Shown here in pieces: positions 1-64,000 of a stretch of DNA of 64,000 nucleotides (position 1 is the stretch's first letter; the number at the start of each line of letters is the position of its first letter). The stretch comes from Collibacillus ludicampi (lineage in GTDB: Bacteria; Bacillota; Bacilli; Tumebacillales; BOQE01): NCBI RefSeq assembly GCF_023705585.1, contig NZ_BOQE01000001.1:588501-652500 (forward strand), written 5' to 3'. The translations under genes were made by a program, and so were the position numbers. The notes beneath the pieces were generated by a model, which saw only the letters and a program-made list of their open reading frames with translations, was not told where the DNA came from and ran no database searches.

Positions 1-464
1 TCTGGAGGTTCCACTTTCAAATAAACGTCATGCCGTTCAAATGACTCTTGCTTCAAAACATGTAAAGGCACATAGAAAACTTCCTCGACTTCATCGGGAT
101 TCGGTGTGAGAATCGCATGCTCCGCAATCGTACAGACATAGGGATGGATCATCTCTTGAAACGGTGTGACGAGAATGTCCAACGCACCGATCACCTTGAT
201 CAATCCGCGCTCGATTCCAAGTTCCTCGCTCGTTTCCCGGATTGCGGTTTCTTCCGCGCTTCGGTCGCCGGGATCCACCCTCCCTCCAGGAAAGCATATT
301 TCCCCCGGCTGTCTTTTTAAATGCTTAGCCCTCACTTCGAACAAAACGCACCATTCGCTTTCGTGCCGTACCAGCGCGAGCATGACTGCAGATTTTCGCA
401 TCTGTTCCTGCCCTAATATGTGAACGTGTCGATTCATGAGCTTTTTTTGTAAGGAGGTAAACAT
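1..464 (-). CDS. Nudix hydrolase, CoA-pyrophosphatase-like (C-terminus outside window)
   Basis: Nudix enzymes cleave nucleoside diphosphates linked to another moiety, using Mg2+ held by the Nudix-box glutamates. The reading frame is open from an ATG at 464 to the window edge, giving 154 residues. It contains a complete Nudix box, GGRVDPGDRSAEETAIRE followed by TSEELGI, at about residues 63-87. The box is preceded by GEICFPGG, which resembles the GxISFPGG lead-in of CoA diphosphatases (NudL type). The ATG has GAGGTG just upstream. The substrate call is inference from that lead-in; the family call is firm. The C-terminal end lies left of base 1. The next gene, proC, is co-oriented 69 bases upstream, so read-through from proC is possible. 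Confidence 0.85.
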   Translation of the reverse strand, partial: MFTSLQKKLMNRHVHILGQEQMRKSAVMLALVRHESEWCVLFEVRAKHLKRQPGEICFPGGRVDPGDRSAEETAIRETSEELGIERGLIKVIGALDILVTPFQEMIHPYVCTIAEHAILTPNPDEVEEVFYVPLHVLKQESFERHDVYLKVEPP

Positions 465-532
465 CGCACACCTCAATGTCAATAAACGCTGTTTTCAACA
501 TTCAAATTGTAACATAAAACTGTCATTAATTT

Positions 533-1351
533 TCATGATTCCTGACCCAGTTCGCGGGAACGTTCCGCCGCCCGTAAAATCGCACGTTTCATCCATTCAT
601 TGACTTCACCGGTACGGAGCACTTCCAGACCGGCCTGTGTCGTGCCATTGGGGGAAGTGATCTGACGACGCAATTCGGCAGGCGGGAGTCCTGTTTTCAT
701 GAGCATACATCCTGCACCGTAAATCGTTTGCACCACTAATGTTTTCGCGATCTCTTCCGGCAGTCCCAGCATCACTCCCGCTTCTTGCATGGCTTCAACG
801 ATGTAGTAAAAGAAAGCGGGGCCGCTTCCCGACAGCCCTGTTACCGCATCCATGAGCGATTCTTCGATAACGGAAACCGTCCCGACGGAAGAGAGCAACT
901 GGTTGGCCAGTCGTTTCGCGTTTTCGTCACATCCGGAACTAAAGCTGACAGCGGTCGCCGATTGCAGGACGGCACACGACGTATTGGGCATTGCCCGTAC
1001 GACGGAAATGTTGCGCCCCAACTGATCCTCGATCGTCTTGATCGTCACACCCGCGGCGAAACTCACCACCACCTGATTTTCTTTCACATCCTCAGCGATT
1101 TCTTGTAAAAGCGGCACTACATCACTCGGTTTGACCGCAATCACGAGAACGTCCGCTTTGCGAACCGCTTCCCGTTTCTCTTGAAAGGGAACGACTCCAT
1201 ACGTTTCTACCAACTGTTGCAATCTTTCTTGGTTCGAGCGATTCACGACAAACATCTCTTCAGCCAGAACGTTCCCTTCTGTAATCAATCCGCGAATCAA
1301 TGATTCGGCCATCGAACCGGCACCCAGAAAAGCGATTTTTTTCCGCAACAT
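533..1351 (-). CDS. proC: Pyrroline-5-carboxylate reductase
   Basis: Catalyses the last step of proline synthesis, NAD(P)H-dependent reduction of 1-pyrroline-5-carboxylate, in the cytoplasm. The 272-residue product has the usual length. It shows the N-terminal Rossmann loop GAGSMAE (residues 10-16), the AMPNT segment near 120, GLSGSGPAF (172-180) and the family signature SPNGTTQAGL (233-242). A TTG 15 bases upstream is in frame, but the ATG at 1351 sits 7 bases after a GGGGGTG ribosome site and is preferred. The gene is transcribed behind a proline T-box leader (1462-1722), like proBA further right, so the whole pathway appears to be under tRNA-Pro control although it is split between two loci. 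Confidence 0.97.
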   Translation of the reverse strand: MLRKKIAFLGAGSMAESLIRGLITEGNVLAEEMFVVNRSNQERLQQLVETYGVVPFQEKREAVRKADVLVIAVKPSDVVPLLQEIAEDVKENQVVVSFAAGVTIKTIEDQLGRNISVVRAMPNTSCAVLQSATAVSFSSGCDENAKRLANQLLSSVGTVSVIEESLMDAVTGLSGSGPAFFYYIVEAMQEAGVMLGLPEEIAKTLVVQTIYGAGCMLMKTGLPPAELRRQITSPNGTTQAGLEVLRTGEVNEWMKRAILRAAERSRELGQES

Positions 1352-1461
1352 TTGCCGCACCCCCAATTTTATCTAGTGATTCTTTCTTCCAACCTGAGAA
1401 ATAAGCGATAGATCCGTATTCGCTGTTTCAAAGTCTCACGCTCCATCCAGGCGACCAGACG

Positions 1462-1722
1462 AAAAAATAAAAACCTCCCGTCCGTGAAGGACGGAAGGTC
1501 AGCTTCCGTGGTACCACCTTCGTTGACGCATGCGCAACCCGCAATGCGCCCACTTCATCCAATAACGGTCGAACCGTCCCCAGTTGTGACCTTGGGGAAA
1601 CTCCGGAGCGGGTTCCGCTTCCGTCACGCGAGGGCCTTCCAGCCGATGAGCCCCTTCTCTGTACGTTACTTGAAGCGTACTGCTCTCCATCATCGTTATG
1701 GATATGAACATGTTAAGATTAT
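1462..1722 (-). promoter_or_regulatory. T-box riboswitch, probably proline-specific, upstream of proC
   Basis: The minus strand carries the T-box sequence AAGGTGGTACCACGG (around 1507-1521). It is followed by a GC-rich terminator hairpin (arms at 1474-1498, CCGTCC/GGACGG) and a T-run. Stem I features are visible upstream: a GAGAGCAGTA bulge, CAGAGAA, and the apical GGCTGGAAG. The specifier region reads GCGGAACCCGCTCC, where the codon in the expected place is CCC (proline); a one-base shift gives CCG, also proline. Uncharged tRNA-Pro should stabilise the antiterminator and allow proC transcription. In B. subtilis, proline biosynthesis genes are known T-box targets. The exact register of the specifier was judged by eye. 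Confidence 0.92.
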
Positions 1723-1727
1723 TCATA

Positions 1728-1757
1728 GTTATACATCGAAGATCTTGTCCAAGTCAA
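1728..1757 (-). promoter_or_regulatory. Sigma-A promoter of the proC T-box leader
   Basis: On the minus strand TTGACT (1752-1757) and TATAAC (1728-1733) are separated by 18 bases. This is a good vegetative promoter placed just upstream of the T-box stem I, which puts the transcript start near 1722. Confidence 0.7.
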
Positions 1758-1797
1758 TATGATTTATGTATGATCAGTACGTCAGGAGGTAGGTATC

Positions 1798-2346
1798 GTG
1801 TCTCTCATTCGTCTTATTCCTTTCCGTACGGAATACGCGGCCGATATGGCGGAATTGCTCGCTGACCAAGCTGTACATCAATATCTTGATCTTCCGTTAT
1901 GTACAACAGATGACTGTATCTTCAACATCACGAACGCTATGGCCATGGAGGCTCTCGGATTCGCGCTGCATCGTTTGATCCTCGATTCAAATGACAGACT
2001 CGTCGGCGGGATCTCTCTCGTCAACATCGATCAGGAAGAAGGGAGCGCATTCATGGGAACTTGGCTGGGTCAGGCGTATTGGGGACAGGGATTTAATCAA
2101 GCGGCAAAAATGGAAATGTTACGGATCGCGTTCGAACAATTGTGTCTTACACGCATTTTCTTCGTCACTCCCCGGGAACATACACGATCCCTGCGTGCTC
2201 TCGAAAAACTTCCTTATGTTCAGGTACATGTCAATCGAGACTACCCATCCTTATGCAAACGGATCGAATATCAATTAGGTAGAGAGATCGTTCTCTCTGT
2301 GGTCACGAAAGAGCTATGGGAAACAAAGAACGGCCCTCTCATGTAG
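1798..2346 (+). CDS. GNAT-family acetyltransferase
   Basis: Predicted acyl-CoA-dependent N-acetyltransferase of 182 residues. The middle segment, with GGISLVNID, GTWLGQAYWGQGFNQAAK and the following helix, matches the RimJ/YdaF-like GNAT pattern in which the Q/R-x-x-G-x-G/A loop binds acetyl-CoA; here the loop reads GQGFNQAAK. The start is a GTG with AGGAGGT about 7 bases upstream. The substrate cannot be read from sequence. It is divergent from the proC leader, and the two promoters share a short spacer. Confidence 0.78.
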   Translation: MSLIRLIPFRTEYAADMAELLADQAVHQYLDLPLCTTDDCIFNITNAMAMEALGFALHRLILDSNDRLVGGISLVNIDQEEGSAFMGTWLGQAYWGQGFNQAAKMEMLRIAFEQLCLTRIFFVTPREHTRSLRALEKLPYVQVHVNRDYPSLCKRIEYQLGREIVLSVVTKELWETKNGPLM

Positions 2347-2356
2347 GCCGCTCACT

Positions 2357-2629
2357 CTATTCTTCTTCCACGGTTTCATCCATGTCGGAAGTTCCAACGT
2401 TTTCCTCATTCGCAACATCAACGACAAGGTTCGCTCTTTCTTCGAGGGAACGCATTTCGTTTTCATATTCCTCCTGAGTATACGGGATGACCCTTTCGAC
2501 ATTCATTCCGTTTTCCATCAATTCACGAATCAGTTTCCCGGGTGATTCCGCTTCTCGGAACATCGTTCGGACCGTTTCTCTATGCATCAGTTCCTCTGCC
2601 GGCCAATAAAAGATCTTATAGAGTTGCAT
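2357..2629 (-). CDS. Small acidic hypothetical protein
   Basis: A 90-residue protein with a very acidic C-terminus (ends DETVEEE). It is not recognised. The ATG has a strong AAGGAGGA site 7 bases upstream. The N-terminal half looks helical and amphipathic (ETVRTMFREAESPGKLIREL); the C-terminal third is probably unstructured. It converges with the GNAT gene, with only about 10 bases between the two stops. No transmembrane segment or signal peptide is visible. Confidence 0.65.
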   Translation of the reverse strand: MQLYKIFYWPAEELMHRETVRTMFREAESPGKLIRELMENGMNVERVIPYTQEEYENEMRSLEERANLVVDVANEENVGTSDMDETVEEE

Positions 2630-2755
2630 CGGGAAATCCTCCTTCAGTTGTCAAACCTGATGTTAATTATACTCAGGGGACTTTGTTTTTCAACACAGGC
2701 GGTTTCACGGGCAAACGCCCACGTTCACGCATAGGATAGTGCGAGGTGAGATCGC

Positions 2756-3094
2756 GTGAGTACCTATAAAATCGTTGTGTCCTTTAGCCAACGCCGACTG
2801 TATCTCTACGAAAATAATCATCTGAAAAAATCCTACCCCGTGGGTATAGGAAAAATCTTGTCGCGGACACCTGCGGGCGATTTTATTATCGTCAATAAAC
2901 AGCCCAATCCCGGCGGCCCATACGGTGCCATGTGGATGGGACTTTCCAAGCGGCATTACGGAATACACGGTACCAACAATCCCGCATCCATTGGCAAGAG
3001 GGTTTCGAAAGGGTGCATTCGCATGTATAACCATGATGTGTTGGAACTTGCTTCGATCGTCCCCCTTGGCACACATGTATTTATCCGTTCATAA
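2756..3094 (+). CDS. L,D-transpeptidase (YkuD domain)
   Basis: Predicted peptidoglycan L,D-transpeptidase that forms 3-3 crosslinks or attaches proteins to the wall through a catalytic cysteine. The 112-residue protein is almost only the YkuD catalytic domain. It has the hallmark His in YGIHGTN (H71) and the S-x-G-C-x-R motif (S84, G86, C87, R89). There is no N-terminal signal peptide or LysM domain, unlike larger exported members, so export is unclear; comparable minimal YkuD proteins occur in spore-formers. The GTG start follows GAGGTGA. It faces the mnmM gene across a 24-base convergent gap. Confidence 0.88.
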
Positions 3095-3118
3095 AACCTC
3101 TTTGGAAGCTCCCTGATT

Positions 3119-3694
3119 TCATCCCTTGCGCTCGATCGCTATGACAGTAGGAGGAGAGTTTTTCTGATTAATGTATTGGTACCAGAGGACATGATACATC
3201 TTTTGGTCCAGGTGTTTTCCCCATTCGATGACAGCATCCGCTTCGGCTTTTCCTTCTTGATGTCCACTGTACAGCACGACGGTAATTACGCCTCCGGGCG
3301 CGAGCAACTGTAAACCGCCTTCAAGCGCTGCAATCGTGGAAGCGGGTTGGGTCACGATCGATTTGTCTCCTCCCGGACGATAACCAAGATTAAACATGAT
3401 GGCTTGTACATTCCCAATGACCGTATCAGGAAGAGAAGAGGCCATGTACTGATGGCTTCCGCGGATCAGATGAACTCGATCGATCACATGGGCTTCTTCC
3501 AGGCGTTGACGCGTGATTTCCAATGCTTCCTCTTGGATGTCGAATCCGTATACGATCCCTTGTGCACCGACAAGCTTGGCAAGGAATAACGTATCATGGC
3601 CGTTCCCGACGGTTGCGTCGATCGCGATTCCGCCTACTGTCACATGGTCTTCAATCACGGAACGCACAAAAGGTAAAATCGGCAATAAACTCAT
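3119..3694 (-). CDS. mnmM: SAM-dependent tRNA methyltransferase, YtqB/MnmM type
   Basis: Class I methyltransferase of 191 residues, close to the length of B. subtilis YtqB. The SAM-binding motif I is DATVGNGHDT (residues 26-35), followed by an acidic loop at FDIQEEAL, and NLGYRPGGDK later, typical of the rRNA-methylase-like YtqB family. YtqB has been assigned as MnmM, which methylates 5-aminomethyl-2-thiouridine at wobble U34 to give mnm5s2U. The gene lies directly downstream of ytqA on the same strand, as in other Bacilli. mnmA, which makes the 2-thio group of the same base, is elsewhere in this window (51.2-52.4 kb). Confidence 0.88.
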   Translation of the reverse strand: MSLLPILPFVRSVIEDHVTVGGIAIDATVGNGHDTLFLAKLVGAQGIVYGFDIQEEALEITRQRLEEAHVIDRVHLIRGSHQYMASSLPDTVIGNVQAIMFNLGYRPGGDKSIVTQPASTIAALEGGLQLLAPGGVITVVLYSGHQEGKAEADAVIEWGKHLDQKMYHVLWYQYINQKNSPPTVIAIERKG

Positions 3695-3711
3695 GAAAAT
3701 CCCTTCTTTGA

Positions 3712-4668
3712 CTAACCTTTATAAAACTTTCCTTGCCACGAGTTGCGTCGTTTCAGTTCGTGGTCGATTCCGTTGAGAACCTGCCATTTGTCCAAGCTCC
3801 ACATCGGCCCGATCAGAAGATCGGGAGGACCGTCTCCCGTCAAACGATGGATCACCATCTCGGGCGGAAGGATCTCAAGGATATCGACAACGAGACGGAT
3901 GTACTGATCCATCTCCAGGAATGTCAATTCACCGCGTTCATACTCTTTGACCAGAGGAGTATGTCTGAGAAGATGAAGCAAATGAATCTTGATCCCCTGT
4001 ACGTCCATAGCGGCCACGGCTTTAGCCGTTTCCATCATCATCTCTTCCGTCTCGCCCGGCAACCCCAGGATGATATGGGAACAAACGCGGATTCCTCTGT
4101 CCCGCAGCTTTCTCACACCATCGAGATATGTCTGGAAATCATGACCGCGGTTGATCCGCTCAGCCGTGGATTCATGGATCGTCTGAAGGCCTAATTCCAC
4201 CCAAAGATACGTGCGTTGATGCATCTCCGCCAGTAAATCAACGACATCATCGGGCAGACAGTCGGGACGTGTCGCGATGGACAACCCGACAACATCTTCA
4301 AGCCCGAGAATCGTTTCATACATCTCACGCAGTTCACCAGCAGGTGCATACGTGTTGGTATACGCTTGAAAATAGCCGATATATTTCGCTTTCGGCCACT
4401 TTTTGTGCATACGTTCACGAACTTCCTGAAATTGCGTAACCAGATCGTCACGTCGGTTACCGGCAAAATCACCGGAGCCACGCGCACTGCAGAACGTACA
4501 ACCGCCCGTTGCCACGGTCCCGTCTCTATTCGGGCAGGTAAATCCCGCATCGAGCGGTACTTTGAATATCTTTTCGCCAAATACATGGCGCAATTCCCAA
4601 TTCCAACTATGATACCGTTTATCCCCCCATAAGAGGGGCTTATGTTGTTCGATTGTTTGGGCTTCCAT
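3712..4668 (-). CDS. ytqA: Radical SAM protein, YtqA family (tRNA wobble modification)
   Basis: A 318-residue radical SAM enzyme of the YtqA/TIGR01212 type. The cluster cysteines are C45, C57 and C60 (FTCPNRDG, then GGCTFC), a CX11CX2C spacing typical of this family rather than CX3CX2C. Later family segments (YFQAYTNTYAP, GLSIATRPDCLPD, VELGLQT) are intact. The chosen ATG at 4668 follows AAAGGGGAA; the upstream in-frame extension is not protein-like. In B. subtilis the ytqA-ytqB pair has been linked to conversion of cmnm5 to mnm5 at U34; the exact reaction of YtqA is taken from the family. A TACAAT -10 lies at 4700-4705. Confidence 0.88.
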   Translation of the reverse strand: MEAQTIEQHKPLLWGDKRYHSWNWELRHVFGEKIFKVPLDAGFTCPNRDGTVATGGCTFCSARGSGDFAGNRRDDLVTQFQEVRERMHKKWPKAKYIGYFQAYTNTYAPAGELREMYETILGLEDVVGLSIATRPDCLPDDVVDLLAEMHQRTYLWVELGLQTIHESTAERINRGHDFQTYLDGVRKLRDRGIRVCSHIILGLPGETEEMMMETAKAVAAMDVQGIKIHLLHLLRHTPLVKEYERGELTFLEMDQYIRLVVDILEILPPEMVIHRLTGDGPPDLLIGPMWSLDKWQVLNGIDHELKRRNSWQGKFYKG

Positions 4669-4851
4669 CTCGTTCCCCTTTCCTCTTTTCCTAACTCTTA
4701 TTGTACCGAATTTCACGCGAAGATGCGCAAGAGAAAGCATGATTTCTTTCTCCAAAAAATTTATCTTATTAAGAGTATTTAAGGGGTTCACCCCATTCAC
4801 TCAATCTGAGATAATAGGAAGAAAAATTGAAATTCACTGAGAGGGATCTTC

Positions 4852-5346
4852 ATGGACAAAAAACGCAAACTTGAGATTCTGCATCTTTTGCATGAAAATT
4901 CCCGCCTGTCTGTGGAAACGATCGCGGATATGTTGGGGGAAGACCCACAAGAGGTTGCCCAGGCGATCGCCGAGATGGAACGGGATCATGTGATACTCCG
5001 TTATTCGGCCGTGGTGAATTGGGATAAGGTAGAATCCCAACGGGTCACTGCGGTCATCGATGTAAAAGTAACCCCCCAACGAGAGGTCGGTTTTGACGCG
5101 ATTGCCGAACGAATCTACCGCTTTCCGGAAGTATCCGCTGTATACTTGATGTCGGGAAGTTTTGATCTGCAAGTGATTGTGGAAGGCCGTCATATTAAAG
5201 AGGTGGCACAGTTCGTCTCGCAAAAATTATCGACGATTGAACATGTGAATTCGACCACAACCCACTTTTTGTTAAAAACATACAAGTCTGACGGGGTTAT
5301 TTTTGACGATCAAGAAGGCGATCAACGGCTGGTGATTTCACCGTGA
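4852..5346 (+). CDS. alaR: Lrp/AsnC-family regulator, AlaR-like
   Basis: A 164-residue Lrp/AsnC regulator. It has an N-terminal winged helix (about residues 4-60, LEILHLLHENSRLSVETIAD) and a C-terminal RAM ligand-binding domain (about 65-145, with the VSAVYLMSGSFDLQVIV strand-turn). The stop overlaps the GTG of the aminotransferase by 4 bases, so the two are translationally coupled. The same pair in B. subtilis is alaR-alaT (yugG-yugH), where the regulator controls alanine aminotransferase. The identification as AlaR rests on this context plus family match; the inducer would be L-alanine by analogy. ATG is preceded by GAGAGGGAT. Confidence 0.82.
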   Translation: MDKKRKLEILHLLHENSRLSVETIADMLGEDPQEVAQAIAEMERDHVILRYSAVVNWDKVESQRVTAVIDVKVTPQREVGFDAIAERIYRFPEVSAVYLMSGSFDLQVIVEGRHIKEVAQFVSQKLSTIEHVNSTTTHFLLKTYKSDGVIFDDQEGDQRLVISP

Positions 5347-6509
5347 GTACAATACACGAACGCCTCTCACCTGTTGTCAGAAACCTGCCGCCTTCAGGGA
5401 TCCGGCGATTTTTTGATTTGGCGAACCAGATGGAGGATGTCATCTCCCTCGGCGTGGGGGAGCCTGATTTTGTCACACCGTGGCGTGTTCGTGAAGCCTG
5501 CTATTATTCATTGGAACAAGGCTATACCTCCTACACGTCCAATCATGGTCTTCCCGAGCTGCGTGAAGCCATCGCCGCCTATTTAGAGAATTTCCACCTG
5601 CAATATGATCCTATGAAGGAACTGGTGATCACCATCGGGGGGAGTGAGGCGATCGATATTGCCTTACGCACACTGATCTGTCCTGGGGACGAGGTGCTGA
5701 TTCCAGAGCCCGCTTACGTGTCTTATCGCCCATGTGCCATACTTGCGGGTGCGGTACCGGTTGGTGTCGAGACGCGTGCGGATGATGATTTCCGTCTGAC
5801 AGCCGAACTTTTACGCGAACGGATTACTCCACGTTCGAAAGTCTTGATCCTTTGTTTTCCGAACAATCCGACAGGCGCGATCATGTCGGAGGACGATTTG
5901 CGCTCCATTGCCCAGGTGGTCATCGAGCATGATCTTTTTGTCATTTCCGATGAGATTTACGCGGAGTTGACATATGAAGGGAAACATGTAAGTATCGCGT
6001 CTCTCCCCGGTATGAAAGAACGTACCATTCTCGTCAGCGGCATGTCAAAAGCGTTTGCCATGACCGGCTGGCGCATCGGGTATGCGGCCGCTCCCGAGGA
6101 GATTCTCAGCGAGATGGTCAAGATCCATCAGTACACGATCCTTTGCGCACCGATTATGGGACAAAAAGCGGCACTGGAAGCATTGAAACATGGACAAGTG
6201 GAAAAAAAACATATGGTGGAGCGCTATAATCAACGCAGGCGTTTGATCGTGAAAGGATTGCGTGAAATCGGACTTGCCTGCCACGAACCCAAAGGCGCTT
6301 TTTACGCGTTCCCCGATATTCGCTCAACGGGCCTCACTTCCGAACAATTCGCGGAGGGCTTGTTACGATACGGAAAAGTAGCGGTCGTGCCCGGGAATGT
6401 GTTTGGCGAATGCGGCGAAGGGTTTGTCCGTTGTTCGTATGCGACATCTGTCGATCAGATTCAACGCGCGCTCGAACGCATCGACCGGTTTGTCCAATCT
6501 CTAAAGTGA
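5343..6509 (+). CDS. alaT: Alanine/aromatic aminotransferase, class I fold-type I (AlaT/YugH)
   Basis: PLP-dependent aminotransferase of 388 residues. The Schiff-base lysine is K236 in SGMSKAFAMTGWRIG. NNPTG (174-178), DEIY (203-206) and the C-terminal FVRCSYA phosphate/carboxylate-binding arginine are all in place. The gene begins with GTG inside the alaR stop (GTGA overlap). By synteny with B. subtilis yugGH this is probably the main alanine transaminase (pyruvate plus glutamate). Other class I aminotransferases (PatA, aspartate type) are close relatives, so substrate assignment depends mainly on the neighbouring regulator. Confidence 0.88.
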   Translation: MSTIHERLSPVVRNLPPSGIRRFFDLANQMEDVISLGVGEPDFVTPWRVREACYYSLEQGYTSYTSNHGLPELREAIAAYLENFHLQYDPMKELVITIGGSEAIDIALRTLICPGDEVLIPEPAYVSYRPCAILAGAVPVGVETRADDDFRLTAELLRERITPRSKVLILCFPNNPTGAIMSEDDLRSIAQVVIEHDLFVISDEIYAELTYEGKHVSIASLPGMKERTILVSGMSKAFAMTGWRIGYAAAPEEILSEMVKIHQYTILCAPIMGQKAALEALKHGQVEKKHMVERYNQRRRLIVKGLREIGLACHEPKGAFYAFPDIRSTGLTSEQFAEGLLRYGKVAVVPGNVFGECGEGFVRCSYATSVDQIQRALERIDRFVQSLK

Positions 6510-6575
6510 TCCTCTCGCTTCATATACTGGGTGTAGATCGAAACGAAAACGGTTCAATCATCGGGGGAATGTGAA

Positions 6576-6854
6576 GTGAAGATCACTTTTGTCGATGATT
6601 GCCAGATCTGCGATCGAAGTTTCACCTGCTTCGAGACGGTCTATTATCTGCCAGACAATGATTGTTACATTTGCGATGACTGTGTGAGTAGCGTGTATGC
6701 CGTAACCAAAGTAACCGTTGAACCTCGAATCTTTCTTGGCGAAGATGCGGATGAGTCAGGGAAAAACATCCTTGAACTCCTTCGAACCTTTAAGAGAAGC
6801 GTTGATCGTTCCGTTTGGCTTGATCTCATGGACAGAATCAATTACGAAACATAA
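6576..6854 (+). CDS. Cysteine-rich miniprotein, putative zinc ribbon
   Basis: A 92-residue protein, not recognised. Its first 40 residues hold six cysteines in the pattern C9-x2-C12-x5-C18-x11-C30-x2-C33-x2-C36, which looks like a zinc-binding treble-clef or ribbon module. The rest is acidic and helical (DADESGKNILELL, then SVWLDLMDRI). GTG start behind GGGGGAA. It is downstream of alaT on the same strand with a 66-base gap, so it could be co-transcribed. No DNA-binding motif is otherwise evident. Confidence 0.65.
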   Translation: MKITFVDDCQICDRSFTCFETVYYLPDNDCYICDDCVSSVYAVTKVTVEPRIFLGEDADESGKNILELLRTFKRSVDRSVWLDLMDRINYET

Positions 6855-6884
6855 GATCGCGCAGCATATGAAAATTGCAAAGAA

Positions 6885-6915
6885 AGCCCCCACCACAAGC
6901 AACGAGGCGGGGGTT
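6885..6915 (-). terminator. Candidate terminator below the CotF-like gene
   Basis: A GC-rich stem (CCCCCGCC with GGTGGGGG on the minus strand) is followed by CTTTCTTT. The T-tract is imperfect. It is the only terminator-like structure between the CotF-like gene and the convergent Cys-rich gene. Confidence 0.5.
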
Positions 6916-6997
6916 CCTAAAGCCGTAATTCTGATGGCTGTAACCATACCCATTGGTAATCGGCAACAAACTGACATGGATAAATCCTTTGTCGATA

Positions 6998-7642
6998 TTA
7001 TTGATACCCGTGCGGCGGTTGAGGAATCCCTTGTTGTCCCGGATGCGAAATATACATCGGACGAGGCGGCATATACGGAGCGGTTGTTCCTTGAGTACTG
7101 GCTACCGGTTGATGGCGATGCAACATCGTTTTCGCTGTATGGGTTTCCAAAGTAGGTACTTGATACCAACCTTTTTGATTCATATACTGAAACACTTCAA
7201 ACGCTTGATGTGCACACGCATTTGCACTATTCACCATCAATTGGCGCAGATTCGGGTCGGAACACTCTAGTGCTGCTGACATGTGGTTCTTTGCCGAATT
7301 CTTGTGTGCACAAAGCAAAGCCACCGCAATTTGCTGGTCGGTGAATCGTCCCGTATTCATCTGAGGTGAAGCGGGGGCAGGATTGCGCAGGCCGTATTGA
7401 ATCGATTGCGGGTTTGCCACCTGCGAGATTTGGGCTGCTTGGGGACTCACTGCGTGATAATCGTGTGTATACGAAACCAATTCGTTGTAACTTTGAATCG
7501 CGTATTGAAGATGGCGATCGATCATATTTCGTAACACAGGATCTTGGCATTGTTGTGCATACATCGAAAAATGATCGATCATACAAATTTTTTCACCCAA
7601 GATTTCATGCGCTTCCATCGCTTCATGCGCACCGTACGGCAT
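6998..7642 (-). CDS. CotF-family spore coat-like protein
   Basis: A 214-residue protein with the Coat_F pattern: long helices rich in His, Met and Gln (EILGEKICMIDHFSMYAQQC, then LRNMIDRHLQYAIQSYNELV), repeated in a second half (FTDQQIAVALLCAHKNSAKN; PNLRQLMVNSANACAHQAFE). The C-terminus is a low-complexity Pro/Gly/Gln/Tyr tail. Members are spore coat components or similar ferritin-like helical proteins. Two ATGs are in frame; the second, at 7642, lies 7 bases after AGGAGG and is chosen over the first, which is 1 base away. Confidence 0.82.
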   Translation of the reverse strand: MPYGAHEAMEAHEILGEKICMIDHFSMYAQQCQDPVLRNMIDRHLQYAIQSYNELVSYTHDYHAVSPQAAQISQVANPQSIQYGLRNPAPASPQMNTGRFTDQQIAVALLCAHKNSAKNHMSAALECSDPNLRQLMVNSANACAHQAFEVFQYMNQKGWYQVPTLETHTAKTMLHRHQPVASTQGTTAPYMPPRPMYISHPGQQGIPQPPHGYQ

Positions 7643-7768
7643 ACACATTCCTCCTAATAGTAAGATGCTATAACATGAGGCATATCGTCAAAGAGGTTAA
7701 GCGGAAGTTTTCTTCCGAAGCCGATATTTAGCATCTCCAAGACATGACTTGATCATCCATGGAATCAG

Positions 7769-7804
7769 AAAAAAAAGAAGGGTTCACCGAACGGTAACCC
7801 TTCT
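7769..7804 (-). terminator. Rho-independent terminator of the IDEAL-domain gene
   Basis: On the minus strand an AAGGGTT/AACCCTT stem with an inner CCG/CGG is followed by C and eight T residues, about 55 bases after the stop of the gene at 7860-8231. Confidence 0.85.
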
Positions 7805-7859
7805 ACATATTCATGTAGTTTTTTTACATGTTGTACAGAACTTCAAGGAAAACACGCTA

Positions 7860-8231
7860 TTATACCCATGCGCGCCGGTTGACTTCTCGAATGAAGTCCC
7901 TTTGCGACATATTTTTTGGCTCCTCTTGATCTTCTTTCTTCTTGCTTCCTACAAGCTCGTCGAACAATTCTTTATTTCTCGTGCGCAACGCATAATCGAT
8001 CAGCGCATCCCGTTGCGCTTTTGCCGATGCCTTTTTGATGAGCACTTCTTCCTGTTCAATATCCGCTTCGGGAACATAAAATGTTTTATCTAACTTCGGA
8101 ACACGAATAACAAAATCGAATGCGCTGTCCGGGTTTTTATCATATGCAAGTATATATGCATATTCCCCTATGGGAAGATTCTGTTCGAAGCGATCCCCCT
8201 GAATGATCACTTTCTGCCCTAGACGAAACAT
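7860..8231 (-). CDS. IDEAL-domain protein, function unknown
   Basis: A 123-residue cytoplasmic protein. The segment DALIDYALRTRNKELFDELV (about residues 75-94) resembles the short IDEAL domain seen in YpiB- and YozD-type Bacilli proteins. The N-terminal 60 residues (MFRLGQKVIIQGDRF, then EYAYILAYDKNP) look like a small beta domain. The ATG has GGGGG about 8 bases upstream. A strong terminator follows. No function can be assigned; IDEAL domains are thought to mediate protein contacts. Confidence 0.7.
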   Translation of the reverse strand: MFRLGQKVIIQGDRFEQNLPIGEYAYILAYDKNPDSAFDFVIRVPKLDKTFYVPEADIEQEEVLIKKASAKAQRDALIDYALRTRNKELFDELVGSKKKEDQEEPKNMSQRDFIREVNRRAWV

Positions 8232-8366
8232 TGTAACCCCCCTCGCCTTCTTGCAAGAGATGTTATTCCTCTTCTATATGAGATCAACGATTCATAGACA
8301 ACCCAGCCATTGACTGAATTCTTAAGCAGTAAGATACTGCAGTCCCAGGCGAAAATCAAGGGGCAA

Positions 8367-9626
8367 TTATGCACGAATTTGTCCACTACCTCGCCCTATA
8401 TACTTATAACTGGTTAGTTCTCGGAGTCCCATAGGCCCACGCGCATGCATTTTCTGTGTACTGATTCCGATCTCAGCTCCAAAGCCGTATTCGAAGCCGT
8501 CGGTAAAACGGGTCGACGCATTATGATACACGGCGGCCGCATCGACTGCACGCAGGAATTTCTCAGCAGTGGCTTGATCCTGTGTAACAATCGCCTCCGT
8601 ATGTTTCGTACCATACTTGTCGATATGTTCAATCGCTTCATTGAGATCGCGAACCACTTTTACCGCCAAAATGAGATCCAAATACTCGGTCTCCCAATCC
8701 TCCTCCAGTGCGGCCGGCAAATCAGGCAACACTCGGCGTGCCTGTTCACATCCACGCACTTCCACGCCCGCCTGGCGCAATCTTTCCACAACATCGGGCA
8801 ACCAGTTTGGAGCGACCGACTGATGCACAAGGAGGGTTTCCATCGCATTGCATACGGACGGACGCTGCGCTTTTGCATTGACAACGATTTCGGTAGCCAT
8901 TTGCAAATCCGCATGTTGATCCACATACACATGGCAGTTTCCTACCCCGGTTTCAATGACAGGCACAACGCTGTTTCGGACAACGCGCTGAATCAAGCCT
9001 GCTCCTCCCCGGGGAATCACAAGATCGACATACTCTTTCAGTTGAATCAAGATATCGACAGCTTCACGCTCCGTGCGTTCTACAAGCTGAACGGCTTCTT
9101 TCGGAAATCCAGCCGCCGCCAACCCTTTCTGCAACGATCGAACGAGGGCGAGATTGCTCTGCAGCGCTTCTTTTCCTCCGCGCAAAATCACTGCGTTTCC
9201 GGTTTTGAGGCATAATCCCGCGGCGTCTACAGTAACGTTTGGGCGTGATTCGTAAATGATGGCGATCAGTCCGAAAGGTACCCGTACTTTTTGCAAAACA
9301 AGACCATTGGGGCGGGTCCATGATTCATCGATCTCACCAACGGGGTCAGCCAGCTCTGCGACCGAATAGAGTCCTTCCATCATGTCGCGAATTCTCTTTT
9401 CATTGAGAATGAGGCGGTCGATCTTCGCTTCCGGTATCCCCATTTCTCTTGCTGTTTGCACATCTTCTCGATTGGCCTGCAAAATCCGCTCCATATCTTC
9501 TTCCAAAGCGGAAGCCATCGCCTTCAACGCCCGATTCTTTTCTTCCGTTGTTTTCATAGCGAGAATCTTCTCTATCCGTTTCGCAGATTTCGCTTGCTCG
9601 ACAATCGCTTCATACAACTCTGTCAT
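8367..9626 (-). CDS. proA: Gamma-glutamyl phosphate reductase
   Basis: Second enzyme of proline synthesis. It reduces gamma-glutamyl phosphate to glutamate semialdehyde with NADPH, in the cytoplasm. The 419-residue product has the normal length. The aldehyde-dehydrogenase-type catalytic cysteine is C259 in QRPSVCNAMETLLVH; the SRPNVTVDAAGLCLKTGN and ETGVGNCHVYVD segments are intact. Its ATG directly abuts the TAA of proB (TAAATG), with a GGAAGGAG site inside proB, so the two are translationally coupled. ProB product is unstable and is thought to be channelled to ProA, which fits the coupling. Confidence 0.98.
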   Translation of the reverse strand: MTELYEAIVEQAKSAKRIEKILAMKTTEEKNRALKAMASALEEDMERILQANREDVQTAREMGIPEAKIDRLILNEKRIRDMMEGLYSVAELADPVGEIDESWTRPNGLVLQKVRVPFGLIAIIYESRPNVTVDAAGLCLKTGNAVILRGGKEALQSNLALVRSLQKGLAAAGFPKEAVQLVERTEREAVDILIQLKEYVDLVIPRGGAGLIQRVVRNSVVPVIETGVGNCHVYVDQHADLQMATEIVVNAKAQRPSVCNAMETLLVHQSVAPNWLPDVVERLRQAGVEVRGCEQARRVLPDLPAALEEDWETEYLDLILAVKVVRDLNEAIEHIDKYGTKHTEAIVTQDQATAEKFLRAVDAAAVYHNASTRFTDGFEYGFGAEIGISTQKMHARGPMGLRELTSYKYIGRGSGQIRA

Positions 9627-10721
9627 TTATACCACTCCTTCCAGTAATATCATGACATCGCGATGGACAACTTCCCGCAAATGATGTTCGCTCGAACCGC
9701 AGATCATCCGAAGATCGGCATCACTGTAATTGACGATCCCTTTGGCGATCACCCTTTGATCTAACTGTACGATTTCCACCGCGTCGCCCTCCGTGAATGT
9801 GCCTTCGATGCGAACAATTCCTGGGGCCAGGAGACTTTTTCCACCATGAACGAGTGCATCCGCAGCACCGTCATCGACAAACAAGCGCCCTTTCACTTTC
9901 GATCCGAATGCGATCCATTGTTTCTTTCCGGAAAGTCTTTTTTGCGGCAGAAAACGGGTGCCCAAAGGTTCTCCGGCAACAACCCTTTCAATGACACGTT
10001 CTGTACGGCTATGCGCGATCACCAGTTCAATTCCCGCTTGCATGGCGATCTTTGCCGCTTGCAATTTCGTTTTCATGCCTCCCGTTCCATGGACGGATCC
10101 TGTTCCTCCGGCAGCCTTTTCCAGTTCGGGGGTTATCTCCTTTACCACTTCGATTCGTCGAGCATCCGGATGTTCTTTTGGGTTCGCCGTGTACAATCCA
10201 TCGATATCGGTTAACAGGATCACGAGATCCGCTTCCGCCAGGATCCCTACCCAACTTCCCAATGTATCGTTGTCACCGAAGCGGATTTCGTCGACCGCTA
10301 CGGTGTCATTTTCATTGACAATGGGTATGATTCCATAGTGAAGCAACGTCTCAAGGGTGTTACGGATATTCACATATCTCTTACGATCCTCAATATCTCC
10401 TCGCGTCAAAAGCAATTGTGCGATCATTTCTCCGTATTCAGCGAATAAATGTTTGTACGTTTCGATTAAAAGACCTTGTCCCACGGCGGCTGCAGCCTGC
10501 TTTTCCGGCATGGTAATCATTGTACGCGACCATTGCAAATGACCGAGTCCTGCCGCAACAGCACCCGAAGAGACGAGAAGCACTTCCGTATTCGCTTCCT
10601 GCTTGAGACGCACCAAGCTCTCCACCAAGGTTTTCATCCGTTCCATACAGATGATGCCTCGCTCATCTGTCAGGCTGCTGCTGCCCACTTTCACAACGAT
10701 TCTTTTTTTCTGCCGGCTCAA
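9627..10721 (-). CDS. proB: Glutamate 5-kinase
   Basis: Phosphorylates glutamate on the gamma-carboxyl, the committed step of proline synthesis. The 364-residue product has an N-terminal amino-acid-kinase domain (VVKVGSSSLTD, VSSGAVAAG, NENDTVAVDEIRFGDND) and a C-terminal PUA domain (from about residue 275), matching the long feedback-inhibited form. The start is taken as TTG at 10721, behind AAAGGTGGG and followed at once by conserved sequence. An upstream in-frame extension of 57 codons exists, but it consists of the palindromic repeat at 10754-10897. A 550-base spacer with two repeats separates the gene from its T-box. Confidence 0.97.
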   Translation of the reverse strand: MSRQKKRIVVKVGSSSLTDERGIICMERMKTLVESLVRLKQEANTEVLLVSSGAVAAGLGHLQWSRTMITMPEKQAAAAVGQGLLIETYKHLFAEYGEMIAQLLLTRGDIEDRKRYVNIRNTLETLLHYGIIPIVNENDTVAVDEIRFGDNDTLGSWVGILAEADLVILLTDIDGLYTANPKEHPDARRIEVVKEITPELEKAAGGTGSVHGTGGMKTKLQAAKIAMQAGIELVIAHSRTERVIERVVAGEPLGTRFLPQKRLSGKKQWIAFGSKVKGRLFVDDGAADALVHGGKSLLAPGIVRIEGTFTEGDAVEIVQLDQRVIAKGIVNYSDADLRMICGSSEHHLREVVHRDVMILLEGVV

Positions 10722-10753
10722 TTCACACCCACCTTTCGTCGAAATGTATCTTG

Positions 10754-10897
10754 AAAAAAGTGTAGATTGGTGGGCGTATGCTTTGCGTTCGCGCTCCGTG
10801 GAGGTCGTCTCGCATGGAACAATGATCAAATGTCGCGAGACAACCTCCAAAGTCGCTGTCTCACGCAAAGCATTACGCCCATCTAAAGACACTTTTC
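10754..10897. repeat. Palindromic repeat R1 (module A)
   Basis: Imperfect inverted repeat of about 144 bases immediately upstream of proB. The outer arms are GGTGGGCGTATGCTTTGCG and its near-complement CGCAAAGCATTACGCCC; the inner arms are GGAGGTCGTCTCGCA and GCGAGACAACCTCC, around a loop TGGAACAATGATCAAAT. Homology with other copies continues about 30 bases to the right (TCTGATGGC, GCTTGCGGTATGG), so the true boundary is uncertain. Confidence 0.9.
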
Positions 10898-10942
10898 ATT
10901 ATCTGATGGCTCCTGCTTGCGGTATGGAGGGCCACTTTGAAA

Positions 10943-11190
10943 ACTTGTGCTTGGGTGGGTATATCGCTTTGCGCTTGGGTTCGATGAAGGTCGTCTTTGA
11001 GGCATATGCTTTGCGCTCATGCTCCGTGGAGGCCGTCTCGCACGGAATATGATCAATGTTGCGAGACGACCTTCAAGGTCGCTATTACGCGCAAAGCATA
11101 TGGCCCTCTTGAATGGTTTAAGGAAGCGGAACGACCCTCATCTCACCTCTGCGCTGCAAAGCGATACAACCCACCCAAAAGCCACTCTGT
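10943..11190. repeat. Nested palindromic repeat R2 (module A inside module B)
   Basis: The outer module B has arms at its two ends, TTGGGTGGGTATATCGC and GCGATACAACCCACCCAA. The complete module A (11001-11105) is embedded between them, with ATATGCTTTGCGC and GCGCAAAGCATAT and the core CGTCTCGCA/TGCGAGACG. Both modules recur elsewhere in the window, in the same nested order at 29.85 kb and inverted as a unit at 33.3 kb. No ORF in it is credible. Confidence 0.92.
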
Positions 11191-11271
11191 TGATTATGGC
11201 AGATTAAAATCTCTTCTGCTGGTGCCGCCCATGCTTAGTCAAAGTGATGTAGCGTAACCGTTTTATAAATA

Positions 11272-11528
11272 CAAAAAAACCCCTCGTCCCGAAGGACGAA
11301 AGGTTTCACTTCCGTGGTACCACCTTCGTTGGCAGCCAAGCACATGTCGATGCTTCTCTGCCCACTCATCATCGGATAACGGCCGATAGCCGTTTCGTCT
11401 TTTCAACGAAAATGCTCGGGAGGCGGGATCGGCAGACTTTAACGACAGGGTCTTTCAGCCTATGAACCCTGTTCTCTGAACGCAAGTGACTGCCTTTACT
11501 CTCCGTCATTGCATGATGTATATTCCTT
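11272..11528 (-). promoter_or_regulatory. T-box riboswitch, probably proline-specific, upstream of proBA
   Basis: The minus strand shows AAGGTGGTACCACGG followed by a terminator (TTTCGTCC TTCG GGACGAGG then seven T, 11273-11304). Stem I has GACGGAGAGTA, CAGAGAA and GGCTGAAAG as in the proC leader. The specifier region reads GCCGATCCCGCC, placing CCC (Pro) where the proC leader also has CCC. Aside from the T-box core and the specifier the two leaders differ considerably, so they are not a recent duplication. The proB start lies 550 bases further, beyond repeats R2 and R1. Confidence 0.93.
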
Positions 11529-11534
11529 ATTTAC

Positions 11535-11564
11535 TTTATACCGATTTCCCCGCTCTCGTGTCAA
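11535..11564 (-). promoter_or_regulatory. Sigma-A promoter of the proBA T-box leader
   Basis: TTGACA (11559-11564) and TATAAA (11535-11540) on the minus strand with an 18-base spacer. The -35 box lies inside the last codons of the upstream histidine kinase gene. Confidence 0.8.
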
Positions 11565-13191
11565 CCGAACATTGCATAGCAACTCCATCCTGAACATTCA
11601 CAGCTGATAATGGCAAACAAATATGAACAGCCGTCCCCTTACCTTCTTCGCTCTCGACGGTCATATGACCGCCATGATTTTGGACGATCTGAAGCGAGAT
11701 GGGTAATCCAAGTCCGGTACCTTCATCTTTCGTTGAATAAAATGGATTAAAAATCTGATCGAGAATTCCTGGTGGAATTCCGCTTCCATCATCACGAACT
11801 TCTATATGAATATGATCTTCCCTGCATTCTCCCAACAGTACGACTTTTTCTACGCCTGTGGCTTCAATCGCATTTTTAATCACGTTCAGAAGCACTTGTT
11901 TCATTTGTTTGGCATCGATATTGACCACGGGTAATGGTGTTAATTGCGTATAGGATAATTGGACATTGTGTAAGAGTGCTTGCGGCTGTAAAAAGGTAAT
12001 AACATTTTGTAAGACGTCAGACAATGCAACCGCCTTTCGCATCGGGGCAATCGGTTTTGACAGCATAACGAACTCTGTCAGAAGACTGTTAATCCGCTTC
12101 AATTCATGAAAAATTAACTCTAGGTATTCCTTCTTGCATTCGAGGTCACCGCTAGTAAGTAATTGCAGAAATCCAAGCGAACTGGTTAAAGGATTGCGAA
12201 TTTCGTGTGCCAAACCGGCGGCCAATTGTCCCAAGGCGATCAATTTTTCGTTTTGCAGGATGTGTCGTTCCAACTGTTTTTTCTCCGTGATATCTCGCAT
12301 CGTTCCAACGACGCCCGTTAGATTTCTGTGGTTGCGTATCAGTCGAGTATCGACGGTAAAATATTTTTTCTGTACAGGTATTTGTTGAACAACAACCTGG
12401 ATTTCACGATCCACATATTCTATCTCTTTTTCCATACTTTCCAAGAGAATCGTGGCGATCGATTCTTCTTCATCCGGAAACAATTCGGATATGTGTTTCC
12501 CTACAATGTCGGGGATTTCCTGCATCATCATTTTATTCGCGCGCAAAACTCTTCCGTCACGTGAAACCATTAGCATATACCGGTAGGAACCTTCAAATAG
12601 AAAGTCATTCAGGAACTCCAATTCCCGATTCTGCTGAGTGAGATGGAGTTCTTTTTCGATCGCACGTGCCGCCGCCTTCACCATGTTGATGACGACCGGA
12701 TCCAATTCCTTGTCGCTTCCTACCGACAAAGCTCCCATATAGTTTCCTTGTCCGTCACAGATCGGCGCGGAGAAACAAATAAAAGAACGTTGTAAACGAT
12801 GATAATGTTCTTCCTTCCTGATGATAACAGGCTTATTAAGGACGATGCCTGTTCCGATCGCATTGGTACCTATTGATTCTTCCGTCCACACGGCACCCGG
12901 ACGTATATGAAACGCCGCCGCTTGGCGAACGAGTTCCGATGAACCGAAGACCTCCAGAATGCAACCGTTTTCTTCATTAATCCCCATGATGAAATCTTGT
13001 TCAGGCATTAATAGGGAATTGATAAAAGGGATGGATACTTGTAGAAACGTTTGATTTTTTTGGCGTAAGTGTTCTAATTCTTGATCGGATACACATAGAG
13101 GTTCCCCATCCGGGTCTACCCCTGATGTCAGACACCTTTTCCAGGAATCTTCCACCATCTGACGCCTACGATCATGAAAATCCATTCTCAT
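11536..13191 (-). CDS. GAF-PAS sensor histidine kinase
   Basis: Soluble sensor kinase of 551 residues. The N-terminus (VEDSWKRCLTSGVDPDG) and the GAF-like region (about 60-200, TEESIGTNAIG, then FICFSAPICDGQGNYMGALSV) are of the kind found in AcoR/DhaR-type sigma-54 activators. A PAS domain follows (about 210-320), then HisKA with the phospho-acceptor His in AAGLAHEIRNPLTS (about 345), and an HATPase with N box NVIKNAIEA and G boxes DDGSGIPP and GTGLGLPI. There is no transmembrane segment or adjacent response regulator, so it may feed a distant regulator, for example the sporulation phosphorelay. Start ATG 13191 follows GGGGAA; an upstream extension would overlap the divergent promoter. Confidence 0.9.
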   Translation of the reverse strand: MRMDFHDRRRQMVEDSWKRCLTSGVDPDGEPLCVSDQELEHLRQKNQTFLQVSIPFINSLLMPEQDFIMGINEENGCILEVFGSSELVRQAAAFHIRPGAVWTEESIGTNAIGTGIVLNKPVIIRKEEHYHRLQRSFICFSAPICDGQGNYMGALSVGSDKELDPVVINMVKAAARAIEKELHLTQQNRELEFLNDFLFEGSYRYMLMVSRDGRVLRANKMMMQEIPDIVGKHISELFPDEEESIATILLESMEKEIEYVDREIQVVVQQIPVQKKYFTVDTRLIRNHRNLTGVVGTMRDITEKKQLERHILQNEKLIALGQLAAGLAHEIRNPLTSSLGFLQLLTSGDLECKKEYLELIFHELKRINSLLTEFVMLSKPIAPMRKAVALSDVLQNVITFLQPQALLHNVQLSYTQLTPLPVVNIDAKQMKQVLLNVIKNAIEATGVEKVVLLGECREDHIHIEVRDDGSGIPPGILDQIFNPFYSTKDEGTGLGLPISLQIVQNHGGHMTVESEEGKGTAVHICLPLSAVNVQDGVAMQCSVDTRAGKSV

Positions 13192-13221
13192 TTGGAATTC
13201 CCCGTATACTTGTTTTCTTTT

Positions 13222-13251
13222 ACTATACCACATAGGGACATAAAGTGTCAG
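13222..13251 (-). promoter_or_regulatory. Sigma-A promoter of the GAF-PAS kinase gene
   Basis: CTGACA (13246-13251) and TATAGT (13222-13227) on the minus strand with an 18-base spacer, about 30 bases upstream of the chosen ATG. It supports the shortened start at 13191. Confidence 0.6.
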
Positions 13252-13357
13252 TACAAGCGCGATTTTGCTAAATCGTTCGCCATTTTCACAGTGGCGTGTA
13301 ACCTCATTCGTAATTTGGTAGGATAAATATTGAGACTTCGTATTTGAGGTGATAGAT

Positions 13358-13834
13358 GTGCGTCCAAAAAAACCTTCTGAATCAAAGATCGAAATGACAG
13401 ATATTATCCTACCGCCGCAGACCAATCAACACGGAACCGTGTTCGGTGGTGAAGTGATGTCATATATCGACCGTATCGGCTGTATTGCCGCGATGCGTCA
13501 TGCTGGAAAACCTGTGGTTACCGCTTCTTTTGACAGCATGGATTTCTTGGCGCCTATTCACGTAGGGGAAGCGATCTGCTTGCGAGCGGTGGTCACATGG
13601 ACAGGCCGTACTTCTATGGAAGTACAAGTGGTTGTAGAAGGAGAGAATATCGCTACTGGCGAGCGAAGAGTCACCGGCGTTTGTTTTCTAACATTTGTTG
13701 CCGTTGATGAGGAGGGCCGTCCGGTACCCGTGCCGCCCCTGGAACCGGAAACAGAGGAAGAAAAGTTTCAATTCGAACGAGCCAAAGAAAGACAGGAGAT
13801 ACGCAAGAAAAGACGGAAGCGCTGGCATTCCTGA
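13358..13834 (+). CDS. Acyl-CoA thioesterase, hotdog fold (YkhA-like)
   Basis: Predicted hydrolysis of acyl-CoA to free acid and CoA. The 158-residue protein has the YkhA/BACH hotdog pattern: LPPQTNQHGTVFGGEVMSYID (residues about 18-38), with the catalytic Asn/His-Gly and Asp, and later SFDSMDFLAPIHVGE. The C-terminal tail is highly charged and Lys/Arg rich (KERQEIRKKRRKRW). GTG at 13358 lies 6-7 bases after GAGGTG and gives an N-terminus like that of relatives; a GTG 9 bases upstream is also in frame but overlaps the ribosome site. Confidence 0.87.
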   Translation: MRPKKPSESKIEMTDIILPPQTNQHGTVFGGEVMSYIDRIGCIAAMRHAGKPVVTASFDSMDFLAPIHVGEAICLRAVVTWTGRTSMEVQVVVEGENIATGERRVTGVCFLTFVAVDEEGRPVPVPPLEPETEEEKFQFERAKERQEIRKKRRKRWHS

Positions 13835-13981
13835 TCACCTCTTGACGTATGCAACATTTTTTTGGTACCCTCCTTACCAATACAGAATATTCTCGCGTCA
13901 CAAAAGTTTTAAACCGCCCAATGCGGCTGGTAGCCATTTTCCTTCATGGATGATGGTTTTTTTATGTGGGGAGGGTGTGTG

Positions 13982-14257
13982 TTGAACACAAGAGCTTTAG
14001 TAACTGTAGTGGGAATCGATAAAATTGGCATCATCGCTCAAGTAACGAAAGTATTGGCCGACAACCGAATTAATATCGTAGATATTCGGCAAACCATCCT
14101 CAAAGATTTCTTCACCATGGTCCTCGTTGCCGATTTGAAGGAATGTCCGCATTCTCTTGGGGAAATACAGAATCAGTTGGAACAACTCGGTCGTAATATT
14201 GGAGTTAAAATCACCTTGCAAAATGAAGAACTTTTCCGTTCGATGCACCGAATCTAA
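13982..14257 (+). CDS. ACT-domain protein, UPF0237 family
   Basis: A 91-residue stand-alone ACT domain (ALVTVVGIDKIGIIAQVTKVLADNRINIVDIRQ). ACT domains bind amino acids and act as allosteric sensors; this family resembles GcvR/formyl-FH4-deformylase ACT modules. The TTG start at 13982 follows GGGAGGGTG. The gene is 12 bases upstream of the UPF0210 gene and the two form a conserved pair across Firmicutes and some archaea. A role as the regulatory partner of UPF0210 is inferred from that pairing. Confidence 0.88.
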   Translation: MNTRALVTVVGIDKIGIIAQVTKVLADNRINIVDIRQTILKDFFTMVLVADLKECPHSLGEIQNQLEQLGRNIGVKITLQNEELFRSMHRI

Positions 14258-14269
14258 GGAGGATTTTGT

Positions 14270-15631
14270 ATGAGTTATTCTGTTCAGGAAGTCGTAGAAA
14301 CGATTCGCATGGTCGAAACGGAAAACCTGGATATACGCACGGTGACGATGGGCATTCATTTGGAGGACTGTCGAGCAGATGCACTTACGGAAACCAAACG
14401 AAGAATCAGGGAAAAAATTATCCGTCATGCAAACAGGCTCGTGGAAGTCGTGGAAGAGATCGAACGGGAGATCGCGATCCCGATCGTTAACAAGCGTATC
14501 TCGGTAACGCCGATCGCCCATGCCATCGCCGGGTTGTCTGTCGATGATTATATTGAAGTGGCTGTGTTGCTTGACGAGGTGGCCAAAGAGGTGAGAGTGG
14601 ACTTTCTCGGCGGATATTCGGCTTTTGTACATAAAGGAATGACGCCGTCCACCTCCGCACTGATCGAATCGCTTCCGCAAGCATTAGCATTGACCGAACG
14701 CGTCTGTTCATCCGTTTCTGTGGCTTCAACGAAAGCGGGAATCAACATGGATGCGGTTTCACTCATGGGCAGAAGGATTAAAGATATCGCCGAAGCGACG
14801 AAAGATAAACAAGGAATCGGCGCCGCCAAGTTGGTTGTTTTTTGCAACCCGGTCGAAGATAACCCGTTCATGGCAGGAGCTTTTCACGGATTCGGAGAAC
14901 CGGATGCTGTCATCAACGTGGGGGTTAGCGGACCCGGAGTTGTTTTGTCTGCCGTCAAACGCCATCCGGATGCAGATTTTGGTACTTTGGCGGAGACGAT
15001 TAAACGCACCGCTTTCAAAATTACACGCGTCGGAGAGCTTGTTGGACGTCAAGCGGCTGAAAGACTCGGCGTTTCCTTCGGTATTGTCGATCTCTCTCTT
15101 GCCCCTACTAACGCTATCGGGGACAGTGTAGCGGAAATTCTTGAAGCCATGGGTCTTGAACGATGCGGGGCACACGGCACTACAGCCGCTCTGGCTCTCT
15201 TAAACGATGCGGTGAAAAAGGGAGGCGCCATGGCTACTTCCTACCCCGGCGGCCTGTCGGGCGCATTCATCCCTGTGAGCGAAGACAATGGCATGATCGC
15301 AGCGATTGAGGCGGGAGCGTTAAGCCTTGCAAAACTGGAAGCGATGACGAGCGTTTGTTCCGTGGGTCTCGATATGATCGCTGTACCCGGAGATACATCT
15401 GCTGAAACGCTCACCGGACTGATCGCCGATGAAATGGCGATTGGTATGATTAACAAAAAGACGACGGCCGTCCGCATCATTCCTGTCCCCGGCAAACAAG
15501 CGGGGGATCATGTGGAATTCGGCGGATTGTTGGGACGTGCTCCCATCTTGAATGTGAATCCTTTTTCATCGACTCTCTTCGCAAAACGCGGGGGGCGGAT
15601 CCCTGCTCCCATTCAGTCACTCACGAATTAA
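14270..15631 (+). CDS. UPF0210/DUF711 family protein
   Basis: A 453-residue member of UPF0210, a conserved cytoplasmic family without an established activity. Family-typical stretches include [62 protein letters not shown] and the closing [12 protein letters not shown]. The repeated glycine-rich strands suggest an enzyme, and structures of relatives show a radical-enzyme-like barrel, but no catalysis is proven. The length matches the family. AAGGAGG precedes the ATG; it is in an operon with the ACT-domain gene. Confidence 0.93.
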
Positions 15632-15776
15632 CGTTGAATTTCTTATGAATGCAAACGGATGTGTCGCATAAGGTACATCCGTTCTTTTGGATCCTCTTTC
15701 GAAAATTCTCACTCCACCCCATTCATAACTTTCTGTATAATTGAATTGATATTAATCATTTGGCGGGAGTATTATG

Positions 15777-16601
15777 ATGAACAAGAAACTTCAAAGCATA
15801 TTAGATACTTTGGAAATCTATCAGGCAACCTATCCGGAAGATGCTTGTCTGGTTCTTACAGACACGGAAAAAATCATCGGTTATTTACCCGGTAAGAAGG
15901 TAGATTTGAAGCTCCGAGTCGGAGAATCTATGAGTAAATATCCCGGAAGTGTAACGTGGCAGGTCATGCAGAAAAGAGTACCCTTACGTGCAGAGCGGGG
16001 ATCCGAAGGTCACGGTTTCGCTTATATATCTTCCGCAGTACCGATCTTTGACGACCAGGAATTTGTGGGGGTATTGGGTGCCATCGTCTCGAACAAGAGA
16101 TTAGATACCTTACGCACCGGCGCGAACGAGCTTTCCGCTGTCATTGAGCAAATCTCAGTTACAACGGAAGGGATTGCACAGTCGTCCAACCAAGTGGTTT
16201 CTGAAGTTCAGCATCTTGCAGAAGAATCTGAAACCGTTATGCAAGAGACCAAAAATATAAGCTCCGTTCTTTCCTTTATACAGGACATCGCCCACAAATC
16301 GAATCTTTTGGGTCTCAATGCAGCGATTGAAGCTGCCCGAGCTGGGGAAAATGGGCGTGGTTTCGGAGTTGTCGCCACAGAAATCCGCAAAATGGCGGAC
16401 GATAGCAAACAATCGGTACAACATATTCAAAAACAGCTTGACCATATCATAAAAGCCATCGAACGAATTGACTCTTCCATTCAACAAATTGCAGCAAATC
16501 TGCAGGAGCATTCCGCCAGTCTGCAAGAACTACATGCTGCCTTCGGGCAGATCGCGCAAACATCCGAAAACCTTCGCAACGCCGCTTCCATCGATGTATG
16601 A
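15777..16601 (+). CDS. Soluble methyl-accepting chemotaxis-type protein (YfmS-like)
   Basis: A 274-residue cytoplasmic protein. A short N-terminal sensor (about residues 1-110; [39 protein letters not shown]) precedes a truncated MCP signalling domain. The hairpin tip is recognisable: [20 protein letters not shown] followed by [20 protein letters not shown]. No transmembrane segment or HAMP domain is present, as in B. subtilis YfmS. It probably senses an intracellular cue and contacts CheA/CheW. Two ATGs are adjacent; the second gives 7-base spacing from GGGAG. Confidence 0.85.
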
Positions 16602-16643
16602 TGATTGAAAGCGATTACCTGTTCGACCATTCCGTACATCATG

Positions 16644-16674
16644 AGGGCTCTCGCTCATCGCGAGCGAGAGCCCT
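16644..16674. terminator. Strong hairpin between convergent genes
   Basis: Thirteen-base perfect arms (AGGGCTCTCGCTC and its complement) with a 5-base loop, between the chemotaxis-type gene and the GH15-like gene. No long T-run on either side, so it is a probable but not canonical bidirectional terminator. Confidence 0.55.
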
Positions 16675-16678
16675 GACC

Positions 16679-17704
16679 TCAGATTACGCTTTTGCTAGCG
16701 TTCATTGTGGCGGATTCCAATCGTTCCGTCAGTTGAATGTACATAGAACCCCCCCATGCGAGAGGAGTATTGGGATTGGGAGTATCCGTCCCCCCGTAAT
16801 AGAGCTCGGGCAGTATACCCGGTCTGATCATCAACGATTCTGTCCAGTCTTTGTACATCTTTGCTTTCTCCCAATTCCCCAACTCCAGGTGACAAAGCCC
16901 GAGCCACGGAATGCCGAAGCACCATTCCGCTTCCCTTCCATGATCATTGTAATAGAGATCCCCTATATAGCGAATGACGCCCCGAGCGCGTAACAGACGC
17001 TGCTCGACCATTGTAACGATTTCGTTTGTCAGTTCTTTGGGCAACAGTTGATAGGGGTAAATGAGACTTAAAAGAGCCAGATCCACCTCTTTGCTGTCAC
17101 TCTCATTGGGCAGACGTTGGTAGAGAGTTCGCAGCCCCTTCGTGATCCATGCATCGGGAACAGCCGCCAGGTCTTGTACCGCCCGAAGTCCGGCGATACA
17201 AGCACCTACGCTGCTCGCATGCCATTCCCTATTTTCTTCCCAAATCCCGTTATCTTCATCATTCCAGTATTCGAGGGTATAAAGATACTCGCAGATTTTT
17301 CTCACAATCGCAATGTCTTGATCATCTCGAAGCACACGTTTGCCCGCCTTATATCCGTAACCCAGACCGTATAAGAACAAGCCGATCGCATCATTCTGTG
17401 CATTCCCCCAAGGTGACGGCAATTCCTCGCACGTCTCTGCGGAATATCGGGGATGAATGTATTCATATACTTCTATAGGACGTTGTTTCCGGTGAATATC
17501 GATCTTCCATTCGTAACGTCTGAAAATATCGAGCATGCTCCAGTACGTTTGTTCATACTTCCCGTTGTCTTGGTGAACGTAAGGAAAAACCGTATAACAT
17601 GTGTCTCGTATCCAGATATGTCGATAGTCATGGGACAAGCTGGCTACATACAAACCGTTTGGCAATCTCATTTCGTCGAGTATTGCATACGCCTCACGCT
17701 TCAT
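16679..17704 (-). CDS. Compact GH15-like glycoside hydrolase
   Basis: Predicted (alpha/alpha)6-barrel glycosidase related to glucoamylase and glucodextranase (GH15). Visible family signatures are RHIWIRDTCY (start of the barrel), WGNAQNDAIGLFLY, the general-acid region DEDNGIWEENREWHASS and a later REAEWCFGIPWLG that should contain the second carboxylate. At 341 residues it lacks the N-terminal beta-sandwich of longer bacterial GH15 enzymes and has no signal peptide, so it is likely cytoplasmic. The ATG at 17704 is placed by GGGGGAA; a longer in-frame extension has no conserved content. It lies 1.7 kb from the GH57-GT4 operon, suggesting intracellular alpha-glucan turnover. Confidence 0.78.
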   Translation of the reverse strand: MKREAYAILDEMRLPNGLYVASLSHDYRHIWIRDTCYTVFPYVHQDNGKYEQTYWSMLDIFRRYEWKIDIHRKQRPIEVYEYIHPRYSAETCEELPSPWGNAQNDAIGLFLYGLGYGYKAGKRVLRDDQDIAIVRKICEYLYTLEYWNDEDNGIWEENREWHASSVGACIAGLRAVQDLAAVPDAWITKGLRTLYQRLPNESDSKEVDLALLSLIYPYQLLPKELTNEIVTMVEQRLLRARGVIRYIGDLYYNDHGREAEWCFGIPWLGLCHLELGNWEKAKMYKDWTESLMIRPGILPELYYGGTDTPNPNTPLAWGGSMYIQLTERLESATMNASKSVI

Positions 17705-17904
17705 CGCCCATTCCCCCTTTCCCCTAACCATTCTCGACGACCTCGGATACGAATTATACGTTTCAAGAAAAACCATCTGTTATACATCTCTTCTACTGTT
17801 AACTTTCTATCCACCGGATCGTTACGTGTAGATGATACATTGTATGCCAAGCTCGCTTGAATGACACTTGACTCGAATTATCATTTGTGTTTAAGCGGCT
17901 CAAT

Positions 17905-17945
17905 AAAAAATGGCTGCAAGCGATTTTTATAACCGCTTGCAACCA
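17905..17945 (-). terminator. Rho-independent terminator of the MFS gene
   Basis: Minus-strand stem TGGTTGCAAGCG / CGCTTGCAGCCA with an 11-base loop, then six T. It is 32 bases past the MFS stop. Confidence 0.92.
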
Positions 17946-17976
17946 TAGCGATGAAAGGATCTTTTTTATGACTTGC

Positions 17977-19236
17977 TTAGATCGTCTCATTGCTCATGAA
18001 GAAAGAAGAATTCTCGTCTTCTTTATTCATCGGACGGATCGTTGCCAGGAAGAAGAGCACAGACAGGGCTGCGGCAACCATCATGACACCGCCTAAAACA
18101 AGCGCGGAGGCAAACCCGAAATGTTGGGCCATATAACCCGTCAAGGCGGGTGATACAATCGATGCGATCGCTCCGGCTGTGTTCATCATTCCGCCTAACG
18201 TTCCAGCTGTTCCTCTCGGTGCCAGGTCAGATGGCAAAGACCATAAGATCGCCGTGGAAGCAGATTCAGCCGCCATCGTGATCACGAGCAACCATGCGGC
18301 ACTTATAGCTGAATCAGCGAGTGCAGCGCCGATGACCGAAACGGAGATCATCTGCATGACGACAAGCAATGTTTTCTTGACCTTCGTATGATCATAACCG
18401 GCATGAATCAAACGATCGCTTAAAACACCGATGAGAGGTTGAGCGATCATACCCGCAATCCACGGCAAAGTGGAATAAAAGGCCACATGCTTCAAATCAA
18501 GGTGACGAGCTGTATCCAGATAGCCAGGCAGCCATGTGAGAAATAAGTAATAGAGGTAGTCCTGGAAGAACTTGATGAAAATAATCGCCCAGGTATTGCG
18601 ATATTTGAGCAAACTTTGTACGGAAGCTTTCTCTTTCAACTCAATTGCGTGTGAGAAAGAACCATTTTCTTTGCTTTCACGAAAAGTAAGAAACCATAGA
18701 ACAACCCAAGCGAGACTCCCAATACCCGTTATATAGAAAGCCATCGACCAGTCAGGATGCGCTTGTGTACCGAAAGCCAACATCAGCCCTACCATGAGCG
18801 CTGGAGTTAACGCATATCCGAGACGCAAACCTGCCAGATAAACCCCCGTCGCTGCCCCTCGTTCATGATCCTTAAAATGTTCCGCAATCACTTTGGTTGC
18901 CGCAGGAAAATTCGCCGCTTCCCCAGCTCCTACAAGGATACGACTAAACAATAACATGGTAAGACCTTTTGCCAATCCTGTCATTGCTGAAGCGACCGAC
19001 CACAAAAACGCGGCAAATCCGTAAACCTTTTTCGTGCCGAAACGGTCACAAAGCCATCCGGCCGGAAGATTAAATACGAGATATGCCCATCCGAAGGATG
19101 AAAGTACCCATCCCATCGTACTCAAATTCAGGTGAAGATCTTTCGCTATATATGTGTTGGCTGTTGCTAGACTTGATCGATCGATCGCGTTGATCAAAGT
19201 TCCTGTAAAAAGAAGAAACAAAATCCACATTCGCAT
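17977..19236 (-). CDS. MFS transporter, anion:cation symporter (hexuronate/glucarate-like) family
   Basis: Integral membrane protein of 419 residues with about 12 hydrophobic segments. It has the MFS loop 2-3 signature (GWLCDRFGTKK) and the ACS-type opening NAIDRSSLATA, with GAGEAANFPAATKVIAEHF in TM4-5 as in ExuT/GudP/DgoT carriers. These import organic anions such as hexuronates or sugar acids. No catabolic genes for such substrates are next to it, so the substrate is open. It is a single-gene unit ended by a strong terminator. Confidence 0.87.
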   Translation of the reverse strand: MRMWILFLLFTGTLINAIDRSSLATANTYIAKDLHLNLSTMGWVLSSFGWAYLVFNLPAGWLCDRFGTKKVYGFAAFLWSVASAMTGLAKGLTMLLFSRILVGAGEAANFPAATKVIAEHFKDHERGAATGVYLAGLRLGYALTPALMVGLMLAFGTQAHPDWSMAFYITGIGSLAWVVLWFLTFRESKENGSFSHAIELKEKASVQSLLKYRNTWAIIFIKFFQDYLYYLFLTWLPGYLDTARHLDLKHVAFYSTLPWIAGMIAQPLIGVLSDRLIHAGYDHTKVKKTLLVVMQMISVSVIGAALADSAISAAWLLVITMAAESASTAILWSLPSDLAPRGTAGTLGGMMNTAGAIASIVSPALTGYMAQHFGFASALVLGGVMMVAAALSVLFFLATIRPMNKEDENSSFFMSNETI

Positions 19237-19369
19237 CGACTTGCACTCCTTCCCTCAAAAAATTTGGAGTTTCATCCGTCGATATTTCTTACAGAAACAT
19301 TCTAATTTATTGATATTTCAAACTATAAGAATACATTATTCTATTGATCAAAAATTCAAATGATAACGA

Positions 19370-19414
19370 CAAAAACAAAGCGTTTCCCTCCATCATTTCC
19401 GGAAGAAAACGCTT
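19370..19414 (-). terminator. Terminator of the glucan operon
   Basis: Minus-strand stem AAGCGTTTTC / GGAAACGCTT followed by TGTTTTTG, 17 bases past the stop of the nucleotidyltransferase gene. Confidence 0.8.
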
Positions 19415-19430
19415 GGGTGCATTTGAAAAC

Positions 19431-21845
19431 TCACTCCGCCTGATAGGTATGAATTTTCATCGCGTAAGCGGCCGCCATTTCCTCCGCCGCTTTCAGCGTC
19501 TCCGCTTGTGTAAACACGCGGAATACGGGCGCATCCGAATCCGGCAGCACGAGCGCCCATCCGCCGGTATGATGAATCTTGATACCATCCACCAACTCTA
19601 CATACTCCCCTTTTGTTTCTTCAATTAATCTTCTCATGACCTTACCTTTGTCTTCCCAGGGGCAAGGAACCTGTCTATGCAATAAATGGAAATCAGGAAT
19701 CATCGATAACACTTCAGAAAGTTTCTTTTCCTGAACCGCCATAAGCTCCAGTACCAAAGCGAGTGTATACAACGCGTCAAAAAAGAGAAAGAAAGGCTCA
19801 TCACTGCATGGCTCCATCAATGCGCGAGGATTCGCTTTTGTCCGGACAATCTCGCCTTCCCATTGATCTGCCAACATCTCGATAATCGATGGGGCCGAAA
19901 CGGGCACGGCGATTTTGTTTTTGCGACCGGTCAGTAAATAAACGAGAACTTGCATGACCATCATCACATCTTCTTCAATCACGAACCCATCTTCCGTTAC
20001 CAATATGATTCGCTCGCCATTCTTGTCGATGCGAACCCCAAAGTCTGCCTGGTTGGCGGAAACCATTACAGGCAGTTCTCCTTTTGCCGCATCTTCAAGC
20101 TGAATCGAGAGTACTCGACAGCCCAATTTTTCCATGAAATTAGGTACGATTCCCGACAAATTGCGTTGATCATATTGGACGACCATTTTGTAGCGTTTCT
20201 TTTTGATACTGTCATTTTTCACCGTGTTCATCAGTGCAGATAGATATGCTTCCTTCATATTGAGGACACAATCCTCCCCACCAATCTGGGAAGAATTGGC
20301 GCGTCGAAAATCTTCCTGCCAGTATGCGTTTTCGATTTTACGTTCGATCCCTTTTTCGATATTCATTCCATTCTTGTCGAGGAACTCGATGAGTACCCGA
20401 TTGTAAGTCTGTTGGCCCACCTGTCTGACATGGATTCCCCCGTGCGCATGCAACTTACGAGTCGCATACCGTAGCACAGGTGTTGTCATCTCTCCCACAT
20501 CTAAAGTATGGACTCCTGCCGATTGAAGTCCGGACATGAATGCACGTTTGATTAATTGAGAAAAAGGATGTGCATCGGAAGAAATGGCAATACGCGCACC
20601 GTATTGAAGAGTGGCACCAAAAGCGGCTGCCAAACGCCCGGCGAAATCAGGTGTAATATCGACATTACAAACTCCGGCCACGCCTTTTCCGCTAAATAAA
20701 CGTTTTTCCAACTTTTCGCTCCATACTAATGATGTATGCACAATGGTGCTTTCCTGAATGATCTTATTGGGCCACACTTTGACATTTGGTTTCACGATCG
20801 ATTTCATGCCGACCGTACATTCATCACCCACGACCGCTCCTTCAAAAAATGCGGAATGTGAACCACAGTATACCTGTGAACCAATCGTTGCTCCCCTAAG
20901 TTCCGCACCGTGATCAACATAATTTTGATTCCATATGACGGTACGGCGCAGAGAGACTCCCGGCTGAATTCGATTGTTTTCACCGATCACCGTATACGGC
21001 CCCATTTCGACTTTCTCTTCTATCACAGAGCGACTGCCAATGAAGACTGGGCCTTCCATGCGAATGTCATCAGCCAATTGTACATCCTGCCCTACCCACA
21101 CTCGCGGATACAGTTCGTTCCCTTCGATTTTTACATCCACTTTGCCGTCAAGCATGTCGAACTGCGTCTGTCTGTACTGATGCAGATTTCCAATGTCGGA
21201 CCAATATCCGGAAGCCACATAACCGTATAGAGGCAGCCCCATTTTAAGAAGAATGGGGAACAGGTCTTTTGAAAAATCAAATTCCGTATCGTGGGGAATA
21301 TATTCCAAAACCGATCGATCAAATATATAGATTCCGGTATTGACTGTGTCCGAAAACACCTCACCCCAACTTGGCTTCTCCAGAAATCTTTCGATGACTC
21401 CGTTTTCCCGGGTAATAACGACACCGTATTCCAAAGGAGCGTCAACGCGGGTCAACACGATGGTTCCTAAAGCACGCTTGGTTCTGTGGTAATCGATGGC
21501 CGCCCGCAAATCGAAATCGGTGAGTGCATCACCGGAAATCACAATAAATGTATCATCAAGAAAATCCTCAGCATTCTTTACAGACCCGGCTGTTCCAAGA
21601 GGAACGGTTTCCTCAAAATAATGGATGTTAACACCATACTCACTTCCATCGCCAAAATGGTCTCGGATGATTTCCGGTAAATATTGTAGCGTTACCGCGA
21701 TTTCTCGAATTCCGTGTTTTTTCAGCAGGTCAATGGTATATGCCATACAAGGGCGATTTAAAAGAGGAACCATCGGTTTTGGTTTATTGCATGTGAGCGG
21801 ACGCAAGCGTGTTCCTTTTCCACCAGCCATGATGACAGCCTTCAT
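19431..21845 (-). CDS. Sugar nucleotidyltransferase fused to a degenerate phosphomannomutase-like domain
   Basis: An 804-residue fusion. Residues 1-230 form a nucleotidyltransferase domain ([13 protein letters not shown], the KPKPM lysine, SGDALTDFD), probably making an NDP-hexose from a hexose-1-phosphate. Residues 250-370 are left-handed beta-helix repeats ([20 protein letters not shown]). Residues 380-800 follow the alpha-D-phosphohexomutase fold, but the catalytic serine loop (normally TASHNP) reads [15 protein letters not shown], and the metal loop (normally DGDxDR) reads IDKNGERI. Both active-site loops are therefore altered, and the mutase half is probably inactive or regulatory. Similar long proteins are annotated as mannose-1-phosphate guanylyltransferase in other Firmicutes. 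Last gene of the operon, 33 bases after the GH57-GT4 gene. Confidence 0.87.
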
Positions 21846-21878
21846 ACGATTAGCACCCCTTTTTCCGAAGATGTCTTT

Positions 21879-24719
21879 TCACACTCGCTCTTGGTGTGAA
21901 GCAACTTCCTTTTCGGCAAGTTGCAGCGCACATTCGCTTAAAATCCTTTCATAGACGCGGGCGGTCTGCTCTGCTATCGTTTCCCAACAATACTGGCGTT
22001 CGATTTTTTTTCGGGCTCGCATGACTATTTGCTCGGAAAAATGAGGATCCTTCAGCAAATGTATTACCTGCACAGCCAAGGAATGAGGATCGCCGGGCAG
22101 CATCTTGCATCCGTCTTCCCCATGGTTGACAATGTCTGACAATCCCCCTACATCCGATACGACAACCGGCACACCGGCAGCCATAGCCTCTAACGCTACA
22201 ATTCCAAACGGCTCGTATAAACTTGGAAACACACACACATCCGCGAGATGAAAGAGGTGGTTACGCGTCTCGTCATCAACAAACCCCACAAACATCACTT
22301 TTTCAGAAAGACCGCTCTCCTTGACATCGTTTTGCCATTTCGCAAGCATAGGTCCCCTGCCTGCAATCAAAAATTTCGCTTGTGGACATGCCTGCAAGAT
22401 TTCAGGGATCGCCTCCAGCAACAGATGCACCCCTTTTTCCTGAACCATCCGTCCGATGAAAAAGACGATCTGTTCGTGCGGTTGCGCATATTGTTCCCGG
22501 AGTACGGATGAATCCCCATGGGGTTGAACCTTATCCCCATCAATTCCATTGGGAATGATATCAATCTTATCTTGCGGTAATGAAAAAATAGTTTTTACTT
22601 CCCGCTCCATATACGGGCTACAAACGATCACCCGCCACGCTTCATACGTCAGTCGCCATTCCATGTGATGAATATAACGCTGCAAGTCGGTATGAATACC
22701 TTGATTGCGTCCGTACTCGGTCGCATGAATCGTAGCGACAAGCGGCCATTGATACTTTTCTTTCAACGTTTTGGCTGCATAAGTAACCATCCAGTCATGA
22801 GCATGAATCAAATCGACTCGCAATCCCTGTTCATATAACTGTTCACAGCGATCAAGGATTGCTAAATTCAAGGAAAAGGCCCAATGTATGAACTCGTCTC
22901 CGTCCGGTTGCAAAACATCAACGCGGTGAACATGGACCCCTTCCATGATCTCGTACTCACGAGTGCCCTCCGGACGAAACGTCACGACATGGACTTCCCA
23001 ATTTTTCTCTGTCAAATGTCGTGACAGATCATAGACTGCACGTGACAACCCCCCGACTGTTAACGGTGGATATTCCCATGCAAGCATGAGTACGCTTGGG
23101 AATCTTCTTCTTCTCTGGAGTGAAAGTGTTTCATGATGTCTGCCTGTACGATACAGGCGGAAGTCTACATCGGGAAAGATATTGTCTCTCATCTCGATGA
23201 CTGCCAGCCATTCCGTGTCCACATCTCCAGCCATCAACGATTCATATAAGCGCGTAAAACGATTGATATGAATTTTCGTGCGTTTCACCGCATAATCGAC
23301 CATCGTTTTGTTATCCATGATGAAAGCGAAATCGCTGCTTTGTGCCAGCATGAGTTCACGTGCAGCCTGATTTAACGCACGCACTTCAACTTCGTTTGCT
23401 TCCGTAAACCGATCAGCCAACTGACTCATCCGCTCTTCCGCTTTGTGCAACGCGCGATAGATCCAATCATTTCTCCCGTTGAGCCAGACATCGGCATACC
23501 CTCCGCGTCCCCAGGATGACATCGGCAGGCGGCAGACTTGTTGTTCCGGGTACTCCCTGAGATACTCACTCGGGGTGATCGCTTTGACCGTATGTTGATC
23601 ATAGTGCATTTTTCGGAAGAATAGGTCCAGCCAGATGGGCCCTTCGAACCACCAATGTCCAAACAATTCCGCATCGTAAGGCGCGACAACGATCGGCTTC
23701 CTTCCCATGTTCTCGAACCAATACTCGACCTGTTTTTCCCGGTTAAACAGAAAGTGCCCGGCATGAATCGCCGCTTTTTCACGCGCCCATTCAGGATTGT
23801 ATAACTCCTTGTGGTCGCCTTTACCGGTGATGCGGTAGTATTTAATTCCCGTATTCACGCGAATCCCGTCGGGATGGATGTAGGGGGCGATGTACTCGAG
23901 TTCCAGATCGTAACCGATGTCCCGGTAATATTCGCGATAGTCATAGTCTCCGGGATAACCTTCATGCGAACTCCACACTTGTTTGGAAGATTCGCGATCA
24001 CGGGCAAAAGCGGCAATCCCGTGCGGTGTTAAAACGGGGGCGTATCCCCCAAATACTGGACGGGGAGAGGCCGCTTCAAACGCATGACTATCCACGAAAA
24101 AATATTTCAATCCGTAGTCTTTCAAAATACCGTCAATCCCTGGTTTATAACCGCATTCCGGTAACCAAATTCCGTTCGGTGCTCTTCCCAAAATAGTTTT
24201 GTGCAACTGTACCGCCGTCTCGATCTGTGCTCGAATCGACTGTTCCCGATTGACGAGAGGAAGAAACGCATGAGTGGCAGCAGAAGTTATGATTTCAATC
24301 TTTCCTGCATCTTCGATTTCCTTGAAAGCGGTGATGAGATTTCCGTTATACGCATCGAAAAATTCGAGTGTCAATACAAACCGTTCGTGATAAAAATGAG
24401 CCAAACGGTTCATTTCCGGATGGTTTCTCGTGCGTATCACTTCTTGTTCCGCCAGTCGGATCAAAAGGATCAGATGTTGCCGGTAGCGGTCAAGCAGAAG
24501 ACCGTCAGATAGCATCGAGAGAAGTGTAGGAGTCAAAGTCATGGTTAGGCGAAAATCGACCCCATCTTGGAGCAATCGATGGAATACGCGTAAAAGAGGA
24601 ATATAGGACTCTGTAATCGCCTCAAACAACCAACGCTCCTCCAAGTACTTCGAATTTTCCGGATGACGTACGAACGGTAAATGTGCGTGAAGTACCAGTG
24701 CGACATAACCTTTTTCCAC
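21879..24719 (-). CDS. GH57 glucan-branching-type domain fused to GT4 glycosyltransferase
   Basis: A 946-residue bifunctional protein. Residues 1-530 form a GH57 (beta/alpha)7 domain plus the DUF1957-type helical region. HAHLPF, the nucleophile motif IWLPECGYKPG and the acid motif APYDAELFGHWWFEG are present, as in GH57 1,4-alpha-glucan branching enzymes. Residues about 540-930 form a GT-B fold GT4 domain (PPLTVGGLSRAVYDLSRHL, HAHDWMVTYAAKTL, FIGRMVQEKGVHLLLEAI, PSLYEPFGIVALEAMAAG) resembling glycogen synthase-like transferases. The two activities would elongate and branch one glucan. GTG start overlaps the stop of the DUF4912 gene by one base. Both GH57 catalytic residues are retained. Confidence 0.9.
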   Translation of the reverse strand: MEKGYVALVLHAHLPFVRHPENSKYLEERWLFEAITESYIPLLRVFHRLLQDGVDFRLTMTLTPTLLSMLSDGLLLDRYRQHLILLIRLAEQEVIRTRNHPEMNRLAHFYHERFVLTLEFFDAYNGNLITAFKEIEDAGKIEIITSAATHAFLPLVNREQSIRAQIETAVQLHKTILGRAPNGIWLPECGYKPGIDGILKDYGLKYFFVDSHAFEAASPRPVFGGYAPVLTPHGIAAFARDRESSKQVWSSHEGYPGDYDYREYYRDIGYDLELEYIAPYIHPDGIRVNTGIKYYRITGKGDHKELYNPEWAREKAAIHAGHFLFNREKQVEYWFENMGRKPIVVAPYDAELFGHWWFEGPIWLDLFFRKMHYDQHTVKAITPSEYLREYPEQQVCRLPMSSWGRGGYADVWLNGRNDWIYRALHKAEERMSQLADRFTEANEVEVRALNQAARELMLAQSSDFAFIMDNKTMVDYAVKRTKIHINRFTRLYESLMAGDVDTEWLAVIEMRDNIFPDVDFRLYRTGRHHETLSLQRRRRFPSVLMLAWEYPPLTVGGLSRAVYDLSRHLTEKNWEVHVVTFRPEGTREYEIMEGVHVHRVDVLQPDGDEFIHWAFSLNLAILDRCEQLYEQGLRVDLIHAHDWMVTYAAKTLKEKYQWPLVATIHATEYGRNQGIHTDLQRYIHHMEWRLTYEAWRVIVCSPYMEREVKTIFSLPQDKIDIIPNGIDGDKVQPHGDSSVLREQYAQPHEQIVFFIGRMVQEKGVHLLLEAIPEILQACPQAKFLIAGRGPMLAKWQNDVKESGLSEKVMFVGFVDDETRNHLFHLADVCVFPSLYEPFGIVALEAMAAGVPVVVSDVGGLSDIVNHGEDGCKMLPGDPHSLAVQVIHLLKDPHFSEQIVMRARKKIERQYCWETIAEQTARVYERILSECALQLAEKEVASHQERV

Positions 24720-25309
24720 TACGATTCTCCTTTTTGCATGTGAGTTGTGAGCGAATAACCGTTAAATAAGTCAAGCCATGAAGCGGTTGCAGGGGGATGG
24801 GAAAGGCGATCATGCGCGATGGACGAAATGCCATCTGACGGTTTGACACAAGCGAAGCGAACACTCGGATCGAGGCCTTCTCCAGAAGGTTGCGGTGGCA
24901 ACTCTACCAAATTCGACCGCAACACGGTAAAGAAACGCCCATGGATGGTTTTCGTACCCAGATCCACAAAGTAATTGCGCCCGGGTTCTAAGCCATGGAT
25001 ATACCAATTGTCCGCTTCCCATGGTATGGAGATTTCCCAGTAGCGATGCGCGTTGTACCCATTAAAATAAAGAGCGGTCACATCATAAACGCGCAAGAAA
25101 AGAGGCAAGTTTCCGATTTCGCAACAGAAGTGTTCGTTTAGCAAACGTTGTCTTTCTTCTGATATTTCCCAATAGACGTACACACATTGGTAATCTTTAA
25201 TCAAAGCAACCAGACGGTTCTCTTGATAACGCGTAACCCAAGTCTCATCTTCTAACGGATACGGATATCCTTGGGTCAAATCGCAAGATGTTCTGTTTTC
25301 TCTCCTCAT
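24719..25309 (-). CDS. DUF4912 domain protein
   Basis: A 196-residue protein. It carries the DUF4912 pattern: a short N-terminal strand region with LIKDYQCVYVYWEIS, then LFLRVYDVTALYFNGYNAHRY and the diagnostic DNWYIHGLEPGRNYFVDLG (about residues 99-117). The fold is probably a carbohydrate-binding-like beta sandwich (the YVYWE and NWY aromatics are suggestive). No catalytic residues are evident. It is the first gene of the operon, coupled by a one-base stop/start overlap to the GH57-GT4 gene, so a role in glucan binding or enzyme docking is inferred. The ATG follows AGGAGG. Confidence 0.82.
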   Translation of the reverse strand: MRRENRTSCDLTQGYPYPLEDETWVTRYQENRLVALIKDYQCVYVYWEISEERQRLLNEHFCCEIGNLPLFLRVYDVTALYFNGYNAHRYWEISIPWEADNWYIHGLEPGRNYFVDLGTKTIHGRFFTVLRSNLVELPPQPSGEGLDPSVRFACVKPSDGISSIAHDRLSHPPATASWLDLFNGYSLTTHMQKGES

Positions 25310-25573
25310 GAATGCCTCCTGCCTGAGCGATTGAATCGTTTCTGTATGAATCCATTATGCAGGTATATGTTTCTTCCTCTCTTCTTATTCTCCTTTGTCG
25401 AAAGGATAATAATCTTTCGACGGATTCATTCGTGTTTTTTCATATTTTTTCAATTTTTCCAGGGAAATAGAGGAGTTTCTCCATGATTTTTGTCAAAACG
25501 AGAAGGTTCTTGTAGAAATTTTTTCATCGATTTGTGAATCGGTGCAGTAACGCAGCTTGTGACAGGGGATGAC

Positions 25574-25597
25574 AAAAAACCCGGACACCTGTCCGAG
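25574..25597 (-). terminator. Rho-independent terminator of the 71-residue ORF
   Basis: Minus-strand stem CTCGGACA / TGTCCGGG followed by six T. It directly abuts the stop of the small gene at 25598. Confidence 0.9.
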
Positions 25598-25813
25598 TTA
25601 CGTCGACTTTACATACTGAATCATATCTTCTAATGTTTCTTCATCCAAACGTGTCATGAAACCAAAGAGTAGTTTTCGCAGTTCCTCGTCCTTCAAATGG
25701 CGGTACATGGAACGGGAAAATCCAATTTCTTGCAGCATGTGCTCCACGCGGTTCCGCGGCAACGAACGGATCGATTCATTCCATGTAGCTTGCAACAATC
25801 GTTGACGATTCAC
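25598..25813 (-). CDS. Small hypothetical protein, helical
   Basis: A 71-residue protein of unknown function, mostly alpha-helical and charged (SIRSLPRNRVEHMLQEIGFS, then RHLKDEELRKLLFGFMTRLD). GTG start with a GGGGAGGGATGGGG stretch just upstream. A perfect terminator abuts the stop, which supports it being a real transcription unit. No motif recognised. Confidence 0.6.
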   Translation of the reverse strand: MNRQRLLQATWNESIRSLPRNRVEHMLQEIGFSRSMYRHLKDEELRKLLFGFMTRLDEETLEDMIQYVKST

Positions 25814-25940
25814 ACCCCATCCCTCCCCTTCTTAGTTTAAAAAGCATGTCACAATTTATACTTTCCTCACGTTCAAATCCCCACATAAAAGTATGCGAAG
25901 AAAGACAATGCTAGAAAGGAGAAGAAAAGGGGGCGTTACC

Positions 25941-27239
25941 TTGTTCGCGAACTGGAAAGCTTTGAATCGACCGATGTGGATATTGTTAAGCGGCATTCTT
26001 GTTTTCCATTTTTCAATCTATATGATTCTACCCTATATCCCCATTTTGTTTGGCAAACATTACGGGATTCCGCTATCGATCGTGGGTGCCATCCTTGGGA
26101 CACAATCAGCTTCCTATCTGGTCGGGAGTCTCTTGGGCGGATGGTTCACCGATCATTGGGGACGGAGAACGATCACAACGATTGGCATCCTTCTTCAAGG
26201 ATTCAGTCTCATCCTGTATGGTTTCGTACATACCCCCTCTTTGCTTATGGCTGTGGCCATCATCAACGGAGTAAGCGGCGGATTATACACGCCCGCAGCT
26301 AAATCGGGCATTGCTGCACTGGCATCAGACGAGACGAGGACGACCGCCTTTTCGATGCGTGGAATTGCGGCAAATATCGGAACGACGCTCGGCCCTCTGC
26401 TGGGGACGTTTTTGTTTGCTTATTCCTATCGTCTTCTTTTCGTGGTATCCGGACTTCTATGCGTTGTACTCGCACCTGTTCATGCACTGGGCTTGCACAA
26501 AGAAAACGTAAAAAACGAGAAAAGACGGACAACATTCTCTGCAATTCGAGAGGTATTACGGGATGCCCCGTTTCTGGTATTCAGCTGTATGACCGTTCTG
26601 ATCTGGGCACTTTATACCCAGTTGACTCTCGCTGTTCCATTGCGGGCATCGGAAATCCTGACGAGTACAACGGCGGTCGGCATGCTGTGGACGATCAGCA
26701 GTATTATGATCATCGTTGCACAAAATCCTGTGATCCGTCTAGTCACACGCATGTGGCATCCGCTCACGACCCTCGCAGTGGGTACTCTTTTATTGGGAGC
26801 TGGCTTAGGCACCGTGGCATTCTCTTCCCAATTCATTCACCTGATGATCAGCGTACTCATAGTCACTGCAGGTGAAATGCTCATCATGCCTACCGTTGAC
26901 AGTGTCGTTTCCAATTTTTCAAAACCGGAAACATTAGGCGTTTATTTCGGGATCGCCTCATTCGTGTGGGGATTGGGACAATCGTTAGGGAATTTTGCGG
27001 GCGGGGAACTCATGCAAAAAGCGGAACAAACGGGAACACTGGAAATGCCTTGGATTCTCTTTTTCGTGGTGGGCTTGGTTCTGGCAGGAGTCACATTTTA
27101 CTTGCGCTACTGGGAGAACCTCTATAAGATTATGGTAGAACCATCGCGCAGGATGGGAAATCCCCCCCTCATTGTGGAAACGGGGGATAAGCAAACAAAG
27201 ATAAGGTTCTCCTTCTTTCGCAAAAAAACAAAGCGGTGA
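25941..27239 (+). CDS. MFS transporter, DHA1 (drug-efflux) type
   Basis: Membrane protein of 432 residues with about 12 hydrophobic segments. The loop 2-3 motif GGWFTDHWGRRTI and the TM5 motif C region (GIAANIGTTLGPLLG) point to DHA1 antiporters, which export drugs or metabolites. The start is uncertain: ATG codons at 25893 and 25908 lack ribosome sites, whereas TTG at 25941 follows AAAGGGGGC by 6-7 bases and gives an N-terminus FANWKALNRPMWIL that enters TM1 directly. The C-terminal tail of about 45 residues is charged and cytoplasmic. It converges with the XRE gene. Confidence 0.83.
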   Translation: MFANWKALNRPMWILLSGILVFHFSIYMILPYIPILFGKHYGIPLSIVGAILGTQSASYLVGSLLGGWFTDHWGRRTITTIGILLQGFSLILYGFVHTPSLLMAVAIINGVSGGLYTPAAKSGIAALASDETRTTAFSMRGIAANIGTTLGPLLGTFLFAYSYRLLFVVSGLLCVVLAPVHALGLHKENVKNEKRRTTFSAIREVLRDAPFLVFSCMTVLIWALYTQLTLAVPLRASEILTSTTAVGMLWTISSIMIIVAQNPVIRLVTRMWHPLTTLAVGTLLLGAGLGTVAFSSQFIHLMISVLIVTAGEMLIMPTVDSVVSNFSKPETLGVYFGIASFVWGLGQSLGNFAGGELMQKAEQTGTLEMPWILFFVVGLVLAGVTFYLRYWENLYKIMVEPSRRMGNPPLIVETGDKQTKIRFSFFRKKTKR

Positions 27240-27254
27240 TCGCCGACCGTCCGT

Positions 27255-27503
27255 TTATTCCACACGATCTGACTTATGAATGCGAAACGTCTGATATTCG
27301 CGCGTATGTAAATCGGGCCAGATATCCGCGATATCTACGTCAAGCGCTTTGGCAATCTTTCTTGCCGCCGTGGTCGTGGGATAATTTTTTCCATTGTAAA
27401 GAAATTCAAGCGCGATTATCGATACTCCGCTTAATTCGGCCAATTTTTCGAGCGTAAGATTCCTTTTTTTCATGAAAGTATCTAAATGATTTCTAATTTT
27501 CAT
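27255..27503 (-). CDS. XRE-family helix-turn-helix protein
   Basis: An 82-residue single-domain regulator. The HTH is clear: KRNLTLEKLAELSGVSIIAL then EFLYNG and AARKIAKALDVDIADIWPD, the classic Cro/C1 pattern. It has only a short C-terminal extension and no ligand domain. ATG with AAGGA upstream. It sits between a DHA1 transporter and a small membrane protein and may control either of them, which is inference only. Confidence 0.87.
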   Translation of the reverse strand: MKIRNHLDTFMKKRNLTLEKLAELSGVSIIALEFLYNGKNYPTTTAARKIAKALDVDIADIWPDLHTREYQTFRIHKSDRVE

Positions 27504-27594
27504 GTGATATATCCTTCCATAGAAGAAGTGAACTCTTTTATTTAGTATGCAGGAAATACGCTCATCTTACAACCACCATGAAAGAAGGCTTTCT

Positions 27595-28017
27595 ATGATC
27601 TTTTATGTAATGTTGGCTCTTCACGGTATCGCTGTTTTGGTTAAACTTGGACTCCTCTTGTATATTCCGTTTTTGAAAAATGTGACACAAGTGCAGTCAT
27701 TCTTGGAGAAATACCGAAAGATCGACCGGGCCGCAGATCTTTTCCTTTGGGGGACAGGAGCCGGAATGCTTTTCGTCACTTCCTGGTCACTGCTTTTGCA
27801 AACCTGGCTCTGGCTATCGATCCTCTTATATGTCTTGGTATTTTTACTGATCAAGAAAGTGTTGATCCGGCGATTGCAAGAAATCGCCGCATCGAAAAAA
27901 ATTTACGCGCGCGACGAGATCAAGACGTTACGCACCGAAAACTTGTGCGTCGGTCTCGTGATCGTGGCCTTATTGGCTTCGATTGGTACATTGATGGTGA
28001 CCAAGCCGTCGTTTTAA
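27595..28017 (+). CDS. Small integral membrane protein
   Basis: A 140-residue protein with four predicted transmembrane helices (FYVMLALHGIAVLVKLGLLL; LFLWGTGAGMLFVTSWSLLL; WLWLSILLYVLVFLLI; LCVGLVIVALLASIGTLMV). It resembles DUF2269-like membrane proteins, but this is tentative. ATG at 27595 is 6 bases after GAAAGAAGG and begins TM1; the longer upstream ATG adds a polar 16-residue segment without a ribosome site. A bidirectional terminator separates it from folD. Confidence 0.65.
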   Translation: MIFYVMLALHGIAVLVKLGLLLYIPFLKNVTQVQSFLEKYRKIDRAADLFLWGTGAGMLFVTSWSLLLQTWLWLSILLYVLVFLLIKKVLIRRLQEIAASKKIYARDEIKTLRTENLCVGLVIVALLASIGTLMVTKPSF

Positions 28018-28031
28018 TATTCAGATGTATG

Positions 28032-28074
28032 AAACATGCCGATCTCTTCTTATCTTTGAGAGATCGGCATGTTT
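28032..28074. terminator. Bidirectional terminator between membrane protein gene and folD
   Basis: Perfect 16-base arms (AAACATGCCGATCTCT and its complement) with an 11-base loop, flanked by A/T-rich sequence, between convergent genes. Confidence 0.88.
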
Positions 28075-28087
28075 ATAAAATATGGGT

Positions 28088-28969
28088 TTAGCCCCGTTTC
28101 TTCGCCCATCGCTTCGCTGACTCGATCGTATTATAGAGAAGCATCGTAATCGTCATCGGTCCGACACCACCGGGAACAGGGGTAATATAACTGGCCACCT
28201 CTTGTACGCCTGCAAAATCGCAGTCCCCCACTAATTTGCCGTCCACTCGGTTGACCCCCACATCGATCACGACGGCGCCCGGTTTCACCATATCTTTTGT
28301 GATGATACCCGGACGTCCAACCGCCGCGATCAAAAGATCCGCCTGTTTGGTGATCGCCGAAAGATCACGCGTTCTCGAATGGCATACCGTCACGGTAGCA
28401 TTTTCGTTGAGCAACAATTGTGCCATCGGTTTCCCCACGATATTACTCCGCCCGACAACGACGGCATGAGTGCCTTCGATCGAGATCCCCGTACGTTTTA
28501 ACATGTGAATCACGCCATGCGGTGTACAAGGAAGGAAACATTCCGTTCCGATTTGCATCTTCCCAACGTTAATCGGATGGAATCCGTCCACGTCTTTGTC
28601 AGGGTCAATCGCGAAAATGACTGCTTCCTCATCGATATGCTTAGGAAGAGGCAGTTGGACTAAGATTCCGTGAATCGCCGGATCTTCATTCAGCGTACGG
28701 ATCATTGCCAATAATTCTTCCTGGCTCGTTTCAGCAGGCAAGCGGTGAACCACAGAGTATATCCCCACTTCGTTTGCGCCTTTCTCCTTGCCTTTTACAT
28801 AACTATGTGAAGCAGGATCATCCCCGACAAGGATCACAGCAAGCCCCGGGACAATCCCTTCCGCGCGCAAACGTTCCACTTCCCGTTTGAACTCTTCTCG
28901 CATAGCTGCGGCGATTTCTTTTCCGCTTATGACAATGGCATGGTTTTTCGTGGTTTCTAAATGTTCCAT
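28088..28969 (-). CDS. folD: Methylenetetrahydrofolate dehydrogenase / cyclohydrolase
   Basis: Bifunctional one-carbon enzyme interconverting 5,10-methylene-, methenyl- and 10-formyl-tetrahydrofolate in the cytoplasm. The 293-residue product carries the catalytic Y57-x3-K61 (SYVKGKEKG), [10 protein letters not shown], the [13 protein letters not shown] folate segment, the Rossmann loop [16 protein letters not shown] and the closing [10 protein letters not shown]. The ATG follows AGAAGGAGG. It is transcribed behind a ZTP riboswitch, so expression should rise when ZMP/ZTP signals a shortage of 10-formyl-folate. Confidence 0.98.
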
Positions 28970-29011
28970 CTAGAAAGCCTCCTTCTACCATATCATGCCC
29001 AGGCGGAAAAT

Positions 29012-29108
29012 AAAAAAACGCCTGAGCATGCGCCCAGGCGGTCGGCATTCACTGATCACACTCCCCTGTGGTAACCCACTTCCGCCAGTCATGTGATCTG
29101 TCAATCTT
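29012..29108 (-). promoter_or_regulatory. ZTP (pfl) riboswitch upstream of folD
   Basis: The minus strand shows the conserved pfl-motif elements in order: ACTGGCG, GTGGGTTACCAC, GGGGAG and, after a short linker, GCCGACCGCCTGGGC. The last element overlaps the 5' arm of a terminator (CGCCTGGGC / GCTCAGGCG then seven T, 29012-29040). This is the known architecture in which ZMP/ZTP binding to the 3' hairpin prevents terminator formation. folD is one of the classical targets of this class. A second CCGCCTGGGCATG lies just after the terminator, near the ribosome site. Confidence 0.94.
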
Positions 29109-29137
29109 ATTATATAAAGGTTTGTGTATCGATACAA
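29109..29137 (-). promoter_or_regulatory. Sigma-A promoter of folD
   Basis: TTGTAT (29132-29137) and TATAAT (29109-29114) on the minus strand, spacer 17 bases, ending just before the ZTP aptamer. Confidence 0.8.
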
Positions 29138-29154
29138 GATTGATTGTGTTCGTA

Positions 29155-29760
29155 TTATTTCGTTAACACGTATACTTCGGGATAGGACTCTTCATATTTC
29201 TTGATCGCATCTTCATATTGCAATGTGATGCCGATATCATCCAATCCTTTCAGCAACAGTTCCCGTCGATACGGATCGACCGCAAAGTCGCAGGCGAACC
29301 CGTGGTTGTCATATATTTTGTTCTCTTCTAAATTAACCGTCAGCTGATAACCTGCTTCTTGGGCACGCCGGAACAACTCGTCTACCGTTTCTTCCGCCAA
29401 GCGAATCGGCAGAATCCCATTTTTAAAACAGTTATTATAGAAAATATCAGCGAAGGAAGGTGCGATGATCACGCGAAAGCCGTAATCAAGCAAAGCCCAT
29501 GGTGCATGTTCGCGGGATGACCCGCAACCGAAGTTATTGCGTGCAAGAAGGATCGTTGCCCCCTTGTATTGTTCTTGGTTTAGGACAAAATACGGATTCG
29601 GCTTTCCCTCTTGATCGAAACGCCAATCATAAAAAAGGAACTGTCCAAATCCTGTTCGTTCGATCCGTTTTAAAAATTGTTTCGGGATGATCGCGTCAGT
29701 ATCGACATTGACACGGTCAAGCGGCGCGACAATTCCTGTATGTTGAACGAATGGTTCCAT
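29155..29760 (-). CDS. leuD: 3-isopropylmalate dehydratase small subunit
   Basis: Small (swivelling) subunit of isopropylmalate isomerase, which with LeuC converts 2- to 3-isopropylmalate in leucine synthesis. The 201-residue protein has [17 protein letters not shown] near the N-terminus and [15 protein letters not shown] (about residues 75-89), both typical. The ATG at 29760 follows GAGGAGG. A longer in-frame reading into the upstream palindromic repeat is spurious. Between leuC and leuD lies a 499-base gap filled by repeat R3, unusual for a pair that is normally adjacent. Confidence 0.97.
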
Positions 29761-29798
29761 AACAACTCGTCCTCCTCGTTTTGAAAATTTGTGATGTA

Positions 29799-30185
29799 AG
29801 GGCATATGCTTTGCGTTCATGCTCCGTGGAGGTTGCGAGACGACCTTGAAGACTAGTGCTTGGGTGGGTGTATCGCTTTGCGCTTGGGTTCTTTAGGCCA
29901 TATGCTTTGCGCTCATGCTCCGTGAAGGCCGTCTCGCACGGAATCATTAATCAAATGTTGCGAGACGACCTTCAAGGTCGCTATTACGCGCAAAGCATAT
30001 GGCCTCTTGATCGATTTAAGGAAGCGGAACGACCTTCAACTCACCTCTGCGCCGCAAAGCGATACAACCCACCCAAAAGCCACTCCGTTGAAGATGGCAG
30101 TTTTAAATCCTTCTTCTTGCACAAGAAACTTGAGACATGAGTGGCAACTTTCAAAGTCGCTGTTTCACACAAAGCATATGCCCCA
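29799..30185. repeat. Triple-nested palindromic repeat R3 (A-B-A) between leuC and leuD
   Basis: Three concentric palindromes. The outermost is a worn module A: GGGCATATGCTTTGCG at 29800 and CAAAGCATATGCCCC ending at 30184. Inside it is module B (TTGGGTGGGTGTATCGC near 29860, GCGATACAACCCACCCAA near 30075). Innermost is a good module A (29896-30003; GGCCATATGCTTTGCGC and GCGCAAAGCATATGGCC). The loop is CGGAATCATTAATCAAATGT. Further A-like fragments follow to about 30240, touching the end of leuC. Confidence 0.9.
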
Positions 30186-30258
30186 TCAACGTGTCAAGAG
30201 TAGCGAGACGACCTCCTATATTCGCTAGCTCACGGGATGACGGACGACTCTTGGCTCA

Positions 30259-31665
30259 TCAGTCAAGCCACTCGCGCACATCGACAAAATGCCCGGCAAT
30301 CGCCGCCGCGGCGGCCATCGCAGGACTGACGAGATGCGTTCTTCCTCCTCGTCCTTGTCGGCCTTCAAAGTTTCGGTTGGAAGTGGATGCACAACGTTCT
30401 CCCGGTTGCAAAATATCAGGATTCATACCGAGGCACATGCTGCAGCCGGCTTCGCGCCATTCAAAGCCCGCTTCGATAAAGATACGATCCAGGCCTTCTT
30501 GTTCCGCTTGGCGTTTCACCCTTTGCGAACCTGGTACCACCATAGCTCTCACGTGAGGAGCCACTTTCCGCCCTTTCGCGATCTTGGCGGCAACACGCAA
30601 GTCTTCGATGCGGCTATTGGTGCATGAGCCAATGAACACGCGATCGATCTGAATCTCTTGAATCGGTGTCCCCGGCGTGAGACCCATATACTTGAGTGCG
30701 TTTTCGACGGCTTTTCGCTCGTTTTCAGAGGCGAAAGATAGCGGATCCGGCACCCTGTCGGTAATACCCACCCCCATGGAAGGATTGGTTCCCCATGTGA
30801 CTTGCGGCACGATTTCGGAAGCATCGATTTCAACGCGGAAGTCATATTCCGCTCCCTCATCTGTGGCCAGCAGCCTCCACTCTTCGACTGCACGATCAAA
30901 CGCTTCTCCCTTCGGTGCATATTCCCGCCCTTGCAGGTAGTCAAACGTTGTGTCATCCGGTGCGATTAATCCTGCTTTGGCTCCCGCTTCGATCGACATG
31001 TTACAGATCGTCATCCGCTCTTCCATCGACATGGCACGAATCGCTTCACCCGTGTATTCGATCACCGTTCCCGTTGCAAAATCGGTACCATATTTAGCGA
31101 TAAGAGCCAAAATCAGATCTTTCGCCGTCACTCCGCGTTGCAGTCTGCCGGTAACATGCACCTCGAGAGTCTTGGGTTTGGACTGCCACAAGCATTGCGT
31201 TGCGAGCACATGTTCCACTTCACTCGTACCGATACCGAATGCCAATGCGCCAAACGCACCGTGTGTAGAGGTGTGGCTATCCCCGCAGACGATCGTTTTT
31301 CCTGGAAGTGTCAATCCCAATTCGGGACCAATCACGTGGACGATTCCCTGATCCGGACTGTTTAGATCACACAGAGGAATGCCAAATTCCTCACAATTGA
31401 TCGCCAACGTTTCCAATTGTTTCGCGGAAATGGGATCTTCGATCGGCAAGGAACGGTCGGTCGTAGGCACGTTGTGATCCACGGTGGCGAACGTCAGATC
31501 GGGCCTCCGTACGCGCCGTCCCGCCAAACGTAATCCTTCAAACGCTTGAGGTGAAGTCACTTCATGAACCAGGTGCAAATCGATATATAAGAGACTCGGT
31601 TTTCCTTCTTCTTGCACGACTACGTGTCGATTCCAGATTTTTTCGAACATGGTTTGTGGTTTCAT
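30259..31665 (-). CDS. leuC: 3-isopropylmalate dehydratase large subunit
   Basis: Aconitase-family large subunit carrying the 4Fe-4S cluster. The 468-residue protein has [34 protein letters not shown], the cluster cysteine in [14 protein letters not shown] and the paired cysteines in [10 protein letters not shown], then [12 protein letters not shown]. The cluster residues all appear present. The ATG has GGGCGGGGAGAG upstream. leuA and leuB are not in the window, so these two subunits stand apart from a full leu operon; the divergent LysR gene 187 bases away is a candidate regulator. Confidence 0.97.
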
Positions 31666-31800
31666 CGTCTCTCCCCGCCCTTCTCTGTTTTCAACTATTT
31701 TACGTAATTATCAGTTAATAGTGAAGTGATTATCTTTTCTCGTAAATCAAACCGTTTCGTTATTTGTATCGTACATGATCGACAACTATACGTCAAAGAT

Positions 31801-31829
31801 ATATAATCTATAGAATCAATAGGTTATAT
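31801..31829. promoter_or_regulatory. Dyad operator candidate between leuC and LysR gene
   Basis: Arms ATATAATCTAT and ATAGGTTATAT (10 of 11 pairs) flank a 7-base centre. The dyad lies 23 bases upstream of the LysR ATG. LysR regulators bind such T-rich/A-rich interrupted dyads in divergent promoters and commonly repress their own gene. Confidence 0.6.
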
Positions 31830-31852
31830 CTATAAAAAATGAGGAGAATTCC

Positions 31853-32818
31853 ATGGAGATGCGGTTGTTGGAGTACGCCATTGAGGTGTATCGAAAGAAA
31901 AGTTTTACGAAAGCGGCACAAACTTTGTGTATCGCCCAGCCTTCCTTATCGCAACAAATCAGCAAACTGGAACGGTCACTCGGGGTGACTTTGTTTTATC
32001 GAGGGCACGGTGGGGTGGAAGTAACTCCGGACGGCTTACGTTTTATCGAACAGGCGGAACAAATCGTACGTATGCGCGATGACCTGATCCGGGAAATGAA
32101 CGAACGCAGAGAAGGGATCGGCAGGGAACTGGTAATCGGGATTACGGCGATTACAGGCGGGCACGTGTTGCCGCCTCTCCTAAAAGCCTATAAAGAACAG
32201 TATCCGCAAGTTCAAGTGCGTTTGGTGGAAGAATCGACTGCGACTCTGGAAGAATTGACCGCAAAAGGGTTGGCTGACGTGTCGATCCTGTCATTGCCGT
32301 TGGATGATTCGCGTTTGGCCACCCGGGTGATGTTGACGGAACCGATCTTCGTTGCGGTACCACGCGTGAAAAAGGATTGGATGCCCACAGAAGTGCAAAG
32401 ACGCATAGAGTTCGCAATACTGGAGACCGATGAAGAACCGATTTCCCATATAATTTCCTTGGCGGATCTGTCGAACGCTCCATTTATCTTGTTGAAACAG
32501 GGATTCGGTTTTCGGCGCACCATTTTGGAACTCTGTGCGAAACATGGATTCCAACCGCATATCGCGTATGAGACCAGCAGCATTGAAACCGCACAATCGC
32601 TGGTCACATATGGTCTAGGTGTAACGCTTGTACCTGACATGGTTCGACGGCATGTCCATCCCCACCCGTTGTATCTCTCATTGGATTCGAAACCGTCGCG
32701 GACATTAGTGTTTGCTTATCGCGCAGAGAGATATCTCAGCTTGGCGGCACGAGCGCTGCTAGATATATACGAGAAACTCTCCTCCGGGGAAATACCGGTC
32801 GATCTTGGAACGGGTTAA
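31853..32818 (+). CDS. LysR-family transcriptional regulator
   Basis: A 321-residue LysR-type regulator. The N-terminal winged HTH is clear (KKSFTKAAQTLCIAQPSLSQ, then QISKLERSLGVTLFYRG), followed by the linker helix and a periplasmic-binding-protein-like effector domain (from about residue 90; VIGITAITGGHVLPPLLKAY). It belongs to the CynR/CysB-like branch; the effector is unknown. ATG with GAGGAG 6 bases upstream. It is divergent from leuC, with a dyad operator candidate in between. Confidence 0.92.
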   Translation: MEMRLLEYAIEVYRKKSFTKAAQTLCIAQPSLSQQISKLERSLGVTLFYRGHGGVEVTPDGLRFIEQAEQIVRMRDDLIREMNERREGIGRELVIGITAITGGHVLPPLLKAYKEQYPQVQVRLVEESTATLEELTAKGLADVSILSLPLDDSRLATRVMLTEPIFVAVPRVKKDWMPTEVQRRIEFAILETDEEPISHIISLADLSNAPFILLKQGFGFRRTILELCAKHGFQPHIAYETSSIETAQSLVTYGLGVTLVPDMVRRHVHPHPLYLSLDSKPSRTLVFAYRAERYLSLAARALLDIYEKLSSGEIPVDLGTG

Positions 32819-32906
32819 GCGTTGCAAGTCTATCCGTCACGCGGTGTATAAAGATAAAGAGATGACAATGTACATCGATGGTATCGAGAGAAAAGGAGTG
32901 GGTCAA

Positions 32907-33155
32907 GTGGATCGTGTCGAAAAAGGATTGAGAGAAATCGCGGAAGATCTGTGGAAACGAGGGGACGGTACCTATACGGTCGATGACTATTATGAAATGG
33001 TGCGTGCGACTTATGAAAGCATGCGACGCCATCACGGGGAAGCTTTCGCCCAATTTTCGAATGAAACGATTCTTGCAGTTATCCGCAAACAGATGAACGA
33101 ATTAAGCCGCTTTCGTAACGTGGAAAAGTTAATGAAAAAAAGGCATCATATCTGA
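32907..33155 (+). CDS. Small hypothetical protein
   Basis: An 82-residue charged, helical protein (VEKGLREIAEDLWKRGDGTY, then TVDDYYEMVRATYESMRRHH), not recognised. The GTG at 32907 is 7 bases after AAAGGAG; alternative upstream starts lack a ribosome site. It follows the LysR gene by 88 bases and could be co-transcribed. No motif or membrane segment. Confidence 0.6.
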   Translation: MDRVEKGLREIAEDLWKRGDGTYTVDDYYEMVRATYESMRRHHGEAFAQFSNETILAVIRKQMNELSRFRNVEKLMKKRHHI

Positions 33156-33303
33156 CCCCTTCAACAGGTGGAAAACACCATGGCTGGAGGTAGGTCTAAA
33201 GACTCATTCTCCTGTCAATCTTTCATGATAGCCACCCATGACGCAAGTTTACGCCATCAGAAGATGAAAAGTTTCTTGTGAGGGAAGAAGTATAAGGCTA
33301 TCT

Positions 33304-33556
33304 CAAGAAACGGAGTGGCTTTTGGGTGGGTTGTATCGCTTTGCGGCGAAGAGGTGAGTTGAAGGTCGTTCCGCTTCCTTAAACCGCTCAAGAGGCCATA
33401 TGCTTTGCGCGTAATAGCGACCTTGAAGGTCGTCTCGCAACATTTGATTAATGATTCCATGCGAGACGACCTTCAAGGTCGCTATTACGCGCAAAGCATA
33501 TGGCCTAAAGAACCCAAGCGCAAAGCGATACACCCACCCAAGCACTAGTTTTCAAG
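33304..33556. repeat. Nested palindromic repeat R4 with a perfect 47-bp inverted repeat
   Basis: Same A-in-B arrangement as R2 and R3 but inverted as a unit. Module B arms are CTTTTGGGTGGGTTGTATCGC and its partner GCGATACACCCACCCAAG. The inner module A has arms 33393-33439 and 33460-33506 that are exact reverse complements over 47 bases, with a 20-base loop. Each arm contains its own small palindrome CGACCTT-G-AAGGTCG. Homology to A flanks continues to the left to about 33250 (CATCAGAAGATGAAAAG). Confidence 0.95.
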
Positions 33557-33604
33557 ATAGCACGAATTGTCCATATGGGCAGTTTTCATGGCTAAAAAGA
33601 CATC

Positions 33605-34033
33605 TCATCCTGCCTTTACAAGCAATTTTAGAATTCCCCGAATCACCGTTTCTTCGGTTTGTTTCTTCACTTCCGATCTCACCGTAAGCAATCCGCCTGA
33701 CTTACGCTCCTGCTTTTCCAGTACTTCCAGTTCCACATGGATCGTGTCGCCGATAAACGTCGGCGCAGTGAAACGAAGATGATCGATTCCATAAAACGCT
33801 TGAATGATTCCGGGTACAAACTCCATCAAACCGGTGGAAATCGATAAAACCAACAGACCATGAGCGATTCGCTGACCAAATGGTGTTCCTTTCGCATACT
33901 CCTTGTCCGTGTGCAACGAAAAGAAATCCCCGCTCACACCGGCAAAGTTCACAATATCCGTTTCAGTGATCGTTCTTCCACGGCTCACCCATGTTTCCCC
34001 AACCTCGTACAGATCAAACGTTCGGTTGAACAT
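33605..34033 (-). CDS. MaoC-like dehydratase, hotdog fold
   Basis: A 142-residue MaoC/R-hydratase-like protein that would hydrate enoyl-CoA or enoyl thioesters. Family features are RTITETDIVNFAGVSGDFFS (catalytic Asp/His region near residues 20-40, with DFFSLHTD), then GQRIAHGLLVLSISTGLM. ATG with GGAGGGAGC upstream. It stands alone; no beta-oxidation genes are adjacent, so its role (fatty-acid or PHA precursor metabolism) is open. Confidence 0.88.
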   Translation of the reverse strand: MFNRTFDLYEVGETWVSRGRTITETDIVNFAGVSGDFFSLHTDKEYAKGTPFGQRIAHGLLVLSISTGLMEFVPGIIQAFYGIDHLRFTAPTFIGDTIHVELEVLEKQERKSGGLLTVRSEVKKQTEETVIRGILKLLVKAG

Positions 34034-34106
34034 GATTGCTCCCTCCGATTTATAAGTATTTTACAAAAAAGTATGAACTTTTCACAACAATTATACCAAA
34101 TGATTT

Positions 34107-36302
34107 TCATGATGTGTTTATCGGCAGTCGAATCGTAAAGATTGTCCCTTTATTGATTTTACTTTCAACCCATACTTTCCCTTGATGGGCTTCCACGATC
34201 TCTTTAACAATGGCCAATCCCAACCCATTTCCCGGAATTTTGGAATTTCGCGATTTATCCGCCCGGTACGATCTCTCAAATATGTAAGGCAGGTGTTCCT
34301 CATCAATGCCCGGACCTTCATCACATACGGCCAAATGGAGAAAACGATCTTTCAGATACATGTTTACAAGAATCGGCTTGTCCTTATCCCCATACTTCTT
34401 TGCGTTTTCGATCAAATTATCAATCGCACGATGCATATATTCCACATCCAGGCTGATGTCCGCGTCACGTTCCGCCCCGCTCACGTGATCGAAAACGCAT
34501 ACAGCCTGTGCATGAAGTAAATCCCCATGTGTAACATGCCATTTTTCTTTCACTTGATCCAGGAAACAGCCAATTTTTATATTTTGGTAATGTAAAGCTT
34601 TGTTCTTCGTTTCTAACAAGCTTAATTCGTATAAATCACGAACCAAGCGATTTAAAGACTTGACCCGGTGGCGTATTTTCTCCAAATAATCGCTCACCTG
34701 ATCTTTCTCGATAACCCCGTCACATATAGCATCGATATACCCTGAGATCAGGGTGAGCGGAGTTTTCAGATCGTGAGAAATATTCGCCAACATCAGTACG
34801 CGTGAATTTTCCATCTCCTCCAATTGCCGATTTTTTAACAAGAGTGTCTCATTGGCTTTGCTTAATTCTTCCGTCCGTTTGTTTACCAGGAACTCCAACT
34901 GACGGTTAAGTGACAATAGTTCTTGCTGAAGGATCTCTTTCTCTTGTAATCGTTGATCCAGCACCTGTACCAGGTGATTGATTTGTTGAGACATTCGATT
35001 AAAAGATTGAGAAACTTTGTTAAACTCAACAATCTCGTTTTCTGGCATCTCGATGTTCAATCGTCCGGCACTCACTTCAGAAAACGCTGCTATGAGTTTC
35101 CTCATCGGTCTCATCAGTCTATTCCAAACCACAAACGTTATGGCCACACATAAGAGAACAAGAAAAAAAGACATGACCGTCAGTTGATTGATGATTCTTT
35201 TCCCACTCTCTAAAATATCCTGATTGGTCTGATCGTAAATGGGAGATATCATCTCATTTCTGGGGATTACATACCCAAGATACCACTGGGTTGCGGGAAT
35301 AAATGCACTTAATAAAACCCGATGATCTCCCAAGTCGGTGACTTTCTCTTTACCTTTATCGTTTACAATCTGCGAAAGGGGTAAGTTGTTCACATCTTTA
35401 GCCCCCTCCTTTTGCACGGCAATGATACGACCATCTTTGTTCATAAGAAACGCATAAGCGTTTGACAAATGAAATCTCGTATTGAGTACGTTGTTTACTA
35501 AATTTTCGATCGTCACATCGGCCCCGACGACTCCAAGGACTTTATGATCTTTCGAGAATACAGGAGCGCTCACGGTGACCATCCAATCGCGATGAGTGAC
35601 ATCATGGTAAGGATCTGTCCAGATCGTATCCCCGCGAGGATTATCCGTAGGAAGCGCCTTTGTGTAAAAAGGATACGAAGTGATCGGGATGGAAGGTAAG
35701 AAGTACTTTTTATCCACTTCTTCTTTAAGATTGATCGCCGGATAAATTCGCCATGCGTTATCCGGTAAGATATAATACATGGCGACCAAGTTCTGATTGG
35801 CAAGCAAACTTTGTCGAAAAAGCGGTTCGAGATACTTGCTTCTCGCTAGGCGATCCAGCAAATCCGGGGTTAATTGGACAGAACTATTCGTACCGACATT
35901 CGATGTTTCCGGTGATAAGGGTTTTTCCCAGTAGTAACCCAGACCTTCTTTCTTTAGCTGGATCGGAGTCAACTGGGAATATCGCTCTGGTGATGTATAA
36001 ATTTCTTCCGCAAATCTTTTCACGGTTAAAACATCTTTTTGTATGCTCACGAATTCCAAATTCATGACATTCGCTTGACTGGTGAGATTCGACTGGTATA
36101 ACGCAATTACATGCTTTGCGATCATGTCACCCGTTTGTTGAGCTGTTAGACTCAAGGTCGTTTTCACCGATCGTATCGAAAAGAATCCAAACAAAAGGAA
36201 AGGGATTAATGATACCAGGAGAAGTGTCATCAATATACGGAAAGATAATGTTCGGGGAAAAGTTTTAATCCATGTAAGAAGTATATTTGGTTGTCTCTTC
36301 AT
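34107..36302 (-). CDS. Membrane sensor histidine kinase with dCache-like domain
   Basis: A 731-residue two-component sensor. TM1 (about 20-42, SFRILMTLLLVSLIPFLLFG) is followed by an extracellular double-Cache domain (45-355; IYPAINLKEEVDKKYF, GDTIWTDPYHDVTHRDWMVT, VVGADVTIENL). TM2 (MSFFLVLLCVAITFVVW) leads to HAMP, a coiled coil (about 430-500), HisKA (His in ANISHDLKTPLTLI) and HATPase (DEGPGIDEEHLPYIFER, GNGLGLAIV). The gene overlaps the response-regulator gene by 38 bases if translation begins at ATG 36302. A TTG at 36317 is in frame but touches its own ribosome site. The ligand may be an amine or amino acid, judging by the divergent amine oxidase genes. Confidence 0.92.
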   Translation of the reverse strand: MKRQPNILLTWIKTFPRTLSFRILMTLLLVSLIPFLLFGFFSIRSVKTTLSLTAQQTGDMIAKHVIALYQSNLTSQANVMNLEFVSIQKDVLTVKRFAEEIYTSPERYSQLTPIQLKKEGLGYYWEKPLSPETSNVGTNSSVQLTPDLLDRLARSKYLEPLFRQSLLANQNLVAMYYILPDNAWRIYPAINLKEEVDKKYFLPSIPITSYPFYTKALPTDNPRGDTIWTDPYHDVTHRDWMVTVSAPVFSKDHKVLGVVGADVTIENLVNNVLNTRFHLSNAYAFLMNKDGRIIAVQKEGAKDVNNLPLSQIVNDKGKEKVTDLGDHRVLLSAFIPATQWYLGYVIPRNEMISPIYDQTNQDILESGKRIINQLTVMSFFLVLLCVAITFVVWNRLMRPMRKLIAAFSEVSAGRLNIEMPENEIVEFNKVSQSFNRMSQQINHLVQVLDQRLQEKEILQQELLSLNRQLEFLVNKRTEELSKANETLLLKNRQLEEMENSRVLMLANISHDLKTPLTLISGYIDAICDGVIEKDQVSDYLEKIRHRVKSLNRLVRDLYELSLLETKNKALHYQNIKIGCFLDQVKEKWHVTHGDLLHAQAVCVFDHVSGAERDADISLDVEYMHRAIDNLIENAKKYGDKDKPILVNMYLKDRFLHLAVCDEGPGIDEEHLPYIFERSYRADKSRNSKIPGNGLGLAIVKEIVEAHQGKVWVESKINKGTIFTIRLPINTS

Positions 36303-36999
36303 TAAATTTATAGCCAACTCCTTTAACCGTAATGATTTTTTCAGGTTCTTTTGGATCGTTTTCGATTTTCTTCCTCAAATTTGCGATATGCACTTTCACC
36401 GTTTTTGTATCGATTGCTACTTCATACCCCCATATTTTCGAAAGAAGATGTTCCGTACTCAAAACTTGTTTCGGATGGTTCATAAAAAATGCCAGAAGTT
36501 GAAACTCCTTTGCTGATAGATCGAGTTGTTTATTATGGAGAAAAGCTTCGTGTTGCTTTAAGTCGATCTTCAGCGACTGCGATGACAGAATACATGGTTC
36601 CGCTTGAATCATCGATACATGTTGTTTTAATTTTCTGTTTCTACGTAAATGCGCCTTGATTCTTGCAATTAACTCATTGGCTCTGAACGGTTTGCTGATA
36701 TAATCGTCCGCACCTATACTGAGACCAATCACCTTATCCCATTCACTATCCTTACAACTCAGAAATAGAATGGGCACGTCTGTATATTTCCTTAATTCTT
36801 TGCAAACTTCATAACCTTCCAGATCGGGTAAGAAAACGTCGAGGATCACAAGATCGGGTTTTTCGTTTTGTACCTTTACGATCGCATCCTGACCAGTAGA
36901 AACGACATCGTAAAGAAATCTTTCTCTCTTCAAATACAACGCAAGCAACTCGCCAATTTCCTTTTCATCATCAACCACAAGTATGTATTCGCCTGCCAT
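36265..36999 (-). CDS. OmpR-family response regulator
   Basis: A 244-residue two-domain regulator. The receiver has the acidic pair in VDDEKE, the phospho-acceptor Asp in PDLVILDVFLPD (about residue 53), the switch Ser in ILFLSCKDSE and Lys in YISKPF. The C-terminal winged helix (LSAKEFQLLAFFMNHPKQVL, WGYEVAIDTKTVKVHIANLR) is of OmpR type. ATG 36999 is 7 bases after GGGAGGA; a first ATG 6 bases earlier is too close to that site. Cognate partner of the overlapping dCache-like kinase, divergent from the aldehyde dehydrogenase operon it probably controls. Confidence 0.95.
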   Translation of the reverse strand: MAGEYILVVDDEKEIGELLALYLKRERFLYDVVSTGQDAIVKVQNEKPDLVILDVFLPDLEGYEVCKELRKYTDVPILFLSCKDSEWDKVIGLSIGADDYISKPFRANELIARIKAHLRRNRKLKQHVSMIQAEPCILSSQSLKIDLKQHEAFLHNKQLDLSAKEFQLLAFFMNHPKQVLSTEHLLSKIWGYEVAIDTKTVKVHIANLRKKIENDPKEPEKIITVKGVGYKFNEETTKYTSYMD

Positions 37000-37163
37000 G
37001 CTCATTTCCTCCCTTTTTCACTCTCGCAACAAACCAAAATATATTATTTAATTTTATTTTTTCTGATATTTTACTTTCATTTTACCAAGCCTGCAATCTC
37101 TTTTTACCCGATTCAAGTAAGATGTACGCACAAAAGTTTAACTTTCAGGAAATGAGGGGTCAT

Positions 37164-38636
37164 ATGGTCAAAAGGTATCAAATGTTTATAGGCGGACAAT
37201 GGAGAGATGGAGTTGAGGGTAAAACGTTCAAATCTTACAATCCCGCAACGGGAGAGGTGAATGGAATTATAGCGGAAGCTGACGAGAAAGATGTAGATCT
37301 TGCAGTGAAAGCAGCCCGCAGAGCGTTTGAATGGGGAACATGGGCAGAGATGACTCCAAGTGACCGCGGACGCTTATTGTACCGCGCCGCACAAAAAATG
37401 TGGGAGAAAGCGGATTTTCTTGCAAAAATCGAATCGATGGATAATGGCTTACCGATCAACGAGACCAAATGGATCGCCCTCCCCGCTACGATCGATGTAT
37501 TGGAGTTCTACGCCGGGTTGGCGAACAAAGTACAGGGGGAAACATTGGCTTCACCCGGAATCCGCTTGAATTACACGCTGCGCGAACCTTTAGGAGTTAT
37601 CGGTGCGATTGTACCGTGGAATTTCCCGCTTATGTTAACGATGTGGAAACTAGCACCTGCACTTGCAGCCGGCAATACGATTGTCATTAAACCCGCAGAG
37701 CAGACACCTATCAGCGTTTTGGAACTTGCGAAGATCTTTCAAGAAGTTGGTATTCCGGATGGCGTGATAAACGTCGTGCCTGGCTTTGGCTCCACTGCCG
37801 GTCAAGCATTAGCTTCACATCCTGATATAGATAAAATCGCATTCACAGGTTCGACATCGACCGGCCGTATCATCATGCAGTCTGCCAGCAAGCATTTGAA
37901 GCCGCTTTCCCTTGAACTTGGCGGCAAATCACCGAACATCGTGTTTGCTGACGCGAATCTTGAAGATGCGGTTAACGGGTCTATGTTCGGAATTTATTTT
38001 GCACAAGGACAGGTCTGTGCTGCAGGTTCACGCCTGTTCATTCAAGAATCGATCTATGATAAATTTATGGATCTATTTGTAAGAAGAGCCCAATCGATTC
38101 GCATAGGTAACCCTCTTGAAACGACAACGCAAATGGGTCCGCAGATTTCGGAAGAACAATTGCAGCGAATCGAAAAATATGTGGCAACCGGTCTTGAAGA
38201 AGGCGCTCGTTTGCTCACAGGCGGTAAGCGTTTTACCGATGCGGGAAGCGGTTACTTCTACACACCCACCATCTTCGAGAATGTAACGAATGAGATGACG
38301 ATCGCACGAGAAGAGATTTTCGGTCCCGTTGTATCCGTCATCCGTTTTAAAGATGAAGAAGACGCTTTGGCAAAAGCGAACGATTCGATCTACGGATTGG
38401 CTGCAGGAGTATGGACAAATGACCTGAAGAGAGCCCATCGGATGGTACGACAATTGAAAGCAGGTACCGTATATGTAAACACGTATAGCATGTTAGACAG
38501 TGCGTGCCCGTTCGGAGGCACAAAGCAGAGCGGCTTTGGTAGAGAATTGGGGATACAGGCAATGGATATGTATACCCAGATCAAACATGTATGGTTGGAC
38601 TTGAATAAGGAAGGATTTAATTGGTACGGATTCTAG
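37164..38636 (+). CDS. NAD(P)-dependent aldehyde dehydrogenase
   Basis: A 490-residue aldehyde dehydrogenase that oxidises an aldehyde to the acid. The catalytic Glu is in LSLELGGKSPN and the catalytic Cys in FAQGQVCAAGSRLFI; the cofactor segment GFGSTAGQALASHP and the oxyanion Asn in IVPWNFPL are intact. Sequence flavour is of the phenylacetaldehyde/betaine-aldehyde type. ATG 37164 with GAGGGG upstream. It lies 84 bases before a secreted copper amine oxidase, so the aldehyde produced outside the cell is the likely substrate once taken up. Confidence 0.94.
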   Translation: MVKRYQMFIGGQWRDGVEGKTFKSYNPATGEVNGIIAEADEKDVDLAVKAARRAFEWGTWAEMTPSDRGRLLYRAAQKMWEKADFLAKIESMDNGLPINETKWIALPATIDVLEFYAGLANKVQGETLASPGIRLNYTLREPLGVIGAIVPWNFPLMLTMWKLAPALAAGNTIVIKPAEQTPISVLELAKIFQEVGIPDGVINVVPGFGSTAGQALASHPDIDKIAFTGSTSTGRIIMQSASKHLKPLSLELGGKSPNIVFADANLEDAVNGSMFGIYFAQGQVCAAGSRLFIQESIYDKFMDLFVRRAQSIRIGNPLETTTQMGPQISEEQLQRIEKYVATGLEEGARLLTGGKRFTDAGSGYFYTPTIFENVTNEMTIAREEIFGPVVSVIRFKDEEDALAKANDSIYGLAAGVWTNDLKRAHRMVRQLKAGTVYVNTYSMLDSACPFGGTKQSGFGRELGIQAMDMYTQIKHVWLDLNKEGFNWYGF

Positions 38637-38720
38637 TCTCGTTGATTACGATTCGTGTATTTACGCAAACCTATAAGGTTTCACATCAATAAGTAAGATA
38701 ACACAATACGGAGGCCGATC

Positions 38721-40766
38721 ATGAAGAAACGTAAAACCTTACCTGTGATTGTCATGGCTACGTTAGCGCTTTCAACAGCACCTGCTGTTTTTCTTAATCC
38801 CCATGCAAGCGCAGAAGAGCCGTCATCCAGTATAGCAGCACAATCAGCCCAGAAGGAAATTCCGTATGATCCTCTTAATCCTTTAAGTGCAGATGAAATT
38901 AATCAGGTACACTCGATTCTTCAAAATGAAGGGTATATCAAACCGAATACCCGATTCCAAGAGATCACCGTAAAAGAGCCCAAAAAAGAAGATGTTTGGA
39001 ATTGGAAACCGGGAATAAAGCTACCACGACAAGCTTCTGTGGTCGTGCTGCAAGGGAAACAAGTCATCGAGGGCGTGGTCGATTTAGACAGCAAGAAGGT
39101 AATCTCTTGGAACGAAGTTAAGAACGTACAGGGAATGATCTTGCTTGATGATTGGACCACTGCACAACAAGCAATTACCAGCAGCGACGAGTATAAAAAG
39201 GCTCTTGAAAAGCGGGGAATTAAAGATATCAGCAAGGTTATCGCCACTCCGCTCACTGTCGGCTATTTCGGCCCGAACGATGTAGATCCACACAAGCGAT
39301 TGCTGAAAGTAGTAGCCTACTTGGACACTGGGGACGGTAATTTCTGGGCTCACCCAATCGAAAATCTCGTTGCGGTCGTTGATTTGGAACAGAAGAAAGT
39401 AATCGAGGTTCAAGACAAAGGCGTAATACCGATTCCCATGAAAAATGACGGTTATGCGAACGGGGACAAAGACAGCAAGAGAGAACCTCAGAAACCTCTT
39501 GAAATTGTTCAACCGGAAGGTCCCAGTTTCACGGTCAATGGAGATGAAGTGAAATGGCAAAACTGGACTTTCCATGTCCGCCTGGATCCACGTGTCGGTC
39601 CAGTCATTTCGACGGTCACCTTCAATGATCACGGCAATATCAGAAAAATCATGTACCGCGGGAACCTCGGGGGTATGACGGTTCCCTACGGTGATCCCAG
39701 TGTAGGTTGGTATTTTAAGTCCTATATGGATTCCGGAGAATACGGAGTTGGCAATTTGGGAAGACCTCTCGCTCCCGGGACGGACGTGCCGACAAACGCC
39801 AAATTCTTCGACGCGACTTTGGCTGATTACCAAGGAAAACCTTACGTCGTGCATAATGTCATGGCATTGTTCGAACGTGAAGGGGGGCCGGAATGGACAC
39901 ATAATGATTTCGTCACCGGAAATACAGAAAGCCGCGACCGGCGCGAGTTGGTCTTGCGCTTCATCTCCACGGTAGGAAACTATGATTATATATTCGATTG
40001 GGTCTTCCAGCAAAATGGTACCCTGCGTATCGACACCGGCGCTTCGGGAATTGAAGCGGTCAAGGGCGTCAACAGCAAAACGATTCATGACCATCATGCC
40101 GAAGAAGATACGCGAAACGGCACATTGATCGATCAGAATCTTGTCGCGGTTTATCATCAACATATTTTCAACTTCAGGCTCGACATGGATGTGGATGGAC
40201 AGAATAACTCAATCGTTGAGATGACGCCAAAAGCTCAGCCACTAAATAACGACGGCCCGCGTAAGAGTGAAATGATCGTTGATGAAAAAATCGATAAGAC
40301 TGAATTGGAGGCGGCACAGAAGTGGACCGACCCAAGCAAGATCGTGCTGGTTACAAACCCGGAAAAGGAAAATAAACAAGGGTATCCAACAGGATATCAG
40401 ATCATTCCCTATGCAGGAGGCACACAGCCATTTGCCGAAAACCCGCTCTTCACCGAAGACGACTGGCCTATAAAACGGGTACAATTCACGAAAAATCATA
40501 TCTGGGTAACGCCCAATAATGAAAATGAGATGTACCCGGAAGGCAAATATATCAATCAAAGTACGGAAGAAAGAGGCTTAGGCCTGTGGACTCAACAAAA
40601 TCGCCCGATCGTCAACACGGACGATGTCGTTTGGATTACGACAGGTATCACCCACATTCCGAGAGCGGAAGAATGGCCGATCATGCCTACGGAATGGGTA
40701 TCAGTCATGTTGAAGCCGTTCAACTTCTTTGATCGTACACCGACCCTCGACCTTCCCAAGAAATAG
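38721..40766 (+). CDS. Secreted copper amine oxidase
   Basis: Quinone-copper oxidase converting primary amines plus O2 to aldehyde, NH3 and H2O2. The 681-residue precursor has a Sec signal peptide (KKRKTLPVIVMATLALSTAP, cleavage probably near ASA-EE). The topaquinone tyrosine is in the motif TVGNYDY; the catalytic base Asp is in YMDSGEYGVG; copper ligands are HQH (in VAVYHQHIF) and the later His in THIPRAEEWPIMP. All hallmarks of the family are intact. ATG with GGAGG upstream. With the upstream aldehyde dehydrogenase and divergent two-component genes it forms an apparent amine-use module. Confidence 0.96.
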   Translation: MKKRKTLPVIVMATLALSTAPAVFLNPHASAEEPSSSIAAQSAQKEIPYDPLNPLSADEINQVHSILQNEGYIKPNTRFQEITVKEPKKEDVWNWKPGIKLPRQASVVVLQGKQVIEGVVDLDSKKVISWNEVKNVQGMILLDDWTTAQQAITSSDEYKKALEKRGIKDISKVIATPLTVGYFGPNDVDPHKRLLKVVAYLDTGDGNFWAHPIENLVAVVDLEQKKVIEVQDKGVIPIPMKNDGYANGDKDSKREPQKPLEIVQPEGPSFTVNGDEVKWQNWTFHVRLDPRVGPVISTVTFNDHGNIRKIMYRGNLGGMTVPYGDPSVGWYFKSYMDSGEYGVGNLGRPLAPGTDVPTNAKFFDATLADYQGKPYVVHNVMALFEREGGPEWTHNDFVTGNTESRDRRELVLRFISTVGNYDYIFDWVFQQNGTLRIDTGASGIEAVKGVNSKTIHDHHAEEDTRNGTLIDQNLVAVYHQHIFNFRLDMDVDGQNNSIVEMTPKAQPLNNDGPRKSEMIVDEKIDKTELEAAQKWTDPSKIVLVTNPEKENKQGYPTGYQIIPYAGGTQPFAENPLFTEDDWPIKRVQFTKNHIWVTPNNENEMYPEGKYINQSTEERGLGLWTQQNRPIVNTDDVVWITTGITHIPRAEEWPIMPTEWVSVMLKPFNFFDRTPTLDLPKK

Positions 40767-40808
40767 AGCTGATGAAGAGAACTCAGTTGGAAATGAATCT
40801 GTCATTTC

Positions 40809-40836
40809 AGGACATCCATCGGGATGTCCTTTGTTT
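40809..40836 (+). terminator. Terminator after the copper amine oxidase gene
   Basis: Stem AGGACATCC / GGGATGTCCT with a short ATC loop, then TTGTTTTC, 43 bases past the stop. Confidence 0.82.
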
Positions 40837-40992
40837 TCTTGATCTCCCCTCCCTCCTCAAGCTTTTCCCCTTTCTTGTTTCATTCCGAGGATCCTTTCTC
40901 AACCAATTAAAGATTTTTTTCATTCAATAGGTTTATAATCTCCCATTCTTGGCAAATCTAGTAACACATCTACTTGAAAGGGAGATGAAACG

Positions 40993-41811
40993 ATGCGAAA
41001 ATGGTTGATTCGAATTCTACTTATACTATCAATCCTGTTTGTTCCCGGTTATCAGTCGGTATATGCCGCTACCCTAGATGAACATGCGAACATGGTTGCA
41101 CCCGAGTTTGTCTTTTTTGGGTTGACGCCTTTAAAACAGCAAAATCAATTACCGGTTACAAACCCTCAACAGAACCTGGCATTGGCAAAGGGGCCTATCA
41201 ACCCGGATCAGGCAATCGCCTCTCTGACAAATCACGAGCCATCGGCTCTTCAATCATCTGCAACCGCAGAAGAAACGACAAACGCGGGTACAAACCTGTT
41301 CATGAATTACACGGTGAAACCGGGCGATTCTCTGTATTTGATCGCAAACATGTTCAACACGGATGTACAAACTCTCATGTCAATTAACTCCATCGCGGAT
41401 TCAGGGCTGATCCACGCCGGGCAGGTTTTGCAAATACCTGTGAAAGAGGCTGAAATGCCCCAAGCGCTGTCCGGTCAGATCTCCACTGTCATAACAGCAA
41501 CGTTGACGGCTTATACCGCAGGCCCTGAATCGACGGGGAAACGTCCGGGTGACCCTGGTTACGGGATTACCGCATCCGGCACGACCGTGATGGACGGACG
41601 TACGATTGCCGTCGACCCCGAGCAGATTCCTCTCGGTTCAAAGGTGTACATCGAAGGCATCGGTTTTCGCGTGGCTGAAGACACCGGCGGAGCCATTAAG
41701 GGAAATCGCATTGATGTATATATGAGCAATTTGAATGACGCGATCCAGTTTGGGGTCAAAAAAGGAGTCAAAGTGTACGTGCTTTCCACCCCGAAAAGCA
41801 GGTCTCTCTGA
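40993..41811 (+). CDS. LysM and 3D-domain secreted cell-wall protein
   Basis: A 272-residue exported protein with a signal peptide (MRKWLIRILLILSILFVPGY, probable cleavage after VYA). It has a LysM peptidoglycan-binding repeat (about 100-150, YTVKPGDSLYLIANMF, then IHAGQVLQIPV). The C-terminal 3D domain is that of YocH/YuiC-type murein hydrolases (TAYTAGPESTG, TIAVDPEQIPLGSKVYIEG), with the two catalytic-type aspartates in AEDTGGAIKGNRIDVYM. Such enzymes cut peptidoglycan in stationary phase. A low-complexity Gln/Pro spacer joins the two halves. ATG with AAAGGGAG upstream. Confidence 0.9.
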   Translation: MRKWLIRILLILSILFVPGYQSVYAATLDEHANMVAPEFVFFGLTPLKQQNQLPVTNPQQNLALAKGPINPDQAIASLTNHEPSALQSSATAEETTNAGTNLFMNYTVKPGDSLYLIANMFNTDVQTLMSINSIADSGLIHAGQVLQIPVKEAEMPQALSGQISTVITATLTAYTAGPESTGKRPGDPGYGITASGTTVMDGRTIAVDPEQIPLGSKVYIEGIGFRVAEDTGGAIKGNRIDVYMSNLNDAIQFGVKKGVKVYVLSTPKSRSL

Positions 41812-41911
41812 TACCATTAAACAACGTCTATTGGAGCACTCTCAAATAAGATTGAGCGAGTTACGGAGAAGCTTTTTCGGCGACGGGAAGTATCAAACGT
41901 GGTATCAAGTT

Positions 41912-41950
41912 AAAAAATGCTGTCGCAAGCATTGTGGCGTGCGACAGCAT
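41912..41950 (-). terminator. Terminator of the zinc ABC operon
   Basis: Minus-strand stem ATGCTGTCGCA / TGCGACAGCAT with a 12-base loop, then a run of T. Confidence 0.92.
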
Positions 41951-42019
41951 CATTCACTTGTATTCTATTCGTGCTTTTGACTTACCAGATGGATTGATTG
42001 GAAGAACATGTGCCCAATC

Positions 42020-42838
42020 TTATAGAGAGATCCGCCGATTCCTGATTTTTTGATACGTGGTCGCCGCGACATAGATGAGGGTTTCTACTGTTGCGATATA
42101 AAACGTCACGGGTGCATTGGTATAATACCCCAAGAAGAGTCCTACCCAGACCCCAATCAGTGCGAGGAACGCGGCATAAAGCATCATCCTTGGGACGCGG
42201 TGCGTCAAATGGCGCGCGGACGCGGCCGGAATAATCGTCAACGTAAACACCAGGAGCGTACCCATCAATTGCGCGGCTCCTACGACCGTGATCGATAACA
42301 GAAACAAAAAGACGGTCGAAATCATACGAACAGGCAATCCTTTCGCTTCCGCCCCGGCAGGGTCAAACGTATCAAAGAGGAGCATGCGATAACCAAGAAA
42401 GAGCACGACGAGAACAGCGGCTGAAAGACCCATCAGCTCATAAGCCTGCGAGCGACTGATACCAAAAATACTGCCGAAGAGCAAATTGATGACGGATGAA
42501 ACCTGCTTCGTCGCTAAAGATAAAAACAGGATGCCAAGGCCCAAAAAGAAACTTAACACCACGCCGTTTGCCACATCCCGGCGAAAAACCTTCAGGCCGA
42601 GTTGGGCTAAAACCATGGCGCTGCTGACCGTAAAAAGAAGGAAACCGTACAAAGGATTCCAACCCAAATAAACGGCCATCGCTGCTCCTGAAAAACCGAT
42701 GTCCGCAAATGTATGTGTAATGAATGATAACCCCCGTGCGATGACAAACACGCCAACGACTCCCGCGAGGATCGCCACTATGGAACCGGCAAGAAACGCG
42801 TTTTGCATAAAGGGATAAGCAAAAATATCCACAAGCAT
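42020..42838 (-). CDS. znuB: Zinc ABC transporter permease
   Basis: Metal ABC-3-type permease of 272 residues with about eight hydrophobic segments (MQNAFLAGSIVAILAGVVGVF; GLSFITHTFADIGFSGAAMA, the family hallmark; VVGAAQLMGTLLVFTLTIIP). It forms the membrane channel with ZnuC and receives metal from ZnuA. The start ATG at 42838 follows AAGGAGATATG, which also contains a near-adjacent ATG. It is the last gene of the operon; the spacing to znuC is 11 bases. Confidence 0.92.
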   Translation of the reverse strand: MLVDIFAYPFMQNAFLAGSIVAILAGVVGVFVIARGLSFITHTFADIGFSGAAMAVYLGWNPLYGFLLFTVSSAMVLAQLGLKVFRRDVANGVVLSFFLGLGILFLSLATKQVSSVINLLFGSIFGISRSQAYELMGLSAAVLVVLFLGYRMLLFDTFDPAGAEAKGLPVRMISTVFLFLLSITVVGAAQLMGTLLVFTLTIIPAASARHLTHRVPRMMLYAAFLALIGVWVGLFLGYYTNAPVTFYIATVETLIYVAATTYQKIRNRRISL

Positions 42839-42849
42839 ATCTCCTTACT

Positions 42850-43659
42850 TTACGAAGGATAATGAACGCAGATGGGAGGGGCTTTTTCGTCCTCATCTGC
42901 CATGGAAATCATGATCTCTCCACTTGCATAAGAAACTTTCATGGGTGTTCCGTAAAGTCTTGTCAAAACCTCCGCGGTGAGGACTTCCTCAACCCTACCG
43001 TATGCGTAGTGTCCATGAGTCAAATAGAGAATTCGGTCGGCATAGCGTGCCATCAGATTGATATCGTGACTGATGAAAACCACCGTCATGTCACGTTCCT
43101 TGCGCAGCTGATCAACAAGAGCGGTCAGCCGCTCCTGCGCGCCCGGATCCAGATTGGAGGTCGGTTCATCCAACAGAAGACAACGGGGATTTCCTAGCAA
43201 CGCTTGTGCAAGGAACAAGCGTTGACGTTCACCTCCCGACAGTCGGCCGATGGGTTGATCGGCAAACACTTCCGCACCCACCTTTTGGATCACTTCATCG
43301 ACAGCTTTTTTCTCTTTCCTTGACAACCACGGACGAAACGATTTCGGCAAACCGAAAGAAACAAACTCCCTCACGCTGATCGGTGTTTCCGGATCAAAAT
43401 GGCGGGCTTGCGGCACATAACCGAGCAGGGAGGCGATTTTTTTTCTTCTCGTTTCCCCCAAGACAGTCACAGTACCCGCTTGCGGTTGGATCAAACCTAA
43501 CAACAGGCGCATGAACGTTGTCTTGCCCGCTCCGTTGGGGCCGATTACGCCTAAGAATTCACCGTGGGGAACACTGAAGGTCAAATCCTGCAGAACCTGC
43601 CGCCCACCTAACCAGACATCAACATCTTTCACTTCAATATCATTGACCACGGATCGCAC
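42850..43659 (-). CDS. znuC: Zinc ABC transporter ATP-binding protein
   Basis: A 269-residue ABC ATPase. Walker A GPNGAGKTTF, signature LSGGERQRLFLAQAL, Walker B LLLDEPTSNLD and the switch His in VVFISHDINLM are all intact. It powers the znuB permease. The first codons overlap the end of znuA by 20 bases, showing tight coupling. The C-terminal tail (EDEKAPPICVHYPS) contains one Cys and His, not a known metal motif. Confidence 0.93.
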   Translation of the reverse strand: MRSVVNDIEVKDVDVWLGGRQVLQDLTFSVPHGEFLGVIGPNGAGKTTFMRLLLGLIQPQAGTVTVLGETRRKKIASLLGYVPQARHFDPETPISVREFVSFGLPKSFRPWLSRKEKKAVDEVIQKVGAEVFADQPIGRLSGGERQRLFLAQALLGNPRCLLLDEPTSNLDPGAQERLTALVDQLRKERDMTVVFISHDINLMARYADRILYLTHGHYAYGRVEEVLTAEVLTRLYGTPMKVSYASGEIMISMADEDEKAPPICVHYPS

Positions 43660-44557
43660 GCTCCAATTCGTTCAACTGATCCATCATCCATGTGATATAG
43701 TCTTTCCCTTCCGGTTCCTGTTCCGTCACGGAAACGACGGGTACACCGCTTGCTTTGGCGATTTGTACAAAGCGATCGACATCGCGGTTCTTCGTTTTCT
43801 CATTGTAAATAAAAAGACGTACCCGTTTCGTTTGCAGATCGTTCTCAATCTGTTGCACATCGGCCGGGGACGAATCCACCCCATTGAAAACGGCTGTTTC
43901 GAAACGCGTATTTTTCGGTTGCAAATTCAGTTCTTTCGCCATGTAGTCAAAAACAGGTTCCGATACGTGAATCGGCAACGGTGTCGCTTGACGCAACGAT
44001 TGAATCTTTTTCTCTATGGGCTCTAATTTTTTCTTGTATGCATCCGCATTTTTGCGGTATTCTTCGCGGTGCTGCGGATCCAATGTACCGAATCGTTCTG
44101 CCAGCGCGTCAGCCAACTTGGGCATCGTTGACGGATCGTACCAGATGTGTACATTATCCCCTTCTTTGTGACCTGTTACATCAGTGCCTACCGCCATTTG
44201 CATACGGTCATCTCTTTTTGAAGCGTCCATCAGTTTCGTGACCCAATTGTCGTACCCCAATCCGTTATAAATCACGACGGAAGCCCGGCTGATCAATTTT
44301 GCATCCTCCGCTGTCGGTTCAAACGCTTCCGGATCGGCGACTCCGTTATTTAAGATCGACGTGACCTGCACGTACTCCCCGCCAACCGCTTGTGCCACTT
44401 CCCCATAAAAATTTTCAGCAGCTACAACCTGAATTTTACCATCTGGCGCAGCAGGCGATGGTGTTGACTTCGATATCGCACACCCGACTCCAACAGTACA
44501 TGCGAAGGAAAGAAGCACAAACGCCGCAGCGGCCTGTTTCAACTCTTTACGCAACAA
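43640..44557 (-). CDS. znuA: Zinc/manganese ABC transporter substrate-binding lipoprotein
   Basis: Cluster A-I binding protein of 305 residues with a lipoprotein signal (lipobox VGVGC, lipid-modified C26). Conserved metal ligands are His in DNVHIWYDPST, His in LPIHVSEPVFDYMAKEL, and the late carboxylate. The first ligand His, normally in DPHxYEPT, is replaced here: the sequence reads ADPEAFEPTAED. No His-rich loop follows. It may bind metal with Glu in place of His, or through fewer ligands. TTG start behind AAGGGGTG. Two Zur-like boxes lie upstream, favouring zinc over manganese. Confidence 0.87.
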   Translation of the reverse strand: MLRKELKQAAAAFVLLSFACTVGVGCAISKSTPSPAAPDGKIQVVAAENFYGEVAQAVGGEYVQVTSILNNGVADPEAFEPTAEDAKLISRASVVIYNGLGYDNWVTKLMDASKRDDRMQMAVGTDVTGHKEGDNVHIWYDPSTMPKLADALAERFGTLDPQHREEYRKNADAYKKKLEPIEKKIQSLRQATPLPIHVSEPVFDYMAKELNLQPKNTRFETAVFNGVDSSPADVQQIENDLQTKRVRLFIYNEKTKNRDVDRFVQIAKASGVPVVSVTEQEPEGKDYITWMMDQLNELERAIRGQ

Positions 44558-44592
44558 GATAACACCCCTTCAACCATCACCCTACCATGTAT

Positions 44593-44622
44593 ATCATAAT
44601 GATTCCGATTTATATCGAACAA
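44593..44622 (-). promoter_or_regulatory. Sigma-A promoter of the zinc ABC operon
   Basis: TTGTTC (44617-44622) and TATGAT (44593-44598) on the minus strand, spacer 18 bases, flanked by two Zur-like boxes. Confidence 0.65.
44594..44608. promoter_or_regulatory. Zur-like operator 1 overlapping the znuA -10
   Basis: TCATAATGATTCCGA matches 13 of 15 positions of the Bacillus Zur consensus TCGTAATNATTACGA. It covers the -10 box of the promoter below, so zinc-loaded Zur would block transcription. Confidence 0.7.
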
Positions 44623-44628
44623 CGTATA

Positions 44629-44643
44629 TAGTAATCGTTACGA
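44629..44643. promoter_or_regulatory. Zur-like operator 2
   Basis: TAGTAATCGTTACGA matches 13 of 15 positions of the Zur consensus. It lies 35 bases upstream of operator 1, just beyond the -35 box. Confidence 0.7.
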
Positions 44644-44810
44644 TTTATGCAGTCAATCCGATCCATACGTAACACAAAGGCTCTACTTCCCATTCTAACC
44701 GTATTTCTTCTTCCTACTCTTTCTAAATAAGAATCCATATGATTTTCGAAAAAGAAATAGGCTTACATCAGATGCAAAGATGTAAGCCGATTTCCATTAT
44801 TTATATTCCC

Positions 44811-46169
44811 TTACGCGATCTTTTTCTCATCCAGCAGGGAATGGTTTTTCATTTTGTTTTTGAAGTTCATATAGAGATAGAACGGAATACCTGCGAGCAT
44901 CATCAGACAACCGTACATCACCGTTTCCGCTCCTGAACCGTATATCGTCCATGCGGCATATATGAATCCCAAGAGCGGTACGAAAGAACTCTTGATAAAG
45001 CTCCACAGGTTCAATTTTTTCACTCCCTGTATATGCAACAACACATCGGAAGCTGCCGTCATCGCGTATACAGGAAGATAAGAAAGTGTAGCCAGCAAAG
45101 TAACAAAATTAAATGCGGCATTCAAGCTCTTCGTATAGTTCATCAAGAGCATGACATTGACCAATATAGAACCGATGATCAGTGACATATAAGGCGTCTT
45201 AAATTTCGGGTGCACTTTTGCGAAAATCTCGGGGAATATCGCATCCTCCCCAGCAGCATAAGCCAACCTTGCCGTGGATAAGAGCCAGCCGATCGTGGTG
45301 CCCAGAATACTGATGATGGCACCGACCGTAATGACTGTGGCCATTCCGCTGCCGAAGTAACCGGAAAGAATATCGGCGATCGGTGCTTTGCTGTTTGCCA
45401 ACTTGTCTTGCGGCATGGCGCCCATTGCGAAAAAGTTGATCGCGAAATACATGAATGTTGAAATCAGAATTCCCAGGATCGTGCTTCGTTTCACGTTCTT
45501 TTCGGGATTCTTGATCTCTCCCGCGGCGATCGACGCGCTTTCAAGCCCCAAAAAGGCCCACAAAGTGGATGCCGCAGCCGCGGAAATCGTTTCGGTTCCT
45601 TTCCCTGCAGGGAATAACGGAGTGATATTCGCGACATTGAAATGTACTGCTGCCGCGATGACAAAAAACAATAAGAGAACGATTTCAAACGCAGTGATCG
45701 CGGTCTGTACCTTTCCGGCCACCCGGACTCCCAGGATATTGATGATGGTAAAAATCCATAAGACCGCACTTGTGAATACAAATCCTGCCAGATGATTCTC
45801 GCTGATCACCGGAAACAGGCTGCCGACATAACTGGCGACAGCGATCACGACGGCTGCATTTCCGATCCACGACCCGTTCCAGTAAAGCCATGCGTTCATG
45901 AAGCCGACAAAATCTCCGAATGCCACTTTCGAATATTCATAAGGCCCACCCGTCTTCGGGATCTTCGACCCCAAGTTCGCGAAAGACAAGGCCAGAAAAA
46001 TCGAGCCCAAACCTGTCAGGATCCATGCGATCATGCTTGCGCCTGGGCCCGATTTTTGCGCGAGCGTCGCCGGAAGCATAAAGATACCGGAACCCATGAT
46101 ATTACCGGCGACAAGTGCTGTTGCTATGAACAGTCCGATGTCTTTTTTTAATTGTGTTCTCTGTTCCAT
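44811..46169 (-). CDS. Amino-acid permease, APC superfamily (AdiC/arginine-antiporter-like)
   Basis: Membrane protein of 452 residues with about 12 helices. The N-terminal motif ALVAGNIMGSGIFMLPATLA is the APC substrate-binding GSGIF loop, followed by AFANLG-like and GGPYEYSKVAFGDFVGFMNAW. The layout is that of basic amino-acid/polyamine antiporters (AdiC, PotE, CadB). Exact substrate unknown; no decarboxylase is adjacent. The ATG follows GGGAGGGACAAC. It has a leader of nearly 200 bases with an attenuator-like T-run. Confidence 0.9.
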   Translation of the reverse strand: MEQRTQLKKDIGLFIATALVAGNIMGSGIFMLPATLAQKSGPGASMIAWILTGLGSIFLALSFANLGSKIPKTGGPYEYSKVAFGDFVGFMNAWLYWNGSWIGNAAVVIAVASYVGSLFPVISENHLAGFVFTSAVLWIFTIINILGVRVAGKVQTAITAFEIVLLLFFVIAAAVHFNVANITPLFPAGKGTETISAAAASTLWAFLGLESASIAAGEIKNPEKNVKRSTILGILISTFMYFAINFFAMGAMPQDKLANSKAPIADILSGYFGSGMATVITVGAIISILGTTIGWLLSTARLAYAAGEDAIFPEIFAKVHPKFKTPYMSLIIGSILVNVMLLMNYTKSLNAAFNFVTLLATLSYLPVYAMTAASDVLLHIQGVKKLNLWSFIKSSFVPLLGFIYAAWTIYGSGAETVMYGCLMMLAGIPFYLYMNFKNKMKNHSLLDEKKIA

Positions 46170-46392
46170 GTTGTCCCTCCCGCCGATATGTTCTCTCCCG
46201 AAAGCGAACGCCTAAGATGAGCAAACAAAAAACCCCAGGCAGTCACTCAGGGTACTGGAACCAATATTTTAATACTTTACCAAAATAAAGCGTCAGAACA
46301 TACTTATACTCTGACTTAAATATCAATGAATGACATTGACAACTTATTATTAACTAAAATTATAAATGAGTCAATAGATCCATTTAAATTTT
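46170..46392 (-). promoter_or_regulatory. Promoter and long leader of the permease gene, possible attenuator
   Basis: On the minus strand a TTGACT -35 (near 46370) with AATAAT 17 bases downstream starts a leader of about 180 bases. It contains a GTCAGA/TCTGAC hairpin, a CTTTA/TAAAG hairpin, then a weak CCAGT..ACTG/CTGG structure followed by GGGGTTTTTT (46225-46260). This looks like a cis-acting attenuator, but it does not match any riboswitch class known to me by eye. Confidence 0.4.
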
Positions 46393-46433
46393 AAAGGTGT
46401 GCCGTCAGATCGATCACACACCGGCACACCTTT
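46393..46433. terminator. Bidirectional-looking terminator below pgi
   Basis: Twelve-base arms AAAGGTGTGCCG / CGGCACACCTTT with a 17-base loop, flanked by T-rich sequence on both sides. It lies 27 bases after the pgi stop. Confidence 0.85.
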
Positions 46434-46459
46434 ATATTCCGTTCTATTTTACCAAGCTC

Positions 46460-47812
46460 TTATTTATACAACCTCTTCTCCAGTTCCGCTTTTTGCGCCT
46501 CGAATCCCGGCTTCCCGAGAAGCGCGAACATGTTTTTCTTGTACGCTTCTACACCCGGCTGATCAAAAGGATTCACTCCCATGAGATAGCCGCTGATTCC
46601 GCACGCTTTTTCGAAGAAATAAACCAGGCTCCCAAAGCAATATTCATTGATCTTAGGCACGCGGACAACGAGGTTAGGTACTCCTCCGTCTGCATGAGCC
46701 AACAACGTTCCTTCAAAAGCTTTCTTGTTGACAAAGTCCATCGTCTTGCCCGCGAGAAAATTCAGGCCGTCGATGTTGTCTTTGTCCTCTTCGATGGTGA
46801 TATCTACTTTCGGTTCTTCCACATGGATGACCGTTTCAAAAATGTCAAGGCGTCCTTCCTGAATGTATTGGCCCATCGAGTGCAGATCGGTCGAAAAGTC
46901 AACGGATGCAGGAAAAATTCCCTTACCATCTTTTCCTTCGCTTTCTCCAAACAATTGTTTCCACCACTCGGAGAAGAAGTGGAGAGATGGCTCATAATTG
47001 ACGAGAAGCTCTGTCGTATATCCTTTCCGATACAATGCATTGCGGACCGCCGCATACTGGTACGCCGCGTTGTTGGCGATGTCCGGTTCCGCGTACAAAC
47101 GGGAAGCATCCAAAGCCCCTGCCATCATCTCTTCGATATTCGCCCCGCTGACAGCGATGGGAAGAAGACCTACAGCCGTCAATACGGAATATCTTCCCCC
47201 TACATCGTCAGGGATCACAAACGTTTCATAACCTTCCGCATCCGCCAGTTTTTTGAGAGCGCCTTTTTCCCGGTCTGTCGTCACATAGATCCGCCCGCGC
47301 GCACCTTCTTTGCCGAATTTCTTTTCTACAAAATCTTTGAAGATACGGAATGCAATCGCCGGTTCAGTCGTCGTCCCCGACTTAGAGATCACATTGACAG
47401 ATATGTCCATGTCCTCCAAGAGTTCCAAAAGGTGTGTGAGATACACGGGACTGATTTGATTTCCTGCAAAATAGATGGCAGGTGTCTTACGCTTCCCTTT
47501 AGGCAATAGATTGTAGAAAGAATGGGACAACATCTCGATAGCCGCACGCGCCCCGAGATAGGAACCGCCGATACCGATGACGACGAGCGCGTCGGAGTCT
47601 TCTTGAATCTTCTTTGCCGCCCGCTGAATACGCGCAAACTCGTCCCTGTCATAGTTGTCCGGAAGGTTGAGCCAACCGAGATACTCATTTCCGGAACCCG
47701 TTTGATTATGTAGCATCTCATGGGCCGTACGAACCGATGGTTGCAGATAAGCAATTTCATGTTCATTGAGAAAAGATAACGCATTCGAATAGTCAAAGCG
47801 AATCTTTTGCAT
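46460..47812 (-). CDS. pgi: Glucose-6-phosphate isomerase
   Basis: Interconverts glucose-6-phosphate and fructose-6-phosphate in the cytoplasm. The 450-residue product has the length of the Bacillus form. Recognisable are [19 protein letters not shown], the phosphate-binding [16 protein letters not shown], the [19 protein letters not shown] block with the catalytic Glu/Arg region and the late [14 protein letters not shown] with the catalytic Lys region. ATG with GGAGGGAG upstream. Single-gene unit. Confidence 0.97.
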
Positions 47813-47879
47813 ATACGCTCTCCCTCCAAATCGATGGAAATCAAACTTTATTTTACCTCATTTTTATAGTCATGTTCGC

Positions 47880-48644
47880 TTATTTTCTCATGATCTGCGA
47901 ACCATTCTGCTTCAACCACAATTCACATTCTTTATAATTGGGACATCTCAATGCAACGAGGTTCCAAAATCGCTGCGAATGATTCATCTCATTCAAATGG
48001 CAGAGCTCATGAATGATAATATAGTCGATCACTTCAGGCGGGCACATCATTAACCGCCAATTAAAGTTAAGGTTCCCAAGTGTGGAACAACTCCCCCACC
48101 TCGTTTTCTGCCCCTTGATAAAGATTCTGTTAAATGTAAGCCCTTCACGCACCGCCAGTTCGTAGACGCGCTCGGTGATTACTCTTTTGGCCTCCATACG
48201 ATACCAATTCTCGATTGCCTCCCTGAGCACGACGGGCATCTCTTCGTTTGAGACCGAGAAAGGCACAAGAGCTTCCAATCTTTTTCCATGCAAGCGGATC
48301 AACGGCCGCGCAATCTCATCGTGCGAAACTTGGAGTAACACCTCTTCCCCCATGTACAAAAAGGGTTCTCCATTTTGGTACGTGTGTTGCCAATGTTGAG
48401 TCGACTCCTGTTTGAGTTGTTCTCTCTGGAAAAGGATCCATTTTTTCTTTTTTGATAGAATGTCTTCAATGGTTGAGAGAGAAACATGCGCAGGTCGCGT
48501 TACAACCAGGGAGCCGTCGGGACGGATCTCGATGCGTACATATTTGGCACGTTTGCTTTCTTTCACGAGATATGGGATCGTTTGTCCGTCGATTGTCCAG
48601 ACATGTTCGTGATGAGCTTGAGAATATTTGCTGAAATGTGACAC
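47880..48644 (-). CDS. YgjP/SprT-like zinc metallopeptidase (DUF45)
   Basis: A 254-residue predicted metalloprotease. The zinc site is HELCH in IIHELCHLNEMNHSQRFW, with the third ligand His in NHSQRFW, as in the YgjP/WLM-like M48 relatives. The WGSCSTLGNLNFNWRLMMCP block upstream is typical of this family. The function of the family is not established. GTG 48644 is 6 bases after GAGGTG; a GTG 9 bases upstream is in frame but overlaps that site. Confidence 0.87.
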   Translation of the reverse strand: MSHFSKYSQAHHEHVWTIDGQTIPYLVKESKRAKYVRIEIRPDGSLVVTRPAHVSLSTIEDILSKKKKWILFQREQLKQESTQHWQHTYQNGEPFLYMGEEVLLQVSHDEIARPLIRLHGKRLEALVPFSVSNEEMPVVLREAIENWYRMEAKRVITERVYELAVREGLTFNRIFIKGQKTRWGSCSTLGNLNFNWRLMMCPPEVIDYIIIHELCHLNEMNHSQRFWNLVALRCPNYKECELWLKQNGSQIMRK

Positions 48645-48714
48645 TCTCTTCACCTCAATGATGGCGGTGTGTCCATTGAATCACCACCGTGTCAATCTTT
48701 TATCAGGATAATAT

Positions 48715-48747
48715 AAAAAAGGGGTTCCCTTAACCAGGTTCCCCTTT
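48715..48747 (-). terminator. Terminator of the 92-residue ORF
   Basis: Minus-strand stem AAAGGGG / CCCCTTT, with a nested AACC/GGTT, followed by a T-run. It lies 50 bases beyond the stop. Confidence 0.75.
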
Positions 48748-48796
48748 ACAAATACGATTTTTTCTTGGAGTCATGTCTTCCTTTTTGGAAAACGCT

Positions 48797-49075
48797 TTAA
48801 CAACAAGCAGTTGAACGAAGAGTTGGAATGGGAGACAAGCAACGTTTACCGGAAGAAGTGAAAATGCGTTTGTATTCGATTTCACCTTCAACCTCGATGT
48901 TTTCACCGACAGCCTTCGTCATCGTGGAATCGGTGCATAAAATCGGGATGATTTTAATCGACTCGCCATTGATGATTATGGAATTCTCAACTTCCAGAAA
49001 TGTAATGCAATTAATGCTTCCATCTTCATGATCAAAATAAGGCCTTTTGCGTACGATCTTGCCTTTGATCTTCAT
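48797..49075 (-). CDS. Small hypothetical protein, beta-rich
   Basis: A 92-residue protein, not recognised. It is rich in beta-strand formers (KIKGKIVRKRPYF, SIIINGESIKIIPILC, ENIEVEGEIEYKRIF) and ends with two cysteines (STACC). It looks like a small OB- or SH3-like barrel. ATG preceded by GGGGGGAGA. A terminator is present downstream. Confidence 0.6.
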   Translation of the reverse strand: MKIKGKIVRKRPYFDHEDGSINCITFLEVENSIIINGESIKIIPILCTDSTMTKAVGENIEVEGEIEYKRIFTSSGKRCLSPIPTLRSTACC

Positions 49076-49273
49076 TCTGTCTCCCCCCCTTCGGAATCTA
49101 CAAGAGTTATAATATTCTTTTTATTCCTTTCTGTTTTAATGTACCTCAATTATTATAAATCAGTCAACTCAAAAACCATATTCTCTATATCTATAGCATC
49201 GAAAACTTGATTTCATCATAGAGTTCATACAAGGATTATATGATAGCAGAGTTCGTGAAAAAAGGAGTATTCA

Positions 49274-50623
49274 ATGAAGAACCTGACGTTTCTGCGCGGA
49301 ACGATTCTACTAACAACTTCCGATATCGTGAACCGAACGCTCGGGCTCTTTTTTCAATCGATGATGATTCGCCACGCAGGAGCGGAATCACTCGGTCTTC
49401 TCCAGATGAGCCTCCCCTTACTTTCCTTATTAGCGACATGTATTTCAGCAGGTTTTCCAACAGCCATTTCCAAATTGATCGCAGAAGCGCATGTGACAAT
49501 CGACCGTGCGAGAATCCAGCGGATTTTGCTGGTTTCTTTCTTCTCTTCCACCTTCTTTGCTATATGCACTGTATTCGCGGTATACGTCATGCGGGATTGG
49601 CTTCTGCCCATGTTCTTTCATGATCAGAGGGCGATCCGCCCATTTCTTGTCATGCTTCCTGTTCTTCTCTTAACCGGGTGGACCGCTATTCTGCGCGGTT
49701 ATTTTTACGGCTCGCAACTCTTTCGCCCGCCAGCCATCGCTTCTGTATTGGAACAGATTGCACGCATCCTATTCACCTTCTTTTGTTTTCATGTGGATAA
49801 GCCGAATCATGTGATCACCGGAGCGATTGAAGGAGCACTGAGCCTTGTCATCAGTGAATTAGCAGGCTGTATCTATCTAGCGTACAGTTTCAGCAAGTCT
49901 ATGTTATGGAAGACCAAGGGAAATAAGAGATTAATGACTTTTAGATGGCTGCAAACATTTATTCAGTTATCTGAGCTATCCCTCCCTATGACGGGCAATT
50001 CTGTTGCAAGCGTCCTCATGTATACTTTCGAGGCATCATTGATTCCGGACAGCCTGCAAAATGCGGGATGTATGCCCTCACAGGCAACGGCTTTGTTCGG
50101 TCTCTATACCGGCGTCGTCATTCCCGTCTTTTTCTTTGCGACCGTTTTTAGCGATTCGCTCGGAATGACGCTCATTGCGTCCGTAACAGAAATGCTTGCG
50201 AGCGGGCAGCATTTGTTGGTCAAACGCCATCTATGGCGGATCATTCGCATCGTGGCGGCATTTTCGCTTGCTTATTCGAGTTGCTTGATGCTGTTTGCAA
50301 CCCCGCTCACCCGTATTCTGTACGACACACCTGAAGCAGGAATCCTTTTGATGCACATCGCCCCTTTTTTGTTTTTTGTTTGTATGCAATGGCCTCTTGC
50401 CAGTGTACTTCAGGGATTGCAACGTTCAGGGCTCGTCTTGGTTCATTCGATCATCGGGGATTTCGTCCGCCTGATTCTGATCATACTCTGGGGATCGCGC
50501 CCATCACTCGGAATCTATGGAGTCCTTTGGGCATTCAACGTGGCAAACGTTTTGATCACTTGTTTACATGCAAGTGCCGTCCGCCGTTTGATCATGATCA
50601 GGTATGACTCGAAGAGAATGTGA
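49274..50623 (+). CDS. SpoVB-like polysaccharide/lipid flippase (MOP superfamily)
   Basis: Integral membrane protein of 449 residues with about 13-14 hydrophobic segments. The opening FLRGTILLTTSDIVNRTLGL and the following AGAESLGLLQMSLPLLSLLA and GFPTAISKLIAEA match SpoVB/MurJ-type transporters. These flip lipid-linked precursors; SpoVB in B. subtilis is needed for spore cortex formation. Several paralogues occur in Bacilli, so the exact role is uncertain. ATG with AAAGGAG 7 bases upstream. Module A repeat R5 follows about 85 bases after the stop. Confidence 0.88.
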   Translation: MKNLTFLRGTILLTTSDIVNRTLGLFFQSMMIRHAGAESLGLLQMSLPLLSLLATCISAGFPTAISKLIAEAHVTIDRARIQRILLVSFFSSTFFAICTVFAVYVMRDWLLPMFFHDQRAIRPFLVMLPVLLLTGWTAILRGYFYGSQLFRPPAIASVLEQIARILFTFFCFHVDKPNHVITGAIEGALSLVISELAGCIYLAYSFSKSMLWKTKGNKRLMTFRWLQTFIQLSELSLPMTGNSVASVLMYTFEASLIPDSLQNAGCMPSQATALFGLYTGVVIPVFFFATVFSDSLGMTLIASVTEMLASGQHLLVKRHLWRIIRIVAAFSLAYSSCLMLFATPLTRILYDTPEAGILLMHIAPFLFFVCMQWPLASVLQGLQRSGLVLVHSIIGDFVRLILIILWGSRPSLGIYGVLWAFNVANVLITCLHASAVRRLIMIRYDSKRM

Positions 50624-50706
50624 TATCTGTACAGGGATATTTTCGATGAGGATAAAAATTTCTTAGCAAGGAGGCAATTTCACTCATGCCGCTTAATTGG
50701 CATAAT

Positions 50707-50984
50707 CAGAGGATGAATACTTTCTTGAAAATCTGTAGTTTGGCGGGCGTATGCTTTGCGTTCGCGCTCCGTGAAGGTCGTCATTGCGGGCATATGCTTG
50801 GCGTTCATGCTCCGTGGAGGTCGTCTCGCTTGGAATAAGTTTAGTTGTTGCGAGACGACCTCCAAAGTCGCTGTTTCACGCCAAGCATATGCTCCTTTAA
50901 CATTCCAATGGAAGCGAGACGATCTCCAAAGTCGCTGTCTCACGCAAAGCATTACGCCCACCAAAAGACACTTTTCATCCTCTG
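50707..50984. repeat. Nested palindromic repeat R5 (module A inside module A)
   Basis: The outer arms begin CAGAGGATGAA (50707) and end TTCATCCTCTG (50984), with GGCGGGCGTATGCTTTGCG / CGCAAAGCATTACGCCC. A second complete module A (50787-50895) sits inside. In this inner copy the arm reads GCTTGGCG and its partner CGCCAAGC, where all other copies have GCTTTGCG / CGCAAAGC, so both arms changed together and pairing is kept. Confidence 0.92.
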
Positions 50985-51037
50985 AGGGCGCGGCTTGATG
51001 CATAGTTAGCTTTCTTGTATACTTCTGTGGTTGCCAC

Positions 51038-51192
51038 AAGAAACTGAGTAGCTTTTGGGTGGGTTGTATCGCTTTGCAGCGCAGAGGTGAGTTGAAGGTC
51101 GTTCCGCAAAGTCTGGTAAGAATCCGAGCGGAACGACCTTCATCGAACCCAAGCGCAAAGCGATACACCTACCCAAGCACTATTTCTCAAAG
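51038..51192. repeat. Palindromic repeat R6 (module B alone)
   Basis: A single module B, without an inner A. Arms are CTTTTGGGTGGGTTGTATCGC and its partner GCGATACACCTACCCAAG; the inner core is GAAGGTCGTTCCGC / GCGGAACGACCTTC with a 16-base loop. It shows that B is an independent unit and that A insertion is optional. It ends 30 bases before the mnmA stop. Confidence 0.92.
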
Positions 51193-51221
51193 TAGATCCA
51201 AGCCTAGCGACCGTTGTCTTC

Positions 51222-52749
<1,528 letters not shown>

Positions 52750-54411
52750 ATGCGCAGTGACATGATTAAAAAAGGGATTGATAAAGCACCTCACCGCAGC
52801 CTTTTAAAAGCAACAGGTTTGCGTGACGAAGATTTCGACAAACCGTTTATCGGAATTTGTAATTCATTTGTTGAAATTATACCCGGGCATATTCATCTTC
52901 AGGAATTTGGGAAATTAGTAAAAGAAGCCGTTCGAGAAGCGGGCATGATCCCGTTTGAATTTAATACCATTGGTGTCGACGACGGGATCGCAATGGGACA
53001 CATCGGCATGCGCTATTCCCTGCCCAGCCGCGAGCTGATCGCAGACTGCTTGGAAACAGTCGCACAAGCCCATTGGTTTGACGGCTTAATCTGCATCCCG
53101 AACTGTGACAAAATCACTCCCGGTATGATGATGGGCGCCATGCGCGTGAACATCCCAACCGTCTTCATTTCCGGTGGACCGATGGCCGCGGGAAAAACGA
53201 GCAAAGGAGAAGTCGTCGACCTCGTTTCCGTGTTTGAAGGCGTTGGCGCTTATCAAGCGGGCAAAATCTCTTTAGAGGAACTGAAAGATATTGAAGATCA
53301 CGGTTGCCCCTCCTGCGGATCCTGTTCGGGGATGTTCACAGCGAACTCTATGAATTGTCTCAGCGAAGCGCTCGGGATCGCATTGCCCGGCAACGGTTCG
53401 ATTCTGGCAACTTCTGAGGAAAGAAAAGAACTGATTAAAAAAGCGGTACAAGCATTGAAACATCTGATTGAGATCGATCTCAAACCCCGTGATATCGTTA
53501 CGATGGAAGCGCTGGACAATGCGTTCGCGCTCGATATGGCGATGGGCGGATCGACGAACACCGTTTTGCACACGCTCGCAATCGCTCGTGAAGCAGGGAT
53601 TGAATACCCCATGTCCCGTATCGATGAAATCTCGCGTCGCGTTCCCTATCTCTGTAAGGTAAGCCCTGCTTCCAAATGGCATATGGAAGATGTGCATCGC
53701 GCCGGCGGGATCAGCGCGATCCTTAAGGAACTGAGTCGCAAGGAAGGTGTCTTGAATCTCGACTGCATGACGGTTACGGGAAAAACGCTTGGAGAGAATA
53801 TTGCCGATGCGGAGATTAAGGATCCGAAAGTGATCAGAACGATTGAAAATCCTTATACTCATGAAGGCGGTCTGCGCGTTCTCACCGGAAATCTCGCTCC
53901 CGACGGCGCCGTTATCAAGAGCGGTGCAACGGAAGTCAAACGCTTCGAAGGTCCATGTATCATCTTTGACTCTCAAGATGAAGCGTATGATGGAATCATG
54001 AGCGGGAAAGTGAAACCCGGCCATGTCGTGGTCATCCGCTACGAAGGACCGAAAGGTGGTCCCGGAATGCCGGAAATGTTGGCTCCCACTTCGGCGATCA
54101 CTGGAATGGGACTTGGAGCAGAAGTCGCTTTGATAACCGATGGCCGTTTTTCAGGTGCCACCCGCGGGATCAGCGTCGGTCATATCTCACCGGAGGCGGC
54201 AGCTGGCGGTCCCATCGGTTTGCTGCAGGACGGTGATATTGTCGTAATCGACGTGGAAGAACGCCTCCTGGAGGTTCAATTGGATGATGAAGAATTGGAA
54301 CGCCGTAAAGCCAACTGGAAACAACCAGAACTGAAAGTAAAAACAGGCTGGCTTTCCCGTTACGCAAAATTAGTCACTTCTGCGAATACAGGGGCTGTCC
54401 TGAAAGTTTAA
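52750..54411 (+). CDS. ilvD: Dihydroxy-acid dehydratase
   Basis: Converts dihydroxy acids to the 2-keto acids of isoleucine and valine synthesis. The 553-residue product carries the Fe-S cysteines in [15 protein letters not shown] and [18 protein letters not shown] and the C-terminal [14 protein letters not shown] with AAAAAGGAG upstream. It is transcribed alone, away from other ilv genes, and ends in a strong terminator. Confidence 0.98.
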
Positions 54412-54433
54412 AAATCTCTTTGGAACCTTGTAT

Positions 54434-54471
54434 AGGATAGACTGAACGAAAGGAACAGTCTATCCTTTTTT
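54434..54471 (+). terminator. Rho-independent terminator of ilvD
   Basis: Stem AGGATAGACTG / CAGTCTATCCT with an 11-base loop followed by TTTTT. Confidence 0.95.
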
Positions 54472-54643
54472 AACGTTTGCGACAACAAAACCCCTCGTAG
54501 CAAAACCTCGAATCTGTAAGCAAGAAAAGCTTGAAAGCCCTTTTTTTTCGGATATCTTTCGCGAATCGAACGTTTTTCAAGATTGCTCCTCTATCGATAA
54601 CGAAGTAAACTGAATGCAGCCATTCCATATCGGGAGGATCACT

Positions 54644-55564
54644 ATGACATCCGCGTATTTGCTGCTTTTGATCCCCGTTTTTATCTGGGGGAGCAATTTT
54701 GTCGTCGGCAGTTGGCTCGTCGGTCAATTCCATCCCCTCGCTCTGGCGGCGATCCGAATTCTGTTCACATCTTCGTTCCTGCTCGGCTTTGCTTACTTCA
54801 CACATCGATTGGTACGCATTAATAATCGAGAATGGATCTATCTCATTCTTATCGGATTGATAGGGACAATGCTCAACCAGACGTTTTTCTTTCAATCATT
54901 GACCTATACGAGTGCGACAGAAGCCGCTCTGATCATGTCTCTAGCTCCTATCGCCACTAGCATTCTCGCCTATTTCTTCCTTCGTGAACCTCTCACGATT
55001 CGTATGATCCTTGGTTCCATCATCGCTGTGATCGGCGTTTATATGCTCGTTGCCTTTGGCAAACAACAAGTTGCCATAGGATTGGGCGATGTATTGGCTG
55101 GGGGTGCGATGCTCACGTTTGCGATCAGCTTGATCTTGATCCGTAAACTCACACAGACATTGGAGTCGATACCCACAACGGTATATTCCACCGTTTTCGG
55201 GGCCTGCATGTTCGTACCTTTTGTTCATGTCAATGATCAACATCCTTTGCTCGCACATTCCGTGTGGCCTTGGATTCTCGCCGCTTTGTCCGGTATTTTG
55301 TCCCAAGGCGTGGGTGGGTTATTGTGGAACAAAGGAATCACGATCATCGGGGCTTCCAAAGCTTCCATTTTACTCAATCTGCAACCGTTCGTTGCCATGA
55401 TTATCGGATATATCACGTTGGGGGTTCCAGTCACTCGTTCGCAAATCATCGGAGGCACGCTCATCGTACTCGGAGTGATTCTCGCCACTTTAAAGCTTCA
55501 GTCACTCAAGCATAAATCGAACAGTCTGCCAATGGTTCATCCGTTGAGTCAATCCAAGCGTTAA
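54644..55564 (+). CDS. EamA/DMT-family transporter
   Basis: Membrane protein of 306 residues with 10 predicted helices in two EamA repeats (first half begins LLLIPVFIWGSNFVVGSWLV; second repeat GDVLAGGAMLTFAISLILIR). Each repeat ends with the characteristic helix (LGSIIAVIGVYMLVAF; IGGTLIVLGVILATL). Relatives export amino acids or other small metabolites. ATG 54644 follows GGGAGGATC. Single gene with its own terminator. Confidence 0.9.
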   Translation: MTSAYLLLLIPVFIWGSNFVVGSWLVGQFHPLALAAIRILFTSSFLLGFAYFTHRLVRINNREWIYLILIGLIGTMLNQTFFFQSLTYTSATEAALIMSLAPIATSILAYFFLREPLTIRMILGSIIAVIGVYMLVAFGKQQVAIGLGDVLAGGAMLTFAISLILIRKLTQTLESIPTTVYSTVFGACMFVPFVHVNDQHPLLAHSVWPWILAALSGILSQGVGGLLWNKGITIIGASKASILLNLQPFVAMIIGYITLGVPVTRSQIIGGTLIVLGVILATLKLQSLKHKSNSLPMVHPLSQSKR

Positions 55565-55580
55565 GTTAACGAATTCGTAT

Positions 55581-55617
55581 GCGCAACCGGCTCAAGGATC
55601 GGTTGCGCTGTTTTTTT
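55581..55617 (+). terminator. Rho-independent terminator of the EamA gene
   Basis: Stem GCGCAACCG / CGGTTGCGC followed by TG and seven T. Confidence 0.95.
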
Positions 55618-55740
55618 ATCGTTTTGGAATAAATAAAATGTTGTTTTGGAAGGAACCTTTTTAATACTCATGGGATGGAATGGGTTTCATGAGGTATTAT
55701 AGACGTGAATTTTACTCATAAAAGAAGGCAGGTATACAGT

Positions 55741-56712
55741 ATGAAGAAAATATTAGTGATTACGACGGGCGGTACGATCGCCATGGCTGAGGACGAACGA
55801 GGAACGGTTCAAGTACAAGAGAAAAATGTCCTTCTCAATTGGCAACGGCTTTTGCACTCGACTGCTGACGTCACGTTTTACTCCTTTCGAAACAAACCCA
55901 GCGTTCATTTGGATACACAGGATTATACAGAACTGCTTACGATTTTGCAGCGAGAATCCTCCCGTTATGATGGATTCGTCATTACACACGGAACGGATCT
56001 TCTCGAAGAAACCGCTTATTTTATCGATCTTACGTTTGCAATGACTGAACAGATCCCCGTTGTCTTTACTGGTGCGATGCGTTCATCCAATGAAATCAGC
56101 AGCGACGGTCCCTATAACTTACTTTCCGCCGTACGTGTCGCGTCACATGAAGAGTCGGCAGGCAAGGGTGTCCTCGTCGTGTTGAACGGCGAAATCCATG
56201 CAGCCCGATATGTACAGAAAGTACATACTTCCGCAGTTGACACATTCCGTTCCCCGGAAATCGGACCTGTTGGTTTCGTACGTAAAGACGGGGTACATTT
56301 TGTGTTTGAAACATGGAAGAGAGATTCTCTCGCATTTGCAGGGAAGTTTGCCAAAGTCGGCTTGGTGAAGACTGCGTTCGATATGGATGCCGATCTGATC
56401 GACTGCATGATTGGCGCTGGATATCAAGCGATCGTGATCGAAGGAGTTGGACTCGGCCACGTAACGCCCAAAATGACCGAAGGAATCGAACGGGCCATCG
56501 CTCAAGGAATACCTGTCGTGATGACCAGCCGATCCCCCGAAGGAGCAACAGCTCCCGTTTACGGATATCTTGGCGGAGGGCAAGACCTCCATAAACGCGG
56601 CGTCATTTACACCAACGGATATCCTGCCCATAAGGCGCGGCTCAAATTAATGATCTATCTGGGAAATCGTAAGAGAGCTACATCTGATGAGTTGAAGGAA
56701 TTGTTTCAGTGA
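55741..56712 (+). CDS. L-asparaginase, bacterial type I/II
   Basis: Hydrolyses L-asparagine to aspartate and ammonia. The 323-residue protein has the first catalytic Thr in TTGGTIAM (residues about 7-14) and the second in THGTDLLEETAYF, then GAMRSSNEISSDGPYNL and SPEGATAPVYGYLGGG near the C-terminus. No signal peptide, so cytoplasmic. ATG 55741 is preceded by AAGGCAGG. A longer upstream start is in frame but adds no conserved sequence. Confidence 0.95.
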   Translation: MKKILVITTGGTIAMAEDERGTVQVQEKNVLLNWQRLLHSTADVTFYSFRNKPSVHLDTQDYTELLTILQRESSRYDGFVITHGTDLLEETAYFIDLTFAMTEQIPVVFTGAMRSSNEISSDGPYNLLSAVRVASHEESAGKGVLVVLNGEIHAARYVQKVHTSAVDTFRSPEIGPVGFVRKDGVHFVFETWKRDSLAFAGKFAKVGLVKTAFDMDADLIDCMIGAGYQAIVIEGVGLGHVTPKMTEGIERAIAQGIPVVMTSRSPEGATAPVYGYLGGGQDLHKRGVIYTNGYPAHKARLKLMIYLGNRKRATSDELKELFQ

Positions 56713-56766
56713 AAAAACAGCGGACTGACTCCAGCCGAATGAGCAGTTCCCGAAAGAAAAATTTTA

Positions 56767-56786
56767 CGGGAGGGTGTACCCTCCCG
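56767..56786. terminator. Short GC hairpin between asparaginase and PAS kinase genes
   Basis: Near-perfect palindrome CGGGAGGGTGTACCCTCCCG. On the minus strand it is followed by TAAAATTTTTC, so it probably terminates the kinase gene. Confidence 0.7.
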
Positions 56787-56788
56787 AC

Positions 56789-58318
56789 TTATTCCCTAAC
56801 TTCCCTTACGTGCACGGGCAGAATAATGTCAACGGTCGTCCCCTTATCTTTTTCACTGCTGATGTGAATACACCCTTGATGTGTTTCAATGATTTTATAG
56901 CAAACCATTAATCCCAAGCCTGTACCCTGTTCTTTCGTGGTGAAAAACGGATTCCCGAGTTTGGGAATCAGTTCTTCCGGAATCCCGCACCCCTGATCGA
57001 CAAAGCGGATCAGTACCTTTTCCGAGCTGTACATTTTCATTTGAATCATCAAATCTCCGCCATTAGGCATCGCTTCAATTGCATTCTTCAGAATATTAAC
57101 AAAAACTTGTTTTAATTGATTTTCTTCACACGTGACCAAAGGGATATCACTTTCAAATTCCGTCCGTATTTGGACATCATTCATAATCGCTTGCGTTGTC
57201 AACAGGGCAACGACATGTTGCATCAAAATTCGAATGTCTTTCGGTTGAAAATTTGAAACCTGCGGTTTTGCAAGCAGCATAAATTCATTGACGATAAAGT
57301 GAATACGGTCGAGTTCGGATAACATGATTTCGAAATACTCCGGTTTGTAGTCCGGATGATTTTCTGCTTTCGCCTGTAACAATTGAACAAAACCTTTTAG
57401 GGCTGTCAACGGATTACGGATCTCATGCGCGACTCCCGCAGCCAATTCGCCAACAAGGGAGAGTTTATCCGCCTTGCGCAACAGTTCCTCTGTACGCTTT
57501 CGCTCTGTAATATCTCGCGCCACAAATACGATCTTTGAAACTTCTCCATTTTCCTCGATGACAGGAGCACCGTTGGCTTCCATAGTGATCCAATGTCCGT
57601 CCGCATGTTTGTACCGAAGTTCAGCTTGACGCGGCGTTTTCGTGCGAATCATTTCATGAAATAACCTCTTAGCTCGCGGGAGGTCTTCCGGATGAACCTT
57701 TTCAAACAAGAACTTACCCATACAGTATTCTGGAGGATCTCCAAGAATCGTTTGATAGGAGGGTGAGATATATGTAACGATACCATGAATATCGAGAACA
57801 CCGATCAAATCTGTCATGTGCTGTTCTATGATACGGTAATTGGCATCCCTTTCACGCAGCGCTTGTTCCACCCGTTTCCTTTCCGTAATATCCCTGCAGA
57901 TCAGCAGAACAGCCGGTTCTCCCATGTAGGTGATGCGTACCGGTAAAACTTCAATATCGATCACCTGTCCGTCCGAGCGTATCAATTTCTCTTCAAGAAT
58001 TTCAACCGTTTCATTTTTTTCGATTTTCCTCACTCGTTCGGCAACAACATCCCGATAACCCGGATGAACAAAATCTAAAATCGGTCTGCCGATGATCTCC
58101 TCCTTGGAATCGGATCCCATTAATCGTAAACCGGCAGGGTTTATGTAAACGACTCTTCCCTTTTGGTGAACAGCTATCGGTTCAGGAGAAAACTCAAGTA
58201 AATTACGGTAGCATTCTTCGCTTTCTCTCAATTGTTGTTCGATCTGTTTCTGTTTTTGAAGATATTCTTTTAAACTCTGAACTCGAAATCTACGCCCTTC
58301 TGTATCCCTTGTACTCAT
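56789..58318 (-). CDS. PAS-domain sensor histidine kinase (sporulation-kinase-like)
   Basis: Soluble kinase of 509 residues. A short coiled coil (EYLQKQKQIEQQLRESEE) leads to two PAS domains (about 35-155 and 160-285, each ending in the PAC phrase RDITERKR). HisKA follows with the phospho-acceptor His in LAAGVAHEIRNPLTALKGFV, then HATPase (NILKNAIEAMPNGGDL, DQGCGIPEELI, GTGLGLMVCY). The architecture resembles B. subtilis KinA/KinE-type kinases, which phosphorylate Spo0F. No membrane segment and no adjacent response regulator, as expected for a phosphorelay input kinase; this role is inference. Confidence 0.92.
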   Translation of the reverse strand: MSTRDTEGRRFRVQSLKEYLQKQKQIEQQLRESEECYRNLLEFSPEPIAVHQKGRVVYINPAGLRLMGSDSKEEIIGRPILDFVHPGYRDVVAERVRKIEKNETVEILEEKLIRSDGQVIDIEVLPVRITYMGEPAVLLICRDITERKRVEQALRERDANYRIIEQHMTDLIGVLDIHGIVTYISPSYQTILGDPPEYCMGKFLFEKVHPEDLPRAKRLFHEMIRTKTPRQAELRYKHADGHWITMEANGAPVIEENGEVSKIVFVARDITERKRTEELLRKADKLSLVGELAAGVAHEIRNPLTALKGFVQLLQAKAENHPDYKPEYFEIMLSELDRIHFIVNEFMLLAKPQVSNFQPKDIRILMQHVVALLTTQAIMNDVQIRTEFESDIPLVTCEENQLKQVFVNILKNAIEAMPNGGDLMIQMKMYSSEKVLIRFVDQGCGIPEELIPKLGNPFFTTKEQGTGLGLMVCYKIIETHQGCIHISSEKDKGTTVDIILPVHVREVRE

Positions 58319-58456
58319 TCCTCTTAACCTCTTTTGTTTTCATGCGTTTACATAACCCCTATTAATCCTACTTATAATAGTAGCAGTTTTTTTACATTTC
58401 CCCAATATCTATCGTTCACATTCCCATACATTTTTCGTAAAAGGGATTGAAAAATG

Positions 58457-58486
58457 TTAGACGATCACGAGCCATTTCCTTATAAT
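58457..58486 (+). promoter_or_regulatory. Promoter very close to the TRIC-family start codon
   Basis: TTAGAC (58457-58462) and TATAAT (58481-58486), spacer 18 bases. The predicted transcript start is about 6 bases from the ATG, so the mRNA would be almost leaderless. Confidence 0.6.
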
Positions 58487-58498
58487 AGTCTAGGGTGA

Positions 58499-59107
58499 AT
58501 GACGTTGACTTGGGACGTTTTCAATATCATTGGCACGATCGCATTTGCTCTTTCCGGTGCGATCGTGGCAATGGAAGAAGAATATGATATTCTTGGCGTG
58601 TATGTTTTGGGATTCGCAACAGCTTTCGGCGGAGGCATCATTCGCAATTTGCTAATCGGTGTACCCGTAACAAATATTTGGAATCAATCGACTTTATTTA
58701 CCATTGCTCTCTTATCAATGACCATCGTGTTCTGTTCTCCCGGATCTCTGATACATCGCTGGAAACGGTGGCTTAACTTTTTCGATGCGATCGGTTTGTC
58801 CGCTTTTGCTATACAGGGGGCTTCTTATGCCCACTCCATGCACCATTCGATCAGTGCCGTCATTATTGCAGCCGTTATGACGGGGATCGGTGGGGGTCTG
58901 ATCCGCGACCTCTTGGCCGGGAGAAAGCCGCTCGTTTTGAGAGATGAAATCTATGCGGTATGGGCCATTTTCGTAGGACTTGTGATCGGCCTTGATCTGG
59001 TGCAAAATGCATGGCACACGTATCTGCTTTTCGTCATCGTCGTGTTGTTGCGATTGCTTTCCATCATTTTCAAATGGAACTTACCCCGACGGGCCTTGTC
59101 ACGTTGA
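58499..59107 (+). CDS. TRIC-family cation channel (UPF0126)
   Basis: Membrane protein of 202 residues with seven helices in two repeats of three plus one. Each repeat has the glycine-rich motif (TAFGGGIIRNLLIG and TGIGGGLIRDLLAGRKP), the hallmark of UPF0126/TRIC monovalent-cation channels. The start is ambiguous: ATG 58499 lies right behind AGGGTGA, whereas TTG 58505 would have ideal spacing from the same site. Relatives form trimeric K+-conducting pores. Confidence 0.9.
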   Translation: MTLTWDVFNIIGTIAFALSGAIVAMEEEYDILGVYVLGFATAFGGGIIRNLLIGVPVTNIWNQSTLFTIALLSMTIVFCSPGSLIHRWKRWLNFFDAIGLSAFAIQGASYAHSMHHSISAVIIAAVMTGIGGGLIRDLLAGRKPLVLRDEIYAVWAIFVGLVIGLDLVQNAWHTYLLFVIVVLLRLLSIIFKWNLPRRALSR

Positions 59108-59121
59108 ATGCTTTTCAGGGT

Positions 59122-60342
59122 TTATTTTTGCTTGATCGTTCGACCAAGGCCCACCCACTCACTCGTTTTCCCATTGTAATAGACCCATAGGGCATTGAAG
59201 AAAAGGAGGGCGCTTGTTGAAAAAAACACGTAGTGGATCCCCGCGTGTGCAGCCATCTGCCCTCCCAAGATAGGCCCCGCAATATTGCCCATATACTGAG
59301 CGGACTGGTTGTATCCAAACACCCTTCCGGCGAGGGAGTCCGGTATCATCCTCTTCATCAAGGCGTTCACAGACGGAAGCAAGCCAGCGGCCGCTACGCC
59401 GAGAACAAAACGGAGAGCCATGAGTTGCCAAGGATTTTGAACATAGGCTTGCGGAATGAAGACGATCGCGGCTACAGTCAATGCTGCAACCAATACCTTT
59501 TGCGGGCCGATGCGGTCCGCCAGTTTTCCCAAACGGGGAGCGGCAAAGACATTCGCAAAACCGGAGGTGGCCACCACGACACCGGAGATGAACGCTACAT
59601 GTGACGTATCATGAAGCAGTTGTTTCACATAGACGGTGATGATCGGTTCGATCGACAAATTGGCCAGTTGCAACATAAACGAGGTAACAAAGAGAGCCAA
59701 GACGAAACGACGCTTGGGTAGGGACTGCCATACTTCCCGCCCCGATAAGCGTGCGGTCTTCATCGGCTTGAAGTTTTCCTTCACAAAAAAAACCGTGACC
59801 AGAAACGCGAGGAACATAAACCCGCCCGTTACGAAAAAGATATGACGGATACCGATGATTTCCGCTAGATAGCCCCCGATCAATGGCCCCAATAATGTAC
59901 CGCCCACTTGACCGGTGGATAACGTGCCTAACGCCCACCCGGCGTGCTCCTTCGGGGTTTGTGTGGCGACCAGAGTGATCGATGCGGAGATATACCCTGA
60001 AACAGCCCCCATGAGAAAACGCAGCCCCACCAGTTCATAAACATTTCCGACCAGGCCCATCGTAGCCATGACAAGCGCCATTCCGAGGCTCGCACGGATC
60101 AGCATCAGTTTTCTCCCGTGTATATCAGCCAGCCGCCCCCAAACCGGTGAAACGATGGCAGCTAAGAGAAAAGTAGCACCAAAGGCGACACCTGCCCACT
60201 GCTCCACACTCTCTGTCACATGGACACCGAGTTCTTCAATATATAACGGCAAAAACGGTATCACAAGACTCATTCCGGCAGTCGTGATAAACGATCCAAA
60301 CCAGCAAATATAAAGATTTCGTTTCCAAAGCGGCATATCCAT
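59122..60342 (-). CDS. MFS multidrug-type transporter
   Basis: Membrane protein of 406 residues with about 12 helices. The loop 2-3 motif (SPVWGRLADIHGRKLMLI) and motif C (GTLSTGQVGGTLLGPLIGG) identify a DHA1 antiporter, near the MdtG/YttB/Bmr group. Substrates are likely lipophilic drugs or an endogenous metabolite. It converges with the TRIC-family gene with a 14-base gap. ATG with GAAGGAATG just upstream. Confidence 0.9.
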   Translation of the reverse strand: MDMPLWKRNLYICWFGSFITTAGMSLVIPFLPLYIEELGVHVTESVEQWAGVAFGATFLLAAIVSPVWGRLADIHGRKLMLIRASLGMALVMATMGLVGNVYELVGLRFLMGAVSGYISASITLVATQTPKEHAGWALGTLSTGQVGGTLLGPLIGGYLAEIIGIRHIFFVTGGFMFLAFLVTVFFVKENFKPMKTARLSGREVWQSLPKRRFVLALFVTSFMLQLANLSIEPIITVYVKQLLHDTSHVAFISGVVVATSGFANVFAAPRLGKLADRIGPQKVLVAALTVAAIVFIPQAYVQNPWQLMALRFVLGVAAAGLLPSVNALMKRMIPDSLAGRVFGYNQSAQYMGNIAGPILGGQMAAHAGIHYVFFSTSALLFFNALWVYYNGKTSEWVGLGRTIKQK

Positions 60343-60440
60343 TCCTTCATTTCATCGATTCTTTCATTCGTATAACATATATTCAGTGACACGAATAAAA
60401 ATGTCAATGGAAAGGACTGTACGGTCGACAGTCCATCCAC

Positions 60441-61259
60441 TTAGCTTGCCATACGATACCGAAACAAACGCGTACTTAAAAATAACATGACAAGAATCGC
60501 ACTTGTGAGAACTCCCCAATCCAGTATGAGATGATAAGGCATATCAAGGAGAAGTCCACGTAATGCGTCTACAAGATAACTCATTGGATTCATGGTGGCT
60601 ACAACTTTTAACCAAGTGGGCATGATGGATATCGGATATAAGGCGTTCGAGGAGAAAAAGAGCGGCATGGTAATCAGTTGGCCGATACCCATCATTCGTT
60701 CACGCGTTCGCATTAAGGAAGCGAGCACCATCGACAGCCCTGCAAAAAAAGCAGCACCGAGAATCACTGTCAGTATAACACCCACGATATGGCCTATTTT
60801 CCAATCCAGATGAACGCCGATTCCCATAGCTACGAAGCAGATGATCACCGCCTGGGCGAATGCCCGAACGGAGGCGGCCAGCATTTTACCCAGAATGAAA
60901 GCAGAGCGGGATATCGGAGTCGAGAGGAATTTTTGCAACACCCCCATATCTCTCTCCCAGATGATTGTTATTCCATAAAAGATCGAAATAAAAGTGATCG
61001 ATTGCGAGAGAATGCCGGGCGTCAAAAATGCCAGGTAACTGACATGTCCGGTGGGAACCGCCCGCAAGCGACCGAACGCCTCACCGAAAACCAGCAACCA
61101 AAGTATAGGTTGCACGGCCCTCATGATCAATTCGAAAGGATCTTTACGAAGTTTCCGAATTTCAATTTCCGCGATTGTCCACACATGCAAGGAGTAAAGC
61201 AGTACGGCGTTATTACGCTTACCCAAGTCGTCTCGCCGTTCGACGGCTTTGAAAAACAT
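60441..61259 (-). CDS. ABC-2-type efflux permease
   Basis: A 272-residue membrane protein of the DrrB/ABC-2 type with six helices and the family loop LTPGILSQSITFISIFYGIT, then ERDMGVLQKFLSTPISRSAF. ATG 61259 follows GGAGAGA; it overlaps the end of the ATPase gene by 41 bases. A longer in-frame start upstream would lie wholly inside the ATPase gene. Third gene of the MarR-ATPase-permease operon, so it probably exports a toxic compound sensed by the MarR protein. Confidence 0.9.
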   Translation of the reverse strand: MFFKAVERRDDLGKRNNAVLLYSLHVWTIAEIEIRKLRKDPFELIMRAVQPILWLLVFGEAFGRLRAVPTGHVSYLAFLTPGILSQSITFISIFYGITIIWERDMGVLQKFLSTPISRSAFILGKMLAASVRAFAQAVIICFVAMGIGVHLDWKIGHIVGVILTVILGAAFFAGLSMVLASLMRTRERMMGIGQLITMPLFFSSNALYPISIMPTWLKVVATMNPMSYLVDALRGLLLDMPYHLILDWGVLTSAILVMLFLSTRLFRYRMAS

Positions 61260-62022
61260 CTTTAATCTCTCCTTGTTGGTTTTCGAAGGATCCGGCAAAA
61301 TGAGCAAAGATGTCATCCATACTCGCTTGCTGGTTTCCCATTTGTTCACGAAGCTGCTCAACGGTTCCCAATGCGGCAATCTGACCTTTGCTCATAATCG
61401 CAATCCGTCCACACAACGCTTCTGCTTCTTCCATGTAGTGGGTTGTTAGAAAAATCGTCATTTTGTGTTCCCGTCTCAACTCTTCGATATGATTCCAAAC
61501 TCCCCGACGCGCTACTGGATCCAGTCCTACGGTAGGTTCGTCAAGAAATAATACTTGCGGTTTGTGAAGGATCGCCTGGCCGATCTCCAAACGTCTAATC
61601 ATTCCTCCCGAATAGGTTTTCGCAGGCCGGTCAGCCGCTTCTTCGAGCCCCATCATCACAAGAATCTCCTGTATGCGGCGCTCCCGTTCTTCTCGCCCAA
61701 GCCCGTAGAGCTTGCCGAAAACGAGCAAATTTTCATACCCCGTTAACGTTCCATCGACCGACAAAGCCTGCGGGACGTAGCCGATCGAAGCGCGGATACG
61801 GCTCGCATGTTCGTTGAGTCGAAATCCGCAAATTTCAACATCTCCTCCGTCAGCAGGTATAAGTGTTATTAACATTTTAATCGTGGTTGACTTGCCTGCA
61901 CCATTGGGACCTAACAGCCCAAAACATTCACCCTTGCGAACAGAAAAATCGATACCTTGAACAGCATGAACTTTTCCGAAACTTTTCGATAATCCTTTGA
62001 CCTTCACCGTATATTCGGTCAT
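61219..62022 (-). CDS. ABC efflux transporter ATP-binding protein (DrrA-like)
   Basis: A 267-residue ABC ATPase. Walker A GPNGAGKSTT, signature YSGGMIRRLEIGQAIL, Walker B VLFLDEPTVGLDP and switch His in FLTTHYMEEAEAL, all in DrrA form. The signature has YSGGMIRR, as in daunorubicin-type exporters. ATG overlaps the stop of the MarR gene by 4 bases (ATGA). It drives the ABC-2 permease that follows. Confidence 0.93.
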   Translation of the reverse strand: MTEYTVKVKGLSKSFGKVHAVQGIDFSVRKGECFGLLGPNGAGKSTTIKMLITLIPADGGDVEICGFRLNEHASRIRASIGYVPQALSVDGTLTGYENLLVFGKLYGLGREERERRIQEILVMMGLEEAADRPAKTYSGGMIRRLEIGQAILHKPQVLFLDEPTVGLDPVARRGVWNHIEELRREHKMTIFLTTHYMEEAEALCGRIAIMSKGQIAALGTVEQLREQMGNQQASMDDIFAHFAGSFENQQGEIKDVFQSRRTARRLG

Positions 62023-62465
62023 TTTTCTCCCTCGCTTTTGGAGAAGTAATTCGCGACTTTTCTCAATAACTCGATAAAGATTGTCTGTTCTTCATATGTC
62101 AGTTGATCAAACGGCTCAGATAGCCTTTCCATCCACAAGGCTTCGACCTGTCGAATGAGTTCGGCACCTTCTTCCGTTAAACGAACGATTTTCGCGCGAG
62201 TATCGGTTACATCGGTGACACGATAGACTAAACGCTCTTTTTCGAGCCGATCAAGCATTTGCGACATCGTGCTCGGTCGAACATTTAAATGTTCTGCCAG
62301 TTGCCCGATGGTGCATCGGTCACTCCGCTGTATATGTCGCAAAATGAGCCATTGTACTCGCGTCAACTGTTTTTCTCCCTGAACAAGGGATCCTCTTCTC
62401 AGGTGACGATTGATGGTTTGTAAATAGACTAAAAATTGTTCGAGTGATTTTTTCTTTTCCAACAT
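62019..62465 (-). CDS. MarR-family transcriptional regulator
   Basis: A 148-residue MarR protein. The winged helix is clear (RSDRCTIGQLAEHLNVRPST, then MSQMLDRLEKERLVYRVTDV and the wing DTRAKIVRLTEEG). It is the first gene of an operon with an ABC efflux pump, an arrangement where MarR normally represses the pump until a drug binds. ATG with GAGGAACAGG upstream. A dyad operator candidate precedes it. Confidence 0.93.
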   Translation of the reverse strand: MLEKKKSLEQFLVYLQTINRHLRRGSLVQGEKQLTRVQWLILRHIQRSDRCTIGQLAEHLNVRPSTMSQMLDRLEKERLVYRVTDVTDTRAKIVRLTEEGAELIRQVEALWMERLSEPFDQLTYEEQTIFIELLRKVANYFSKSEGEK

Positions 62466-62487
62466 CCTGTTCCTCTTTTTTATATTT

Positions 62488-62508
62488 ATTTAGCGACACT
62501 ATCTAAAT
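62488..62508. promoter_or_regulatory. MarR operator candidate
   Basis: Inverted repeat ATTTAG / CTAAAT with a 9-base centre (21 bases overall), 23 bases upstream of the marR ATG and inside its probable promoter. Size and symmetry are typical of MarR sites. Confidence 0.5.
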
Positions 62509-62653
62509 TCGATTTACTATCATTATATAACGATCCTTTATAAAAAATCACCAATTATTTTAATACATTAAAGCATATATGCGACAACGCGCATTCGTGC
62601 ATACCTTTCCCCTCCATGTTATATTTATTCACATGAATACGGAGGAGGCAGTC

Positions 62654-63265
62654 GTGAAAATGATACGCAGCTTGTACGTAGTACTAGCATGTCTATTGGT
62701 CGCATTCGGTGTCATGATTCTAAATTTTTCCCATCTCGTTACAGGGGGAACAGCTGGTCTGGCTTTATCTCTCAGTTATTTGTTACATGTACCGTTTTTC
62801 ATTAATTTCTTCTTGATCAATATCCCTTTCTACATGCTCTCCGTCTTACGCATGGGATGGAATTTTACCCTTTCCACGATTTTTTCGGTTACTGCTCTTT
62901 CAATACTTACAGGTTTTGGAAAGTTGGTTCATCCGATTTCGATTCCTCCCTTTGTTGGCGCAATCGCAGGCGGCATCGCCATTGGGGTCGGATTAATCGT
63001 ACTCTTTTATAACCAATCGTCTCTCGGCGGTGCGAACATTCTAGCGCTCTATTTGCAACGTAAACTGGGCTGGGATCCTGGGAAGACCAATTTTGCATTT
63101 GATTTTGTGGTCGTATCGATCGGGTTTTATAGCGTGGGATTGTGGAGAGGACTCGCTTCGATCCTCAGTATTGTTGTCATCGGTATGATTATCAGCCGCT
63201 TCAAGAATCTCTTTGCGGGTGAAGCAAGAAAACGAAACCCCGATCAATTGGCCGTTAAAATATGA
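62654..63265 (+). CDS. YitT/DUF161-family membrane protein
   Basis: A 203-residue membrane protein with five to six helices (SLYVVLACLLVAFGVMILNF; TGGTAGLALSLSYLLHVPFF; IAGGIAIGVGLIVLFYNQSS). The TGGTAGLAL and GGANILALYLQRKLGWDPGKT segments are typical of the YitT family, whose function is unknown. GTG 62654 is 5 bases after AGGAGG; a slightly later ATG (62660) has longer spacing. A strong hairpin ends the unit. Confidence 0.82.
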   Translation: MKMIRSLYVVLACLLVAFGVMILNFSHLVTGGTAGLALSLSYLLHVPFFINFFLINIPFYMLSVLRMGWNFTLSTIFSVTALSILTGFGKLVHPISIPPFVGAIAGGIAIGVGLIVLFYNQSSLGGANILALYLQRKLGWDPGKTNFAFDFVVVSIGFYSVGLWRGLASILSIVVIGMIISRFKNLFAGEARKRNPDQLAVKI

Positions 63266-63266
63266 G

Positions 63267-63303
63267 AAAAAGCTGGTTGGCAAGATTTCCAACCAGCTTT
63301 TTT
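63267..63303. terminator. Bidirectional terminator between YitT-family gene and DAHP synthase gene
   Basis: Stem AAAAAGCTGGTTGG / CCAACCAGCTTTTT with an 8-base loop, T-rich on both strands. Confidence 0.93.
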
Positions 63304-63349
63304 CGTCGGCTTATATCATTGATTAGGCTCTTATTCTTTCGGAGCATCG

Positions 63350-64000
63350 TTAATGACTCGAAACCATTGATTCAATTCCCCTGCCTAAAGCATGTGCCAA
63401 TTGTTTGAGTTCCTGCATCAGGATATGGAACTGTTCCGGATCGAGGGATTGTGCCCCATCGGAAAGCGCTTTGGACGGATCCGGATGCATCTCCATGATC
63501 AAACCGTCCGCGCCTGCTGCCAATCCCGCTTTAGCCGCCGGCGGAACATAGGCGCGCACGCCTGTCGCATGGGAAGGATCGACGATGATCGGCAGATGGC
63601 TGAGATGTTTGACAACGGGAACCGCATTGATATCCAGCGTATTCCTGGTCGCGGTTTCGAATGTGCGGATCCCGCGTTCACATAAGATGACGTTCGGGTT
63701 CCCTTCTGCCATGATATATTCAGCGGACATTAACCATTCCTCGATCGTTGCCGACAACCCGCGTTTCAGAAGGACAGGTTTTTGCGTTTTGCCGACCGCT
63801 TTTAATAAGGGGAAGTTTTGCATATTGCGTGCCCCAAGCTGAATCACGTCGACATACTCTTCAAATAATGGCAAATGTTCGATATCCATTAGCTCTGTCA
63901 CCACGGGCAAACCCGTTCGTTCTCTCGCTTCCGCAAGAATTTTCAAACCCTCTTCTTTTAATCCCTGGAACGAATAAGGGGATGTACGCGGTTTGAATGC
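63350..64000 (-). CDS. aroF: 3-deoxy-7-phosphoheptulonate synthase (N-terminus outside window)
   Basis: First enzyme of aromatic amino-acid synthesis, condensing phosphoenolpyruvate with erythrose-4-phosphate. The 216 residues present begin [14 protein letters not shown] and run through [57 protein letters not shown] and [11 protein letters not shown], the order of the AroF/KdsA-like barrel. The frame is open to base 64000, so the N-terminal part is outside. In many Bacilli the N-terminus carries a chorismate-mutase regulatory domain; that cannot be seen here. Confidence 0.95.

Follow-up and report, generated by a model that had tools for sequence, protein, structure and literature searches.

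R4, a copy of a dispersed repeat in the window (the whole 64,000-nt stretch of the Collibacillus ludicampi genome that was analysed), has a hairpin whose second arm, V in other copies, was likely rewritten from its own U arm by a replication template switch. This reading is carried by the identity of the two arms, the uniqueness of the arrangement, the ancestral state seen in sister copies, a reciprocal event at another locus, and the unchanged orientation of the spacer, all of which the sequences show. The copying of arm onto arm probably took place by template switching within a single folded strand, i.e., as quasi-palindrome correction; we infer the fold-back within one strand and the role of the plus strand as the nascent strand of R4. 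With U copied onto V at one locus, V copied onto U at another, and relatives that resolve the ancestral states all present in one genome, the family provides an unusually clean natural record of this process. The mechanism itself is already known, and the nested-hairpin family in which it has acted is the more unusual part.

A perfect hairpin among mismatched copies

The two arms of the R4 hairpin are reverse complements at 47 of 47 nt and enclose a 20-nt spacer, ACATTTGATTAATGATTCCA, exactly where the first-pass annotation had placed a perfect inverted repeat (Table 1). The 114-nt hairpin has a predicted RNA fold of -94.2 kcal/mol, whereas its shuffles average -27.8 (z = -19.6); its DNA fold reaches -64.3 kcal/mol (z = -22.7). 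For the equivalent hairpin of the sister copy R3, the values are -69.1 (RNA) and -42.6 kcal/mol (DNA). Judged by these predicted folds, R4 may form the cruciform and the very stable RNA hairpin that had been suggested for it. Escherichia coli tolerates an interrupted palindrome of 85 bp but cleaves one of 246 bp in each round of replication (PMC3315005); since R4, at 114 bp, lies between these two sizes, its persistence is plausible by analogy.

Table 1. Positions of R4, its parts, and related repeat copies in the window
Feature	Position	Strand	Remarks
R4, entire repeat copy	33228..33560	+	333 bp; base family I, one U/V tier; ATAG at each end
A arm, 5' side of the outer stem	33324..33369	+	Pairs with the C arm
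U arm, native; putative template of the copy event	33393..33439	+	Identical 47-mer in R3 and at C1:1613516
Spacer (apical loop)	33440..33459	+	Orientation as in sister copies
Second arm, reverse complement of U	33460..33506	+	All other copies but one have V opposite U
Core of the replaced tract	33475..33488	+	Sister ...TTCACGGAGCATGAGCGC, R4 ...TTCAAGGTCGCTATTACGCGC; R4 3 nt longer; aligned to L050 and L097
C arm and right end TTTTCAAG	33507..33556	+	
R3, sister copy with ancestral U-loop-V	29845..30131	-	Hairpin 29895-30005; inverted relative to R4, 3.4 kb away
Repeat copies in the window	near 10937-11191, 29799-30181, 33228-33560, 50747-51178		

The earlier claim that other copies have two unlike arms also holds: the 119 innermost U/V hairpins that could be read comprise 117 of the U-loop-V form, a lone U-loop-U (R4), and a lone V-loop-V. 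When the whole genome was searched with exact patterns, R4 again emerged as the sole U-loop-U, and a single V-loop-V was recovered at C1:2711493-2711555 (also delimited as C1:2711488-2711560; L178 483-555), where a perfect 43-bp stem sits in a two-tier element with a normal outer tier. The U-loop-V norm combines a conserved mismatched internal loop with a perfect stem of at most 19 bp. Of the 86 hairpins read first, the 85 other than R4 had perfect stems of no more than 19 bp (median, 16), and the addition of 35 further loci contributed a single extra long one, the 43-bp stem of the V-loop-V hairpin.

The hairpins nearest to that of R4 are those of R3 (C1:618412) and C1:1613516, which share with it the left arm, nearly all of the spacer, and an unusual GGCCATATGC basal stem. 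Both of these sisters have a V arm, and therefore V was the arm replaced in R4. For the mirror event, the ancestral state is resolved in the same manner by the nearest relative of the V-loop-V hairpin, C1:446912, whose first 73 nt are identical to it and which retains the U arm. That R4 instead represents an ancestral or separate U/U subfamily, with V being of later origin, is hardly credible, as its closest relatives all carry V, V is found in 117 of the 119 hairpins, and V variants track U variants by lineage.

Perfect hairpins are error-prone in sequencing, and reads or consensus building might have collapsed two diverged R4 arms into a perfect palindrome. We regard such an artefact as improbable, given that the 3.99-Mb main contig, obtained despite more than 150 repeats, suggests long reads and that the assembly kept U and V distinct in 117 other hairpins whose arms are nearly identical. 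Furthermore, the replaced tract in R4 has 3 additional nt and clean borders on either side, and the mirror-image V-loop-V constitutes an independent locus.

R4 is intergenic and breaks no gene; the two neighbouring ORFs are convergent, one of them running rightward to its end at 33155 and the other, a MaoC-domain gene at 33605-34033, running leftward. This position would suit a perfect hairpin selected for better working, for example, as a barrier between convergent genes, but the stem is not followed by a T-tract and nearly all copies have retained the mismatched internal loop, which makes selection of this kind a most improbable origin of the R4 hairpin.

Probable arm copying by a template switch

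The correction of quasi-palindromes by template switching is an established form of bacterial mutation (PMC7202029), and template switching has also been proposed to make and maintain RNA hairpins (PMC8794818). As expected of a quasi-palindrome template switch, the inverted repeat of R4 is more perfect than that of its ancestor, and its second arm is the complement of its own U. R4 is the sole copy in which U takes the place of V, and the donor was therefore a U arm read in the inverted sense.

In the mechanism that we propose, the inner tier of R4 would have started as an ordinary quasi-palindrome consisting of U arm, 20-nt spacer, and V arm. Having just copied U and the spacer, the nascent strand would fold back via the matching apical stem, copy from U rather than from the chromosomal V, and switch back to its regular template on reaching the matching basal stem. 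The outcome would be the conversion of the 13-nt internal-loop segment of V into the 16-nt complement of U, and of a mismatched hairpin into a perfect one of 47 bp. The apical and basal stems, i.e., the proposed switch sites, are perfect in the sisters bar one wobble or mismatch. The spacer is inverted neither in R4 nor in the V-loop-V copy, and spacer inversion has been tied to switching between two molecules (PMC8604942). A fold-back within one strand would account for the tract that was replaced, for a spacer that has kept its orientation, and for the existence of a reciprocal product. With dnaA at C1:1487474, a change of skew at that point, and negative skew at the R4 locus, the nascent strand would be the plus strand in R4, which is the lagging strand there, and by the same logic the leading strand in the V-loop-V copy. 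We thus infer that the first-copied arm lay on the lagging nascent strand in one event and on the leading one in the other; with n = 2 events, we claim no bias.

A different source for the new arm would be conversion or recombination between copies, in which an inverted U arm located elsewhere supplied the sequence that now stands in the place of V in R4. The 47-mer shared with R3 and C1:1613516 makes a donor in another copy possible as far as the sequence alone is concerned, R3 is both inverted and nearby (3.4 kb), and chimeric hairpins, whose two arms come from different families (L145_3751985 and L141), show that copies recombine. Nevertheless, the register needed for such an event aligns only approximately 86 bp, with flanks that lack homology beyond the hairpin on both sides; the exact match ends where R4's own left arm ends; and the reciprocal event took place elsewhere with the same geometry. 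We therefore consider a donor in another copy unlikely.

The first-pass annotation had read R4 as the product of recent arm-to-arm conversion or replication-slippage repair. The copying of one arm onto the other is borne out by the unique U-loop-U arrangement, the V-bearing sisters, the reciprocal V-loop-V, and the retained spacer orientation. Template switching accounts for these data better than generic slippage does. The 47/47 identity does not show the event to be recent, because the stems of the sister copies are near-perfect as well outside the internal loop.

Among the closest counterparts to the proposed template switch at R4 is quasipalindrome mutation in E. coli (PMC7202029), in which an imperfect inverted repeat is likewise perfected in a single multi-base change with one arm as the template; however, the R4 event is deduced from one genome rather than observed as it mutates, and its arms greatly exceed the 18 bp of the lacZ reporter. 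Similarly, in RNA hairpins (PMC8794818) and in yeast arm homogenisation (PMC8604942), one copy event produces a multi-base compensatory change, with the spacer either kept or inverted. In contrast to those cases, the change in R4 abolishes a conserved mismatched internal loop, and both reciprocal products are present among sister copies within a single repeat family.

A family of nested hairpins

R4 belongs to a dispersed repeat with more than 150 copies in the 4.09-Mb genome. Arms were parsed in 152 stretches around matches in this one genome, and the numbers of elements given here are minima. At least 190 near matches to a 22-nt end motif were obtained, compared with 0 in the reversed control; the left-end motif has at least 63 matches, and a second base family has at least 57. 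Elements start with RTAG-YCMCCCATGCC... and end with TTTTCAAG-RTAG. Between these ends, a leader with a small GCCGCAAGCGGC hairpin is followed by a bracketed arrangement, A (U (U ... V) V) C, in which A and C form the basal pair, the nested tiers are each built from a U and its partner V, and the A/C base encloses zero to two U/V tiers. One, two, and three stem levels per element were found for at least 109, 45, and 7 apices, respectively. Base family II has a different base stem, GGTGGGCGTAATGC, and shares the U/V arms. Each U/V tier consists of a basal stem, a mismatched internal loop, and then a common apical stem, GGTCGTCTCGC; the internal loop is conserved, being of the TAATAGCGACTTTG type on the U side and of the CTCATGCTCCGTG type on the V side. 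The chimeric hairpins mentioned above, L145 (C1:3751985) and L141 (C1:3701154), each have one arm of family I and one of family II, a sign of recombination between copies.

The basal stems of the U/V hairpins show strong covariation, in that the arms of a given hairpin correspond to each other more closely than do arms drawn from different copies, an excess that is inflated by kinship among the copies: 89% of cells are paired, compared with 83% (maximum, 85%) after the right arms have been permuted across copies, and 38% of the 14-bp stems are fully Watson-Crick, compared with 7% (maximum, 17%). The internal loop is nonetheless still mismatched in 98% of U/V hairpins. Full-arm template switching alone would erase this mismatch, and therefore something keeps the loop mismatched. 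Either selection or the spreading mechanism maintains it, or switches of a full arm happen seldom compared with copying. Since the family separates two sources of covariation, the respective shares of mutation and selection in hairpins become testable.

On a more tentative and rather unlikely reading, the repeat may be a self-nesting hairpin, whose conserved apical stem (GGTCGTCTCGC / GCGAGACGACC) would act as a socket for new tiers. In this scenario, switching and recombination at the socket would grow towers of hairpins and rewrite arms, selection or the spreading mechanism would keep U and V mismatched, and R4 and the V-loop-V copy would be the visible failures of this asymmetry.

Distribution and relation to known repeats

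The family appears to be undescribed so far. Within the genomes searched, it is confined to this one, being absent from 40 relatives and from 400 genomes of the class, and it found no match in collections of plasmids, phages, and viral contigs, or in Rfam at the gathering threshold. A lone exact 20-mer among 85,000 genomes, from a Bacteriovoracaceae metagenome-assembled genome, showed no wider similarity and was judged to be a chance match, and the sub-threshold Rfam matches to miRNA precursors are generic to any perfect hairpin.

In overall plan, the elements resemble the BOX elements of Streptococcus pneumoniae and Streptococcus suis (PMC3049150), which share an A-Bn-C arrangement, variable inner hairpins, many copies, and a stem-loop fold, with S. 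suis BOX also offering two end types with common inner modules. The main difference is that the inner modules described here are nested (UU|VV, CVV|UUA, AUU|VVC), whereas those of BOX are in tandem; moreover, we found no relationship to BOX in either sequence or Rfam.

The putative manner of spread recalls single-strand transposition of the REP or IS200/IS605 type (PMC6006769, PMC3116915). As in those elements, an RTAG tetranucleotide lies near a small hairpin and the top strand is chiefly on the lagging-strand template. The latter applies to 115 of 164 elements (P = 2.7e-7), a bias that is partly confounded with gene direction and that persists where the flanking genes are convergent or divergent (25 of 35; P = 0.017). 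The orientation of R4 places it in the minority class. RTAG occurs at both ends of the elements, and among 13 to 14 informative copies its left-right concordance did not exceed that of shuffled pairs, giving no signal of a target-site duplication. Unlike REP/REPIN and IS200/IS605 ends, our elements are much longer, and some 8 nt separate their RTAG from the hairpin. We do not claim membership in this group, because no Y1 transposase that might serve as a mobiliser was found in the genome (no match to PF01797). The one TnpB locus, on contig 2, matched the repeat profile weakly and in part (29 profile positions; E = 0.07), which we judged to be due to chance.

The R3 copy is part of a cluster of repeat modules at 29799-30181, which lies between genes encoding Aconitase and Aconitase_C domains (30259-31665 and 29155-29820, both on the minus strand); the two genes probably form one operon. 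Also in the window, Rfam identified a ZMP/ZTP riboswitch at 29025-29102 and a T-box leader at 1484-1702, both on the minus strand.

Follow-up and report, generated by a model that had tools for sequence, protein, structure and literature searches.

The R5 repeat of Collibacillus ludicampi consists of one hairpin, of a subfamily that we call G, sitting inside another, and the matched T-A to G-C change in its two inner arms was inherited with the inner G unit. The change was met in a window, that is, the whole stretch of 64,000 nucleotides analysed, and is here followed through at least 148 hairpins of the same genome and into a distant relative. We favour, with confidence that is about evenly balanced, a reading in which the R5 family consists of mobile, self-nesting DNA hairpins whose pairing is preserved as they are copied, arm-templated correction being a rare addition. 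Units of different subfamilies would enter one another's apex with fixed polarity, giving mirror-matched shells; a folded single strand, probably on the lagging strand, would be the form that is copied or inserted, so that pairing is kept; occasional arm-templated correction would add to the pairing; and copies, once inserted, would decay freely. Both the insertion step and the enzyme that mobilises the units are inferred. When the two arms of a hairpin change in step, this is usually read as proof of a functional RNA; here such changes occur in dispersed, nesting DNA hairpins, with arm copying visible at two loci and with mismatches at the tips of the tree that are strand-neutral. The copies, at least 148 together with eight distant ones, are thus material to separate inheritance, arm-templated correction and selection, and the family points to a putative mobilising system.

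R5 and the origin of its matched change

The letters bear out the matched change reported by the first-pass annotation: the inner shell reads GCTTGGCG (at 50796) and CGCCAAGC (50879-50886), against GCTTTGCG (at 50753) and CGCAAAGC (50943-50950) in the outer shell. The inner hairpin occupies 50788-50894 of the window, between the outer arms given in table 1; its arms, 50790-50804 and 50878-50892, are complementary at 15 of 15 positions, and folding of R5 is far stronger than that of shuffled sequence on both strands (z -10.9 on the + strand, z -12.5 on the - strand).

Table 1. Components of R5 and further members of its family in the window (position 1 is the first letter of the window).
Feature	Position	Strand	Basis
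Composite element left end (CTTGAAAA...GTAGTTTGG type)	50722..50742	+	Consensus of 42 left flanks
Outer shell left arm, type K, GCTTTGCG	50743..50782	+	Direct repeat D2; shell pairing
Inner shell left arm, type G, GCTTGGCG, site of the matched change	50786..50829	+	Repeat and shell pairing
Apical loop, 20 nt, fast-evolving	50830..50849	+	11.3 changes per column vs 3.2 in stems
Inner shell right arm, type G, CGCCAAGC, site of the matched change	50850..50894	+	Repeat and shell pairing
Spacer, inner to outer right arm	50895..50913	+	
Outer shell right arm, type K, CGCAAAGC	50914..50958	+	Direct repeat D1; shell pairing
Composite element right end (CACTTTTCATCCTCTGA...)	50959..50999	+	Flank consensus; motif match G000:C1:639470
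Single-shell type T hairpin adjoining R5, opposite orientation	51057..51175	-	
Single-shell K hairpin, R5 family	10772..10879	+	
Inner hairpin within T shell, R5 family	11000..11105	+	
Inner hairpin within T shell, R5 family	29896..30004	+	
Hairpin with left arm copied from the right, loop flipped with respect to the enclosing T shell	33394..33505	-	Matches on both strands

The accompanying statement that all other copies of the module read GCTTTGCG holds inside the window but not genome-wide, where 33 of 148 loci carry a TTG arm, the type of GCTTGGCG. Typed left arms across the genome are TTT in 136 cases, ATT in 40 and TTG in 26; right arms are TTT in 124, ATT in 32 and TTG in 27. While those 33 loci have the GG/CC variant in some arm, 16 have it in both arms of one shell. 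Over the 148 innermost hairpins, the pair that differs in R5 is TA in 120, GC in 12, TC in 7, GA in 4, CA in 3 and TG in 2, and the branches on which both of its members were substituted number zero on the full tree and three on a tree of unpaired sites only. The idea that the change arose in R5 itself must therefore be given up: with both arms of one shell affected at 16 loci and no double-substitution branch on the full tree, it characterises a subfamily, and R5 has it because an entire G-subfamily hairpin, bearing the variant on both arms, sits inside another hairpin. R5 alone cannot tell whether the double change beats chance and, so taken, is compatible with two independent substitutions that happened to pair. 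That reading is refuted by the shared subfamily state, the same pair being found at 16 loci in both arms of a single shell; genome-wide, moreover, paired doubles lay above the null in 300 of 300 simulations, and we hold mere coincidence to be extremely improbable.

Family size, anatomy and nested shells

A covariance model (R1) from an alignment of 46 inner hairpins recovered at least 148 distinct innermost hairpins among 150 scored matches in the bacterium's own genome (G000, 4.09 Mb), a lower bound given the 150 candidates scored; all 148 were examined with their flanks. They are placed intergenically and all sit on contig C1, the six small contigs C2-C7 (about 99 kb) holding none of the 148 listed. 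Of 14 genomes sampled in the order, R1 matches G000 and, weakly, G004, and the hairpin family is present in 2 of 299 genomes of a class sample. A DNA query with the repeat matched none of 40 relatives; an 18-mer pattern scan of genome contigs gave only ten matches, attributable to chance and in unrelated taxa; and no relative of the repeat was returned from plasmids and phages (DNA and protein searches) or from one viral scan. Against Rfam 15, repeats of the family are without a match above the gathering score, and the window's only matches, a T-box leader (1484-1702, - strand) and a ZMP/ZTP riboswitch (29025-29102, - strand), lie away from the repeats. A limited collection of the literature yielded no account of the family, nor of bacterial nested shells with mirror-matched arms.

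Each unit, about 107 nt long, is built of a stem, an asymmetric internal loop with conserved unpaired motifs, a second stem and a loop of about 20 nt, and the arms form chains, about 43 nt on the left and 64 nt, spacer included, on the right. Columns of the internal loop (3.75 and 4.91 changes per column) are nearly as slow as those of the stems (3.17), against 11.3 in the apical loop, and GCTCCG and AAGTCGCT are almost fixed. The ends of the elements are conserved as well, with TGAAAA on the left and TTTTCA / TTTTCATCCTCTGATGG on the right. In the left-flank consensus of K shells GTAG stands 5 nt off the stem, whereas T shells have AGTGCTTGGG, without GTAG. As the register differs between subfamilies, a loose octamer table was left unused. 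The hairpins at L177 (about 1326-1385), L163 and L164 are without the second stem and loop and have a short stem closed at the internal loop; they are deletion derivatives. In the very diverged copy L157 (G000:C1:3519176-3519282) the outer stem is different and both stems show matched changes along their length; it is a promising candidate for a template switch of several bases.

Nesting is seen in how the arms of different shells correspond. At two-shell loci, stem pairing of inner with inner and outer with outer arms beat crossed pairing in 38 of 38 cases (mean 13.6 vs 10.0; local alignment). At multi-shell loci, typed arms matched in 72 of the 83 pairs taken from one shell and in 28 of the 90 taken from neighbouring shells (p 3e-14); thus, arms agreeing more often within shells than between neighbours, matched arms move together as whole hairpins. 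Shell order varies, G lying in S in K at L030 and S in G at L099, L053, L054 and L072. At 97 of the 148 loci, left and right arms are equally many and an outer T shell is either present on both sides or absent from both. At 51 the arm numbers are unequal, which counts against the nesting explanation and means that arms also multiply singly. The locus L055 has, around 980-1420, two right arms facing five left arms, of which four are near-identical tandem copies; there, left arms multiply by themselves. Mosaic hairpins, with arms from two subfamilies (e.g. L025, L029, L035 and L051), indicate in turn that arms are also exchanged.

The relative in G004, which belongs to another taxonomic family, differs in its stems and keeps the fold and the unpaired motifs. 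R1 gives its hairpin 45.6 bits, and in G004 this hairpin is part of a repeat with 14 DNA matches, the distant set comprising eight copies. Conversely, R2, a model for which four G004 hairpins alone were used, has 76 matches in G000, which by inspection are R1 sites on the same strand, and matches nothing in the order's 12 other genomes. A joint alignment of 16 hairpins, itself fitted to the structure, has 97.1% of its cells paired and changes on both sides in 16 of 22 pairs; the covariation score of this structure-fitted alignment is 0.657, against 0.194 when shuffled and at most 0.19 with slid partners. The unpaired GCTC and CAAA[GC]TCGC are kept in most of its rows.

Maintenance of pairing and strand orientation

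From the pairing preserved in R5, the first-pass annotation had proposed that the hairpin is maintained and that covariation be sought among the genomic copies. Maintenance is upheld, with covariation across the family above the tree null, shuffles and slid partners, and an excess over descent is seen under a home-made tree null, used in place of R-scape. For this null, each column's inferred substitutions were re-placed on branches 300 times, in proportion to the load that the other columns carry, and branches changed on both sides with a standard pair kept were counted. It covers 146 of the 148 hairpins, two arm-conversion hairpins being dropped, and 27 of 32 pairs, positions 2-6 being left out; these look broken in the column table of K-type hairpins, an effect of a one-base bulge. 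The test took plain MAFFT columns, an alignment-fitted pair table being set aside as biased towards pairing. Paired double substitutions fell on 13 branches of the full tree (null mean 2.0, maximum 6 in 300 runs) and on 37 branches of the tree of unpaired sites (null mean 4.6, maximum 12), and paired cells stood at 96.9% in the tree-null test, against 90.0% and 83.5%. The 46-copy alignment gave a covariation score of 0.146, against 0.058 or less for slid partners, and shuffles agree. Recombination between copies can mimic covariation, disturbs the tree and weakens any tree-based test. Terminal branches carry 8 paired doubles against 109 pair-breaking or wobble changes; thus, single copies mostly decay.

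Matched changes of this kind could be made by arm-templated correction alone (template switching or gene conversion within the hairpin), with no structural selection. The mechanism is a published one (excerpt of PMC8794818), and whole-arm copying is visible in 2 of 148 hairpins, in opposite directions: the palindrome at 33394-33505 of the window is a direct trace of arm conversion or inversion, and L151 (G000:C1:2711472-2711576) is the converse case, its right arm being a copy of the left with one base missing. In two K hairpins (L024 at 2583586, and L098), in addition, the left arm has its one-base bulge filled so that it matches the right. Yet almost every copy retains the non-complementary internal loop, and, with this loop intact elsewhere, whole-arm conversion cannot be the general cause. 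Correction alone is also insufficient given that the unpaired motifs recur in another taxonomic family despite changed stems, and the preponderance of unmatched private changes, 109 to 8, implies that correction is slow. Conversion between arms, which the first-pass annotation had offered as one cause of the preserved pairing, thus exists at two loci and falls short as a general cause; that correction did everything seems to us rather unlikely.

The orientation of the elements tracks replication better than genes. The dnaA gene lies at 1,487,474, and the GC skew of sampled stretches flips sign near there and near 3.6 Mb. Relative to these landmarks 105 of 148 elements lie in the lagging sense, or 100 of 140 loci after neighbours are merged (p 4e-7). 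Where flanking genes converge or diverge, the lagging sense outnumbers the other by 37 to 13, and a joint fit of orientation gives z -3.55 for replichore and z -1.35 for gene strand, with simple open frames serving as gene calls in this test. Among tandem genes running against replication the count is 7 to 7, a small sample in which the bias is absent. The bias could also stem from unequal loss.

These data bear on selection for a transcribed RNA, a terminator-like or regulatory hairpin, as the agent that keeps the pairs. The strong RNA folding of R5 on both strands, the intergenic placement and the conserved unpaired motifs would suit such a role, and internal branches carry, by subtraction, 4 G-T against 14 A-C mismatches, which could hint that the RNA of the other strand is selected. 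On terminal branches, however, G-T and A-C mismatches number 37 and 38, without the strand preference expected from one strand's RNA, and private changes mostly break pairs, so that the wobble test leaves RNA-level selection unsupported. Orientation, too, fits replication better than genes, and the lack of an Rfam match at the repeats and their number, at least 148 copies in one genome, speak against this reading as well. We judge this explanation improbable.

Mobility and comparison with known systems

A mobiliser was sought in several ways. The search for a Y1 HUH transposase (PF01797) gave no match in G000 and was positive in 5 of 14 control genomes. An autonomous parent was sought by the right-end motif, and all 99 matches fell at R5-family elements, 82 of them within 450 bases of a hairpin and the other 17 at T-type elements; L177, one of these 17, holds a truncated inner hairpin. 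A reverse transcriptase was considered as mobiliser and rejected, its two matches being pieces in a group II intron region, a stretch holding no R5-family hairpin. At L182 (G000:C1:1737300-1742300), group II intron pieces have two partial reverse-transcriptase frames that lie near each other. Going beyond the mobile, self-nesting hairpins favoured above, we tentatively raise the possibility of a new class of mobile hairpin, whose units would insert, always in one polarity, at the apex of others of their kind and so form concentric matched shells. Its mobile form would be a folded single strand, recognised via the conserved unpaired motifs of the internal loop by a non-Y1 enzyme, and the same system, with different stems, would operate in a second family of the order.

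Several known systems invite comparison. The hallmarks of MITEs are a target-site duplication and a parent transposon with the same ends. Like them, the R5 family is short, non-coding and dispersed, with inverted ends (TGAAAA left, TTTTCA right); the right-end motif led to no parent transposon, and no target duplication was seen by eye in the flanks listed. REP sequences are palindromes of 20-50 nt with a GT[AG]G tetranucleotide at the foot, mobilised by TnpA-REP (RAYT). The R5 family likewise consists, as do REP, BIME and REPIN, of high-copy intergenic palindromes; yet its units measure about 107 nt and nest as mirror-matched shells, the searched genome holds no Y1 transposase match, and GTAG stands near K shells only, in palindromes longer than REP. 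The family thus resembles REP-type systems in outline and departs from them in the features by which they are defined. In E. coli REP, an unpaired bulge in the stem is required for activity, according to an excerpt of PMC8266576, and related single-strand transposition and its transposases act on the lagging strand, as stated in an excerpt of PMC6006769.

Template switching that corrects hairpin stems was described for RNA genes by Monttinen and Loytynoja (excerpt of PMC8794818). As laid out in that excerpt, it accounts, as would be needed here, for paired double changes in a single event; the R5 arms, however, are part of a dispersed family of DNA hairpins, few of which, 2 of 148, show a whole arm copied. 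In architecture, the pneumococcal BOX element (boxA-boxB(n)-boxC) is likewise a composite repeat of outer modules with a variable number of inner modules; its inner tandem array is predicted, in the excerpted account of PMC3049150, to pair little with the outer modules, whereas in the R5 family, compared with that account by architecture, an added left arm usually has a matching right arm.
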